In this document: positions 1 through 64,000 of the stretch, piece after piece
Layout of the letters: each line of letters starts with the position of its first letter
Position numbering within the stretch: the stretch's first letter is position 1
Assembly: GCF_037893015.1 (NCBI RefSeq)
Contig: NC_133660.1
Coordinates: 281,977,067-282,041,066 of the forward strand
Reading direction: 5' to 3'
Source: Macrotis lagotis
Lineage: Eukaryota > Chordata > Mammalia > Peramelemorphia > Peramelidae
DNA: 64,000 nt
The notes under the pieces: model-generated
Told to the model about the DNA's origin: nothing
Seen by the model: only the letters and a program-made list of their open reading frames with translations
Databases searched by the model: none
Made by a program: the position numbers and the translations under genes

Positions 1-3000
1 TTTATTGTTTTCTTCTACCCTTAGAACTCATTACCCAAATAAGCATCCCAGAAAAGCAAGCACCATAAAAAGAATTAGGCAGAAACATGGAAGCACCAAT
101 CACGCATTTGTTTTCAAAATGTGTATGTTAACCTAAAAAAGAAAAAATAATAAAAAAAAATTATCCAGCCTGCAATCCGGCCTTCTCTTGGTCTGTTTTT
201 TTTTTTCAGAAGTTGGTCCAGAGAGCATTGCTGAACTACCCACCACAGGCCGGGCACAGTCCTAAGCCCTGAGGGGCTCACATACTATGAAGAGATAGAG
301 CATGTGTCCAAATAGGTCATTTGTGGAGGAAGAAAGGACTACCTGTCCTATAGGAGGTGTCCCCTGAGCCGAGCCTTCTCAGTAAGGAAGGGTGTCCATT
401 CCAAGGTGGGTGATGGCTGGAGGCCAGTTCCTACCTCAGTATGAGTGCAAAGGCACAGTGAGTCCTCAGTCTCTCCTCCTCCTCAGTCACAGTATTAGAG
501 CATGAAATTGGGGGCAGAGAATATCAATCCTGAATATCAATCCTGGATCTGTTCCTTAATAGCTTTGGAAAGTCCTTCCTCTTCCCACCCCCACCTCCAG
601 GCATCTATAAAATGAAGGAGCCAGACAAGAACAAGAGTTCCCAACTCTTTCCAAGATAAAAATCCTCATCTAAGATTTTTAAAAAATGCCACCAATCCAC
701 ACCTTACTTATATCTCTGCTCTTAGAATCCTTTCAAAGAGTGTGGGATGATAGAACCCTTCTCTAGGACCATCAAGACTTTTTAGTGTGTGTGTATGTGT
801 GTGTGTGTGTGTATTTTGCATACAGTTTGAGAAAGTTGGCTAAAAGTTGGCCATTCTATAGAAGGCACGCTTGGGGGTTTGGGTTCGCACCTAAATCTCT
901 GGATCAAAAATCCTATCAAAGTATGGATTGGGATCCTGTGATCTTGATCAGCTGATGTAATTGGTAGACTGAACTAGTTCAGACTAAGGTGTGAATCGAA
1001 AGGCTTCATCCTCCTAGGGAGAATTGCATTTGAAAGAAGAACCTGAAGATCCAAATGGATATCTTATTGGGAGATTATAGTGGAGGATGGGGGTCAGAGG
1101 ATTTGTGCTCTTAACCAGTGCTCCTTACCCCAAGAATTTGTTATTTCAAATAAATATTTCTTAGGATTGGACACCGCTACCACCTCCCCCCCATGAAGCT
1201 GAGAGTGTGGAGCAGCATCCTGAGAAGGTGGCAAGTCTCTAAACCTGGCTTGGATGAAAGAGAGTGCACCATCTCCCTGCTTCCACAATCCTGTCCACCC
1301 TATACCTGTATCCATTTAACCTTCACCTGCAGGCTCAATCTAGGTGTGACCTCAGGGACTTGACTTTGGGGAACCTGTTTCCTCAGTTGTACAATAGAGT
1401 CAGTGATACCTTTGAGGGAAGGTCTTGAGAATGGCTCAGTAACCTAGGGCAAGTAGATATCATCAGACAGTTATTGTTTAGGCCAACCTCATCATTTTGC
1501 AGATGAGGAAACTGAGGTACCAAAAAAGTGAAAGTTCTGTCTGTGAATGGGACCTGAACCCAGAACCTGTGAGTACAAATTCGATGGTCTTCCCACCACG
1601 TTGGGTGACCTCTACAAATCCAAAGCGTCATTTTTATCCTGATTTAGTCCCAGGACAGCTTTCACAAATACCAGAGCTCTAGATCCGGGGTCTTTGGGCT
1701 CCTCGGGTGTGAGGAGATTCCCAATTGTGGCTCATGAATGACAACCTGTTCCCTCTTAGCATCCTGTCCTTTGGGGGGCAGAAATAAGATCAGAGAAGAC
1801 CCTCAGATCACTGGGAAGGGGGACTCCCTGGAGGGCAGATCCCATTTGGCAGATGAATAAACAGAATCAGAGAGGCCAAGCCTCAGGTTGAGCCAGAAGA
1901 AGAAATACTCCACTACAGGACTTTTCCCTCCCCTTAACTGTCTCCCAGAGAAGTTTGACTGAGCAGGAGGGGAGAGGGAGAACAAGCATTATCCAGGCCA
2001 AGATAGTCCAAGGACCCATTGGGCATTTTGAGGGGCCTGGCCTAGGGGAGAAGGGATCAGAGCAGGTCCAACAGTAGGCAGTGGGGGTCAGGTGGAGGTA
2101 TCCCCCTACCTTGCCTAGGCTCCCCCCCTCTGTTGTACTGCTGGCCTAAACATTCCCCAACTCCCTCCTGCTGGTCATTTCTTTTAGCTTCTCATAGCAA
2201 TGACTTCAGCATTCGGCCTCCCCTCTGGTGTCCTGGAGCCCTGCCAGGGTGGGTAGCTCTGCTCCTGGCCTCTAGGCAAAGTGCTGCTTCTCTTTCCTTT
2301 CTCTGGCACAGAATATTGGCCCCCACAATGATCTCTCCTAGACCAGGAGACCTTCAACATCCTCCATCCTCCACCCAATCTTAGAGCAGCTCAATTCTAT
2401 GCTGAAAACTTCCCGAGAGGAGAGAGACACAGTCCCCACTCTCAAGTGGCTTCTAGTCCAGCCGGGAGGCAGAGGATTTGAATTCTAATCCTGGTAGAGC
2501 CCTTTCCCAGCTTATGCTGTAAGGTTGGGCCTTCTTGCTCTCTCAGGCCTCATGTGCAGGTCATTCAGCTGCAGGCTGATGGCTCTAAGCCTTGTCCCCA
2601 GGAGACCTAACCTCTCCTTCTCCCCTCTCCCCACCCCCCCTCCCAAACTTACCCGTCCAGTGGCCCAGGCTCCATCATCTTTCCAGGGACAGCAAGTCAG
2701 TCTGATGGATGAATCTATGTTATTTCAATAGCTAGGGGATTCATGTGTCTCCTCTCTACAGGTGATTCCATATATATCTTTAACAGAGGCCTTCTGGAAA
2801 CAATGCCTCCCCCAAAGGGAAGGAGGTTAAGCCAGACTGAGGGAGGGGCACATTTAGGTGCAGAGGTGTGACTGACCATGCACATGAGTGAGTTTGTATG
2901 AGGCAGATAGTGCAAGTATTCCATTTTACAGAAGAGGAAACTGAGACTCAGGAGAGAGGAGTGACCTACCCAGTGTCACACAGCTTTGGCTTACATGTCT

Positions 3001-4160
3001 TCCTCACATCAGCCTCCCTTTGCATTTTGACTTGGGTTCTTTCTAGGCTCCTTCCACTAAGGGGACTTCTTCAGTTTGGTTCAGCTCATTTTAGGGAATA
3101 AGAGCCCCTTTGCCTAATGGGAAGAGCCAACCCACAGCCCACACTGAGGAACAGAACCCTGCCCTCCCAAGACTGGAAAAAGGTGGATACTGCCACCCCC
3201 GCCCATCCCCACGCTGGGATCTTCTTCCCCTGAGAAGAGTCCTGATTCCTGTCATTAACATTCGTATGGAGAATTCTAGAAGGGCCCTTAGAATAGAACA
3301 CAGTGAATGTCCAGATGGGAAGGGACTTAACATCTAATCCAACCCTTGAATCATACAGCTGAGGAAACTGAGGCCAAATGAAAGAAATGACTGGTTAATG
3401 GTTACACAATAGAACCTGGACTCTCTCCCATGGGACCCATCCATTCTGCCAGCCAGCTCCAGCATGAGGGTCCCCTCTGGGGATCTAGCCCAGCTTCTCC
3501 CACTCCCAGGGCATCCCTGGCCCAGGCCCAGATGGCTTGGGATGCTGCCTCTGCTGCAGAGAGTCATTCATCAGCTGCTAGCCCATCTCATTCTGCTTCA
3601 CTAGCTCACACCCCATTGACATTTCCCTCCCTCTTCAGCTCTGCAGGTGAGCTCAGGGAAGGCCTGCTCCAGAAAGCACCAAGAGGAGAGGTGCCCACAC
3701 ATGCCGGGAGGCCCCCCTGCACTGCTTTAAGGCCCCCAATGGGTTTGGGGATTTGTGGGGGAGGGAAAGCTTTCCTGAGACTTTCCTTTGGCATCTGGCC
3801 AAGGATGACAGAGGTTCAATGAGAGGGGGCTGGATGGGAACATCCTGCTCATTCTCATTATGCCAGAAGATGAAAACAGTTCACCTGAGTGCCAGTCCTG
3901 GGTGGGCCTCTGACAAGCTGGGTGACATGAGAAAACCTCCTTTACCACCCTGGGTTTCAGGTTCCCAGAAGATGCTGGTCTTAAAGAGCCCTCAAGCAAC
4001 ATTTTAAAGACAATATGGTAATAGTCCGAGTCAGAGGGTCCTGTCTAGGCTTAAATCCTGGACCAGACATTGAATTGTGTCTGCCTCATAATCTCTTGGG
4101 ACCTCAGTTTCCCCCTTTGTAAAATGGAGATGGCAGGACTTACACTACGATTCCATAGAA
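1..4160. other. Non-coding stretch without recognised genes
   Basis: Holds short MIR-like scraps (about 1490-1560, 2900-2990, 3325-3430, 4020-4140) and the (GT)n run. A 130-codon frame at 3430-3822 shows no recognisable domain. No SYT12 coding exon could be found on the minus strand. Confidence 0.6.
784..812 (+). repeat. (GT)n microsatellite
   Basis: A short (gt)n run with one interruption. Confidence 0.9.
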
Positions 4161-4164
4161 AAGC

Positions 4165-4365
4165 AGAGTAATACAGTGAGCAGAGCACTGCACTTAGGGC
4201 TAAGAAGACCTGCATTAATCTTCCCCCTCTGCTTCCTAGCTGTGGGACCCCAGACAAGTGTCTTCATCTCTCTGTGCCTCAGTTTCCCCCATATAAAAAT
4301 GAAAGGGTTGGGCTCAGTGGCCTCTCAGGTGCCTTCTAGTTCCAAATCTATAATTCTGGCTGCTG
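4165..4365 (+). mobile_element. MIR-family SINE
   Basis: 'cagtgagcagagcactgcac' ... 'tgtgcctcagtttcccccat' ... 'cttctagttccaaatctata' is a nearly complete sense MIR. Confidence 0.8.
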
Positions 4366-5440
4366 AAAGGAACAAGTTTGAGCTAAATGGGCCTCATCTA
4401 AGCCAGCCCTGTCCCTGAAGACCCATCTTTCCAGGGGCTCCAACAGATGGGATGCTGAACATCCTTCTTGTGGCTCCGAAAGCATCTGTCGGGCCCCTTC
4501 TAGCACCCCCACTCCAGCGGCGGGGCCGAGAGGCAAGAACCCCCTGGGGCTCCAGAGCACCCCTAGATGCCAGGCCTTCTCAGAAAACGGGCTCTATCTT
4601 CAGGGGAACTGAGGCTACAGTGGAATTCTGGGAAGGGCCAGGCATCTCCAACTCCAAAGGCTCCAGAAGGGGCTGGTGATGGAGGGAGAGGGTTGCAGAG
4701 AACGGCTGGCAAGAGTCCTGAGCCCTCTCAGCACTCCCTGAGAGGGTCACAGGTGGCCAGGGCTCCTCACATCTGGCCCTCCTCACAGCGGCCAGCCTCT
4801 GCTCCATAACCCTATAATTTCTCAACAACCCATCCAGAGGCTAGAACCTGAAAGAGGCGGGGTTGTCAGGGAAGGACCTAGAAGCCAGCAAACTGAGGGG
4901 GGGGGGGGGCAACCAAAGCCTCTCTCAAATCCATGGCAGAGAGTGTGGCTGAATCCCAATGAGGCATTCTCTTTGGCAGACCCATCCCCATAGCTACAGA
5001 TTCCTACCAATGGCACCTTGGTAGCTACTGGCCCCGCCCCCGGCCTCGGAATAGGCTGAGCTGCCCCTCACACCCCTTCCTTCAATCTGGCTCATCCCTG
5101 GCGCTTAGAGAGAACCGCCCCCCTTTTATTTTACAGATGGGGAGACTGAGGCGAAGAGGGGAAGGGATCTCGCTGAGATCACGTGGATAATGAGTGGCAG
5201 AAAGGCTCGGACCCCAGTTTCTCTGCCTGCAGACCCCATGCCTCCCGCTACACTACAGCCCGCTGCCCCTCCCCCTCCCGTAGCCTGGCTGGAGGGCATG
5301 ATGGCATGGGGGGGGGGGGAAGCATGCAGTGGCCCGGGGAGGTCGGTGCTGCTCGTTCGGCAGGCGGGGGGCCTCGGCCGGAGGAGGGGTCGCCCGGGGG
5401 GGGGGGGGGGGATGAGGGACGAGATGAGACACGCCACTCA

Positions 5441-6190
5441 CCGAACCGCAGGAGCGCGCTGCTCCTCCGAGGCGAGTCCGGGGCTGCTGGCTGGGGACAC
5501 CCAGAGACCCCCCCTGCCCCCCGGCTCGGGCCCTCTCTCGATGCCTGGCCTGCCACTGCCCGAGCCCCTCCCTGCGGGGCCCCCGGAGGCAGCTCAGCCC
5601 CGGCCCCGGCCCTGGTCCTGACCCCGGTCCGGCCGCTGCCCAGGTCCCTTCCCTCCTGGGCCCCGGCCCCGGCCCCCGGCCCCGGCCCTGGTCCTGCCCG
5701 AGTCCCCTCCCTCCCGGGCTCCGGGAGCCGGTTCAGCCCCGGCCCCGGCCCCGGTCCTGCCACTGCCCGAGGCCCTTCCCTCCTGGGCCCCCGGAGGCAG
5801 CTCAGCCCCGGCCCCGGCCCTGGTCCTGACCCCGGTCCTGCCACTGCCCAGGTCCCGTCCCTCCTGGGCCCCGGCCCCGGCCCCGGCCCCGGCGGCCCCA
5901 CAGAGGCTGCGCCGCGGGCGGACTCACCGGGCGGCAGGCAAGTCTGGCGGCGGCGGGCGCGGCGAGCCGGCCTCGCGGGCAGCCTGGCAGACGAATGCGC
6001 CGCAGTCAGGGACGCTGCCCAAAAGAGCTGGCGGGGAGGGGGCAGCGGGCGCGCGCGCGCGGGCCCGCGCCTCCGCGGCCCCGCCTCCAGCCCGGCTCCG
6101 CAGGCCCCCGGAGGAGCTCGGAGCGCCCGGGCGGGACCCCACGCGGGACCCCACGCGGGACGCGTCCTCACCCCCCCCCCGGCCAAGTCT
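5441..6190 (-). promoter_or_regulatory. Candidate 5' non-coding exon(s) of SYT12
   Basis: The two minus-strand donors in the island mark possible alternative first exons. In human, SYT12 follows C11orf86 in the same orientation at about 45 kb; here the island follows C11orf86 in the same orientation at about 53 kb. I found no SYT12 coding exon in the window, so coding would lie below position 1. The assignment is by synteny alone. Confidence 0.4.
5578..5905. repeat. GC-rich minisatellite inside the CpG island
   Basis: About five units of 60-80 bases are built from 'cagccccggccccggccctg', 'tcctgccactgcccaggtcc' and 'cttccctcctgggcccc', with partial higher-order alternation. It accounts for the proline/alanine/glycine-rich open frames on both strands. 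Confidence 0.85.
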
Positions 6191-6394
6191 CGGGCCAGCG
6201 CTCCCCGCAGAACCAGCCTGGTCTGCGGGATTTAGGAAGTCTCCCCCTTCCCGGGGCTGCAGCTCATTTCAGGCCTGGGGAGGGCAGGGTCCTGTCCTCC
6301 AGTGCCAGGTCTGGGAGGGCTCTGCCCAGGAGGCAAAGGGGGGGCAGGCCCTAACCCCCCCCCCCCCAATAGGAATAATAAAAACTGATGGGCT

Positions 6395-7615
6395 TGAGAT
6401 AGGATCTGATGGGATGTCACATAACATGGCATGTTCTGATGTGATACACGTGCCATGACACGGTATGATCTGGTGTGATGCGCGTGGCATGACAAGGTAT
6501 GATCTGATACATGTGACATGACAAGGTACGATCTGGTGTGATGCGCGTGGCATGACAAGGTATGATCTGATACATGTGACATGACAGGGTGTGATCTGGT
6601 GTGATGTGTGTGACATGACAAGGTATGATCTGGTGTGATACACATGACATGAGAAAGTATGATCTGGTGTGATACATATGACACAACAGGGTATGATCTG
6701 ATGTGATGCACGTGACATGACAAGGTGTGATCTGGTGTGATACACGTGTCATTATACACGTGACATGAGAAGGTATGATCTGATGTGATACACGTGACAT
6801 GACAAGATATGATCTGGTGTGATCCGGGCAATGTGATATGAGCTGATGTGATTGTGTGTGACATGACACAGCATGATCTGATGTGTCACAATTAACATGA
6901 CAGGGTATGGTCTGGTGTGATACACATGACATGGCAAGGTATGATCTGGTGCGATACACGTAACATGACAGGGTGTGATCTGGTGTGATACACGTGACAT
7001 GACAAGGTATGATCTGGTGTGATACACATAACACGACAAGGTATGATATGGTGTGATACACGTGACATGACAGGGTGTGATCTGGTGTGATACACATGAC
7101 ATGAGAAGATATGATCTGGTGTGATCCATGCAATGTGACAAGATATGATCTGATGTGATTATATGTGACACAACAAGATATGATCTGATGTGGCATGTGA
7201 TATGACAAGATGTGATCTGATGCGATACACATGCCAAGATATGATCTGGTGTGATCCATGCAATGTGATAAGATATGAGCTGATGTGATTATGTGTGACA
7301 TGACACAGCATGATCTGATGTGTCACAATTAACATGACAGGGTGTGATCTGGTGTGATACACGTGACATGACAAGGTATGATCTGGTGTGATACACATAA
7401 CACGACAAGGTATGATCTGGTGTGATACACGTGACATGACAGGGTGTGATCTGATGTGATACACATGACATGAGAAGATATGATCTGGTGTGATTATATG
7501 TGACACAACAAGATATGATCTGATGTGGCATGTGATATGACAAGATGTGATCTGATGCGATACACATGCCAAGATATGATCTGGTGTGACACATGTGATA
7601 TGACCAGATATGATC
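6395..7615. repeat. Minisatellite, unit about 34 bp
   Basis: Units follow 'gtgtgatacacgtgacatga' + 'caaggtatgatctg' with point differences. Larger blocks repeat too: 'cacaattaacatgacaggg' recurs at an offset of 437 bases, and a 'gatctgatgtggcatgtgat' block at 335. Nine copies carry the palindrome CACGTG (6447, 6709, 6743, 6757, 6791, 6991, 7059, 7360, 7428). The array starts about 45 bases from the poly-C edge of the CpG island. Confidence 0.95.
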
Positions 7616-8049
7616 TGTGGAGCAATGTGAGCGAATGCAGGAGAAAGTCTTTATTAAGTGGCAACTTAATAAATAAATAATAGCTCTAACCCAGTGATGT
7701 GTCTTGGTCTTCTTTCATAAGGAAGAACAAGGACCAGCCAACTGATTTACTGAATCATTCTGAGTGTCCAGGCCAGCACTACGGCTTGGCGATTCAAATA
7801 CAGAAGCCAGCTCCTACCCTCAGGAAGCTTCCATTCTAACAACAGGGTGCAATCCTGTAAGGGAATGGGGACCAGCCAAGTGGGAAGTCCCATGAAAACC
7901 AAGTCAATTCATGGCGAAATCTATGAACAAGTCTTCTGAACAAGAAATGGTAACTTTTAGCTGAAAGTAGGGTGATGGAATCCTCAGCCTAGAGCAGGGG
8001 TGGGGAACCTTTCTTCTGTCAACCCCATTTGGATATTTATAACATCATT

Positions 8050-8227
8050 CTTTTTTTTTTAGGTTTTTTTGTTTTGTTTTTTTTTAGTTTTTGCAAGGCA
8101 ATGGGGTTAAGTGGCTTGCCCAAGGTCACACAGCTAGGTCATTATGAAGTGTCTGAGGCCATATTTGAACTCAGGTCCTCCTGACTCCAGGGCCGGTGCT
8201 CTATCCACTGTGACACCTAGCCACCCC
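8050..8227 (-). mobile_element. WSINE1-like SINE
   Basis: It is a full-length tRNA-derived SINE inserted at the A-rich end of the L1 fragment, with an expanded A/T tail. Confidence 0.9.
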
Positions 8228-8228
8228 C

Positions 8229-8599
8229 ATTCTTTTTTTTTGAAGAAAGATTTTGAGTTTTACAATTTTCCCCCATTCTTGCTTTCCCCCCTATAGAAGG
8301 CATTCTGTTAGTCTTTATAGTGGTTCCATGTTATACACTGATCTCTGTTGAATGTGACGAGAGAGAAAACATATCCTTAAGGAAGAAAAATAAAGTATAA
8401 GAGATAGCAAAATTACATAATAATATAATGCCCCCGCCCCCAGTTTGACGGTAATAGTCTTTGGTCTTTGTTCAAAGTACACAATTCTTTCTCTGGATAC
8501 AGATGGCATTCTCCATTGCAGACAGCCCCAAATTGTCCCTGATTGTTGCACTGAAGGGATGAGCGAGTCCATCAAGGTTGATCATCACCCCCATGTTGC
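8229..8599 (-). mobile_element. L1 3' end, 5'-truncated, inside the hAT element
   Basis: This is the marsupial L1 3' UTR: on the minus strand it ends ...gtaaaactcaaaatctttc and contains the block shared with 43110-43610. The target duplication ttataacatcatt flanks it together with the SINE (8037-8049 and 8600-8612). Confidence 0.8.
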
Positions 8600-9274
8600 T
8601 TATAACATCATTATTGAGACCTACAAAATTAGCAACTTAAAAATCCTAACCCTAGAAAGCTCCTAGATGTATTGAATTTCCAGTCCCACCTACAATTGCA
8701 TTGGTCCAAATGATTTCAAGGGCCTTAGGAGGTTCTCCACCCCTGGCCTAGAATGTCCTATAATATTTGGATCACAGTGGACACTTAACAAATATTTGCT
8801 GATTGCTCACTGCTGTGTGAATAATAATAGTTCACATGAGGATTTACAAAGTGCTCTCTGTCTGTGTGAGCCATTGTCATTATCCAGAACAAGGCAGCTG
8901 GTGGACCCTGGGTGAAGTCCAAAATGGGAGGGAAAGAGGAAAGAGAACAGTATCACCTTTGGGATGAGATTCAGTCCTGCCCATGAGCAGCATGGGGAAT
9001 CATTGCTAAAAACTCTACTTGTCTCGAGAGATGCTGTCTGATTACAAATTCCACAGGCTCTGATCAATCCAAGTTCTGAGTGTCCCAAAGGACATTGATG
9101 AGATGCCACCAGGGGTGCAAGGAGGCTCATGGGAAAAGGCTATAGGCAGGCCCTGGAGGGAGCCCAAGGGAGGGTTAGATGGTCTCAATGGGCTCTGCTG
9201 TCCAGGGATGACCAAAGAACTTCAGCCATAGGAGTGTCCAGGAGATCTCAATCCCAGGAGATTGAAGATCTGAG

Positions 9275-9570
9275 GAGAATGTTTGTCCTTCATTTTCAAA
9301 GAAGGCCATAATATCAGGGAAGTGATGTCAAGACAAGCATGCGATTTTTGAGGCAGGTGGGGCTGTGCTAAGTCACCAGTCTCACTTTCTCCTCTATTGC
9401 CATCTCGGTTCAGTGGCCAGGCATGGATCAGGATGACTGGCGATAGCCCTAGATGTAAGATGATCAGGGTTAAGTGACTTGTCCAAGGTCATACAGTTGG
9501 TATTGGAGGTTAGATTTGAACTCAGGACTTCCTGATTTCAGGGCCATTCCTCTTTCCACTGCACCATATA
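9275..9570 (-). mobile_element. Mar-type SINE with RTE-like tail
   Basis: The minus-strand tail matches 'tttgaaaatgaaggacaaac', the middle contains 'gtccagtggcc'-type sequence, and the tRNA-like head lies at the high-coordinate end. Confidence 0.85.
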
Positions 9571-9879
9571 CTAAGAAGTTCCCTAAGGGCAGGGATCTTG
9601 CTGTCTCAGGAAAGAGAATCTTTGCATTCTTTCCCTCATGGGGCACCTGGCGCCATTTTTAATATTCATATGTGTATCCGCCTCAGTGCCTGCCCCACAG
9701 TCTAATAAATATCTATTGAATAAATAATGACTGAATGAATGGTGCATACAATATGGACTGGCAGAAAGAGGGAGGCACTTTGAGTCAAGAGACCTGGCTC
9801 AATTCCATATTCTTGAACCAGCAGCAACTTTGATATCCTTGAACTTCACTTTTCTCATCTGTAAAATAGGGATAATAAT

Positions 9880-10135
9880 CATAATAGTTAACATTTCTAT
9901 CATCTCTATTAAGGGTCAGGCACCTCACTAAGCAAGCAATTTGCAGTCATCTGCTCTTTACAGCAACCCTGGCAGGGAGATGCTGTTATTTTCTCCATTT
10001 TATAGATGGTAAAACTGAGGTAACAAGTCAAGGGACTCACCCAGGGTCACCCAGCTAGGCTACTAAGTGCCTTGCAAGCCTTGAACTCAGGCCTTCCTTA
10101 CGCCACACTAGTATTCTATCCACTGCACCTGCTAT
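9880..10135 (-). mobile_element. MIR/THER1-family SINE
   Basis: The core 'gggtcacccagctaggctac' and flanking pattern 'tccattttatagatggtaaa' are those of a diverged MIR/THER1 element. Confidence 0.7.
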
Positions 10136-10565
10136 CTTTCAGGGACATTGGGGGGAAGCTTGCTGAAAACCTTCAAGCCCAGATTAATTTTAAATCCTGA
10201 CGGAGGTGAGCTGTGCCTGGAATCCTTCCAGGACCAGCACACCTCTGCTTTGGAGAAGCCTGCCGCATAACATGCATGGATCAGCCCTCTTGGGAATCCA
10301 ATCAACTCTGCTTGGGGGTGGGGGGTGGGGGGGGTCAGAAAGTTCGCCCTCCTAGTCTGGGCTTCATTAAGGAAGCCAATCTAACCCAATAAACATTTAT
10401 TCAGCACCATCAGGCAGGATAACAAATATTGAACAGAGCTAAGGCAGGGAGGAGGTCTCATTAAAACCGAGTGTCTGTCCTAGAACTCAGCAAACAGCAG
10501 GCAGTCACCTAAGGTTTCTTTGCTGAAGGAACGCGACCTTTCCAGTTTACCCAATTCAAACATTC

Positions 10566-10876
10566 AATGATGTTTTTGTCTGGTCGTTATTGAAGAAGAC
10601 CGTGGCATCAGGGAGGTGACACCATGACAAGCGCATGGATTGGATTTGAGCGAAGAGATACTGCGCTAAGTCACCAGCCTCACTTTGTCCTCCAGAGCCA
10701 TTTGGGTCCAGTGGCCAGGTAAGCATCAGGATGACTGTAGATATAGCCTTGGATGTGAGGCAATCAGGGTTAAGTGACTTGTCCAGGATTACCCAACTAG
10801 TGTCTGAGGCTGGAATTGAACTCAGATCTTCCTGACTCCCGGCCTGGTGCTCTATTCACAGCACTACTTAGCGGCT
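10566..10876 (-). mobile_element. Mar-type SINE with RTE-like tail
   Basis: Full length, with flanking repeats caattcaaacatt / caattcaaatatt as likely target duplication. Confidence 0.85.
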
Positions 10877-10919
10877 CAATTCAAATATTGATGAAACACA
10901 TGCTATTATGCTAACAGGA

Positions 10920-11155
10920 AGGAAATAAGCATTTATTAAGTGCCCACTATTTACCAGGCACTATGATCCTTGGAAAGGTCCTGGGAGGTAAGTATTATCA
11001 TTATTATTCTCTTGCTACAGTTGAAGAAACTGAGACACACAGAGGTTAAGTGACTTGCCCAGGATCACGCATTAGTAAGTGTCTGAGACTGGACTTGAAC
11101 TCAGGTCTTTTGGTCCCTAGGACCACTGCTCTATCCTCTACATCACCTAGCAACT
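10920..11155 (-). mobile_element. MIR/THER1-family SINE
   Basis: 'gcatttattaagtgcccact' leads into 'gaggttaagtgacttgccca', the classic MIR order read on the minus strand. Confidence 0.75.
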
Positions 11156-11618
11156 AGAAGGTACTAAAGGACTTGACTCAGAACCAAGCTTCATGTTCTG
11201 ATCATGGGAATGAAAGCTAAAGAGACCATAGAAATCACTGGGTTTCACACCCAGATACATGAATTAAGAATCTACTCCTGCTTTCCCCATGATTCCAAAG
11301 GGAAAGGCTTATTTATTTCCCTGATTCAGCAGATGGCCTTTGGTTCATAAGACACCCTTTATAGTTAATAACTCAATACAACAAAGGTCTTTTATAGACT
11401 ACATCAAGTTCAACAAACATTTAAAGGCCAGGGACTTTTTTCCAATTCTATTAAAATATAGCCAGTTTTATTAAATACTTTGTTAAGGGAGCTATAAATG
11501 GAACAGCCCTCAGAAAATAATACCCAAGTTCAAAGGACTTTGGGAGGTCAGCATCTGTTTAAATCCATAGTTCACAACCAATGTATCCATCTTAGGAAAC
11601 ATTAGTCACATTAGATGA

Positions 11619-11773
11619 AGGGGCAGCTAGGTGGCACAGTGGATAGAGTCGGGAGTACCTGGGTTCAAATCTGGCTTCAGACACTTAATAATAATTACCT
11701 AGCTATGTGGCCTTGGGCAAGCTACTTAACCCCATTTGCCTTGCAAAACCTAAAAAAAAAAAAGAATTTAAAA
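11619..11773 (+). mobile_element. WSINE1-like SINE in left arm of inverted duplication
   Basis: It is flanked by agtcacattagatga / agtcacattcgatga (11604-11618, 11774-11788). The intact duplication shows this copy is at its original insertion site. Confidence 0.9.
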
Positions 11774-12339
11774 AGTCACATTCGATGAATTCAAAGCAAA
11801 ATAATGTAATTAAGCAGAATAGCAAATAACAAGCGAAAAAATAATCTGCCAGCCCATTTTCGTGGAGGGCACCCTCTTCTACTGTTTATAACCCCGCTCT
11901 AGGGCTTGTATTCCAGTTGGAATTCTTCTCTGCCTCCAAAACTGCCACTTCCCCAAGGAGCCACGGATGTCATCTGCTGGGTTGCTTCCTCTACTGAGCT
12001 GCCATCTGCTATTTCTTGGCTAAGGTTACTTCTCCATTGAGTGGTTACTGCCATCTGGTGCTTCTCCATTGCATTGCAGCAGTCAAGTGGCATCTTCCGG
12101 GCAAGGAGGATTTCTAATTAGTCAAAGGATTAATAGATAGGAGGAAGCTTAAGGAGCACCTATAAGATAGTCTATGACTTCAGGGCTATTTCAGTACTTT
12201 TATGAGTCAGACCCACAGCTGTATCCACCCAGCCAGCACAACCAAGTGATTCTAAGTTCATCCATCGTTTTATCTACCCTAGTTTCTCCTCAGTGAGCAT
12301 GCACTCAAGCTTAAGGTGAGTAAATTCCTTGCAATTTCC

Positions 12340-12463
12340 AGCATGTTATTGTATGGTCATGTCTGACTTCGTGACTCTATCTGGGCTTTTCTTGGCAAAG
12401 TTACTGGAGTGGTTTGCCATTTCCTTCTCCAGTATATTTTACAAATGAGGAAACAGAGGCAAA
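12340..12463 (-). mobile_element. Mar-type SINE, cut off at 12463
   Basis: It has the characteristic 'cttggcaaagttactggagt' and 'ggtttgccatttccttctcc' blocks. The element stops where the inverted duplication begins, after 'gaggcaaa'. Confidence 0.75.
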
Positions 12464-12612
12464 CAACTGGAATACAAGCCCTAGAGCGGGGTTATAAACA
12501 GTAGAAGAGGGTGCCCTCCACGAAAATGGGCTGGCAGATTATTTTTTCCCTTGTTATTGGCCATTCTGCTTAATTAAATTACTTTGCTTTGAATTCATCT
12601 AATGTGACTTTT

Positions 12613-12752
12613 AAAATTCTTTTTTTTTTTTTAGGGTTTGCAAGGCAAATGGGGTTAAGTAGCTTGCCCAGGGTCACACAGCTATTAAATATATGAAACC
12701 AGATTTGAACTCAAGGTCTTCCTGACTCCAGGCAGAGCCACCTTGCTGCCCT
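12613..12752 (-). mobile_element. WSINE1-like SINE, duplicated copy in right arm
   Basis: It shares with the left-arm SINE the same A-rich junction and neighbouring unique sequence, but has no flanking duplication at its 5' end. Confidence 0.85.
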
Positions 12753-13439
12753 AATTATCATCATGCCTCTGGCAAGTAGCAACAAAGTCTTATAAATTAC
12801 TCAGAAGCTAGAAGAGAGTGAGGCCAGTGGTTTTTTCCCTACAGTTGTGCAGTTGTTTGCAAATTATAGCCCTATCCTTTATTTTAAAAAATTGATATCA
12901 GAGGAGAAGATATATGAGCAGAAAACTACAATGGATAACATTATATGATAAGTGCAACAGAGTGAAGTCCTGGAAAAGCTATTACTGATAATAGGGGTCA
13001 ATGAAGTGGGGTGCCTGGGGAACCAAGCCGTGGTTCAGATCTACACTCCCCTGTCACCTCCCCCAAAAGCTCACCATAGCCAATGGGGACATCTATCTCC
13101 CCTAAAGATCAGGTGCCTTCATCTTAAATCTCCCCATTTGGAAATTACAACTCTGATTAGCTCCCATTCATAATAACATTAGGAGATCAGCATCTTAGGC
13201 ATTATTTTCTTCATTTTACAGGTGATGAAAATGCCCAGGATGTAAACCTGAATCTCTACCCATTTCAGTCCAGACACTCATTTCCCTCATCTGTCCTAGG
13301 GGAATAAGAGAGGCTGCCAGGTCTTCCTCTGGGGCTATTGGGGGCTGTTGCAAAAGTGAGGCATCCCAGGGAATTAGTATCTTCTGCTTGGAGGACCTGC
13401 TTTCTACCCCTCTCCAAATGCCTTCATTTCTGCCCAAGG

Positions 13440-13925
13440 TGCCATTTTCCCTCCATCACTGAGGCTAATGACCTTGGAGGCATCTTTGACTTTCCCTTTC
13501 ATACATCCATACCTCTCCCGGTTCCTTACCAAGTCTAGTCAATCTTCATCATCTCCCTGGAATCTGGCCCTTCTCTCTATTCATATTACAACTGGTCTAA
13601 TCCAGTTGCCATTGCCTGCTCATCAGTCTCTCAATCTGCACTCCCTTCTCCTCACCAATCCAGCCTCCATATAACTGCCAAACTGATCATCCTGAAACAA
13701 ATATCGGACCCTCTCCCAAACTCAACTTCAGTAACTAGTTCCTTATTGCTTCTAAATCCTTAGCTTGGGAGCTAAAGTCCCCCACACAATTTGAGCCCCA
13801 CTTAGTTTTCGATCTAAGTTCATATTTTCCCCTTCACAAATTCTTTATTCTATTTAAAATCAATCTCCTACCTCCATGCCTTTGCATAAGAGGTCTTCTC
13901 ATGTCTGGAACATCAACTTTTCACA
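13440..13925 (+). mobile_element. L2 LINE fragment
   Basis: A diverged copy of the L2 3' region: 'catctttgactttccctttc', 'gccattgcctgctcatcagt', then the 'tgcctttgcata...ctggaacatc' block. Confidence 0.65.
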
Positions 13926-14461
13926 TCGACTTCCCATAGCACAGAGGAAACAGTTTTGATGAGTGAAGAGTGGGAGATCTGGGTTTAGATTGTGCCTCTG
14001 AAGCCTCCAACCTCTAGACATCAGGGGGCTCAGGTGCCATAAGACTGGGCTTCGTAGGAAAGGGGGAATTCTTGCAACTGGAAAGGATTTTGGGCACACA
14101 GTCCTGCCCCATCCTTTTATAGATGAGGAAACTGAAACCTGCATGGGGGAGTAATATATCTGCAGATCTTAAGAAAATAACTGACTGTGAGCCTGCCAGC
14201 TCCCAAGGGAGCACTTGATAAATGTGTCCAAACTTGGCCCCAAAGAAGGGCTTCTGGAAGTCTCCTTTCATCTTTGTGGAGGTCTCTGGGGCACTGTAAG
14301 TATAGAGAAATCTTGAATATAATTTCAGGCTTTCTCTGTAGCAGGAAATTTTGCTGAGACTTTTTCCCTCTTTTTAAAAGTCTTTAATGAAGGGAATGGG
14401 GGGGGAAGGACATATTGAGGAATGTATGAGACATTAAAAAGACATCAGTACACATTTTTTA

Positions 14462-14608
14462 TTTGATTTTGTTTTTTTGCAAGGCAATGGGACTAAGTGA
14501 CAAGGTCACACAATTAAGTAACTATTAAGTGTCTGAGGTAGGATTTGAACTCAGGTCCTCTTGATGCCAGGACCAGCACTCTATCCACTATGCCACCTAG
14601 CCACCCCA
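14462..14608 (-). mobile_element. WSINE1-like SINE
   Basis: A somewhat diverged copy, from the T-rich tail to 'ccacctagccacccc'. Confidence 0.88.
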
Positions 14609-15139
14609 ATATATATATTTTTAAAATGTTCTTTCAATTGAATCGAATCAACAAAGCCATAATTAGGGTGGAATGATTAGGTATTGTTCCAGGATAACAG
14701 ACTCATAGTGAGCCTAAAGGTACTTGGAATCCATGAGAAACTAGAAACAACAGCGCTTAGCAGCTAATTTGTAATCAATTGATCAGTTAACATTTAGTAA
14801 TTCCCTTTTAGGTATCTGCTGAGCATTGCTGCTCTAGAGTCTATCAGGAGAGATAATAATAGATATATGTTCATTGATGGATTAACCAAGATAATTTCAG
14901 ATAGCTGGGGAGAAGAGGCCACACTAAGATAGGAAGCTTGAGACTTGGGAGGGAGCAAATTCCGACAAGGAAGACAAGAGGATAAAGTCACAGGGATGAG
15001 AAATCAAGTCTTGTGAGTGAGAAGCAAAGAAACATTCCCCTGCTACTCTAGGTTCCAGGGTGGACACCCCTAGATGTGACCTATTGATTATATGAAAGAC
15101 CTGTGAGTACATGTGGGAAAACTGAGGCAAGAGATGCAG

Positions 15140-16600
15140 GAAGGGCAAACAATATTTTAATCCATCAAACAAATAAAAGTTTAAAGATACTGGGCTAAGT
15201 GCTGGGGGATACAAAAAGAGGCAAAAGACATCCCTCCCCTCAAGGAGCTCACAATCTAATGGAAAAGACAACAAGCAAACAAATATGTTCAAGCAAGCTA
15301 TAGTCCAGAAAAATAAAAAATAACAGAAGGAAGCTACTAGAATTAGGAGGGGGTGGGGAAAGTCTTCTAGTAAAATTGAGAATTGAGGAAGGTCAGTAGG
15401 CAGAGATAAGGAAGGAGAGTCTTCCGGGTTTGGGAACCAGAGAAAATACCCAGAACTGTTTGTGGAACCCCCATGAGGCTGAGGTCACCAGATCAAAGAG
15501 CACCTGTCACATAGGAGGGAAGCCAATGTTGAAGGGCTTTGAATGCCAAAGGATTTTACATCTGATCCTGGAGGCAATGGGGAGCCACTGGAGTTGATTG
15601 AGTAAAAGTTTGGCCTAATCATACATGGAGTTTTAGGAAAATCACTTTAGGAGTTTGAGGAAACTTGAGGCCAGCAGGCCACAGCAGCTATTCAACAGTC
15701 CTGGTGTGAAGTGATGAGGGTCTGCACCAGGGCGCTGGCAGTGTCAAAAGAAAGAAGGGAGCATATTGGAAGCGAGCTGCAGAGGTGAAATCAGCAGACC
15801 TTGGCAACACTTGGATATGGATGGTGAGAGTGAGGGGTCCAGGCATGGAGCCTAAGGGTTGGGAAGAAGGGTGATGGAAGGTAAGAGAGAGAGAGGCTTT
15901 GAGGGGAAAGATAATGAGTTCTGTTTGGGATAATAAGATGGACATCCAGTTTGAGATGTCTGAAAGACAGCTGATGATGCTGGATTGGAGGTCTCAACCT
16001 GCCTAAAACCAGTCTTTAACCTGGGAATGGCCGGAGCCAAACAGAGCAGGCTAGAGGCAGAAGGATTAATTTCAGAGTGAGAAAAATACTTTCCAGCAAG
16101 GACATATGTGTGTGAAAGTACCCTGAATGGCAGGAATTTGAGGTAATGTGGGGAGATCTCCATAATTATACCTCTGGTTAGGCAATGAGCTCTAACAATG
16201 AGGAGTAATAGTACCAGTGGGACAAGTTTGTCCTAGCTCAGAGACCCTCTGATGCTGGTGTGGAAAATTCTGGCATTTTACTATGACTGAGGTCAACCAT
16301 AGGGTGAGATCTTCTAAACTGGAATGCAAAGGATTGTTGTTTGCTGGCCTTAACTTGGAGAAGTAGGGTGTCCCCAAATGTCTTGATGGGAGTCAGTACA
16401 GAGATTGGGGCAGGAAAGGGAGATTTGAGAATCGTTAGCCATTAAATCCAGAGGACCTGATGAGATCCCTAAGTAAAGGAGCATAGAGGAAGGAGGAGAG
16501 CAGGGCCCAGGACAAAGCTATGAGGGATGTCTGCAGTGAGAGAGTGCAATCTGGAGGAGGATCCAGTGAAGAATGACTAAGTCTTCAGAACTTAGACTGG
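15140..16600 (-). mobile_element. Long L2 LINE remnant
   Basis: It reads on the minus strand from the coding end to the 3' UTR. Landmarks on the plus strand are 'ctgggctaagtgctggggga', 'gaagggctttgaatgccaaa', 'ctggaggcaatggggagcca', 'gtctgcaccagggcgctggc' and 'aaagataatgagttctgttt'. It is heavily decayed with small gaps. Confidence 0.7.
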
Positions 16601-17049
16601 TTGGGGAGGCCCTGGAGGCACCCACAATGAGTGACATGCTTAGTGAGAGCTGAGATTGTATCTCCCTCCTCAGTGGAAGGACTCACTTGCTCTTGTATTT
16701 CCTCTTATCCCGTCCTATGCCGGACATCTTGGCCCACTTCTATTTTGCTATTTGTTTTAATGAATATGTTGCTCATGATTGGTAATTATGTTTTTTGTAG
16801 CCAGAGTTTGGTAGGAGAGAACTAAGCTGAGGGAAAATAAGCTCGCTCCCCTCATCTCCTTTAGAGTCACTGGAAAAAGTGACTCGTATTCTGAACCCCT
16901 AAAATACAGCAGCCAAATCCTAGATGACGAATGCTTCACACATAGTAGAAAAATGTAATCCCCTCCCTAGGTGAGAGAGGGAACGAGCATCTCCTGCTCC
17001 CCCAAAAGGTGGAAATTTCATTTGTTCTTAGAGACCAGGCAACTCAGAT

Positions 17050-17370
17050 CCCAGATCATATCTCCGCTTTTTCTGTCTTCTAAGTCTCTGCCTTATTCAA
17101 GGTCTAAAATCACCTGCTGCCTTCTCCATGAAACCTTTCCCTGATTGCAACCTCCTCAACTTGTTCATCATCATTGACTGGCTGGATCCTTGGCCCCCAT
17201 TTCCACCCTCCTTTGGACACTGACTTTTCTTTCTGTCACCCTCAGGACATTATCAGCTCCCCAAGGACAGATGCTACATTTCGTCACTTTTTGCATCTCC
17301 AAAACTGAGTACAGAGATCTTATATAGAAACCATTTAAGAAACAATCATTGGCTTGAACTGGACTATTCC
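17050..17370 (+). mobile_element. L2 LINE 3' fragment
   Basis: The order 'tccatgaaacctttccctga' ... 'atcagctccccaaggacag' is that of an L2 3' UTR. Confidence 0.6.
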
Positions 17371-17584
17371 CTTCAGTCATGGAGAAAAGCAGCTACCAGG
17401 GACAGTCCTTGAAAGCCCCTGGCCTTCTGTTCTGGACAAAGAAGATGGTGCTCCCTGCAGCTCCCTGGCCTTCTCTGGGCTCCAAAGCATTCCCTTCAAT
17501 CAGCCACCTGTGGTGTATGAATTCAAGGCAAATCATTACACCCATTTGGGGTTGGCTGGGTGCACGATTTTGTTCTATATAGAA

Positions 17585-17820
17585 ATAGTAATTAACATTT
17601 ATGGGGCATTTCAGATTGGCAAGTGCTTCACATTTTCTCTCATCTGATCCTCATGACAACCCTGGGAGGCAGATACCATCAACACCCATATTTTTACAGC
17701 TGAGGAAGCCGAGATCCAAGCAAGTTAAGTGACTTCTCCAAGGTTATAATGGCCATTAAGTGTTGGAGGTTGGATTTGAACCCCAATCCGCTCTGAAGTC
17801 AATTAAACCACATTGCTTGT
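17585..17820 (-). mobile_element. MIR/THER1-family SINE
   Basis: 'atttatggggcatttcagat' to 'gttaagtgacttctccaagg' matches MIR on the minus strand. Confidence 0.7.
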
Positions 17821-17944
17821 CCTATCTCTTGAATAGACAATTTAAAGCAAAAAGAGTCCCTAGGAACATAGATTTCAAGTTAGAAGGGACTGAAGAGGCC
17901 ATTGAGTCTACTCCTCTCTCTTTTTACCAATGGGGATATTTTAA

Positions 17945-18115
17945 AAATATATTTTAAAATTTAATTTAATTCAAGTCTTTCCCAATTACGTGTGAAGATA
18001 GTTTTCAATATTCATTGTTTTGTAAGTTTTTGAGGTTCACATTGTTCTGTCTTCCTCCCCCTACCCCATGACAGACAGATTATCTATGTACAATCATGGA
18101 AATTAAGACCCAGTC
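17945..18115 (-). repeat. Interspersed 3'-tail repeat, family not named
   Basis: On the minus strand it ends 'attgaaaactatcttcacac' followed by 'gtaattgg' and an A-rich tail. The same tail recurs on the plus strand at 50690-51005 and 62140-62485. It looks like the 3' end of a retroelement. Confidence 0.6.
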
Positions 18116-18479
18116 CATTGCTTAAGAGTTATTAAGCACCTACTGTATGCTGTGCCAGGTCAAAAGAAGAGAAAGTGACCCAGGGCTCTGACTTCAGGCC
18201 CTCTCAGGACAGAACTGGACTCAATTTTTCCCAGCCCCCACTTAGAAAGTAGCATTAATTAAAGGAGTTTAGATTAAAGACCCCAGGCTTGGGGGGGGGG
18301 AATGCCTTGGAGAAAGTCCCTCTGGGTACATCTCTTGTTTCCAAAACTTACTCTGTTTATGACCATGGCATTGGTCAGTTCACTAAACTCAGATGGTGAT
18401 TTCTGACTTCAGGATCAAATAAGAAATTCTCTCCCTGCTTGTTGTTCAAAAACCTACCCCTACTTACCCATCACGCAGA

Positions 18480-18845
18480 GACCCTTTTAGCCTTCCTAGA
18501 CCTTACTTCACTTCTGACTCAGTGACCCCAGTCTCCAGGCATTTTCACTTGTCACGCCCCCCTCCTCCAATTCTCTCCCTCCTCATCTCTGCCTCCTGGC
18601 CTCCCCAACTTCCTTCATGGCCCAGCTCACATTCCACCTTCCCCAAGATGACTTTCCCAGATGCCCTTAATCTTGGTGCCCTCCTTCTGAGAGCACCCTC
18701 AGTCTATCCCGCATCTGTCTTGTTTGTACACAGTTGTTTGTATGTTTTCTCCCCAGCTGGATTCTGAACTACTCATAAGCAGGGCCTACTTTCCCTTTCT
18801 AGGCATCCCCAGCCTTTAGTACGCACAGTAGAGATTTTACAAGTG
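18480..18845 (+). mobile_element. L2 LINE 3' fragment
   Basis: 'ccaacttccttcatggccca' + 'gctcacattccacc' and 'gattctgaactactcataag' follow the L2 3' end order. Confidence 0.6.
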
Positions 18846-18849
18846 ACTT

Positions 18850-20387
18850 GGGCACTCGGGCAGTTTTACAGTGGACTTGGGTTAACAAGCAAATTGAGCA
18901 GATCATTTCTCCTCCTGGTCTCAGTTTCCCTGTTACACCAGAAGGTTGACCTGAATGGCCTTTGATTTCCTTATCTAGAGACCTAGGCTGCTACAATTTT
19001 GTGATTCTATGAATCTGAAGATTCACATGGAACCTCCAGGGGTCTGAGTGAAGCCTACACCAGAAGGGTTCTGTAGACTAAGCAGAACCAGAAAACCATG
19101 ATGATGATCCCTGTAACCTCCTCTGCCCTTCAGCACAGGAGAACACAGAGAAGAGCTCCTGGCCAGCTCCTCCTCCAGTGGTGGCCCAAGGGCAGTGGTA
19201 GAAGTTGGAAAGAGGCCAGGAGAAAGTTCTAGCACCATCTCCAAATGAAAAGGGTTGTCTTGGGAGGTAGCAAACTACCCATCACTGGGGCTCTCCGAGC
19301 AGAGGCCAGGTAAACATTTTAGCAAATTTAGGGGAGAGTCTGATTCAGGTATTGGGGGGAATCTAGATATCTCTGAGACTGTCCATTTCTGAGGGTCTTC
19401 CTCAGCTTGATTCATTGGAAATATTCTTCCTCAAAGTTCAGCCGAGATGCCCCTCCTTCATGAAGCCTTCCACGATTCCCTCCACCATTAAACTCTGACC
19501 CAAAAATATTTTCACCCTTCCCAGATTTTCCCAGAGTATTTTGTTTGGATCTCTCCTTAGGTCCGAAAGTAGTTCAGTTCCAACTCTCCTTTTGGGACTT
19601 CCAACAAAAAACCCTTTAATCTCTCTGGGCTTCACTTTCCTCATCAGAAAAATGGGAGAGTCGGAGCAGGGGATCTTCCAGTTCTAAATCTCAGGTTCTT
19701 TGCTGCCCACTACCCCCACTATGGATTTGACCCTCCATCCCTCATTGCTGTGGACCTGTCCACTATATGATGAGCTTTTGGGGGGGCAAACATCAGGCAG
19801 GGGGATGAGGGATTGGGAATGCTTGGTAAAACAAGGTGCTTCTCCTTATGTCTCTAGCATTGAGTGCAGGACCTTGTAATTGAATTCAATTCAGTTTCAT
19901 TTTATTCAGTTCCCACTGTATTGCAAGGTTCAGTGTGAGGAGACAAAGGACATAATCCCTCTTCGATTAGTACCTGGTAGACAATAAATGTATATGGGAT
20001 TGGAAGCAGGGAGGGAAGCTGTCCAAGGTTCCACGACAGTTAGAATTAACTGTAAGAGATGGGCTTAGGAACAATGTTGTCCCAGAAGGCCCTCAGGGGA
20101 ATCACAGTTGATGGGGGTCCAGGGACTCCCTGGTGCTAACAGATTGGTCCCTGAGAATAGAAGCAGAGCATCTGGGGTGGAAGAGCACAGACTTCCTGTT
20201 TCATTCTCCCAAGGAGTTCCCTGGCTTCTGGCAGACAGGGCAGGTGGATGGGTACCATGGGGACTAGCCCCCAAGGTGGGAGAAGGTAATGAGGCAGTCT
20301 GTGCTCAGAGCCAAAGGTTCTTTTGATGGGGAGTTTGGGGTGAAGAGACCAAACTGAGTTCAGTGCTGGGACTGTATCTGAGAGAAA
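18850..20387. other. Non-coding upstream flank of the four-helix gene
   Basis: Contains MIR and L2 scraps and a T/G-rich stretch; no CpG island and no convincing TATA box within 500 bases of the ATG at 20520. Confidence 0.5.
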
Positions 20388-20519
20388 ATGGAGATCATAC
20401 CCCATTTCCTGGAGGAGAGATCCTTGAAAACTTCCTCAGAGACTGGGACCCGTGCTCCCACTTGCCCCACTCATATCCAATATTCTATTTCCAAGAGGAA
20501 TCTGTTGAACCTTAGGGTC

Positions 20520-20688
20520 ATGGCTGTCTCCCTCACCATCCTGAGCTGGCTCCTTATGTTTGTGGTCTGCACCAATCATGGGTGGGTCACCCTAGAACAT
20601 TCTCAAATGGAAATTTTTGTGAACCAGACCTTGAACTTTGCTCTCTGGGATAACTGTCTCAAGTGTCTAGTTCCCGGAAAAATGCCAG
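20520..20688 (+). CDS. Exon 1 of the four-helix gene
   Basis: It encodes 56 residues plus one base: the first hydrophobic helix and most of the first extracellular loop with N35, ALW and two cysteines. The donor is CAG/GTAAGC. The reading frame is open upstream to at least 20388. Confidence 0.7.
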
Positions 20689-23600
20689 GTAAGCCATATG
20701 GATTCTGTATCAAAGGAGCGAAGGTTTGAGCAAGTTTGGGCTGAGTCCTCCTAGCATGAGGGACTTGGGCAAGGTTAGGTTATTGAAGTCCCAAGGGGAA
20801 GAAACTTTCTCAAAGTCATTCAGCTAGGAAGTGGAAAAGCTGGGAAGTAGGGTGCTCAGAGAGGACTAGTACCTCTGATGGGAGGGCTGTGAAGCCCTTC
20901 TTAGGATTGCTCATCCACCCTGAATGATCACCACCCAACTCTTACCTAGGTCTTCAAGAAGCTATAACATGCAGAGTAACCTATCTGGAAAACCATTTCA
21001 GCAGATAGGTTGAGGCTAACCAAGGGGTCTCAAACCCTTCAGTGAGTTTGGGGAGTGCCTATCCTAAGCATGTGAAGACTTCCCTTCATGGAATGAGCAG
21101 ATGAGAACGATGTATTCCAGTGGCTATGAAGCAGAAGCTGTGGAGCACTTAGAGTTGGGTCGGACTATTTATGGACTAAAGATCTGTGATGCTTTGCAAG
21201 CTACATTGATTAGTGATAAGGACATGATCTTGGAGGGATGGGCTGAACACTTGGCCAGTGATCTTGACAAACCATCGTTAATCATTGCCGAAGGCATTGC
21301 CATTCTACCTCAGGTAGAAGTAAAGTCCTCTCTAGTCAAACCTCCAACTGAAGAAGAGGTTTAGAATGCCACCAGGTTCCTCCTCTGTGGCAAAGTATCC
21401 GGTACTGATTCTATCTCAACAGACAGTTACGAGGCAGGGAGTCTACTGCTCAAACAAAAACTAAGAACTTTTCCCAAATTTCCTGTCAAGAGGAGGCTGT
21501 CCTCCAGGATTTCAAGAATGCCTCCACTGTCCATCTCTATGAAGGGTTGTCCCATGACAGTCACAGTAGGGTCTCTCTCTTAGTCACTGCTGGCAAGATG
21601 CTTGTTCTCTGATCTTTCACCAGGAACATAGTTTACTATCTGAGAGCCAGTGTGGTTTCAGAAAAAAGACCGAGGAACAAGCAATATGATGCTTGCTCCC
21701 TAACAACTCCAGGAGAAACACCAGGAACAGAACCCAGGTCTAACAACATTCATTGATCTAACCAAGGTCTTTGATCCATAAGGGCTTTGGAAAATTATGT
21801 CAGAATTTGGTTACCCAGAGAAGTTCATCAGTATTGCATATCAATTTCATGATGGTGTGCTTGCCCGGGTTCCGAATAGTGGACAAGGGTCTCATGCTTT
21901 CCCAGTCACCAAGGAAGTGAAGCAAGGCTGGGCACTTGCTTCCATACTTTTTATGATGTTTTCTGCAATGGCAGATACCTTCAATGAGCAACAAAATCAG
22001 CTACTACACTGATAGGAAATTATTTAGCTTGAAAAGGCTATAAGCCTAGATTAAAATGGAGGGAGAGTTGGTGCGTGACTTTTTGTTCACAGATGATTGT
22101 TCATTTAGTGTAGCTTCTCAGGTTGAGGTGCAACAAAGTGTAAATCAATTCTCTGCTGCTTGTACTAATTTTGACCCAACAATTAACACTAAGGAAGCAG
22201 AGGTTCTCTACTAGCCAGCACCACACCATTCATTCCATCACTATAGCAAATGGAGAAATATTTAATGCTATGCTTAAGTTCACTTGGCTTGGCAGTGTGC
22301 TTTCCAGGAATGTACACGTAGATGTTGAGGTTGAAACACCCATTGCCAGAGCTGGCTCAGTGTTTGGAAGGCTCCGAAGAAAAGTATGGGGGAGAAGAGG
22401 GATTAGACTGACCACCAAACTGAAGGTCTACAGAACCATTGTGCTGACCTCACTGCTGTATGCCCATGAAACCTGGACAGTCTACTAGTGTCATGTCAGG
22501 AAACTGAATCACATCCATCTGACTTGTCTTAGGAAGATTCTGAAGATCACTTAGCAGAAGCTACCAGACATTGAGGTCCTTTCTCGGGCCGAACTACCAA
22601 GCATTCCAACTCTATTGCAGAAAGTGCAACTTCGATGGGCCAGCCACATTGTTTGAATGTGAAGCCAACATTTGCCTAACAAACTATTTTATGGTGAACT
22701 CTCACAAGGCAAGCCCTCATCCAGAGGTCAGAAGAAGCTCTACAAGGATACTCTCAAGAACTTTGGAATCGATTGTGAGACATGGGCAATGCTAGCAAAG
22801 TTTAGCATGGCCTGCACACACCAAAGAAAGCTCTGTGCTCCATAAGAAATGTGAGATGCACAAATTTAGAGACATCTCCACTCAAAATGTTCACGTGACT
22901 GGTTGTGCCCAACCTATGGTGGAGTCTTCCAAGCTTGTATTGCTCTGATCAACCACAGTCAGATCCACTGAACCCTGACCTTGACATAATGAGGCCATTT
23001 GGGTTCTCTGTGAGAACAAAGGATGACAACCCAGAAGAGCTGGGTCTAAAACCCAGGAGTCCTGTTTTCAAGTCCAACACCCTGAGTCAATTGCCCATCC
23101 AGTCAATTCCCTATTCATAACATCTCTCAAACGCAAATACACAACCCTCTCTCCTCTGTCACTGCCACAACCAGGTACAACCCCCCCTTCTGGTCATGTC
23201 TGACCATGGCAATGGTTGCTGGGGGGAGGGATATGCTTGCCCCAAGTCTCTCCCCACTCCAGTCCCACCTCCACTCAAATCCCTCTTCCTAGAAGGGGAC
23301 CATCCCATCCTGATTCTCTCTATTCCATCTCCCTTTCCTGACATTTCCCCTGACTGTCCCATTGCCCTAGGTCCTTCCCCCAGCTTCTCCAACTTCCCTC
23401 AAGGTTCAGCTATCATCTGACCTTCTGAAAGATACCTTGGCACACTCTTCAAGTTCATGTCTTCCCTTGGAGGTGACCCTCAGGTCATCCTGTCCAGAAC
23501 TTATATATCCATAGTTGTTGGTTTGTTCTTTCCCCTAGGGGACAGTGAACTCCTTGAGGGCAGGGGCTGACTTGGTTAGAAATAGGTGCTTCCTGAATTC

Positions 23601-26600
23601 TGTGGATCTCTGGGACAACTTCTGTTTCTCTTACAGTTTTCCTCTTCATGTCTCGAGGGCTCATGTTTCTGAACCTGATCTTCACAACCCTTCTCATTAT
23701 CTCCATGTTATGCTCCTTTCGAAGAATGTTCAGTCGTATTTCCAAGTTGGATTTCATCTTCTCCATCTCAAACTACGTCTCAGGTTCTGAATGGTGGAAG
23801 GCAGGGCCTGGACCTGGGAGGCGGCAAGGAGGGCCAAGCATCATGGATAGATGCTTCCTACCATAGGAAGTTGCTGTACCATAAGAAGACCAAGTAGATT
23901 ATTTATCTTAAAGACATGCAGGGATAGAGAAGAAGGGAGGGAGAGAGACAGAGTCAGAGATGTGGGGAGAAAGGGAGAGACAGAGGTATTCAGAGACAAA
24001 GGGATGTGCTGTGGGAGAGAGAGAAAGAGACAAACAGAGATAGAGATCAAGACAGATAGAGATAGGCAGCCAGAGACAGAGACAAGAGACAAAGACAAAA
24101 GATGTGGGAAGACAAGTAGACAGACTGAAAGAGACAGAGATAGTCAGAAATAGGAGGAGGGAGATATAGAGAGATAGGGAGAAAGAGAGAAGGAAGAAGA
24201 GAGAAAAGCAGAGACAGAGACAGATGGGGGAGAGAGAGAGAGAGAGAGCTAAAATTTTTATTGTGATCCAAGGACTGAGAGTATAAATGCAGGCAACCAA
24301 GATAGTGTTTGCCCTCAAGAAGCTTACACTGTTCTAAAGAAGAGCTGGAGACTGGGGAGCTGTTCTGCAGAAGATCTGGAAGGGAAGTGGAGGCTGGATC
24401 TGGGCAGAAGAAGGCAGAGTAGTGAGGAGAAAGTAGCATTAGGGAATAGAATAGAGGCTGCCTCCACTAGAGTGCCTGGATGGCATTCTGGAAATGTCAA
24501 TACCATTATTATAATAGAATCACCTAAGCAGCAAAGTGTCACAGTGGTCAGAGGCCCTGGACATGAGATCAGAAAGGCATATCTATAACTAGACCCCAGC
24601 TTTCTCTTCTCCCCCTACCATAGGCTGACTTCTCTTTAACAGGGAGATGACCCTGCTTGGGCTTTGGGCATTGGATTCCCTCCCTGCCCAACTTCCCCTA
24701 CTCTTTGCCCAGATCTACCTTCTGCACCACCCCCATTCTCCTCCCTTCTCTTAGAATTGTTTCTAATTGTAGTTGCAAGCTCCTTGAGGGCAAGCCAGTC
24801 TTAGGCATTTCCTAGCTGTGTGACCTTGGGCAAGTCACTTACCTGCTGTCTGCCTCAGTTTCCTCATCTGTACCAATAGAAATGATCCTAGCACCTGTTT
24901 CCTAAATTTGTTTTGAGTATAAATTGGGATATTTAGAAAAACAGTAGAAAAATGCTAGCTATTATTATTGTCTTCACTTGACAATTGAGGAAACTGAGAC
25001 CCAAAGCAGGAAAGTCACTGGCCAATCAGTGGCAAAGCTAAACCTAGAAGCCAACTCTCTGGTTCTCTCCATTCTGTGGTTGCTGGGACACCCCAGCAGA
25101 ATAGCCAGCTGATATGCTGGCAGAAATTGAGGTGCCCAAAGCTCCCCCACTCCCTCTTGGCTTGCAGGAGAGCCAGATAGAATGGTACTTTTCACCTGCC
25201 GTGTGACGGAGTGAAAGGAGAAGGGAACTGGTTGTGCCACTAATACAACAGGCAGTTCTCCTTCTCTGAGCCTCAGTTTATCCATCAGTAAAAAGATGTT
25301 CAAAGGATTTTCAAGCTGAAAGGGACCCTAGGGATCTTCCAATTCAATATCCTCATTTTACTGATGAGGAAACTGAAGTCCAGAGGGAACAAAGATCTTT
25401 GCTCAGGGTCACTTGGTAGTCAGCGTGCTCAGTTTGTCCACCTATAAAATGGGGCTAAGTTTACCTTGCACTACCTCTCTTAGAGGTTTATTGGAGGTTT
25501 TTATATGAATGAGCTATTGATAATTGTCATTATCATTTTCCTGGAGGTGGGGAGTGATAAGGGGGTGGGTGGCTGTAGGAGAGAGCCCCTGGACTCCTCT
25601 CCTTAGGGCTTTCCCCTCTTCCTTTTCCTCTCCCCATGCCCACCTGGCTTTCCCCAGAGATTTACTTTTGTCTGAGGGCCACAGTAAAGGAGTTCAGAAG
25701 TAGGTGGGGTGATGGGTGTCCTTTTTTTAGGTAATACATTTACTTCTTAACAGGAACCTTCCCGAGACATTGGCAACAGCACTTGAGGCCAGTGGAAGAG
25801 ATCGTTTGGGTAGCCAGGGTCTTGGGCACCCTTGTAATCTCCTGGGAGCCTCCAGATCACTCAGGAAGTGGTGTGGCTGGTTTCTCCCAGGGAATTGACT
25901 CTGGGGAGGGACTTCCAGAAAAAGGTCCCCCTCTTTAGTCCCCTGGCTCTACTGAGGAAGGGTTGGATGGGGAGGAGATTTGGAAGCTGCCAGCCTGCCT
26001 CCAGTTTGGGGATCTTGGGCCCAGAGCCTGGTTGGGGAGAGGCTGGAGGCTCCTTGTGCTCAGCTCCCCAGGGAGTGCCCTTGCTTTTGTGTGTCTGGGA
26101 CTAGGACTGACCATGTTCCTGAGCATCTTGCTGTTTGGGCTGCAAGTAATGGAAATCTTCTCCCAGGAAGGGCGGAACTTCCACTTCAAGTGGCCCATCT
26201 ATCTCTCTGGCTTCGGGGTCTTGTGTTTCATCGGGGCTGGTGAGGGTCAGATATAAGGAAACCAGGGCTAGGCCTGGGCCCCTCAGAGCAGTGGGGAACC
26301 AAGGAGCAGAGAGACCCCCAAGAAGACTCTTTAGGGTAATTTTGCCCCATCCCTCACATCCCTGTTAAGTCCTAGAGCAAGGATTCCTCCCTGTTTGTCC
26401 TGAGGGTCAAAGATTCATAGAGGTAAGAGCTAGGAGGGGCCTTAAAACCTAGAACACAGATGGTCTGAACAAGAAGAGGCCTCAGAAACTAGAACCCCAA
26501 CTGATCTGGGAGAGGTCTTAGAACATAAAGCACTGAATGTTAAAATTGGGAGGACCCAGGGTGGTTAGGTGGTGTAGTCAGGAGGACCTGAGTTCAAATC

Positions 26601-27006
26601 CAGCCTCAGACACTGAATAATTACCTAGCTGTGTCACCTTGGACAAGTCACTTAACCATATTGCCTTACAAAAACCAAAAAAAAAAAAAAGAATTGGGAG
26701 GACCCTTTTTGAGAAGCCACATTGCACCAGCTGACCCAGGTCTTCATCAGCTTCATCAGACAGCCCTAGTCTCCCATCGAAACCTGATGTCTCCTCCTTC
26801 TTCCTGTAGGGACCATCTGTTTCAACAGTCACAGACATGCCTGGAGTATATCCTTTCTCTTTCCTAAGCAGCTGATCACCGAATCCAAGAATCAGGTACT
26901 AACTGAAAACTTAGGAAAGCAATCAGCTTCATCAGGCTTCCATCGGGATTTGATCACCTCTTCATCCATGACTGCTATACTCCACTCCGAAGACTTAATC
27001 AAGTGA
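20520..27006 (+). CDS. Four-exon four-helix membrane protein, TMEM225/claudin-PMP22-like
   Basis: Coding exons are 20520-20688, 23637-23783, 26105-26239 and 26810-27006, joined at GT/AG introns that are all phase 1, giving 215 residues. Predicted helices lie at about 4-20, 60-82, 107-124 and 133-154. The first loop has an N-glycosylation site (NQT, N35) and W22...ALW(41-43)..C46..C49, the claudin/PMP22 superfamily signature. Length, four coding exons and layout resemble TMEM225, a 225-residue sperm protein that inhibits protein phosphatase 1; I see no clear RVxF phosphatase-binding motif in the tail here. An in-frame ATG at 20388 would add 44 residues. The 20520 ATG was preferred because it places the first helix at the N-terminus, but the upstream one cannot be excluded. 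The last exon may be longer or spliced again at 26898 (CAG/GTACTA). The gene is intact as read. Family membership is fairly sure; orthology and expression are inference. Confidence 0.72.
20955..23035 (+). mobile_element. RTE-like non-LTR retrotransposon (LINE), decayed, in intron 1
   Basis: Frame pieces match the reverse transcriptase of a widespread RTE-like LINE. At 21797-22012 is FPVTKEVKQG and MMFSAM; at about 22073-22110 FLFTDDCS stands where the F/YADD catalytic box is expected; at 22283-22488 are VFGRLRRKVWGRRGIRL and TKLKVYRTIVLTSLLYA. It has several stops and frame changes, and the box reads TDD. The 3' end 'gagaacaaaggatgacaacc' resembles the tail of the Mar-type SINEs. It lies sense-oriented in intron 1 of the four-helix gene. 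The clade name is from memory of related proteins. Confidence 0.8.
23130..23610 (+). mobile_element. L2 LINE 3' end
   Basis: 'gtctgaccatggcaatggtt' ... 'ccccaagtctctccccactc' ... 'gtgaactccttgagggcagg' is the L2 3' UTR order. It ends immediately before exon 2 of the four-helix gene. Confidence 0.7.
23637..23783 (+). CDS. Exon 2 of the four-helix gene
   Basis: It is 147 bases long, preceded by a pyrimidine-rich acceptor (tctgtttctcttacag) and followed by CAG/GTTCTG. It encodes the second helix (residues about 60-82) and a basic cytoplasmic segment (FRRMFSRISK). The upstream flank is an L2 3' end, so the acceptor sits right next to repeat sequence. Confidence 0.7.
23925..24250 (+). repeat. Purine-rich simple-sequence tract
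   Basis: About 325 bases of degenerate (gagaca)n/(gaga)n lie in intron 2. The opposite-strand Leu/Ser-rich open frames here are artefacts of it. Confidence 0.9.
24575..24796 (+). repeat. Local duplication, copy A (intron 2)
   Basis: Nearly 90 percent alike, by eye, to 27026-27252 in the same orientation, 2.45 kb away: shared blocks 'ctagaccccagctttct', 'ccataggctg', 'ccctgcttgggctttgg' and 'cattctcctcccttct'. The 3' part is L2-like. Confidence 0.75.
24800..24965 (+). mobile_element. MIR-family SINE
   Basis: 'cctagctgtgtgaccttggg' 'caagtcactta' ... 'tgctagctattattattg' is a sense MIR. Confidence 0.8.
26105..26239 (+). CDS. Exon 3 of the four-helix gene
   Basis: It is 135 bases long, with acceptor gggactag and donor CTG/GTGAGG. 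It encodes the third helix (LTMFLSILLFGLQVMEIF), a short loop and the fourth helix up to residue 150. The open frame upstream of the acceptor is not needed to explain the protein. Confidence 0.7.
26558..26691 (+). mobile_element. WSINE1-like SINE in intron 3
   Basis: The target duplication aattgggaggaccc is perfect on both sides (26544-26557, 26692-26705). About 20 bases of the head are missing inside. Confidence 0.9.
26810..27006 (+). CDS. Exon 4 of the four-helix gene with stop
   Basis: The acceptor is ccttcttcctgtag. It encodes the end of helix 4 and a polar cytoplasmic tail of about 60 residues, ending in TGA at 27004-27006. The proximal part (TICFNSHRHAWS) continues the family pattern. 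The distal tail is rich in Ser/Thr and unrecognised, so the true 3' end of the coding region is the least certain part. Confidence 0.6.
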
Positions 27007-27025
27007 CTTTTTACCCCTTTTTGAG

Positions 27026-27252
27026 AGGCATCTCTATACCTAGACCCCAGCTTTCTTTTTTCTCCTTACCATAGGCTGCCTTCTCTTTAACAGAGAGATG
27101 GCCCTGCTTGGGCTTTGGATCCCCTCCTTGTCCAAATTCCCCTACTTTTTGCCAAGATCTACCCTCTGCCCTACCTCCATTCTCCTCCCTTCTGTTAGAA
27201 TTGTTTCTGTCCTCTCTAGCTTTGTAGGCTGTAAGCTCCTTTAGGGCAAGCC
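27026..27252 (+). repeat. Local duplication, copy B (3' UTR)
   Basis: It begins 20 bases after the stop codon of the four-helix gene and would form most of its 3' UTR. It runs on into an L2 3' end that supplies the AATAAA at 27326. Confidence 0.75.
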
Positions 27253-27325
27253 CTGGGTCACAACTATCTTCATTTCCCCATTATCAAGTATTCCATCTTG
27301 CATAGTAGACATTTAGTAACTGTGG

Positions 27326-27331
27326 AATAAA
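27326..27331 (+). terminator. Candidate polyadenylation signal of the four-helix gene
   Basis: An AATAAA lies 320 bases after the stop codon, at the end of L2-derived sequence and just before a SINE. It is a plausible repeat-supplied poly(A) signal; no transcript evidence is available here. Confidence 0.35.
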
Positions 27332-27363
27332 TGAACCATGGCTGACATTTTTACAGTACTCTT

Positions 27364-27517
27364 TTTTTTTTTTAGGTTTTTGCAAGGCAAACGGGGATAA
27401 GTGGCTTGCCCAAGGCCACACAGCTAGGTAATTATTAAGTATCTGAGACCAGATTTGAACCCAGGTACTCCTGACTCCAAGGCTGGTGCTTTATCCACTA
27501 CACCACCTAGCTGCCCC
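27364..27517 (-). mobile_element. WSINE1-like SINE
   Basis: Flanked by tttacagtactctt on both sides (27350-27363, 27518-27531). Confidence 0.92.
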
Positions 27518-27531
27518 TTTACAGTACTCTT

Positions 27532-28987
27532 TAGGAATGATCTTGTTTTGTGCCTCACTGGCAGCTCTGTGTTACTTTAACCTATTCTACAGATGCAGAA
27601 GCGGTCTCAGAGATTTATCCAAATCAGTAGGGAACTGGATTTTAAATTCTGAGTACCAGGCCAATGTTGTCATGAATGACCGAGAAAATGAAGGGAAGAG
27701 TGAGTGAAATAATGAATGAGTGAATGAGTAAATGAAATGATTTTTTCCTTTGTCAAGGGAGGGTCAATTTTGGCCTTTTGAAACTCTGAAGCTCTGGTAG
27801 CAACTTAAAAATACTGGGTTTATATGTTTCCAGTACTTGCTATTATGTAACCCTGGGAAAATCATTTAACATCTCTAGGCATCAGTTTCCTCCTTTGTAA
27901 AATGAAATGGCTGAACTTGGAGGCCTCTGAGGTTCCTCCAGTTCTTCAGCCAAGATCCCCAGGGAAAATATATGTCTAAGGTCTCATAGGCAGTAAATGA
28001 CAGGAGGCACCTGAATGATGTGAGAAGGAAGAGAGAAGAGGGAGCTCATGGCAAATGACCTTAAATATAAAAAAAGAGAGGATGGGAGAGGGGAAGGTTT
28101 GGAATAGCAGCTGTGGAAAGTCGGAGAGGGAGGTAGAGTAGGATTACCAGGCAGCAGTGAGGGCCCATTGGACATTGTGCAATATAAATTTGTGTGGAGC
28201 CTATTCAGAATAGTTATTTTCTCTACCTTCATTCAGCATGTATATAGGAACAAAGGCAGTATAGGGTGGGAGTGATCCAAGGCTGAAGCTTGACTGGGTG
28301 CAGCAATTAGTGAAATAAGGGGATGAGGGACTCCAGAAGAGAACAGTTGAACTAGTTTATGGGGGGGTGCAAAATGGGAAAAAACAATGACAAAGTGTGG
28401 GGATTGGCGGTCGTGGTATGAAGAGGATGGTTATTGGAAGGCAGAGATGGAAGGCAAGGGTAGAAAACTAATAGATTATGATTGGATAAGGGAACTTTGG
28501 AATTCCTGATTTTTTTTTTCATGTACCAATTACATGGCTGTGGGGAAAGGACCAGTCAAAGTCTCTTCCCTGATTAGTTCCCTGACATTTCCTTTTTCTT
28601 CATGGTTTGATATAACTAAATGGAAAAATGGTATATGATCAACAGGATTATTCATGGATACTCAAAGCCCCTACATTACTCAGTCAATTTAAACATTTGT
28701 TAAATGTCTACATTTGCCACTTACCAGGCTTTGTGCCAGGCACTGTAGAAGAGCAAAAATGAGCTCCTGCCCTGACCTCATGTTCTGTCAGTCACAGACC
28801 TAGATGTCTCCTGCCTTGTTTGGCCCCTCCCTTATTTAACAAGAACTGCACTATTTGCATTTAGCGGTCTCCAGTGGCAGAAAGAATTGTCCACGTTCTC
28901 TCTTCTGAGTTTCTCTATCCTGGATTTAGTCAGGAACTTTATCCTATCCATAGCTGGAAAGATTCGTTCCTTCCTTACCCTTCAAAC
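27532..28987. other. Non-coding, no feature recognised
   Basis: A MIR-like stretch at about 27800-27960 and otherwise unassigned sequence. Confidence 0.5.
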
Positions 28988-29144
28988 TTTTTTTTAGGCT
29001 TTTGCTAGGCAAACTGGGTTAAGTGGCTTGCCCAAGGCCACACAGCTAGGTAATTATTATGTGTCTGAGACTGGATTTGAACCCAAGTACTTACTCCTGA
29101 CTCCAGGGCCAGTGTTTTATCCACCGCTCCACCTAGCTGCCCCC
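28988..29144 (-). mobile_element. WSINE1-like SINE
   Basis: Full length from the T-rich tail to 'ccacctagctgcccc', with a small insertion ('cttactc') in the middle. Confidence 0.9.
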
Positions 29145-29934
29145 TCTTCTAACTTTTGTGTCCATTTATATCTGGGGCTTATACCCATTTGGAGTTTTAT
29201 TTTGGTATATAGTTTGAGATGTCAGTCTAAACCTAATATCTGCCATATTGTTTTCCAGTTTTTCCAGAAGCTTTTGTCTAATAGTGATCCCTGCCCAAGG
29301 GTTGAGATAAGGGGAAGCTTCCTAAGAATGGCAGCTATCCCAAAGTGCAAGGGGCTGCTTTCTGATTCATTGGAGTTTTGGAGAAAAGGCTGAGTAACCA
29401 GTTGTCAAGGTTGTGGTTGAGATCAGGTGCCTTTTCAGGTGAGGCTTAAACCATATGGCCACTAACATCCCTTATGGCATGGAAATTCTGTGATCTGGGC
29501 ATTCCAGCCTTTGGAACCACAGATGGATGGAATATCAGAGTTCCTTGGAAGGACCTTGGAGAGCGACTAATGCAACACTGTCTACCTGGTCGGAAACTTA
29601 AAAATTTTGTTACTATAACGTTCATAATCATTACCAAACATAAACATAATGAGCTACAACATCCCAACAAGTGATCTTTTTGCTCTAAATGCTGCCAGAG
29701 AGCATAAACTCCTCAATCACTGCAGATAGCCAGCCCTCCAGTTCATTTTCCTTATGTAATACTTATGTCAGCACACCTCTTTTTTATTGCCCTACCCCCC
29801 CTCCAAAAGGCAGCGCATTATATGAAACTAGCCAGAAGCATATTGTCAACAATTTCCCTTGCAAGCACATGGCCAAATTCAAAAAATTTTATTTTTAAGT
29901 AGGAAAAGTCAAAGAGAACTCGCAACATCTCAAA

Positions 29935-30290
29935 AAGCCCATGGCTCCTGGAAACTGTAGCATATCCAGTGGCCACACCCCAATAAATCACTTCGGCAGA
30001 CAGCCTGAGAATGCCAACAGGCCTCAAATGCATCTATGAATGTCTACCCCAAGCATATGAAGAGTTCCTCCAATTTGTTCCCACATCCATGAAATAGGCT
30101 CTGTGGAGTGCTTGGGTCTTGGTTAGCCATTGAAGACATCAAGGTCATTTTGACTTTTGTCCTGCCACAGGACTTCAATGACTCTGGAAGAGTGAGGCCA
30201 GTGACTTTGTGAGAATCTGCCTCACTTAAGTCCAATCCACTTGCAAGTCAAGATGAATGATGTCATTGGTCCTCTTCAAAATGAGGGATG
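29935..30290 (+). mobile_element. RTE-derived SINE-like element
   Basis: Its 5' half ('ctaccccaagcatatgaag', 'ctctgtggagtgcttgg') matches the 5' part of the LINE at 20955-21160. Its 3' half ends 'attggtcctcttcaaaatga' + 'gggatgaacaa'. It looks like an internally deleted RTE derivative. Confidence 0.65.
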
Positions 30291-30819
30291 AACAATCCTC
30301 CTCCCTCATGCTGGCTGGGTCATTGTATCCCAGCTGAGCTCTAAGGAAGTCATTCCAGATGACTATAGTTTCTGTGAGAACATATCTTCTTCCTTTCTCC
30401 ATTATGAAACTGAAAATATTTTCCCCAAGTATCACGGAAGAACTGGAAGAGGTAAGTCAAGCCCTTTCCTCCATGTGCTTCAGTGCCAGTGCCCCAAATC
30501 AGGATTGAAGGAAAGGTCTCAAAGAAAATTTAAGTGTGGCTCATGGCCAGGATTTCCTCTAAAAGTACCTTGAAAAGGTACTTAAAGATTTCAGATTAGA
30601 GGACAGTTCTTTTACTTCACGTAGCACAAAAACCCAAAGACTCATAAGCCTCTCATAACCAATAGTTAAAAGAGAATTGCAATAAGTCAGCATCGAATCT
30701 ACTCTCCCAGGAAGCAAAGACAGTTCCTCTTAGACCCTCAACTTTTCAAGCAACTCAAAAGTCCAGCTCTTCTGGACGGTGGATGTAGGTGTTCATTCTA
30801 TTACAGAACCCTCTTCTTT

Positions 30820-30970
30820 TTTTTTTTTAGGTTTTTGCAAGGCCGTGGGGTTAAGTGACTTGCCCAAGGCCACACGGCTAGGTCATTATGAAGTGTCTGA
30901 GGCCGGATTTGAACTCAGGTCCTCCTGACTCCAAGGCCAGGGCTCTATCCACTGCGCCACCCAGCCACCC
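30820..30970 (-). mobile_element. WSINE1-like SINE, recent
   Basis: The perfect 16-base duplication cagaaccctcttcttt lies at 30804-30819 and 30971-30986. Confidence 0.95.
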
Positions 30971-31788
30971 CAGAACCCTCTTCTTTAAGAAACTGTTGCA
31001 GACATCTTCTATGGCTGGGTAGCCAGCTCTGGACTTAGGAAAACTCCTCCCTTCTCCAAAGGGAGAAATGGACCTTCAGATCCCCTATTTGGAGGTAACT
31101 AGGGAACCTGAGCATAAGTACCCAGATTCTCTCCGCTGTGTGTTCAAAAACACCATGGCCACTGAGGGGGCAGGGAAAGGAAATGTCCTCCTCATCCCCC
31201 CCACCCCACCTCTTCCTTGTTGGGAGGCCAAGAGAAAGGTTGACTGAATCTCCACTCTCCTCTCTTGTGTAACTCATTGGGAGGAGCCTCCTATTGACTC
31301 AGTCACCAGCCATCTTTGACACAGATCCTCAGTCATCAGGACTAATAAGAGATTGACGGCATCATCCCAAGTGAAAATCCTTTGGTACAGATTGAGACAC
31401 TTGCCCATCCCTTAGAGTCAGAATTTAGCTTCCTTGGACTTGTCTCAGGTAATTATGTGCAGTAATTTTTTTTTTTTTTTGGCTATGAAAACAGGCTGGT
31501 TTCACTTTTTTACTGTGAAATTTCTCCATCTCTGGGTTCATTCCATATTTCCAGGTGTCTGCCCTGAACCCAGACCCCCAATTTGTGGTTCTGATGATAG
31601 GTTTCCATTGTTTCACGTGACTAGTTGGGAAAATATTGTGACTCCCTCATTAATCAGAAGAGACAGCTTTTCCAGTGGGAGCCCTTACATCTCAGAAATC
31701 AATGCATTCTACAAGACAGGGCTCAGTTTATATTTTTGTTGATTCTCAAGACTTGAAGTAACAGAAAATGCTAAAAATGCAGATTATT

Positions 31789-31920
31789 AGGGGTAGTTAG
31801 TGCATAGAGCACCGGCCCTGGAGTCAGGAGTACCCGAGTTCAAATCCAGCCTCAGACACTTAATAATGACCTAGCTGTGTGACCTTGGGCAAGCCACTTA
31901 ACCCCATTGCCTTGCAAAAA
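31789..31920 (+). mobile_element. WSINE1-like SINE
   Basis: The target duplication aaaaatgcagattat (31774-31788, 31921-31935) is perfect. Confidence 0.92.
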
Positions 31921-32565
31921 AAAAATGCAGATTATCTGCTCTTCAGAACACTGGACCAGATACAGAAGATACAAAACAAGACAAGGCATTCCTGCCTGCA
32001 AGGAGGAGAGACAAAAGGCCCTCCCATGTGTCCACACAAACTACATTTCTTTTGTGTTTTACCCCTCCCCCCAGCTCAATATTGGCAGTTGAGTGTTGAT
32101 GCTCTGGGAGCATTGACTTTGGGATCAGAGGTTGAACTACTAAGAGCTCCCCCTGGTACAGTTATAACAGACAATTGTCAATCGGTAAAGCAAAAGCATT
32201 GACTCAGATGGCATAATTATAGTAGCTACAAAACATTAATCTCATAAGTGACATTGATGGGAAGAGTGAGCACACTTCTAGTTCACACTAGAAATGAAAG
32301 GGACACTTGGAAGCAACACATGCCTTTGGGCCCACTTAGGTAGGGCCCCAATACTTGACCTTTCTCATGACGTCATTCCCAGCCCCATCTAGGCGAAGCA
32401 TCTCTACTGGGCAGGTCACTCATCCAAGCTCCCCTCTCCATAGCTCAATCCCCAACAGCCAAGGTTTTCTGGAATCTCTTCTCTGCTACCAAAGATCATA
32501 CTCATGCTACTTCCTCCATGGACTGTCTCCATCAATCCTCCTATTGTAGATCCATCAAACTCACT

Positions 32566-32885
32566 TTTTTCATTTTTCTAAAAGTTTTTTGAATTTTACA
32601 TTTTTCCGCCAATCTTGCTTCCCTTCCCCCACCCCCCCATAGAAGGCGGTCTAATAGTCTTTACATTGTTCCCATGCTATACGTTGATCCAAATTGAATG
32701 TGTTAAGAAAGAAATCATATCCTTAAGGGAAAAATATATATAAGAGATAGAAAAATTACTAAGATACATTTTTTAAAAAATTTAAATTAAGGGTAATAGT
32801 CTTTGGTCTTTGCTTAAACTCTGCACTTCTTTTGGTATAGATGGTATTCTGCATTGCAGACACCCTAAAATCATCCCTGAGTTCG
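32566..32885 (-). mobile_element. L1 3' end fragment
   Basis: The marsupial L1 3' UTR in antisense, e.g. 'gaaatcatatccttaaggga', 'aatagtctttggtctttgct'. Confidence 0.8.
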
Positions 32886-33103
32886 TTTTTTACCCTCCAA
32901 TCTTATCATTTCATGAGGGGTGACATGTCTCTTGATAGCCCCTTCAATAATTTCATAAACTGGGAGTAGCATGACCAACTCCATTCTTTGCATAGAAAGT
33001 AAATCCAAAGGAAATTGGAAGTGGGGTTATGAAATGTTGGGGGAGAGGATCGGAAAAGGCCCTAGAAAAGAGAACATCTGAGCTGCTCCAGAACATAGGG
33101 GAG

Positions 33104-33251
33104 GGGGCGGCTAGGTGGCTCAGTGGATAGAGCACCGACCCTGGAGTCAGGAGTACCTGATTTCAAATCCGGTCTCAGACACTTAATAATGACCTAGCTG
33201 TGTGGCCTTGGGCAAGTCACTTAACCCCATTGCCTTGTAAAAAAAAAAAAA
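33104..33251 (+). mobile_element. WSINE1-like SINE
   Basis: Full length; the flanks 'ccagaacatagg' and 'ccagaacagagag' are a slightly diverged target duplication. Confidence 0.9.
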
Positions 33252-33424
33252 CCCAGAACAGAGAGGAAGCTAGAGCCATTCCAGGGTAGAGTTTGGGCAA
33301 AGACACAGAGATGGAAAGAAGAGCATCAAGGGATCTGACTTTGGCCCACGCACTTTAGTTGGTACATTATGAAGGGACAGTATTGGATTAAAGAAAGAGG
33401 GCTGGGTAGATTCAGAAGATCAAA

Positions 33425-33560
33425 GTCAATCCTACCACCACTACTAGCCCAGTGACCCCTGGGAAATTTCCTTCTCCTCTCAGACTCTCAGTCCCTTTGT
33501 CTGTAAAATGGAGGTGATAATAGTACCTGCTTCCCAGGGTCTCTGTGAGGGACAAAAATA
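33425..33560 (+). mobile_element. MIR-family SINE
   Basis: 'ctctgtgagggac' after 'gtctgtaaaatggaggtgat' is the MIR 3' half. A second, weaker MIR-like stretch follows to about 33720. Confidence 0.6.
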
Positions 33561-34090
33561 TATATTCCAGTAGAAGTACTGGAGACCCTGAGTTCAAATC
33601 CTGTCCACTTAGTAGTTCCTGTATGACCTGGGGTAAATCCCCTTCCTCTCTCTGGACCTCAGTTTCCTTGCCCGGGGCTGAACTATCGAGCCCACCCAAA
33701 GGACCTCTTAGAACTAGAATTTTGTGGCAACCTGTGAAAAGGCTGAACATGTGGGATGGCAGGGACTGAAAGGCCATGGCAAGACTGGATTTTGTCTTAT
33801 ACAACTTAAGTAATGTGCCCCAGGCTATGCTGAAAGAGGGAGTTTGACCCCCTCCTCTCTAAAATGGAGCCACTTGCCTCTTCCTCCACCCCCAGCTCCT
33901 AATGTCGGGGAAAAGTTTTGAAAAACTTCAAGAGAAAGAACAATATGGATTTTTGCATTCCCCCTGGCTCCAGGTTGGAAGATGCTTGCCAGGATGGGGG
34001 CGGGGGTCCAAGGTGACCTGGGACCCAGAACACAAATGACAAGGCAGCCGGGGGATTCAGGCATCTTTTCATTCCCCACAGAGCATGGCT

Positions 34091-34165
34091 GTTGCCATGC
34101 CCACCTTCCAGCGGTTGCTAAGCAGCAACTCTGGATGCTGCCACTGACCTTGTTTCCATAGCAAC
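34091..34165. promoter_or_regulatory. Cluster of X-box-like (RFX) motifs
   Basis: Within 75 bases lie gttgccatgc (34091), the palindrome gttgctaagcagcaac (34114-34129) and gtttccatagcaac (34152-34165). The last fits the GTNRCC-N(0-3)-RGYAAC X-box with one mismatch. The surrounding sequence is not an evident repeat. A role as an enhancer is inference. Confidence 0.4.
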
Positions 34166-34636
34166 AGACAATCCTCTGGGACTGATAATGCTCTTCTCTG
34201 GACCTCTACAAAGGTCATTCCTTTAATTTTCATCCTCTTCTCCCGTCTGCACATCTCCCCCTCAGTGAATTTGCCAGTTCCCAAAGGAAGGCACCCAGTG
34301 TGCTTTCACCAAATAAATCATCACCCACGGTTTCCTGGTATATGAAGATAAGTACAGCCTGTAGTTTCCCTTCCGGATGGGGTGGTCTGAGCTTCAAAAT
34401 TGTCTGACTGGGTCAACAAGGGGCCCAGACATGTCTGTATTATGGGTGTCTCTTGTCCCCAGAAGTCTTTAGCAGGAACTCATTTCATATTCTTGGGCTC
34501 AGAGAAGCCAGAATTTCCAAGACTTGTCACTGCCCATTGCTGAGCCTCAGTTTACTCATCTGTCAAATGAACATACCAATTATGTAGTACTTTTCTTCCA
34601 AAGTCATGGCAAAGCTCAAATGCTTTATAAGTCTTT

Positions 34637-34783
34637 GTTTTTTTAGGTTTTTGCAAGGCAGTGGGGTTAAGTGGCTTGCCCAAGGCCACACAGCTAGGTC
34701 ATTAAGTGTCTGAGGTCCGATTTGAACTCAGGTATGCCCAACTCCAGGACTGGTGGTCCATCCACTGTGCCACCCAGCCACTA
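34637..34783 (-). mobile_element. WSINE1-like SINE
   Basis: Near full length, with a 3-base shortened linker at 'ggtcattaagtgtc'. Confidence 0.9.
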
Positions 34784-34887
34784 CAGAAACAAGATATTAT
34801 AATACTACTAGCTACCATCTCAAGGAGAATAAGAAAGAGCTGAAAAGAGGCAAAATGGAGTTACTGTAATTAAACTGTCCTGGGAGT

Positions 34888-35112
34888 CAGGGAGCAGGTG
34901 GGTGATACAGTGCCAAAGACTGGAGTCAGGAAGACTCATCTTTCTCAGATCAAATCCAGGCTCAGATACTGATACCTGGGCAAGTTACTTCATCCTAATG
35001 GCCTCTGTTTCCTCATTTGTAAAATGAGCCAGAGAAGGCAATAGCAAATTGTTCTAGTATCTCTGCCAAGAAAACCCCTAATAGGGTCATAAAGAATCAG
35101 ATGAGACTAAAA
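34888..35112 (+). mobile_element. Mar-type SINE
   Basis: A tRNA-like head is followed by 'gccagagaaggcaatagcaa' and 'tctctgccaagaaaacccct', the sense of the blocks seen reversed at 12340 and 46990. Confidence 0.8.
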
Positions 35113-35499
35113 AAACAGATTTTCCTTGTGAGGTTTTGGAACTACGGTCCATAAACTTATTTTAAAAATATTTTGGTCAGTCTGTTTAAATATGATTGAT
35201 TTTCTTTGTCTTCCAACACGCATAACAAAATCATTCTGAGAAGGGCTCCAGAGTCTTCACCAGACTGAGGGACCCCCAAAAGGCAAAGAAGCCTTTCTTT
35301 CCCCAGAGCTAAATCCCTCGATGTTGTTTGCCACTGGATGAGGGTGGCAATTTTCCTCTTGTCCCTTTCCCACTGCCCCTTCTTCTTTCCAACTTCCATA
35401 AGCTTCCAGCCTTCAACTGTCCCCCCCAATCTAGTCAAAGTCAGCCCAATCTGGTAGGAACTGCCCTTTTATCTCAAGGCTAGGGTTTAAGAAACATTG

Positions 35500-35765
35500 A
35501 ATCCAGTCTCCTGCACCAACTCCAGCCTCTTAGCTAGGCTTTCAAAGTCCTCTTGAAATTCCACCCTCCTCCCCAAGACCTTATCTCTTTTTCCTCCTGG
35601 TCATCAGACATGCTGTCCCCACTCCTGCCCCCACTGAATCCTGCCTCTAGCTTCTGTTCCTGCCCACCCTTCCCCCACTCTTCCACTCACCCAAGCACTC
35701 CTTTCTCCCATCCTTCCAGGCTTCTACCCCCTCCCTAGCTCCTCTCCAGCCTCCCATATCTAGCC
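35500..35765 (+). mobile_element. Possible L2 LINE fragment
   Basis: C/T-rich, with 'aggctttcaaagtcctcttg' and further L2-like blocks. Strongly diverged. Confidence 0.4.
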
Positions 35766-35784
35766 CTGGAGGGGCCCCCTGCTC

Positions 35785-35890
35785 TCTCTGTTTTTCTGTA
35801 ATTGTTTTTGCCAATCAGCCAACAAATTCAATTACCAGCAATGGCCCAAATGAATTAGCACATTTCTTTAGCTGGTGAGCTGCCTTCCTC
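35785..35890. promoter_or_regulatory. Possible conserved non-coding element
   Basis: Non-repetitive AT-rich sequence with ctgtaattg, ccaatcag, caattacc and gaattagc in 70 bases, i.e. clustered homeodomain- and CCAAT-type motifs. Conservation cannot be tested here. Confidence 0.2.
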
Positions 35891-36949
35891 ACCACAAATC
35901 CTGTACAATAGGGAGGGGAAGGGATTTTATTCCTTTTTTTTTTTACAGATGAGAGAACAGAGGCAGGCTGAAAGATGGGATTATGTCAACTGTCTTCACA
36001 GCTCAACTCTTGACTTTTTCTACACCAGATACAGGGAGGGGGATAAAATGGCCTAAAGGCAATAACCAAAGTCCCTGGAGAGGAGCAGTTGGCAGGGAGC
36101 CTGGGTTCCAGTCCCACTTAGGACAGTGGCTACTCAGAACAGCATCCATCGAGCTGGCACCAATTTTTATTGTCAACAACAGATAAGCCCTGACCTTATG
36201 CCAGAGGCCTTGGGGCCTCTTCAAGGAGTTTGGTGTGGGGAGAGGGGTTAGATAAAAAGTGAGCTCCAATGATCACCATGTTTATCAACCAGTTAACAAA
36301 CATTTGAGTGTCAGTCATGTGAGTCCCCAAAACTAGGAGGATGACCCTTTGAATGACGATCAGGTTCTAGAAAGGTCTACCCAGACTAGAACTGCAATGT
36401 GCAGAAGCATCAAGGTCCACACCACTTTCCCAGGTACCAGATGGAAGAGGCTTGGCTCACACAATAGTGAACCTGAAAACAGTCTAGGAGTTTCACTAAA
36501 CCAGAAGCTCAATCTGGGCTAACAAGGGAACATGCTGATTCGAAGGGGCAAATGATGGAGGGTGTACCTTCCTAGAGAGTCCAAGTGGCCAGAGTCAGAG
36601 ACTAGCTGGTCAGACCTCATCGGCGGATGGTGGCCATTGGGAGTGTTGCATTTTAACAAGGAACTCATTTAACTGGAGAAGACCAAGAGCAAGAAAATCA
36701 GAAGATTGTAGTCCATGATGGAGGAGAGCCTGGGGACAATGGGTTGGACAGATGACAACTCAATGACTGTCCTCAAGGGGAGAAGAGCCTCTTCCTGTTC
36801 TCCTTGGTTCCAAAAGGCAAAGCTTGGAAATTGGGGTCCTATTCAGCTTGGTGTTGGGGAAAACCTTCTGATGAGTTGTCCAAAAGTGAAATTCACTCCT
36901 TTCGGAAGGTCTTTGAGCTAAGAATGAGCCATGCTTCTGTGTATGTGTG
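35891..36949. other. Non-coding, no feature recognised
   Basis: Unique-looking sequence without exon signals that I could support. Confidence 0.5.
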
Positions 36950-37026
36950 TGTTTGTGAGAGATAAGGGGGGGTAGGGGGAGAGAGAGACAGACAAAGAGG
37001 AAGAGAATGAAAGTGGAAGAGAGAGG

Positions 37027-37078
<52 letters not shown>

Positions 37079-37186
37079 AAGAAAGGAAGAGAGAAAGAGA
37101 GGAAGAGACAGAGACAGAGACAAAAAGACAGACAAAAAGAGGAAGAGAGAATGAGAGTAGAAGAGAGAGAGGAAGGGAGAGGGGTG

Positions 37187-37255
<69 letters not shown>

Positions 37256-37257
37256 AA
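36950..37257 (+). repeat. Polypurine (GA)n tract
   Basis: About 300 bases almost without pyrimidines on the plus strand, including two long pure (ga)n runs. Opposite-strand Leu/Ser open frames are artefacts. Confidence 0.95.
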
Positions 37258-37782
37258 TTGAAGAGTGAGCTTTTTGTTTAGCTGCAGGTTGGAACAGTTG
37301 CCTCTTCCTCTCTCCAAGATTCTGGGCTTCAGACAACTCTAAAGCCCAACAGCAATCCATCAATCCACATCGATGAAGCACCCATAAGCAAAGGCCCAAT
37401 GGCATAAGTACATTTCAGATTCCCAAAACTGGAAAAGTAAAATGAATTCTTGTCTGCCCCCAGCAGAGACCCTCCCCCTGAGGGGCTGGTAATAGGAAAT
37501 CCCCTCAGGGTAGTCCTTTCTCCATGTTTTTAGAGTCTTTGGGAATTGTTTGGTCAAAAAGAAGGGCCTGCCAGGAGGCCAGATTGTGTTAGAAGCAGGA
37601 TTTGAACCGGGGTCTCTCTGATTCAAGGTGGACTCTTCATTCTCTCCCCCACACACCCAAAGAACACATTGGTGGGGAAGAAAGGCATTAAGGACCATAG
37701 GTGGGGACTAGCCAGAAAGGTTTGGCATGGAGGAGGTGGCCTTTAATTCTGGCTCTGAGAGTGGAGAAAGATGCTCAAAGAC

Positions 37783-37842
37783 AAAGGGAGGAGGGAGGGA
37801 GGGAGCAAGAGAGGGAGAGAAAAGGGGAGGGAGGGAGGCCGC
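37783..37842 (+). repeat. Purine-rich (ggga)n tract
   Basis: A short degenerate (gggagg/gaga) run. Confidence 0.85.
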
Positions 37843-38459
37843 TCCCTGCCTGGGCTTTAGCATCCACCATTTGTGTTCTGAGAATGTAGTCTCTGCCCTG
37901 GGCTGCTGCTAGAGAGGTTGTCAAGGAAACCAGACCCAATCTCCTAGAAAGTGATTTCTGGCAATTGATGCTTCAGCCTAATGGGAGGCTCAGGTAGGCA
38001 GAGTCTGAAGGAGGGGGATGGGACTCCTTTCAGGCTGAGGAGAGAGACCACAGGCTCCAAAGCATCACAGCCTCCCATCTGTTATTGGGCCAGTGAGTCC
38101 AACACACTCATTTACAATCTGAGACCAGAGAGATGGAAATACCTTGGCCAGAGTCACACAGTAAATATTAAAGGCAGCATCTGAATCTGGGTCCCTGGTT
38201 CCAAAGCCAGCTCTCTCTGCCCTAGACCACACTGCCTTGTAAAGAGGTTGAGGGCTTTTATTAATCTTATTTTACTGATGAGGAAAAGGCGAGAGATTAA
38301 AGGGCTTGGGCAGGGTCACAGAGTGAGGATTTCTTCCTCAATCTTCTGATTCCAAATCCAGGACCTTCATGCTATGATGGGTGCTTTCTCCAACCTTTCC
38401 TTTCCTCTAATACGCCTCAGTTTACTCAGCTGTAAAAACACTGAGTGGATTGAACTGGG

Positions 38460-38615
38460 ATCATAGATTTACAGCTGGAAGCCAGCTAATTCAACCCCCT
38501 CCTTTTCAGGGGAATACAATTAAGACCCAGAAAAGTTAAGTGACTTGCCCAGGGTCCAATAGAAAATTGCAGAGTGGGAATTTGAACCTAGAGTTTCTGG
38601 CTCCAGGACCACGGC
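38460..38615 (-). mobile_element. MIR-like SINE fragment
   Basis: 'gttaagtgacttgcccaggg' core with diverged flanks. Confidence 0.55.
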
Positions 38616-39040
38616 AAAATGAGTTACTATCACCAAATAGAGTCTAGTTTGGAGATATTGCCTGGGATTGGGGACACTGAGAGTCTAAGCCAGTCTCTAA
38701 GGCTTAACACAGGATCTTCCTCTTTTTGGCTAACAGCAGCATCCTCCTGCAGTATCCCTCAAGGACTGGAAGTCCTGAGATCTCTAGTACCCTGGAAGGA
38801 AGACAGTGGTGTGCAAGAATCTCCTTTAGCCTCAGGCCTAGGCTAATTTACTTTCAGAAAGGAAATTTGGGTCTTTCCATAATCCTTAGACTCAGGACAT
38901 TCCTGTTGAGACTGGTGGAAATTTTGATGAATATTTAACCTAATTCTACTTGCTTCTAATGACATCATTAATTATAAAAATGAACAGAATTATAATCTAG
39001 GGGTGAAGGGTGGAAAGAAGTCTTTTCTATTAAAGCATTC

Positions 39041-39201
39041 CTTTTTAAAATTTTTTTAAAATTTATTTAAGGCAATAGGGGTTAAGCGACTTGCCCAAGG
39101 CCACACAGCTAGGCAATTTTTCAATGTATGAGGCCAAATTTGAACTCATGTCCTTCTGACTCTGGGGCTGGTGCTCTATCCACTGTGCCACCTAGCTGCC
39201 C
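39041..39201 (-). mobile_element. WSINE1-like SINE
   Basis: Older copy with a decayed A/T tail; it ends 'ccacctagctgcccg'. Confidence 0.85.
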
Positions 39202-39254
39202 GTTAAAGAATTTCTTGATACTCTTCGTGGGCTGGTTCATATGTGCAGCCTGGA

Positions 39255-39425
39255 CCACTTCCTGGAGTCAGGAAACCCAAATTCAAATCCTGCCTCAGAC
39301 ACTAGGTGATCCTGGGCAAATCACTTAAACTTTGCCTGTCTCGGTTTCTTCAACTGTAGAATGAGGTTAACATTTAGCGCCCAGGATTGTTGTGAGGATA
39401 AACTGAGATGATATTTGAAAAAAAA
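39255..39425 (+). mobile_element. MIR-family SINE
   Basis: 'ctggagtcaggaaacccaaa' ... 'ttgttgtgaggataaactga' is a sense MIR/THER1. Confidence 0.7.
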
Positions 39426-39751
39426 AAACTTTTAGAAAAGTTGTTGCTATTACAGTTCAATTCACAACAATTTATTAAATTTTGACTGAGTGTAAGAGAG
39501 AACCCAGGTTACAGAAATACCCAAAAGTCCTTACACACAGAGTTTACATTCTCCTGGGAAGGGTCACAAACCCAGAGTTCTCGAGAAATCTATGACTACC
39601 TACCCTTGTGGACACAGTGCCTGGAGGGGAAAGTGAGCACACTTTTATGGAACCCACATATTAACTGCCAAGAGTGGGACATTTTCGTCTTTCTCAGAGA
39701 TCAGGCTCCAGGTCCTGGGATGAGCTCTGTTAGCAGAACAGCCTCCCCTCC

Positions 39752-39897
39752 TTTTTTTATTGCAAGGCAATGGGGTTAAGTGACTTCCCTGACATCACAC
39801 CACTAAGTTAAGTACTAAGTGTTTGAGGCTGAATTTGAACTCAGGTCCTCCTGACTCCAGGGCCAGTGCTCTATTCACAGTACCACCTAGCTGCCCC
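39752..39897 (-). mobile_element. WSINE1-like SINE
   Basis: The flanks cagaacagcctc / cagaacaacctc look like its target duplication. Confidence 0.88.
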
Positions 39898-40084
39898 AGA
39901 ACAACCTCTTTAGCAGATCAGCAGAGCAACCCCCTGAGCCTGGGGTCCACCACTCTCTAGGTCAGCTCTTCTGACTGCTCTCAGACAGTCTGAGGTTGTT
40001 TCGGGGACAAGCTGGCATTCATATGGGGCTAGGAGGTTTGCAAAGCATTATGGAGGTTTTGTTATCACTTGATCTCCACATCAA

Positions 40085-40435
40085 ACCTGGGATGTTTGAA
40101 GCTGGGGACCACAATGAGGAGGCCATTGCAGTGGATGAAAGGGACAAGGACTTGGACTGAGTGAGTGGATGGGAGGCACCAAAGAGACAGAAAAGGTGAA
40201 TTGGGAATGCGTGGGGTGAGGATGAGTGAGGAGAGGTGGTTACCAACCTGGGAGACAGGAAGAGTGGGGGACTCTTCAAAGAAAGAAAGAAGTTGGGAAG
40301 AGGGGGAATTGGAAGAGAGAGATAATGAGTTTTGTGTGGGCCACATTGAGTCAGAGCTATCTCAGTAACATTCCATGGAGATGCTTGCTACAGTTGGCTA
40401 CATGGAGACTGATCCCCAGCCTGGTTCTCTAGATC
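40085..40435 (-). mobile_element. L2 LINE fragment
   Basis: Plus-strand landmarks: 'ggaggccattgcagtggatg', 'agataatgagttttgtgtgg', 'gacaaggacttgg'. Confidence 0.6.
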
Positions 40436-40479
40436 TGGGAGCTGCCTTCCTGGAGATAATCATTGAACCAATGAGAGCC

Positions 40480-40975
40480 TATGAGGAGGGAGCATAGAAA
40501 TAGGAGGGAAGAATGGTAGAAAGAGATAGGAAGGCAGAAAGATAGGAGGGTAGAGAGGATGGTAGAGAGATAGATGGAGGGGCAGGGAGAGATGAGGGCA
40601 GAGAGACTGGAGGGGCAAGGGATGGATTGGATGATAGAGAGATAAGAAGACAGAGAAGAGGGCAGAGAGATAGACAAGCAGAGAGACAGGAAGGCAGAGA
40701 AATAGAAATCAGGGCAGGGAGATAGGAGGTAGAGAGATAGAAAGGAGAGCAGAAAGAGAGGATGGCAGAGAGATAGGAGCATAGGGAGATAGGAGGACTG
40801 AGAAAGAGAAAGGGAGAGTGATGGATTGACAGAGAGATAGGACAGAGATCTAGATCAGGGACAGAGAGGAGGGCAGAGATAGGAGCTCAGAGAGATGGGA
40901 AGGCAGGAGATAGAGCAGAGAGTTAAAGGGACAGAGAGATAGGAGGACAGAGATGGGAAGACAGCCTTTTTGGAA
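40480..40975 (+). repeat. Purine-rich degenerate minisatellite
   Basis: About 500 bases of loosely repeated 'ggcagagagataggag' units of 16-24 bases. Confidence 0.85.
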
Positions 40976-42000
40976 ATATTCTCAGTCAGGAGAATGAAAA
41001 AGATGACATTGGCAAAGACAGAGAATAGAAAAGAAGAGAGACTGAGGAATGATAGAGAAGGATCTTAAAATTTATGACAACATATTTAGAGTTGGAAGAA
41101 ACCCTCATTTTTGTAAATAACAAAACTCAGCTGTCAAGGCCATAAAAGTAGGAAGAATCAAAGGTGGGATTTGAACCTAGTTCCTCTGACTCTTTTTTTT
41201 AGCACCTTGGAAATAATTTCTTTTTATAGAGGGATCAAAAGAGTGAGGTGGGGAAAAAGGCACTCCCAATGGATTGTCTCCAGTGCCTTAGTAAATGAGA
41301 GGCCTGAGGTCCTCCTCCCGCAAGTATGGGATCCCCAGTGTCTTTACTTTGTCCTCAAACTGTCTCCTTCCAACTTCAAAGGGCAAAAGCTAGTAACTAG
41401 GGAAGGCCCCAAAATAGACACTGGAAGTGACTCATCAAGCTGAAGATCCAGCCCAGTCCTCTCATCTCAAAAAGGACCATGCACCTGAGTCCCAGTTCAA
41501 GTGATTTGCTTTGAATCACTCACCAAGCCAGTGGCTGAGGCAGAAATCGAATCTGGGGTCCTTCCTTGATCCAGCCTCGCCACTACTCTACTCCCATTGC
41601 TCCTTCCTTTCACCCAGCCAGATACCATTCCAGGCCAGTCGCACAGCTCTCCAGCCTAGTAGACAATCTAAAGAACTGGGAATGTTTGTCCAGTGAAAAT
41701 GTGAACTCTTCTTTGGAGAAGGTGAATTCATCCTTGTGTCAGCGGCCCATTTCAGGAATGGAGGCAGATTTGGCCATTGAGCTGGAGGACAAAGTGCATT
41801 TCTCCTTCTTGGAATGAACAGGGGAAGGATGCCCTAGAAGGATTCCAATATGGCTTAATCAGAAGACCTCCAAGGTCACTTTAGTCTGTTACTAAGAGTT
41901 TTCCCTGTCATGGACCTCTGAAAGATTCCCACTGGGAGTTTTCTCACCATCTCTCTCAGGTTCTTCTTAAAGCTAGCTCAAAGGGGGTTGAATATATTTA

Positions 42001-42766
42001 TTTATTTTTATTTTTGTTTTAGAAAGGTTTTATTTATTTTGAGGTTTTTTTGGTTAAAGATTTTATTTATTTTGAGTTTTACAATTTTTCCTCGATCTTA
42101 CTCCCCCCCCCCCCCACAGAAAGCAATCTGTCAGTCTTTATTTTGGTTCCTTGTTGTACATGGATCCAAATTGAGTGTGATAAGAGAGAAATCATATCCT
42201 TAAGGAGGAAACATAAAGTATAAGAGATAGCAAGATCAGACAATAAGATAGTAGGGTTTTTCCCTAAATTTAAGGTAATTGTCCTTGGTCTTTGTTCATT
42301 CTCTGGATACAGATGACATTCTCCATCGCAGACAGCCCCATATTGTCCCTGATTTTGTTGCACTGATGGAATGAGCGAGTCCATCAAGGTTGATCATCAC
42401 CCCCACATTGCTGTTAGAGTGTACAATGTTTTTCTGGTTCTGCTCATCTCGCTCAGCATCAGTTCATGCAAATTTGAATTCCCTTCCCTCCTGGTTTCTA
42501 ATAGAACAATAGTGTTCCATGACATACATAGACCACAGTTTGCTAAGCCATTCCACAGTTGAAGGACATTTACTTGATTTCCAATTCTTTGCCACCACAA
42601 ACAGGGCTGCTGGGAATATTTTTGTACAGGTGATGTTTTTACCCTTTTCCATCATCTCTTCAGAGTATAGACCCAGTAGTGGTATTATTGGATCAAAGGA
42701 TATGCACATTATTGCTGCCCTTTGGGTGCAGTTACAAATTGCTCTCCAGAAAGGTTGGATGAGTGA
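42001..42766 (-). mobile_element. 5'-truncated L1 with end of ORF2
   Basis: The minus strand encodes the last part of L1 ORF2p (IQPFWRAICN, FDPIIPLLGLYSEEMM, AALFVVAKNWKSSKCPS, MYVMEHYCSIRNQEGREF) followed by the 3' UTR and an A-rich end. The target duplication ttgaatatattta / ttgaacatattta lies at 41988-42000 and 42767-42779. Confidence 0.88.
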
Positions 42767-43109
42767 TTGAACATATTTAGCACAAATTCTGATTCTGGGA
42801 CAGAAAGTACCCTTCCAGGAGTCAGTTTCCCCATGACTCCTATAACCCAAAACTTGGCTCAAGACCACCTGGTCTCCCTTGGTGGGGCTACACCCCTCCA
42901 ACAAACCTCAAGGGCACCTGGCCTTGGGTGCCTCCCTACTCTGGGTCCAACCAGGATCCAAAGAATTCTCCTGAAGTGATCCCTAGCCCCAGGCCTAGTC
43001 ACCAAGTCATATGGAGGGTTAGCGAGAACCCCAGGAAAAATAAATATTAGCATCGGAGCAAGAATTCTTCCTTCCATCCTAAGAGCCTTTATTAAGAACT
43101 GACTATGAC

Positions 43110-43610
43110 ATGGAACACTATTGTTCTATTAGAAACCAGGAGGGATGGGAATTCAGGAAAGCCTGCAGGGATTTGCATGAACTGATGCTGAGCGAGATGA
43201 GCAGAACCAGAAAAACACTGTATACCCTAACAGCGACATGGGGATGATGATCAACCTTGATGGACTCACTCCTTCCATCAGTGCAACAATCAGGCACAAT
43301 TTGGGGGTTTCTACGATGGAGAATGCCATCTGTATCCAGAGAAAGAACTGTGGAGTTTGAAAAAAGACCAAAGACTATTACCTTTAATTTAGAAATAAAA
43401 CTGATATCTTAGTGTCTGATCATGCTCTCTCTTATACTTTATGTTTCTTCCCTAAGGATATGATTTCTCTCTCATCATACTCAATTTGGATCAATGTATA
43501 CCATGGAAACAATGGAAAGACTGGCAAATTGCTTTCTGTGGGGGGGGGGAAGGAAGTAAGATTGGGGGAAAATTGTAAAACTCAAAATAAATAAAATCTT
43601 AAAAAAAAAG
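43110..43610 (+). mobile_element. 5'-truncated L1, 3' end only
   Basis: It starts 'atggaacactattgttctat' and ends '...aaaataaataaaatctt' + poly(A). The perfect duplication gaactgactatgac lies at 43096-43109 and 43611-43624. Confidence 0.92.
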
Positions 43611-43624
43611 GAACTGACTATGAC

Positions 43625-44786
43625 CCAAACATTAGTCCAGGTGCTGAACATAGAAAGACAAAACCTGGGTAGTCCCTGCCCTCTCTGGGTTTATATCTTA
43701 CTGGGATGGGAAGGGGATAGTCATTGTTGGGGAGGAGAGTGGATGGTTCTAATAAGTGGGGAAACAGGGAATTTCCAAGGGGACTCCAAATTCCAAACTC
43801 TTAAGTTTGGATGATTGCAGAGGTTTCAGAGAAAAATTGGGCCTTATCAGTGGGTCAAGAATTGTATGAATTGTTTGTGTCTCCTAGAAGGTCTTTGTTT
43901 TTTATTTGCTTCCATGGTGGATGGGAAAAAAAGGTCCATCTTGTAATGGATAAATATTTCTATTTCTTGGGGTGCTTGCATGGGAATGCTAACCTAGATT
44001 GGACTTCCTAGAGGGAACTTGAGGCAGGGACAAAAATGAACTCAAGAGAAGAGACTTAGGGGGGAAGTCCAGAAGTGAGAGTTTGGCAGACAAAACAGAT
44101 GACAAGTTTCCACTCTTAAGTGGAAAAGACTTGTCCAAGTCATATCACTAATACCAAAGCTGGGTTTTAGTCCAAAAGTTTCCTCTATCTCTCCCTAGAC
44201 GATAACCTCAATCCCAAAGATGAGAGGGATGGGATGTGCTCCTGATGGGTGGAAGTGAAAGCCATGGTCTGCTCTGCATGGGACCAGAGTTGGCAAGAGC
44301 AAGAAAGGAGAACTCTCTAGTCTTCTTCAAGTTTGGGGGTCCTTTCAGACATTCCTAGCTTTCGACTTTGAGAGGAAAGATGGGCCAACCAAGCCCAACC
44401 CAGAGGGCTGACGGAGGAGATTCTGGGAAGACACGGCAGGGGGGGTGGCAGTCTCCATCATGCCCCTCCTCACAGTTTGCTCCACTAGATATGTCCTCCC
44501 CTCCCCCCCCCGATGATCTAGCTTAAGCTGAGTTTTTTCTGTCCCAATTCTGCGCTGTCTGAAATATATTCTTTATAGACCTATTCTGGTTTCTGTTTAC
44601 CATTGGCTTGGATACCTGGATTTTCTTGATTAATTGTTCTATGTGTGTGCATTGTGGAACTGGTATCTGAAGGGAAAGGAGTCAAGCTTTGGATCCAGAC
44701 TTTGGGGTTCTCCTTCCCCATCAAATGTGAAACAGTTATCAGAAGTTAGTTTGAAGCTGCATCCTTCTGACTAATATTTAAGACAG
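43625..44786. other. Non-coding, no feature recognised
   Basis: Unassigned sequence with a poly-C run near 44505; no exon-like frames. Confidence 0.5.
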
Positions 44787-45085
44787 CTAGGTGGCATAGT
44801 GGATAGAGCACAGACCTTGGATTCAGGAGGACTGGAGTTCAAATCCAGCCTTAGATACTTGCCACTTAATAGCTGAGTGTGACCTTGAGCAAGTCACTTA
44901 ACCCTGATTGCCCTCACATCCAGGGCCACCTCCAGTCATCCTGATTCCTGTCTGGCCATTGGACCCAGAAGGCTCTGGAGAGAAAGTGAGGCTGGTGACT
45001 TAGCACAACCCCCCCCTCACTCAAATCCAATTCATGTGCTTGTCATGGCATCACTTCCCTGGTCTTCTTTGAAAATGAAGAACAA
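44787..45085 (+). mobile_element. Mar-type SINE with RTE-like tail
   Basis: tRNA-like head, 'gtcatcctgattcctgtctg' middle and tail 'tcttctttgaaaatgaagaa', followed by (att)n. Confidence 0.88.
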
Positions 45086-45145
45086 AACATTATTATTATC
45101 AATAAGTATTATTATTAATAATTATTATTAATAACAATATTTAAG
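45086..45145 (+). repeat. (ATT)n microsatellite at SINE tail
   Basis: Imperfect (att)n grown from the SINE's A-rich end. Confidence 0.85.
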
Positions 45146-45420
45146 GGAGCAGATAGAGGTAATTTTAGCCTGTTACCCCTTCTTTCTAAAGAGAGCAGTG
45201 TGGCAGCCTCTCCTCCCTCCAACCTTCTGCATCATTTCCTGGCAGCAATTAAAGCCTCCTTTGGAGAAGGATGGGGGAGAAGAGACTAGATTAGCCTAGA
45301 TTAGTCTCTTCTGCCTCCCCTGGTAAGACACAAAAGGACCTCCATGTCATATGTAGGGGGACCCCTTTCAACACATGGGCCTTGTCTTACATATGCATAT
45401 TGTCCATGTATATGGCTACC

Positions 45421-45500
45421 CAGGGTGTCCCTTAAAGTCTTAGGGATATTTTACACTATTATGAGCTTTAAACGGTTCTAAGACTTTGGAGACACCTTTG
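45421..45500. mobile_element. 80-bp mariner-type MITE
   Basis: It is almost a perfect palindrome: cagggtgtcccttaaagtct at one end and, inverted, agactttggagacacctttg at the other. Length and termini fit a small mariner-derived MITE. A TA duplication is clear only on the right. Confidence 0.6.
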
Positions 45501-45834
45501 TACACATATCCAACATATCTGTATGTTCACATACCTATTTCATTCTGCTTAGATCTACAGGAGAGCTGTTCTCCTCCCCTTTACTTACTGCAACCATTTA
45601 ATTTGTTCTTTCCAACCTCCCTGGAAACAGCAGGATGACAAGAGTTGTTATTCCCACTCATCGATGGCAGAAGCTGAAACCTAAAGAGCAAATGACTCAC
45701 TGCGTCATGAAGAGCTCTCGGATTGGCCAGAGAGAAGAGGAAAGCTGAGGCTAGTCAGCCATCTCAGGGACCTTGTTCTCTCCTGTTGTAGACAGGGATA
45801 GGCATCAAGATGGAGGATGGAGGTTGGGGCTGGG

Positions 45835-45962
45835 CTAAGGATGGAGACGAATAGATGCAGAAATCAGAAATAGAGATAGAGACAGATTTGGAGGGAAGAT
45901 ACTCCCAAGGATAGATGGGGGTAGATAGGGATAGAGATGGAAACAGAGACAGGAATAGAGAT
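45835..45962 (+). repeat. Degenerate (gatagaga)n tract
   Basis: Loose repeats of 'gagatagagacag' type. Confidence 0.7.
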
Positions 45963-46409
45963 CTCTTCTAAATTTCAATTCTAGCCCCTCGACCATTCTT
46001 CAGTTTGATTCTCCAGCTGTTTGGGGGTAATCAGTTATATACCTCACCATCTGAGGTCCAATCCATTCCCTTCTTTGGCACCCAAATACTCCAGAGAGAC
46101 CTAAATCCAATAGCAAATGCACATGTACATAACGAGGAAAGGAATAAACCAGTCAGAATGAAGCAGTTTTCTTAGCCCAGGCATAGGAACAGAACTTTTC
46201 CAGGAGAAAGAACGTTCTCCTGATGGCCAGTCCAAAGAGAGAAGGGCCCACCTGCTTTAAAGTCCCACGATCTAGTGGTAAATGTCCCAGTGGGCATTCT
46301 CCCTGGATGTTTTGCAGCTATTCTTTGGCCCAGACTAGGGTCAACTTAAGTCTGGAGTCCATCTGAGCCTTAGTGATGGCCTGTGCTTTCTGCCCAGGGT
46401 CACTCTGTG

Positions 46410-46590
46410 ATGCTGAGTGAGTCATCTATCAGTTTCTTCATTCAGAAAGTGGGTCTAGTGCTGCTTGGGCTACTTACTTCCATCACAGGATGGCTAGGAG
46501 GCTCAAAAATGACTATAAAGTTCTCTAAACTCACAAGGGCTGTGGAAATAACAGCTTTTGTTGTTCTCTTTGATATAATTGTGTCCCCAG
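46410..46590 (+). pseudogene. Candidate lone first exon of a four-helix gene relative
   Basis: The frame from the ATG at 46410 runs 60 residues and ends at CCCAG/GTGTGT in phase 1, exactly the phase of exon 1 of the four-helix gene at 20520. It has one strong helix (VGLVLLGLLTSITGWLG) followed by a loop ending FVVLFDIIVSPG, against FALWDNCLKCLVPG in the other gene. The loop cysteines are missing. I found no matching exons 2-4 downstream; L1 sequence begins at 47.2 kb. It could equally be a chance open frame. Confidence 0.25.
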
Positions 46591-46989
46591 GTGTGTAGCC
46601 TCATTCATTTTCCTCTCGGAACTGAGGGTAGCTCAGAAAGTGACAGCACCCAGATATGGGCAGCTGTGTGATGTGGCCTTACTGATGGCCACCAACTCAT
46701 CCATACTCACAACTCTCCAATGGGGAGGGTAAGTGAGAGGAGAGACTTGGGCAAAATGCAGAGGCAGGCACACAAAAGTATTATAGTCCAAGTGCAGCTG
46801 TGTATAGAGATAGCCTGGACTCCCCAAATCAGGAGGACGCTACCCATCCCTCAGAGTTCCAGGGTTAAGCCTGAAGGGTACTGGTATGGCTTTTCCAAAT
46901 ATCATCAGCTGGAGCCCCTCTCTAGTATATTAGCTTATTAGCTGTCAGTGATTAGTGCCCCAGTTCCATTTAACCAGTGAACATATATT

Positions 46990-47094
46990 AGCTGGCTGTT
47001 GTTTAGCTGTTTTTCAGTCCCATCTGACTCTTTGTCACTCCTTCGGGGTTTGCTTGGCAAAGATACTGCAGTGGTTTGCCATTTCCTTCTCCAG
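46990..47094 (-). mobile_element. Mar-type SINE fragment
   Basis: 'gtttgcttggcaaagatact' and 'gcagtggtttgccatttcct' blocks. Confidence 0.75.
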
Positions 47095-47227
47095 CAATTA
47101 GCTTTTACAAAAGGATATTTACTGCAAAGGACAGAAGTCCAAGCATTTTCCCCCACCCCCTTGGGCCACACTTTTCCCATTTCCCCTTTAGTTCTTTGGG
47201 AAAGTAGGTTCAAGCAAAGCTGTTTCT

Positions 47228-48642
47228 TTTTTTAATTTATTTTTATTAAAGATATTATTTGAGTTTTACAATTTTCCTCCCAATCTTACTTCCCTCCCCC
47301 ACCCCCACCCCCCAGAAAGCACTCTGGTAGTCTTTACTTTGTTTCCATGTTGTACCTTGATCCAAATTGGGCGTGATGAGAGAGAAATCATATCCTGAAA
47401 GAAGAGACAAGAAGTCCAAGGGGTAACAAGATCAGACAATAAGATATCTGGTTTTTTTTCTAAATTAAAGGGAATAGTCTTTGGTCTTTGTTCAAACCCC
47501 ACAATTCTTTCTCAGGATACAGATGGTATTCTCCATCACAGACAGCCCCAAATGTCCCTGATTATTGCACTGATGGAATGAACAAGTCCTTCAAGGCTGA
47601 TCATCACCCCCATGTTGCTGTTAGGGTGTACAATGTTCTTCTGGTTCTGCTCATCTCACCAGCATCAGTTCATGCAAATCCCTCCAGGCTTCCCTGAATT
47701 CCCGTCCCTCCTGGTTTCTAATAGAACAATAGTGTTCCATGACATACATAGACCACAGTTTGCTAGGCCATTCTCCAATTGAAGGACATTTACTTGATTT
47801 CCAATTCTTTGCCACCACAAACAGGGCTGCTAGGAATATTTCTGTACAAGTGATGTTTTTACCCTTTTTCATCATCTCTTCAGGGTATAGACCCAGTAGT
47901 GGTATTTCTGGGTCAAAGGGGATGCACATTTTTGTTGCCCTTTGGGCATAATTCCAAATTGCTCTCCAGAAAGGTTGGATGAGTTCACAGCTCCACCAAC
48001 AGTGTAATAGTATCCCAGATTTCCCACAATCCTTCCAACAATGATCATTATCCTTTCTGGTCATATTGGCCAATCTGAGAGGTGTGAGGTGGTACCTCAA
48101 AGAAGCTTTAATTTGCAGTTCTCTAATAATGATTTTATTTTTTTAGTTTTTGCAAGGCAATGGGGTTAAGTGGCTTGCCCAAGGCCACACAGTTAGGTAA
48201 TGATTAAGTGTCTGAGGCCAGATTTGAACTCAGGTACTCCTGACTCCAGGGCTGGTGCTCTAGCTACTATGCCACCTAGCTGCCCCCATAATTAATGATT
48301 TAGAGCATTTTTTCATATGGCTATAGATTGCTTTGATCTCCTCATCTGTAAATTGCCTTTGCATATCCTTTGACTATTTGTCAATTGGGGAATAGCTTTT
48401 TGTTTTAAAAATATGACTCAGTTCTCTGTATATTTTAGAAACGAGTCCTTTGTCAGAATCATTAGTTGTAAAGATTGTTTCCCAATTTACTACATTTCTT
48501 TGGACCTTGGTTACAGTGGTTTTGTCTGTGCAAAAGCTTTTTAATTTAATGTACTCGAAATCATCTAATTGGTTTTCCTTAGTCATAAACTGCTCCCTTT
48601 TCCATAGATCTGACAGGGAAACTAGTCCTTGATCTTCTAATG
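47228..48642 (-). mobile_element. 5'-truncated L1 with ORF2 C-terminus
   Basis: The minus strand reads the ORF2p C-terminal part from SDLWKREQFMTKENQLDDFEY through YSPIDK to a Cys/His-rich end (CWKDCGKSGILLHCWWSC) and IRNQEGREF, then the 3' UTR. A SINE interrupts it. The 16-base duplication aagcaaagctgtttct (47212-47227, 48643-48658) is perfect, so the insertion is fairly young. Confidence 0.93.
48131..48286 (-). mobile_element. WSINE1-like SINE inside the L1
   Basis: It splits the L1 ORF2 sequence; flanks 'aataatgattt' / 'aattaatgattt' suggest its target duplication. Confidence 0.9.
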
Positions 48643-49030
48643 AAGCAAAGCTGTTTCTACACAGTTTGGGTCCCACCAGGTTTAGTTCCCAATTCTGCAT
48701 TTCCCTGGGGATACAGTGAGGCACAGGGTGGTCTGGCCACTGGAAGCAGCCCCTGGCAAGTCCTTGCATGGGCTCTGGCACCTAGAATTCTGGTGGTTTG
48801 TTCTTCTGACCTTTGAAAGCTCACAAAGTCTAGATTTCCAATTTTCTTCATTTCAAAGTAACATTTAAGGAGTGGTTTCCCTCAATTAGCTTTTGTACTT
48901 TTTTTTTCCATTTTGCTAATTGTACTCTTTAAAGAGTTGTTTTCCTCAGTGGATTTTTGTCTCTCCTTTTCCATTTGAACAATTCTACTTCTTAAGCGGT
49001 TCCTTTCTTTTTCTAATTTTTCTTTTTCTT

Positions 49031-49221
49031 TTTTTTTAGAAATGAATTTTTATTTTATTTATTTATTTATTTGATTGTTTTATTTTTGCAAGGCAATGGG
49101 GTGAAGTGGCTTGCCCAAGGCCACACAGCTAGGTCATTATGAAGTGTCTGAGGTCAGATTTGAACTCAGGTCCTCCTGACTCCAGGGCCGGTGCTCTATC
49201 CACTGTACCACCCAGCCACCC
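49031..49221 (-). mobile_element. WSINE1-like SINE in L1 5' portion
   Basis: Flanked by ttctaatttttctt on both sides (49011 and 49222 onward). Confidence 0.9.
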
Positions 49222-49249
49222 TTCTAATTTTTCTTCTTCCTCTCTTATT

Positions 49250-49420
49250 TTTTTTAGGGGTTTTTTTTGCATGGCAAATGGGGTTTTGCATGGCAAATGG
49301 GGTTAAGTGGCTTGCCCAAGGCCACACAGCTAGGTAATTAAGTGTCTGAGGCCGGATTTGAACCCAGGTCCTCCTGACTCCAGGGCCGGTGCTTTATCCA
49401 CTGCGCCACCTAGCTGCCCC
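49250..49420 (-). mobile_element. WSINE1-like SINE with internal duplication
   Basis: The block 'tttgcatggcaaatgggg' appears twice in tandem at the tail end. Confidence 0.9.
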
Positions 49421-50105
49421 TCTTATATGCTTTTAAAAGCTTTTTTATTGAGGCCTTCCACGCGTCCTTCCTGGATTTCAGACTGTTTCCAGGTTTCCGA
49501 GTTAGAGTCTCGGTCTTCCTTGCCAGCATGACTTTCTGTGCTCGTATTCTTTTGTTGTTCTTGTTGTTTGCTCCTTTCCCCTTTTCTTTCTTTTAAGCTT
49601 GAGCTCAACTCTCAGGGTGAAAGATGTCTCCGTTTCTTCGGTTACAGGTTTCCTGTACCACTGACTACAGGCCTTGCTGCTGGGCCGAGTGATTCTACAT
49701 TTCCCTGGGGATGCAATGAGGCACAAGCTGACCTGGCCACTGGAAGTCACCTTTTCGCCTATGGATGTACTGAGGCATAAGGCGGTGCTTGGAGCTGGAG
49801 TCTGCCGGTTCCCCGGGCTATGCTAAGGCAGATGGGGGAGAGGGGATAAGTGGTCCTGATGTTGGTATTTCCCTGCTCCACCACATTGGGGCTCAGAATC
49901 TCCCATCATTTTGCTGAAGTGGGGCTTACTGGGGTGCTTTTTATCCTGGACTGCATTCCCTTGCTCCCCCTTCAGTGGAGTGAGAGATCTCTCCTGTGGT
50001 TCCTCCAATTTCTTGAGCTAAGCTTGGTTCTCTCTGTCCCCTTTCTGGTTCTGTTGTTCTAAGATTTGTTTGGGAACATTTTTATGATTGTTTGGAGCTG
50101 AATAG

Positions 50106-50418
50106 GATGATGTTTGTCCTTCATTCTTGAAGAAGACCATCAAAGAGGTGATGCCATGACTAGCACATGAATTGTATTTGAGTGATGGTGGGGCAGTGCT
50201 AAGTCACCGGCCTCTCTCCTCCAGTATAACCTGGATCCAGTGGCCAGATATACATCAGGGCAAATGGAGCTGACCCTGGATCCGAGACAGTCAGGGTTAA
50301 GTGACTTGCCCAAGGTTATATAGTCAGTAAGTGTCAAGGGTCTGAGGTCGAATTTGAACTCAGGTCCACCTAACTCCAAATCCAGTGTTCTATCCACTGT
50401 GTCAAGTAGTTGTCCAGA
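50106..50418 (-). mobile_element. Mar-type SINE with RTE-like tail
   Basis: From 'gatgtttgtccttcattctt' to the tRNA-like head at 'ctatccactgtgtcaagtag'. Confidence 0.88.
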
Positions 50419-50529
50419 TGAATATGGGAAGGTTACAGCAACTTACTGCTTACTCTGCCATCTTAGCTCCAAGAAGTAGAAAGTCTATTCACAGCAGTAA
50501 TGTAAGTAACCACAGTGCTATGTTCTTGT

Positions 50530-50690
50530 GGCCAGCTAGATGGGACTGATTCTAGAGTCAGGAAGTCCTGAGTTCAAATCCAGCCTCAGGTCATTACTAA
50601 TTGTGTGACCCTGGGCTAATCACTTAACCTCTGTTTGACTCCATTTCCTCATCTGTAAAATGGTGATAATATTATCTGTGCTACCCACAT
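50530..50690 (+). mobile_element. MIR/THER1-family SINE
   Basis: 'gagttcaaatccagcctcag' ... 'catctgtaaaatggtgataa'. Confidence 0.75.
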
Positions 50691-51005
50691 CTAGAAGAAA
50701 GACAAAACAAAAAACCCTACAGAATCTGAATGAACACTACATTTACTTTTTAAAAAATTTCTCTTATCTATATCATTCCTATCTCATGGTTTTTCTCTTT
50801 TCCCTTAATCCTAATTCCTCTTACAGAAAAATGACTAATCTGTAAACATGTTCACCACAAATGTCTATGTACAATGTTCACCAGACTGTTCACAGCTTAG
50901 GGGAGGGCAATGGGAAGGAAATTATGTAACTTAAAATATGCAAATGCATGTGGATGAGTGTTGAAAAACTCTCCTAACAAGTAATTGGACAAATAAAATA
51001 AAATA
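50690..51005 (+). repeat. Interspersed 3'-tail repeat, copy 2
   Basis: Matches 62140-62485: 'gactaatctgtaaacatgtt', 'gcatgtggatgagtgttgaa'. It ends with an A-rich tail. Confidence 0.7.
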
Positions 51006-51109
51006 CCAATCAAAAAATCATACCTGCTTCCCAGGGTTGTTGTGAGGATCGAATGAAATAATATTTGTCTATCACTTAGCTCAGTGTCTGCTATGTAGGG
51101 AGCACTGTA

Positions 51110-51375
51110 GCAATCTTAGCTGTCATTATTATACACTTAGCTTCTAGAGCAATATTGTCATTATTAGACATTTAGTTTCTGTAGCAATCTTAGCTGTCAT
51201 TATTTTTATGCATTCAGCTTCTCTGCCCATATTAGCTGTCATTATTCCCTCAGTTTCTATATCGACATTAGCCATCATTATTACACGCTCGGCTTCTAAT
51301 CACTATTAGTCATTCTTATTCTTCTTCTTATACACTCAGCTTCTCTACCCATATTAGTTGTCATTATTAAACACT
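51110..51375 (+). repeat. Degenerate tandem repeat from a MIR tail
   Basis: Six to seven units of about 40 bases built on 'tagctgtcattatt...cacttagcttct'. The seed looks like the terminal (tta)-rich end of a MIR. Confidence 0.75.
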
Positions 51376-51824
51376 CTTTGCTTCAGGCATCTTGGATGAG
51401 GGAGGCCTTAAGCAATTTGTCCTCTTCAAATGCCATCCAGGTAGGAGGAGCCACCCCTCGAGCCTCAGTTTTGCTGATTCATATCTTTGAATGTGACCCA
51501 GTCCCAGCTCCTATAGCCCATCCAAAGACTTCTCTTCACCACACGGTCAGAGGACCAGGACCAGTTACAGAGTGTTTATGTATGCTCCAAAGCTCATCAC
51601 ACTCTGCCTGCTCATCTGCACTCCCTTACAAGGACATAAATACTATTTACTTGGTCAGGGAGGAGAGAGTGCAGGTACATGGCCACCCAACCAACACGCT
51701 CAATTGGGCAGGTACACATTCCAGGACATGGACATTTTCAAGGAAATTGTAGAAAGTGAAGAAGAAAAATGACAACTGGCTGTGTAGCAATTCACTCAAT
51801 TCTCTCTTGTGTCAGAGAAACGGC

Positions 51825-52075
51825 ACTGTCATGACTGCTGGATTTGACATCATGAAGACCTGGGTTCTAATCCTACTACAGGCACCTCTGGGATATGTGA
51901 CCCTGGGAAAGTCACTTACCCTCTTCTTTATTTCCATTTTTAAGTGTAAAATTGAATATTAGGGTAATAATAATAGCCCCTACATTGCAGAGTTGTTAAT
52001 CTAACGAGATAATATTTGTAAAGCACTTAGCACCACACACACATAGTAGGCACTTAATAGATGCTTATTCCCTTC
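51825..52075 (+). mobile_element. MIR-family SINE
   Basis: 'cacttagcaccacacacaca' + 'tagtaggcacttaatagatg' at the end. Confidence 0.75.
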
Positions 52076-52213
52076 CTTTGTTATTATAAAGCTGATGAGA
52101 TTTTCTTGGAAAGAGCTCTCATGGAAGTCCAAAACTACCTCTCTGTGAGAGAGCGAAACACAGCCTATTTGTCCCAAGATGGCACCTCTACTTGAAATGC
52201 CAAATGAAATGGT

Positions 52214-52367
52214 AGTCGGAGCAACTAGGTGGTACAGTGGTTAGAGCACCAACCCTGGACTCAGGAGGACTTCAATTCAAATCCTTTCTCAGATACTTAA
52301 TAATTACTTAGCTGTGTGACCTTGGGCAAGCCACAACTCCATTGCCTCGCAAAAAGCCAAAAAATAG
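52214..52367 (+). mobile_element. WSINE1-like SINE
   Basis: Older, diverged copy; short flanks 'ggtagtc' on each side. Confidence 0.85.
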
Positions 52368-52479
52368 GGGGGTAGTCACAACATGTGAACACACGATCAG
52401 ATGCAGGGTTGACTCTGCTGTCACTCATTTGGATTCTATTTCTTCCCTGGGCCCAAAGAAGGGAGACTCTGAAAGCTAA

Positions 52480-52680
52480 GAACAGTAATAGAGAGCATTT
52501 ATAAATGTACTAGGAACTGTGTTAAGTGATTTATAAATATTATCTCATTTGATCCTCATGAAGGATTTTATCCATTTCATAGCTGGAGAAACTGAGGCAA
52601 ACAAAGGTGAAGTGACTTGTTCAAGGTCATACAGCTAGTTTGTGTTGGAGTTGGGACCCAAACTCAAGGACCATCCAGTG
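52480..52680 (-). mobile_element. MIR/THER1-family SINE
   Basis: 'ttatctcatttgatcctcat' ... 'gaagtgacttgttcaaggtc'. Confidence 0.8.
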
Positions 52681-53620
52681 GGGAAAAAAGTTCAGTTTCT
52701 TGCCCATGACCCCAACTGTCAGAACTAATGGTGCTGGAAGGAAGGGGGCAAGAGTTAAGTGGGAGCTGTCTAAAACAGAATGACCTGACTGGAGAGGTGG
52801 TGAAATTCCTCTTCTCAGAGGATGACCCACATGTCAAAAATTAGAGTGGGGATTCCCTCTGTGTCTGTGTCAAGCTAGTGGCTGCTGAGGTTCTTTTCAA
52901 CAACTCCATTTGGTTTGCTTCCCAGACTCTAAATCCAATATTCTTCCCATCACACCATCTTGCATTACCCAGCTATCTTAGAAGCAGCCCACGGCTCTCT
53001 CCTCCTCATGGGCTCCCATGGGTGCTGGGATCCCATCGAGCCTCCTGGGATAGAATTCATCAGAAAGTTTCCCCATCTGTGAAATGGAAGCTAATATGAA
53101 CACTTGGAGCTGTTGACTTCACATTGGGCCCGGAGGATTGGGTGAGATAACAAAGTTACTTAACAAGTTCACAGCTCAAAGTACAAAGTATCTGCTCTTC
53201 TTTCCCTGGGATCGGAATGTCCCAGGAATGTTGGGGAGGAGGGACAGGATGTTCTGCTCCAAGAGGGAAACAGCCCACCACTCCTTTGCTCCCTGGAAGA
53301 AGGCTCCCAGAAGCAGCACACCCACTCTTGGGTCCCCTGCTTCGTAACTTAACAAGGTCACCATATCTTGCTGAGCATCTTAGAGTCCAAGAACAGAAAG
53401 TATGTAGCTAAGGGGCTTTTCTGAGATGCCCAAGTGTCCTAGCTGAGCAGGATGACATCCTGTGGCCTCCCGGCTGGAGGAGTGCCGATGAGTGGGGGCT
53501 CCTGACCATTGGGGGCTTCTTACCAACCCTACTCAGAACCCCTCCCAGCCTTCTCCTGAATCTTCATTATGAAAACTGTTCATTTTCTTATAGTGAACCT
53601 GGAAATAAGCCTCTCAAGAC
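52681..53620. other. Non-coding, no feature recognised
   Basis: No repeats or exons identified apart from low-grade MIR scraps. Confidence 0.5.
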
Positions 53621-53735
53621 TAGCCAAGTGTGATCATCAGACTAGAGATCCCCCCATGTGTCTCTGGGCTGGTCCTTGAAACCTCTTCAGCTCAGTTAGA
53701 GCTTGTATCTACCCCTTCAAGAATCCAGTCCTGGG

Positions 53736-53799
53736 AGTAGCTAGGTGGTACAGTGGATAGAGCACTGGCCCTGGAGTCAGGAGGACCTGAGTTCAAATG
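53736..53799 (+). mobile_element. Truncated WSINE1-like SINE
   Basis: Stops after 'cctgagttcaaat'; the tail half is missing. Its first 20 bases belong to the inverted duplication. Confidence 0.85.
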
Positions 53800-54510
53800 C
53801 GGATGAGCCCTATTATCTCTCAAAATAAAAATCCAGACCTGACTCTTGAGGAGGGGGCAAAATGGAACTTTTGCAAAGAACGTCTCAATGCCGTTCCTGA
53901 GTGACCGGGTCCTCTCTTGGCAAACAAGTAATTCTGCTACCAGGATGGAAGAATCCTCACATAGCCTTAAGGATGGAAACAGCAGAGCTTAGCATTTGGT
54001 AGAGAGACAACCTAGGAAGCTGCCAGATGTGGAGCTCACTTCAGTGCTCCTCTCCATGCTCCTAGGCCGCCACTACTGATTCCCAGCATATTCCTCCCCA
54101 TTGCCAACAGCTGAGAGCCAATCTCATGCCACCTGTCTTGGGTATAAGAAGTGTAGGCAGCCCTCAATATTTTCAGGAACCACGATATCAGCTGTGTTTT
54201 CACTGTCTCTCTCTCTACACCCCCCCCCCCCCTGCCATGGTCAGCTCAAAGATCCTCTGGACCTCTGGATTTCATGAGTAGTTATAGCCCACCAAAAGGC
54301 AATACATCATCCTGCCAAGCCCCTGGTGAAGAGCCTTTTGTCTCCTAGCCAGCTGGCCTGCTGATAAGAAGCCAAGAAGCCCCCACTGGCATTGGCAGGC
54401 ATTAAGTGTAGTGTTTAAAAGAACTAAAGGACCTAATAAAAACATCATTTTTTTATCATGTTCATTTGCTAAAAATCCTTAACAAAGATGTCTTTCTGGA
54501 TGAATTGGGT

Positions 54511-54511
54511 A

Positions 54512-54565
<54 letters not shown>
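54511..54565. repeat. (AT)n microsatellite
   Basis: An almost uninterrupted (ta)n run of about 45 bases. Confidence 0.95.
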
Positions 54566-54566
<1 letters not shown>

Positions 54567-54639
54567 TACATAAATACATTTGCAACTTTGCTTTATCTAT
54601 ATCACATATATGTAAATAGTGTATAGAATATATGAGATT

Positions 54640-54790
54640 GTATGCTATACAATGAAAAGGGCACTGGATCTAAAGTCATAAGTCCTGAGTTCAAATTCTG
54701 ACTTGGCCATTTCCTATTTGTGAATGACCTTGGCCAAGTCACTTAACCTTTATGGACTTCATGTACTGAAATGAAGGGTTATGCTATATG
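54640..54790 (+). mobile_element. MIR-family SINE
   Basis: 'cctgagttcaaattctgact' ... 'caagtcacttaacctttatg'. Confidence 0.75.
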
Positions 54791-55080
54791 CTGGTAGCTC
54801 AATTTCCCACTTTCCACCTAGCTGCCCCAAAGGACTGGATTTTTGAAGGGGTAGATACAAGCTCTAACTGAGCTGAAGAGGTTTCACAGACCAGCCCAGA
54901 GACAGATGGGGGATCTCTAGTCTGATGATCACACTTGGCTATATATGTGTATGTGGATTTTGTATGTCATCTAGATGAATGGCAAGATCAGCACAGTATA
55001 ATCACCAGTTTGTACAGGACAATCATGGTTTAGGAAGAGATACCTCCTCCCATAAAGAAATTAGCATTATTAATGAACTC

Positions 55081-55225
55081 TTTTTTTATAGGTTTTTGCA
55101 AGGCAAATGGGGTTAAGTGACTTGCCCAAGGCCACACAGCTAGGTCATTATTAAGCGTCTGAGACCGGATTTGAACCCAGGTACTCCTGACTCCAAGGCT
55201 GGTGCTTTATCCACCTAGCTGCCCC
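55081..55225 (-). mobile_element. WSINE1-like SINE
   Basis: Flanked by tattaatgaact on both sides; 10 bases of the head are missing. Confidence 0.92.
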
Positions 55226-55237
55226 TATTAATGAACT

Positions 55238-57234
55238 TTTCAAGAACCTTTTCCTTTTTTAAATGGATGCCTTTTGCTTTTATATCATATTCCTTTCTGA
55301 ATTTAGCCCTCTTCCCTTTGCACCAGAATTTCCCTTAGAACATGGATGCAACCTTATAGTTCTTTTGGGCCCCATCATCCAACAGAAGCTTGTCAGGGCC
55401 ATACATAGGATCTACTATTTACTTTTAACTATAATGTAACCATATTTTCAACGAGGATAATAATTAAAGATAATAATGTTGCATGAATGGGGCCTTGAGG
55501 ACACACCTGCCTTAGAATAACAATTTTAGAAGAAATAAGAGAAAAAAGTTTTAGCAAAATTAAGCAATATATCAACTGTTTCTGACTGCATAGACAATAT
55601 CTTTGAGTGTGGGGTTTTGTTTTATTTCCAATGCAAAATCAGGTATGCTGCTACTCAGAGAGATCTTGAATTTCATCCATATAGATAATCCCCCTGTTGG
55701 CTTGCTACCCATATCCTCTCTTCAAACCCCACTCCAAATACTGAAGGCTCTTCTCTAGATCTATGGACAGAAGGTGGGCACTCTGGAGCAGCGGAGCTGT
55801 CCAATCATTATCCTTCATTCTGACAATTCCACCTTCCTACTTGCCCCCTGCCCCCCTTTTTGCTGACAACTCAGCTCTCTGGGGTGGTAGCTTTCTCTTG
55901 ACTTTTTCATGTGATGATGGACATAGACAATGAGCTAACCCATTGTCCATGGGGCAGTTGATGGCAATGGGGAACGAAGGGCACCATACTTTTAATGACC
56001 TAAAGCTTCTCCTTGGAACAAAGGTTCATCTTGTTAATGCCAGCATTCTGATGGCAGAGTTTTTGTGGCTGAGTCATGGGGTGCCATGGGCTCAGAAGAA
56101 TAAAATTGTAGGGTCACCCAAAGGCCAATGGAAAGACTCATACATAATAGGCATGAGCAAGCAGCAACTCTTTACCCAGAAGGTGCAAAATTAGTTGTAT
56201 TTAGAAGAATTCATCCACTCACTGGCCAAGGACACGAGGAGTGCCCCCAGGCTATGTTCAGCCCTGCCCAGAACCTACCTTCTGGTTCTCACCTTCTGTT
56301 GAGCTCACCTTCTCTTGGCAGAACCTGTGAGAGCCAAGGTCCTCCTGTGCCAGATGAGACATCTCAGAAGAAGGTGGAGTAGTGCACATTAATGAGGACT
56401 TTCCTTTATTGTTGTAAAGACTTGCTAAGATTTAAAACAAAAATAGTGAACTTTGACCCACTTTGAATTGAAGTTGCTGATATTTCTATTCTAGTAATGA
56501 GATGCCCAAGAGTCAACAGAAGCCACATTCCAAGAAAGGAACCAGTAATAAAATCCATGACCTCAGATGTCTAGACACCACTACCCAAGTCTGTCTGGTG
56601 AACTAAATATGGCCAATTTGAGTCAGTTGATGTGATGAAGTTGGTGGCTTGACTTAAGTGAACCATGACCAGAATGTTTGGCTCATGAAAGGGCGACCTT
56701 AGACATCCAGGTGGGACAGTGGAGTGACTGGGGGGGGGAGGGGGCTTACTTGGAGGTGGGAAGACCTGAATTCAAATTCTACCTCAGAGATTGGCTGGGC
56801 GGTTTCAGACTCTCAGTGCCCCCAGGCTATTTAGGTCAATCGTCATAAAGCAGATGCCAATCAACCCAGGTGAACAAATTCCCCCCCCCCTAAAAATTTC
56901 CTCCGCAAACAACAGCAACAATAATAAAAAACTTCCTCTACAGATGGATTATAGATTTGGTCCAGTTTTTCCCTCCTTTAATCAATGGACATTCATATTA
57001 TATAATCTCCAGGTTCTAGGCTCAAGCAGATTCTTTTAGGTCTGAATATTTGCAAGTCTTTCATCTTGATTCTGGAGAATCATTATGTTTGATAAGAAAT
57101 TTGTGGAAAATTATTGTTCATCAGAAAGGCCCTTGGACATGGAAACCTATTGACTAGCATTGATGAGAGCAAATTTCTGACAAAAAAACCTCCCTAGACT
57201 CCGGGCCTCATCCCCACTGGAGCCTCTTTACTGT
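55238..57234. other. Non-coding, no feature recognised
   Basis: About 2 kb with no recognised repeat; short frames at 55943-56382 show no family signature. Confidence 0.5.
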
Positions 57235-57400
57235 CCTCAAACTAGACTTTCCATCTCCTGACTAGCTGTGTGACTGGGAATAAGCCACATCAACCTGTGC
57301 CTTCCCTCAGTTCCATCATCTGTAAAATGGGCTCAGGAAAGTTTGCCTTCCAGTGATTTTACAAGTGTCAAATGAGATCGTTTGGCAAAGAGGTGAATCC
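57235..57400 (+). mobile_element. MIR-family SINE
   Basis: 'gactagctgtgtgactggga' ... 'catctgtaaaatgggctcag'. Confidence 0.7.
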
Positions 57401-58394
57401 ATGTGTAATCTATTTCAAATGGCTTGTCTTTTCAAGTTGCATGGAGGAGAAGGAAGGACAGTATTTGGAATTTAAAATTAAAAAAAAAAACTAATGTCAT
57501 TTATGTGTAATTAGAAAATAGATATAAAAAGAGGCGTAGCTGTGTTTGGGGTTCAGTACCATGAGACTAGCTAGACACTATCATGGAAAGAGATTACAGA
57601 TGGATCATCTGTAGCATCTCCTTGAAGAATCAGCACCTTCCAGAGTCAGGGGTGCCAGAACCCCACGCTAATCTTAACTGAGGATGGTTCCGGGCTTCTG
57701 ATCACCTGATTCAGAATGGAGATGCTGTGTTGTAGACCTTTCTCTAATCCCTTCCTGAGAATGACGTCTTCTCTTTGCTTCTCCGGATGTGAAGGGAGGT
57801 GACAATCAACACCAACTCTTTCCCCTCCTTCCCCCACCTCAGCCACACTCCTCAGACAGTAAAGACACTACAGTGGTGGAAGGGGCTTCCTCAGTACTAA
57901 CGAACTCCCCCAGCAGTCCAAACCTGATTCTTTTTCAAGGTCACGGACCACATAGGCTCTACCTGTCAGAGTTCCTACTTAGGCCTTCCGTCCCTTCCTG
58001 AATGTCCGTGAAATGAAAGGGTTGGACTAGAAGTTGTTCCTTCCATCCCTGGAAGAGTCCTTTCCATCCCTGACCCTTTAGGACTCAGATTCTATGAAAG
58101 GAAAAGGATAATGAGGTTTGCTTCCAGGAAAAGGCCTGAGTAGCCATCTTTGGCCATATCCTCTCTTGTTGGATATTTGCCTTTATTCTCAAATCACAGA
58201 AACCCACACCCATGGAAGGATGGATCTACTGTTGGCCAATGGGTGCCCTCTGGTGGAAGAAATGATGAACAACTCCCCATCCCCACCATCAGTGCCCATC
58301 CCTTCTCCTGGGTTATAGAAGGAGAGATGGGCCCCAGAAAGAAGCAGAGACTGGCATGCCTCTGGGTGAGCCATCTTCGAGATAGCATCTGGTT
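57401..58394. other. Non-coding, one isolated TATA-like site
   Basis: 'agatataaaaagaggc' at 57515-57530 looks like a TATA box on the plus strand, but no gene follows it. Confidence 0.3.
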
Positions 58395-58400
58395 TTTATT
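58395..58400 (-). terminator. Possible C11orf86 polyadenylation signal
   Basis: This is the first AATAAA I find downstream of the stop on the minus strand, about 1.15 kb away. A closer non-canonical signal may be used instead. Confidence 0.2.
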
Positions 58401-58799
58401 AAAGTTACTAAATAAATGGGTGATTCATATCCCGAACAGAGTCAAGACACTGCCACATTATAAATGTGAAAACCACCCGAAGCCAGGCAGGGAGGGGCCC
58501 AGGCCACAGGGTGGAACATGAGGTAGAAAGACACACCCCAACAGTCCTGGGGCTCTTCTGGCCAGGGAAGGGGAGGTCATGGAAACAGCTGGAATTCCCT
58601 AGCCACCCAGGCCAGGCTTCCTCTGTCTCTCTTGCCCCTCTGGGCAGAGCCAGAAACCCTCTTCCGGTCCTGTTGGAGGAATGGTCAGGAATGCTCAGTC
58701 CACGGAGATGACAATCCTGAGTCCCAGTGGACCTCAGCCACATCCGTAGGTCAGCCAAGGAGTTGGACCCTCGTTCACAGAAATAGGGAGGTGCCAGAG

Positions 58800-59180
58800 A
58801 GACTAGGTTTCATTCCATAAGCAATTATTAAATGCCTACTATGTGCATCGTGCTAAGCACTGAAAAGACAAAGAAAGGTAAAAACCAGTCCCTGCTTCTA
58901 AGAGCTCACAATTATGAGAGCAAACAGCCATATGCCAATTTGATAAACTGAAGATAAGAAAACTCTTTGAGTTGTGGGGTTCAGGAAAGACTTCCCTTAG
59001 TAAAAAGTTCCAGCCAGGACTGCAGGAAGCTAGAAAGAGATGAGGAGGAAGAGCATTCCAGGCATGGGGGACTACCAGGGAAAATGGTGAGTCCAAGGTT
59101 CATAGACAGGAAAGAGGCTCTGGAAGCAGGTCTGTAGACCAGGAAGGATTTCGACCAGATATTGGGCGTCACCAGTCCTC
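58800..59180 (-). mobile_element. L2 LINE 3' end
   Basis: Plus-strand landmarks: 'aatgcctactatgtgcatcg', 'aagagctcacaattatgaga', 'gaagagcattccaggcatgg'. Confidence 0.75.
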
Positions 59181-59544
59181 CAGTCTCTAGGTCTCTGAAT
59201 ATCTTCCCTCTTCGTAGAAGGGGTGAAACATCCATGGCCTGTGGAGATTGTTGTCCGGGACCTGCCTCCTCTTCAGACCCTCAGGAAGGAAGCAGCATCA
59301 GACAAGGAGGTTCCAGAGGGAAGACATGGTCTGCAAGTCACCTAGAAGTAACCTGGCTAAGCTATGGAAAAGATACTGTTTGGGCTGAGGAAGGGAAGTG
59401 CCTATAAATTAGAAAGCTTATCATTTTCTACATAAAGTGCAAAACCAAAAAGGAGCAGCCCAATTTGAAGGAGCTGCAGCAGCAGAGTTCGGTCCCAGCG
59501 GCCCCTGGGAGAGTGGTGTCTTCCAATGACCCGTCTGACCATCT

Positions 59545-59655
59545 TCAGCTGGCAGCATCCTCTGGAGGACTAGGGGACGTTGAGCGGCTGAGGGTCACCC
59601 CTGGGAGGTTGGCCACAAAGTTCCCCCATGTTCTTCTCAGAGCGTAATCCATCTG
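59545..59655 (-). CDS. C11orf86: C11orf86 exon 2 with NAGNAG acceptor
   Basis: The acceptor reads cccccagcag, so either CAG can serve and the protein would contain or lack Q117. The exon encodes QMDYALRRTWGNFVANLPG and then VTLSRSTSPSPPEDAAS plus stop. Confidence 0.82.
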   Translation of the reverse strand, partial: QMDYALRRTWGNFVANLPGVTLSRSTSPSPPEDAAS

Positions 59656-61248
59656 CTGGGGGACAGAGAGGGAGGAGATGATCAGGAGAGAGAAACTGAG
59701 TCCAAGGGGAAAACTGGGGAAGACTGAGTGGTCTCAGATAGTCTTCCTTTAAAAGTACCAGGTAGTGCTAGGGAGCCAAAGCAAGATGCTGCCCTTACCC
59801 CTCCTTTTTTTTTTTTTAAGGTTTTTTTGCAAGGCAAATGGGGTTAAGTGGCCTGCCCAAGGCCACACAGCTAGGTCATTATTAAGTGTCTGAGACCGGA
59901 TTTGAGCCCAGGTACTCCTGACTCCAGGGCCGGTGCTCTATCCACTACGCCACCTAGCCGCCCCTTGCCCTTACCCCTCCTGATAAACTCTCCCTCCACT
60001 TCAATATGAGCTAGCTGAGCATCAGTATCCTCATCTGTCAAATGGGCCTTACAAGCCAGGATTGTTATGCAACGAGGGGAAAGATTCCTAGACAGAGGTC
60101 TAGCTGTGCTAGGGGATGTTGGCAGTCATTTAGACCTTCGGTTCTTCTACCCAGGGGCCTGAGTGTGAATGTCGGCTGGTTGGCCTTTGACCTCTCCAGG
60201 CTTTCATTTCCTCAGCTGTCAAACCAAGGATGCAGGGGAGGCAACTTTCCCTCCTGAATCCTGGGATGCTCAGCTTGAATGAGCTCATAGGTGAAAAGCA
60301 CTTTGCAAACAGGAATTCGTTTGAGGTATCAGTTGGGATTCATTCAAATGATGTTGTGAATGAGCCTGATTACAGGAGAACTGTCCCTGGAGGACTAGAG
60401 AATTTTCTAGAGGGGTCAGGACCCCCCCCAATAAATCCACTAGAAGAACAACAATAGGGGCGGCTAGGTGGCGCAGTGGATAGAGCACCGGCCTTGGAGT
60501 CAGGAGGACCTGGGTTCAAATCCGGTCTCAGACACGTAATAATTACCAGCTGTGTGGCCTTGGGCAGGCCACTTGACCCCGTTTGCCTTGCAAAAAGACA
60601 AAGCTAGAAGAACAACAATGGCTCCTATTCACAGACTACTTATACATAATATATTCGATGAGTCTGGCTTGTCTCTGAGCCTCAGTGTTGACATCTGTGA
60701 AGTTGTTCTGCTTACTTTCCCAGGGTTGGGTGAGGAAGCTTTGTATAGAGGGATTCAGGCTTGTCGCACCTGCTGGCCAGGGAAACTGGGGCCTGTAGGC
60801 CTCTCTGTCTCATGGCCCCGGAGGGGGCGCTGTGGCTCCCTGAGAAGAAGGGACCCTTCCCAGCCCCTCTCCTCTCCTCTTCTTGCCCCCCAACACTTAC
60901 CTTCTTGTACTGTCGTATTCTCTGCTTCCCCTGATTCTTGCTTTGGATTAGTTGTTCTGTGTCTTCCTGGCTCCCAAGGGGGACTTCATGAGGAGAAGGA
61001 GGAGGAGGAGGAGGAGGAGGAGGATTCAGGTCTTCAGGAGGGTCAAAACTGGATTCCAGGTCCCGGCAGCGAGGCTTCTCTCTACGGTGCCGGAAGCTTA
61101 GGGACCTCCGGAAATGGGGGACCTGCTGGTGGGCTTTAGGGACTAGGGGGCTCTGCCCCTTATATTCTGAGGACTCTCCATACAGCTCCTGGAGTTTGCC
61201 ATAGGAGGCTCGGCGGACCCTAAGGGACTGGCTACGAGTGGTCACCAT
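59545..61248 (-). CDS. C11orf86: Orthologue of human C11orf86, two coding exons
   Basis: Exon 1 (61248 down to 60901) gives 116 residues and ends in a consensus donor AAG/GTAAGT. Exon 2 (59655 down to 59545) gives 36 residues and the stop, for 152 in total. The N-terminus (SQSLR..RASYGKLQE), the block EDTEQLIQ and the C-terminal WxxFVAxxPxVTLSxxxSP pattern match my memory of the human protein, which is about 115 residues. The extra length is mostly residues 26-45 and a run of nine prolines (77-84 and neighbours) encoded by a GGA-type repeat. The protein is small, basic and of unknown function, with no helices or signal peptide. The ATG has a G at -3 and +4. The intron (59656-60900) holds two oppositely oriented SINEs. 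Recognition rests on recalled sequence, not a search. Confidence 0.85.
59806..59966 (-). mobile_element. WSINE1-like SINE in C11orf86 intron
   Basis: The perfect 15-base duplication gcccttacccctcct lies at 59791-59805 and 59967-59981. It is in sense orientation relative to C11orf86. Confidence 0.95.
60456..60603 (+). mobile_element. WSINE1-like SINE in C11orf86 intron, recent
   Basis: The perfect 16-base duplication ctagaagaacaacaat lies at 60440-60455 and 60604-60619. Its opposite orientation to the SINE at 59806 makes an inverted pair. Confidence 0.95.
60901..61248 (-). CDS. C11orf86: C11orf86 exon 1
   Basis: It is 348 bases long and phase 0 at its end. It contains the conserved SQSLR and SYGKLQE motifs, an Arg-rich segment (FRRSLSFRHRREKPR) and a proline run before EDTEQLIQ. 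The opposite strand is also open here by coincidence and is not taken as a gene. Confidence 0.85.
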
Positions 61249-61264
61249 GGCTGCTAGTAGTGAA

Positions 61265-61300
61265 TATTCTTAAAGTTGGAGCTGGAGCTCCCTTTTAAGT
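61265..61300 (-). promoter_or_regulatory. Possible TATA-like promoter of C11orf86
   Basis: On the minus strand an ACTTAAAAGG element at 61291-61300 lies about 45 bases before the ATG. If used, transcription would start very close to the coding region. There is no CpG island here, so a TATA-type tissue-restricted promoter is plausible but unproven. Confidence 0.3.
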
Positions 61301-61724
61301 CTTCAGAGTTCACTCTGGCCAGTCACTACAGTCCCCACCCAGCTGACTGGTAACTCTGGGCCAAAGGTTGGAACAGCTAATGTTCCAAAGTGCAACCACA
61401 TCATCTTCCAGGGCAAAGGATGCCCTGACTTCCACCACCTCTCTCTTCCCAATCCTCTCCAGCCTGTCCCTTCCTTGAATTCCTCCTAGCTGTGTATAAA
61501 GTAAACAGAGCTCGCATTGTCCGCCGCATTTCACAGATGAGAACACAAAGGCACAGAGAATTGCAGAGATTTGCCCAGGGTCCGTCCTGCAACCAGTAAA
61601 TATCAATTGTATGGGTCAAGGCTCCTTTTACTGGCTCCAGGGCCTTGACCGGAGGCATGTGGCTAGCAAGTGTGGAGGAGGCAGTACCTGAACTGGACAG
61701 CTGAAGGTGCCAAGAGAGCTTAAC

Positions 61725-61935
61725 CTGAGTTCAAATCCAGCCTCAGATACTTATCAGCTAGGGAAGCCACAGGCAAGTCACTGACCTGTTGTCTGCCTCA
61801 GTTCTCCCAGCTGCAAAAGGGAAATAATAACAATATCTGCTTCCCAAGTTGTTGGGAGGATCAATGAGATAACATGGAAACTTAGCATGGTGCCTAGCAT
61901 ACCGTAAGAACTTAATTATTGCTTGTTTCCTTCCT
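61725..61935 (+). mobile_element. MIR/THER1-family SINE
   Basis: 'gagttcaaatccagcctcag' ... 'ttgttgggaggatcaatgag' ... 'gtgcctagcataccgtaaga'. Confidence 0.8.
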
Positions 61936-61972
61936 TCCTTTCCTCCCTTTCTTCCTTCCTTCTTTCCTTGAA
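61918..61972 (+). repeat. (TTCC)n tract
   Basis: Imperfect (ttcc)n directly after the MIR. Confidence 0.9.
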
Positions 61973-62139
61973 GAACTCTAGGGCTTCTGCCCATCACAAC
62001 AGCAACCCCATATAACTGATATCTTCATTTTACCCCCCAAAAGAAAAGCAAAGCAACATCCACCTTGATGGCAGCAGCTCCTCACAGCACTCCAGAGAGC
62101 CGGGACGGCCCTGGGAGACCCGCTGTGGCCAAGGCTATC

Positions 62140-62485
62140 CCCGTCCAGGGGAAGAAAAGCAAAACAAAGCAAAGCAAAACCAGAAATCCCTTCAAGAACC
62201 TGATGAACACTACATTGACTTTTGAAAAAAATCCCTCTTCTGTATTTCTTTCCCTTCTTCCTAATTCCTCAAATGGAAAAGGACTAATCTGTAAACATGT
62301 TCAGCCCAAATGTGTATGTACAATAGTCACCTGACTGTTCATTGCTGAGGGGAGGGGGCAGGAAGGGAGAGTGGAAGGAAATTTTGAAACTTAAACATAT
62401 GCGTGTGCATGTGGATGAGTGTTGAAAACCTTTCATATCATGTATTTGGAAAAAGAAAGTATCAATAAAAAGTCTCGCCCAAAAG
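62140..62485 (+). repeat. Interspersed 3'-tail repeat, copy 3
   Basis: The longest copy of the family also seen at 17945 and 50690; it ends '...aaagtatcaataaaaagtc'. Confidence 0.7.
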
Positions 62486-63116
62486 AAGAAACGGAGGTTC
62501 CGAGATTAAGTGGTTTTTCCAAGGACACAATGCCAGGCAGCAAGGGGGTTTCTGACCTCGACAGGGTCAGACAGAGGCATATGAGGAGACCCTCCCAACA
62601 GAGAACAGTTGAACAGGGTTGACTTCCAAGTCAAAGGGCCCTGGCAGTTATGTCCTTGCCACCACCTGTTGAGCCCTTTGCCAGTCTCTCATTGGCCCCA
62701 GCTCAGTTCCCTTGGGCACTTCTCCTGGTAGGTTGATGGCTATCTCCAGGAGGCAGCAGGGAAGGGATGTCCCACATCTGCATTCCTTGTGTGGTCTTGC
62801 AACCCAAGCATCACTAGGAGAGTGGATGGATGGGTGGATGGTCCAAGACCATTTCTTGCCTCAGAGCAGATGGTTCCTGTTTACAGATTGATCATTACAG
62901 AAAGATCCTGAGATCATTCCATTTCTACCACGTGGACTTGGTGAAAAATACTTATGATTAAAGGATCATAGAAGACCAGCTGGAAGGAGCCCAGTGACCA
63001 GAAGTTAGATAAAGCAAGGTAAGAAAGGGAGGGGACTGTGCTGGGGTTCCTCTGGAAGCTGGCATGGGGTAAAAGAGAGGGAACTGAGAAGTAGCTACCC
63101 TCATGGGTTTTTTGTC

Positions 63117-63150
63117 CTTTTCTTTTCTTTTCTTTTCTTTTCTTTTTTTT
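63117..63150 (+). repeat. (TTTTC)n microsatellite
   Basis: Five to six units of ttttc before the SINE tail. Confidence 0.85.
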
Positions 63151-63277
63151 AGTTTTGTAAGGCAATGGGATTAAGTGACTTGCCCAAGGTCATACAGCTA
63201 GGTAATTATTAAATGTCTGAGGCCCTCCTGACTCCAGGGCTGGCAGTGCTCTATTCACTGCACCACCTAGCTGCCCC
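63141..63277 (-). mobile_element. WSINE1-like SINE
   Basis: It lacks about 20 bases between 'tgtctgaggc' and 'cctcctgactcc'. Confidence 0.88.
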
Positions 63278-63557
63278 TGTCCTTCATTTTCAAAGAAGAC
63301 CACAATATCAGGGAGGTCCTACCATGATGTGAATTGGATTTGAGTGAGGAGGTGCTGTGCTAAGTCATCAGCCTCACTTTCTCCTCCAGAGTCATCGGGG
63401 TCCAGTGGCCAGATATGAATCAGGACGACTAAAGATGGCCCTAGATGCAAGGTGATCAGGGTTGACTGACTTGCCCAAGGTCTCACAGCTAGTAAAGAGT
63501 CCTGTTCTCCTGACTCGAAGGCTAGTGCTCTACCCTCTGCATCACCTAGCTGCCCCT
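63278..63557 (-). mobile_element. Mar-type SINE with RTE-like tail
   Basis: Directly abuts the previous SINE; 'tgtccttcattttcaaagaa' to 'gcatcacctagctgcccc'. Confidence 0.88.
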
Positions 63558-63889
63558 ACCCTCAAGGTGGTCAAAGATAGAGAGCACAATATCATGGTTT
63601 ATCAAAGGTGTGAATGAGGAGAAGAGGCCTTCCAAGCATAGCTCATGTCTGAAGGGACTCTTGCAAAGGGGGTGCTGGAATTCTCCATCTTGTCCAGCAA
63701 AAGTCTGAGTCCTAAGAAAGCCTAGAGGACCTCAAGTCCTCTTCCCCCACCTCCCACCCCCATTTAGTGATTTATCCCTATTCACTGGGAGTATAACAAA
63801 TAGGAACACTGACATGCCCACAATGTTCTCTTAGAAACTTCAAAGAGTGTATTGGTTTTTATCTCAGCAAGAGAGAGAGGGTGAGATGA

Positions 63890-64000
63890 TGATAAAAGTA
63901 TGGAACTTGGAATCTGATGACGGAGCCTCAAATCTCGGCAGGAGCCATGTGACCTTGATAAGTCATTCCTTATCTCTGACTCCGAGTTTCACTTTTTTCA
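63890..64000 (+). mobile_element. MIR-family SINE, cut by window end
   Basis: 'gccatgtgaccttgataagt' plus 'cattccttatctctgactcc'. Confidence 0.6.

Follow-up and report, generated by a model that had tools for sequence, protein, structure and literature searches.

Genomic context of the candidate gene

The DNA analysed here is a stretch of 64,000 nucleotides from the bilby Macrotis lagotis (C3:281977067-282041066, hereafter the window), which carries on its plus strand a four-exon candidate gene (20388/20520-27006) lying between C11orf86, also named FACI, and SYT12 (Table 1). On one side, C11orf86 is recognized by a match of its first piece to Pfam DUF4633 (E 1.3e-9) and by tblastn matches of both pieces with a human query (E 2.5e-9 and 0.002). 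On the other side, seven SYT12 pieces found by tblastn, all on the minus strand and 62-93% identical, are located within 30 kb left of the window, and the piece with the start codon (11 residues, E 0.08 alone) lies approximately 1 kb beyond the left edge; no SYT12 coding exon was detected inside the window at E<=1 by tblastn with a human query. The placement between these two genes given in the initial annotation is therefore confirmed from both directions. According to the initial annotation, no coding gene is known in the human C11orf86-SYT12 interval.

Several repeats mark the remainder of the window. A GC-rich 69-base tandem repeat (5549-5892) lies within a presumed CpG island, in which long open frames occur on both strands. 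An array of a 34-base tandem unit (6419-7617, approximately 36 copies, 72% matches), whose second part shows a 335-base higher-order period, adjoins a GC-rich stretch that is possibly the SYT12 promoter. A long imperfect GA repeat (period 2, 72% matches) is found at 36979-37255. Rfam gave no match over the whole window at the gathering threshold.

Table 1. Positions of the candidate gene's parts and of C11orf86 in the window
Feature	Position	Strand	Remarks
Optional N-terminal extension (44 codons) or part of the exon 1 5'UTR	20388-20519	+	In-frame stop upstream at 20379-20381
Coding portion of exon 1 (169 nt): TM1 and first extracellular loop (NQT sequon, LWDNCLKC)	20520-20688	+	
Exon 2 (147 nt): TM2	23637-23783	+	
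Exon 3 (135 nt): TM3, second loop, most of TM4	26105-26239	+	Length equal to that of TMEM225 exon 3
Exon 4, coding part: end of TM4, cytoplasmic tail	26810-27006	+	Stop TGA 27004-27006
Presumed 3'UTR	27007-27331	+	Ends in AATAAA 27326-27331
C11orf86 (FACI)	59572-61236	-	Coding pieces 61236-60898 and 59640-59572; Pfam DUF4633, tblastn

Gene model and predicted protein

The candidate has GT and AG at all six splice junctions, three introns that are all in phase 1, and a frame that stays open to a TGA stop over 215 codons from the ATG at 20520 or 259 codons from the ATG at 20388, in agreement with the four-exon structure and intact 215-residue frame first proposed. The shorter form fits better, because its first methionine (20520) is paired with residue 4 when aligned to the bilby TMEM225 protein introduced below, in which the 44-codon extension has no counterpart. 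When splice sites are ranked by a weighted score, the exon 1 donor (CAG/GTAAGC) is among the best 0.2% of all GTs in the window, the exon 2 and exon 4 acceptors fall in the top 1.7% and 0.1% of its AGs, respectively, and all five sites other than the exon 2 donor lie in the top 0.1-11%. The exon 2 donor (CAG/GTTCTG) stands in a poor context, with a score of -4.0 that is equalled or exceeded by 44% of the window's GTs. The description of the splice sites as canonical thus holds for the dinucleotides at all six positions, but not for the context of this donor.

Downstream of the stop codon, the AATAAA at 27326 is the sole AATAAA or ATTAAA within 1.5 kb. A repeat of approximately 190 bases (88-90% identity) is shared by intron 2 (24572-24764) and the presumed 3'UTR (27023-27208); it resembles LINE-2-type 3' ends and may supply the AATAAA, which is weak evidence because it looks like part of such an element. 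No direct repeat of at least 18 bases, as expected of an internal duplication feeding exon 4, was present in 26600-27350. Intron 1 apparently contains a decayed retrotransposon (21060-22950) that is RTE-like by eye, and the one frame searched within it (22144-22488) gave only an unrelated Pfam match (E 0.16).

In 19-residue windows, the hydropathy of the encoded protein peaks four times (values 1.85-2.29), corresponding to four predicted transmembrane helices. A single N-glycosylation sequon, NQT, is located in the first loop together with W...LWDNCLKC, so that the helices, the glycosylation site and the W...LWxxC..C loop of the initial annotation are all recovered. No match to an RVxF-type PP1-docking motif was found in the protein.

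Homology to TMEM225

A search of the bilby genome with the Pfam family TM225 (PF25452) revealed TMEM225 at C1:649.04 Mb as the sole clear gene, with a spliced product scoring 131.3 bits, which aligns nearly end to end with human TMEM225 at 94 bits. An olfactory-receptor-like frame, judged by its MAYDRY motif, is located approximately 24 kb away, and human TMEM225 also lies near an olfactory-receptor gene.

Compared with this bilby protein by BLASTP (composition correction off), the candidate gives 48.9 bits over 160 columns at 22% identity, alignment to TMEM225 having been suggested as a check. The local alignment score of 118 was reached by none of 10,000 shuffles that preserve hydropathy class (mean 39.7, SD 8.3, maximum 101), by none of 10,000 full shuffles, and by none of 20,000 decoy four-exon chains drawn from the window (mean 30.1, maximum 64); the decoy chains combine exons chosen by GT/AG alone, whatever their splice strength (151 first, 721 middle, and 1097 last), and are not independent of one another. 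Against human TMEM225, the candidate scores 20 bits, a score reached by 3 of 1000 class shuffles.

Pfam provides weaker support in the same direction. The 259-residue form matches TM225 with 21 bits (E 3.6e-4), the 215-residue form with 18.9 bits, and exons 2-4 alone with 17 bits (E 0.0065), all below the curated cut-off of 27 bits, and the match covers nearly the full domain in order (residues 43-203 on profile positions 8-163 of 165). Exon 1 alone matched no Pfam family. None of five reversed or shuffled controls matched TM225; since one of them reached an unrelated Pfam family at E 0.0075, the TM225 match is weak when taken alone.

The exon layout was compared as well. Both genes have four coding exons and phase-1 introns throughout, and the coding lengths of exons 1-3 are 169, 147, and 135 nt in the candidate versus 169, 150, and 135 nt in bilby TMEM225. 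Introns 2 and 3 fall within glycines (106/107 and 151/152), each pair in one alignment column by both BLASTP and pairwise MAFFT and both in phase 1, so that two of the three positions coincide exactly in pairwise alignment; intron 1 is in phase 1 in both genes and lies in a gapped loop, where the columns differ. In a three-way MAFFT alignment that includes human TMEM225, only intron 2 remains aligned and the region after TM3 is scattered; the pairwise alignments are preferred because the three-way alignment misplaces the C-terminal part.

Given this exon layout and a score unmatched by shuffles or decoys, the sequence comparisons indicate that the candidate is real and that it is a divergent TMEM225 paralogue, as the initial annotation had surmised in assigning it to the TMEM225 group. 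Because the Pfam cut-off is not reached, we do not file it as a member of PF25452 and treat it as a homologue on the grounds of the alignment and the intron positions. Beyond the shared four-pass domain, the two proteins differ: the candidate has the NQT sequon and W-x2-C-x2-C in loop 1, no sequon and no W..C occur in residues 1-60 of bilby TMEM225, and the genes reside on different chromosomes and encode different tails, that of the candidate without RVxF. Human TMEM225 carries an RVxF-type PP1-docking motif at its C-terminus; the bilby TMEM225 tail, ending in RQVTKAL, also lacks the F/W position of that motif.

TMEM225-group genes in the bilby genome

Searched exon by exon with PF25452, the bilby genome yielded 20 matches at E<=10, of which 17 were under the cut-off, and TMEM225 is the only gene above it. 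In 10 of these 17 sites, inspected by eye over the middle 480 bases in three frames (one site being partly N), no TM225-like exon was seen. The bilby TMEM225 protein gave six non-self matches, the best at E 0.65, and no second gene. A search for a retrocopy of the candidate mRNA revealed none, the next best match having E 0.08, and the three of its five non-self matches that were read contained no TM225-like exon. Exon by exon and at E<=10, the candidate itself went undetected both with PF25452 and with the bilby TMEM225 protein as query. This exposes a blind spot: a gene that is under the Pfam cut-off and undetected as separate exons was secured only by splicing and by comparison with a paralogue from its own genome.

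These results bear on whether the candidate might be the marsupial counterpart of TMEM225B at another place, rather than a third member of the family. We take the neighbourhood of BUD31, located at C9:142.86 Mb in the bilby, to be where TMEM225B would be expected, and the ATP5MF family occurs at two places in the genome. With only TMEM225 above the cut-off and no separate TMEM225B seen, two bilby genes would balance the two named eutherian ones. However, in cattle TMEM225B is placed at a chromosome 25 locus that also names ZNF655 and ZNF789 (PMC12837429), and not with SYT12, and a diverged bilby TMEM225B could escape detection because the same searches missed the candidate. Such a counterpart is considered unlikely, although it fares best among the alternatives to a separate paralogue.

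Constraint and decay

In neutral simulations, with transitions assumed at 2:1 and indels at 0.1 per substitution, the frame and splice dinucleotides of the candidate remained intact in 1 of 5000 runs at 0.1 substitutions per site and in approximately 18% at 0.02 substitutions per site. These values imply that the candidate was constrained until recently at least. Codon usage fails to separate the candidate exons from open non-coding stretches (p = 0.47 or 0.33 for exon 1, depending on the start, and 0.19, 0.13, and 0.39 for exons 2-4; 0.11-0.58 over two measures), and being uninformative for all of these exons, it was dropped as support. As a control, C11orf86 scored 14.8 in frame and negatively in the other frames, values obtained without a null distribution.

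A gene that died recently, with its frame still open, its exon 2 donor decayed and no functional mRNA made in the bilby, would account for the poor context of that donor, for the flat codon statistics, and for survival of the model at the lower divergence. Against this, the other five splice sites rank well, in bilby TMEM225, too, the exon 2 donor ranks lowest among the three (score 0.3), and the model contains no stop, frameshift, or lost GT/AG. Recent death is thus quite improbable, and a coding gene remains the preferred reading.

Relation to claudins and PMP22

All seven PDB matches of the candidate at E<=10 are claudin-3 or claudin-4, the best at E 0.011, and a profile built from the two bilby proteins matched claudin-4 only (four of four matches, E 5-7). 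The likeness to claudin-4 and claudin-3 (PDB 5b2g, 6ake, and others) resides in TM1 and in the W...LWxxC of loop 1, and exons 2-4 alone touch the Pfam family PMP22_Claudin (E 0.53, 10.6 bits). The claudin loop 1 motif is W-x17-22-W-x2-C-x8-10-C, and claudin C-termini carry a PDZ-binding end. In the candidate, W-x20-W-x2-C is present, but the next cysteine follows at C-x2-C, and the tail ends in LIK, unlike a PDZ-binding end; for the whole protein, moreover, Pfam returns TM225 at 21 bits and no claudin family at E<=10. The earlier label of claudin-like therefore survives at the superfamily level but not as family membership, which is rejected on the cysteine spacing, and it is highly improbable that the candidate is a true claudin or PMP22/EMP protein of cell junctions. 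The sugar site of PMP22 lies in loop 1. PMP22 is absent among the seven PDB matches. Like the predicted product of the candidate, PMP22 is described as a four-pass glycoprotein (PMC8191293).

A chance chain of open frames, with which the uninformative codon usage and the ability of class-shuffled proteins to reach unrelated Pfam families (E down to 0.0075) would agree, has a negligible probability and is refuted in practice by the TMEM225 alignment, the shuffles, the decoys, and the matching intron positions.

Age and proposed role

To bilby TMEM225, human TMEM225 scores 94 bits versus 49 for the candidate. Unless the candidate evolves fast, this suggests that it probably separated from TMEM225 before marsupials and eutherians diverged. 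Taken jointly, we hold with reasonable confidence that the locus contains a coding four-exon gene of the claudin/PMP22-like superfamily, which is related to TMEM225 as a paralogue, strongly diverged and probably ancient, and which likely encodes a four-pass scaffold of the male germ line. While gene structure, homology, and synteny in this reading come from the comparisons above, the germ-line role is drawn by analogy with TMEM225.

TMEM225 is reported to be testis-specific and, in mice, needed for sperm maturation, the knockout mouse being male-infertile (PMC10875271), and a link to PP1-gamma-2 has been proposed (PMC7249385). For TMEM225B, in turn, reports connect the gene with traits of sperm motility and fertility (PMC7249385, PMC12837429). 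By analogy, the most likely role of the candidate would be that of a small scaffold with four membrane passes, located in the sperm membrane or in late male germ cells, where its loops would organise neighbouring proteins; PP1 docking would not be expected, because the tail has no RVxF motif. No literature joining TMEM225 with marsupials was found, and none of the records joining any two of SYT12, C11orf86, and marsupials concerned the candidate gene in its title or the start of its abstract.

A more tentative, though plausible, reading is that the TMEM225 group had three members in the marsupial/eutherian ancestor, and that marsupials retained the third one between C11orf86 and SYT12 while the lineage leading to humans lost it. 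If so, marsupials would keep a sperm-membrane protein that is missing in humans. The existence of a diverged sister gene sharing the exon layout would mean that early mammals had a larger TMEM225 group, and it would provide a candidate sperm protein particular to marsupial reproduction.
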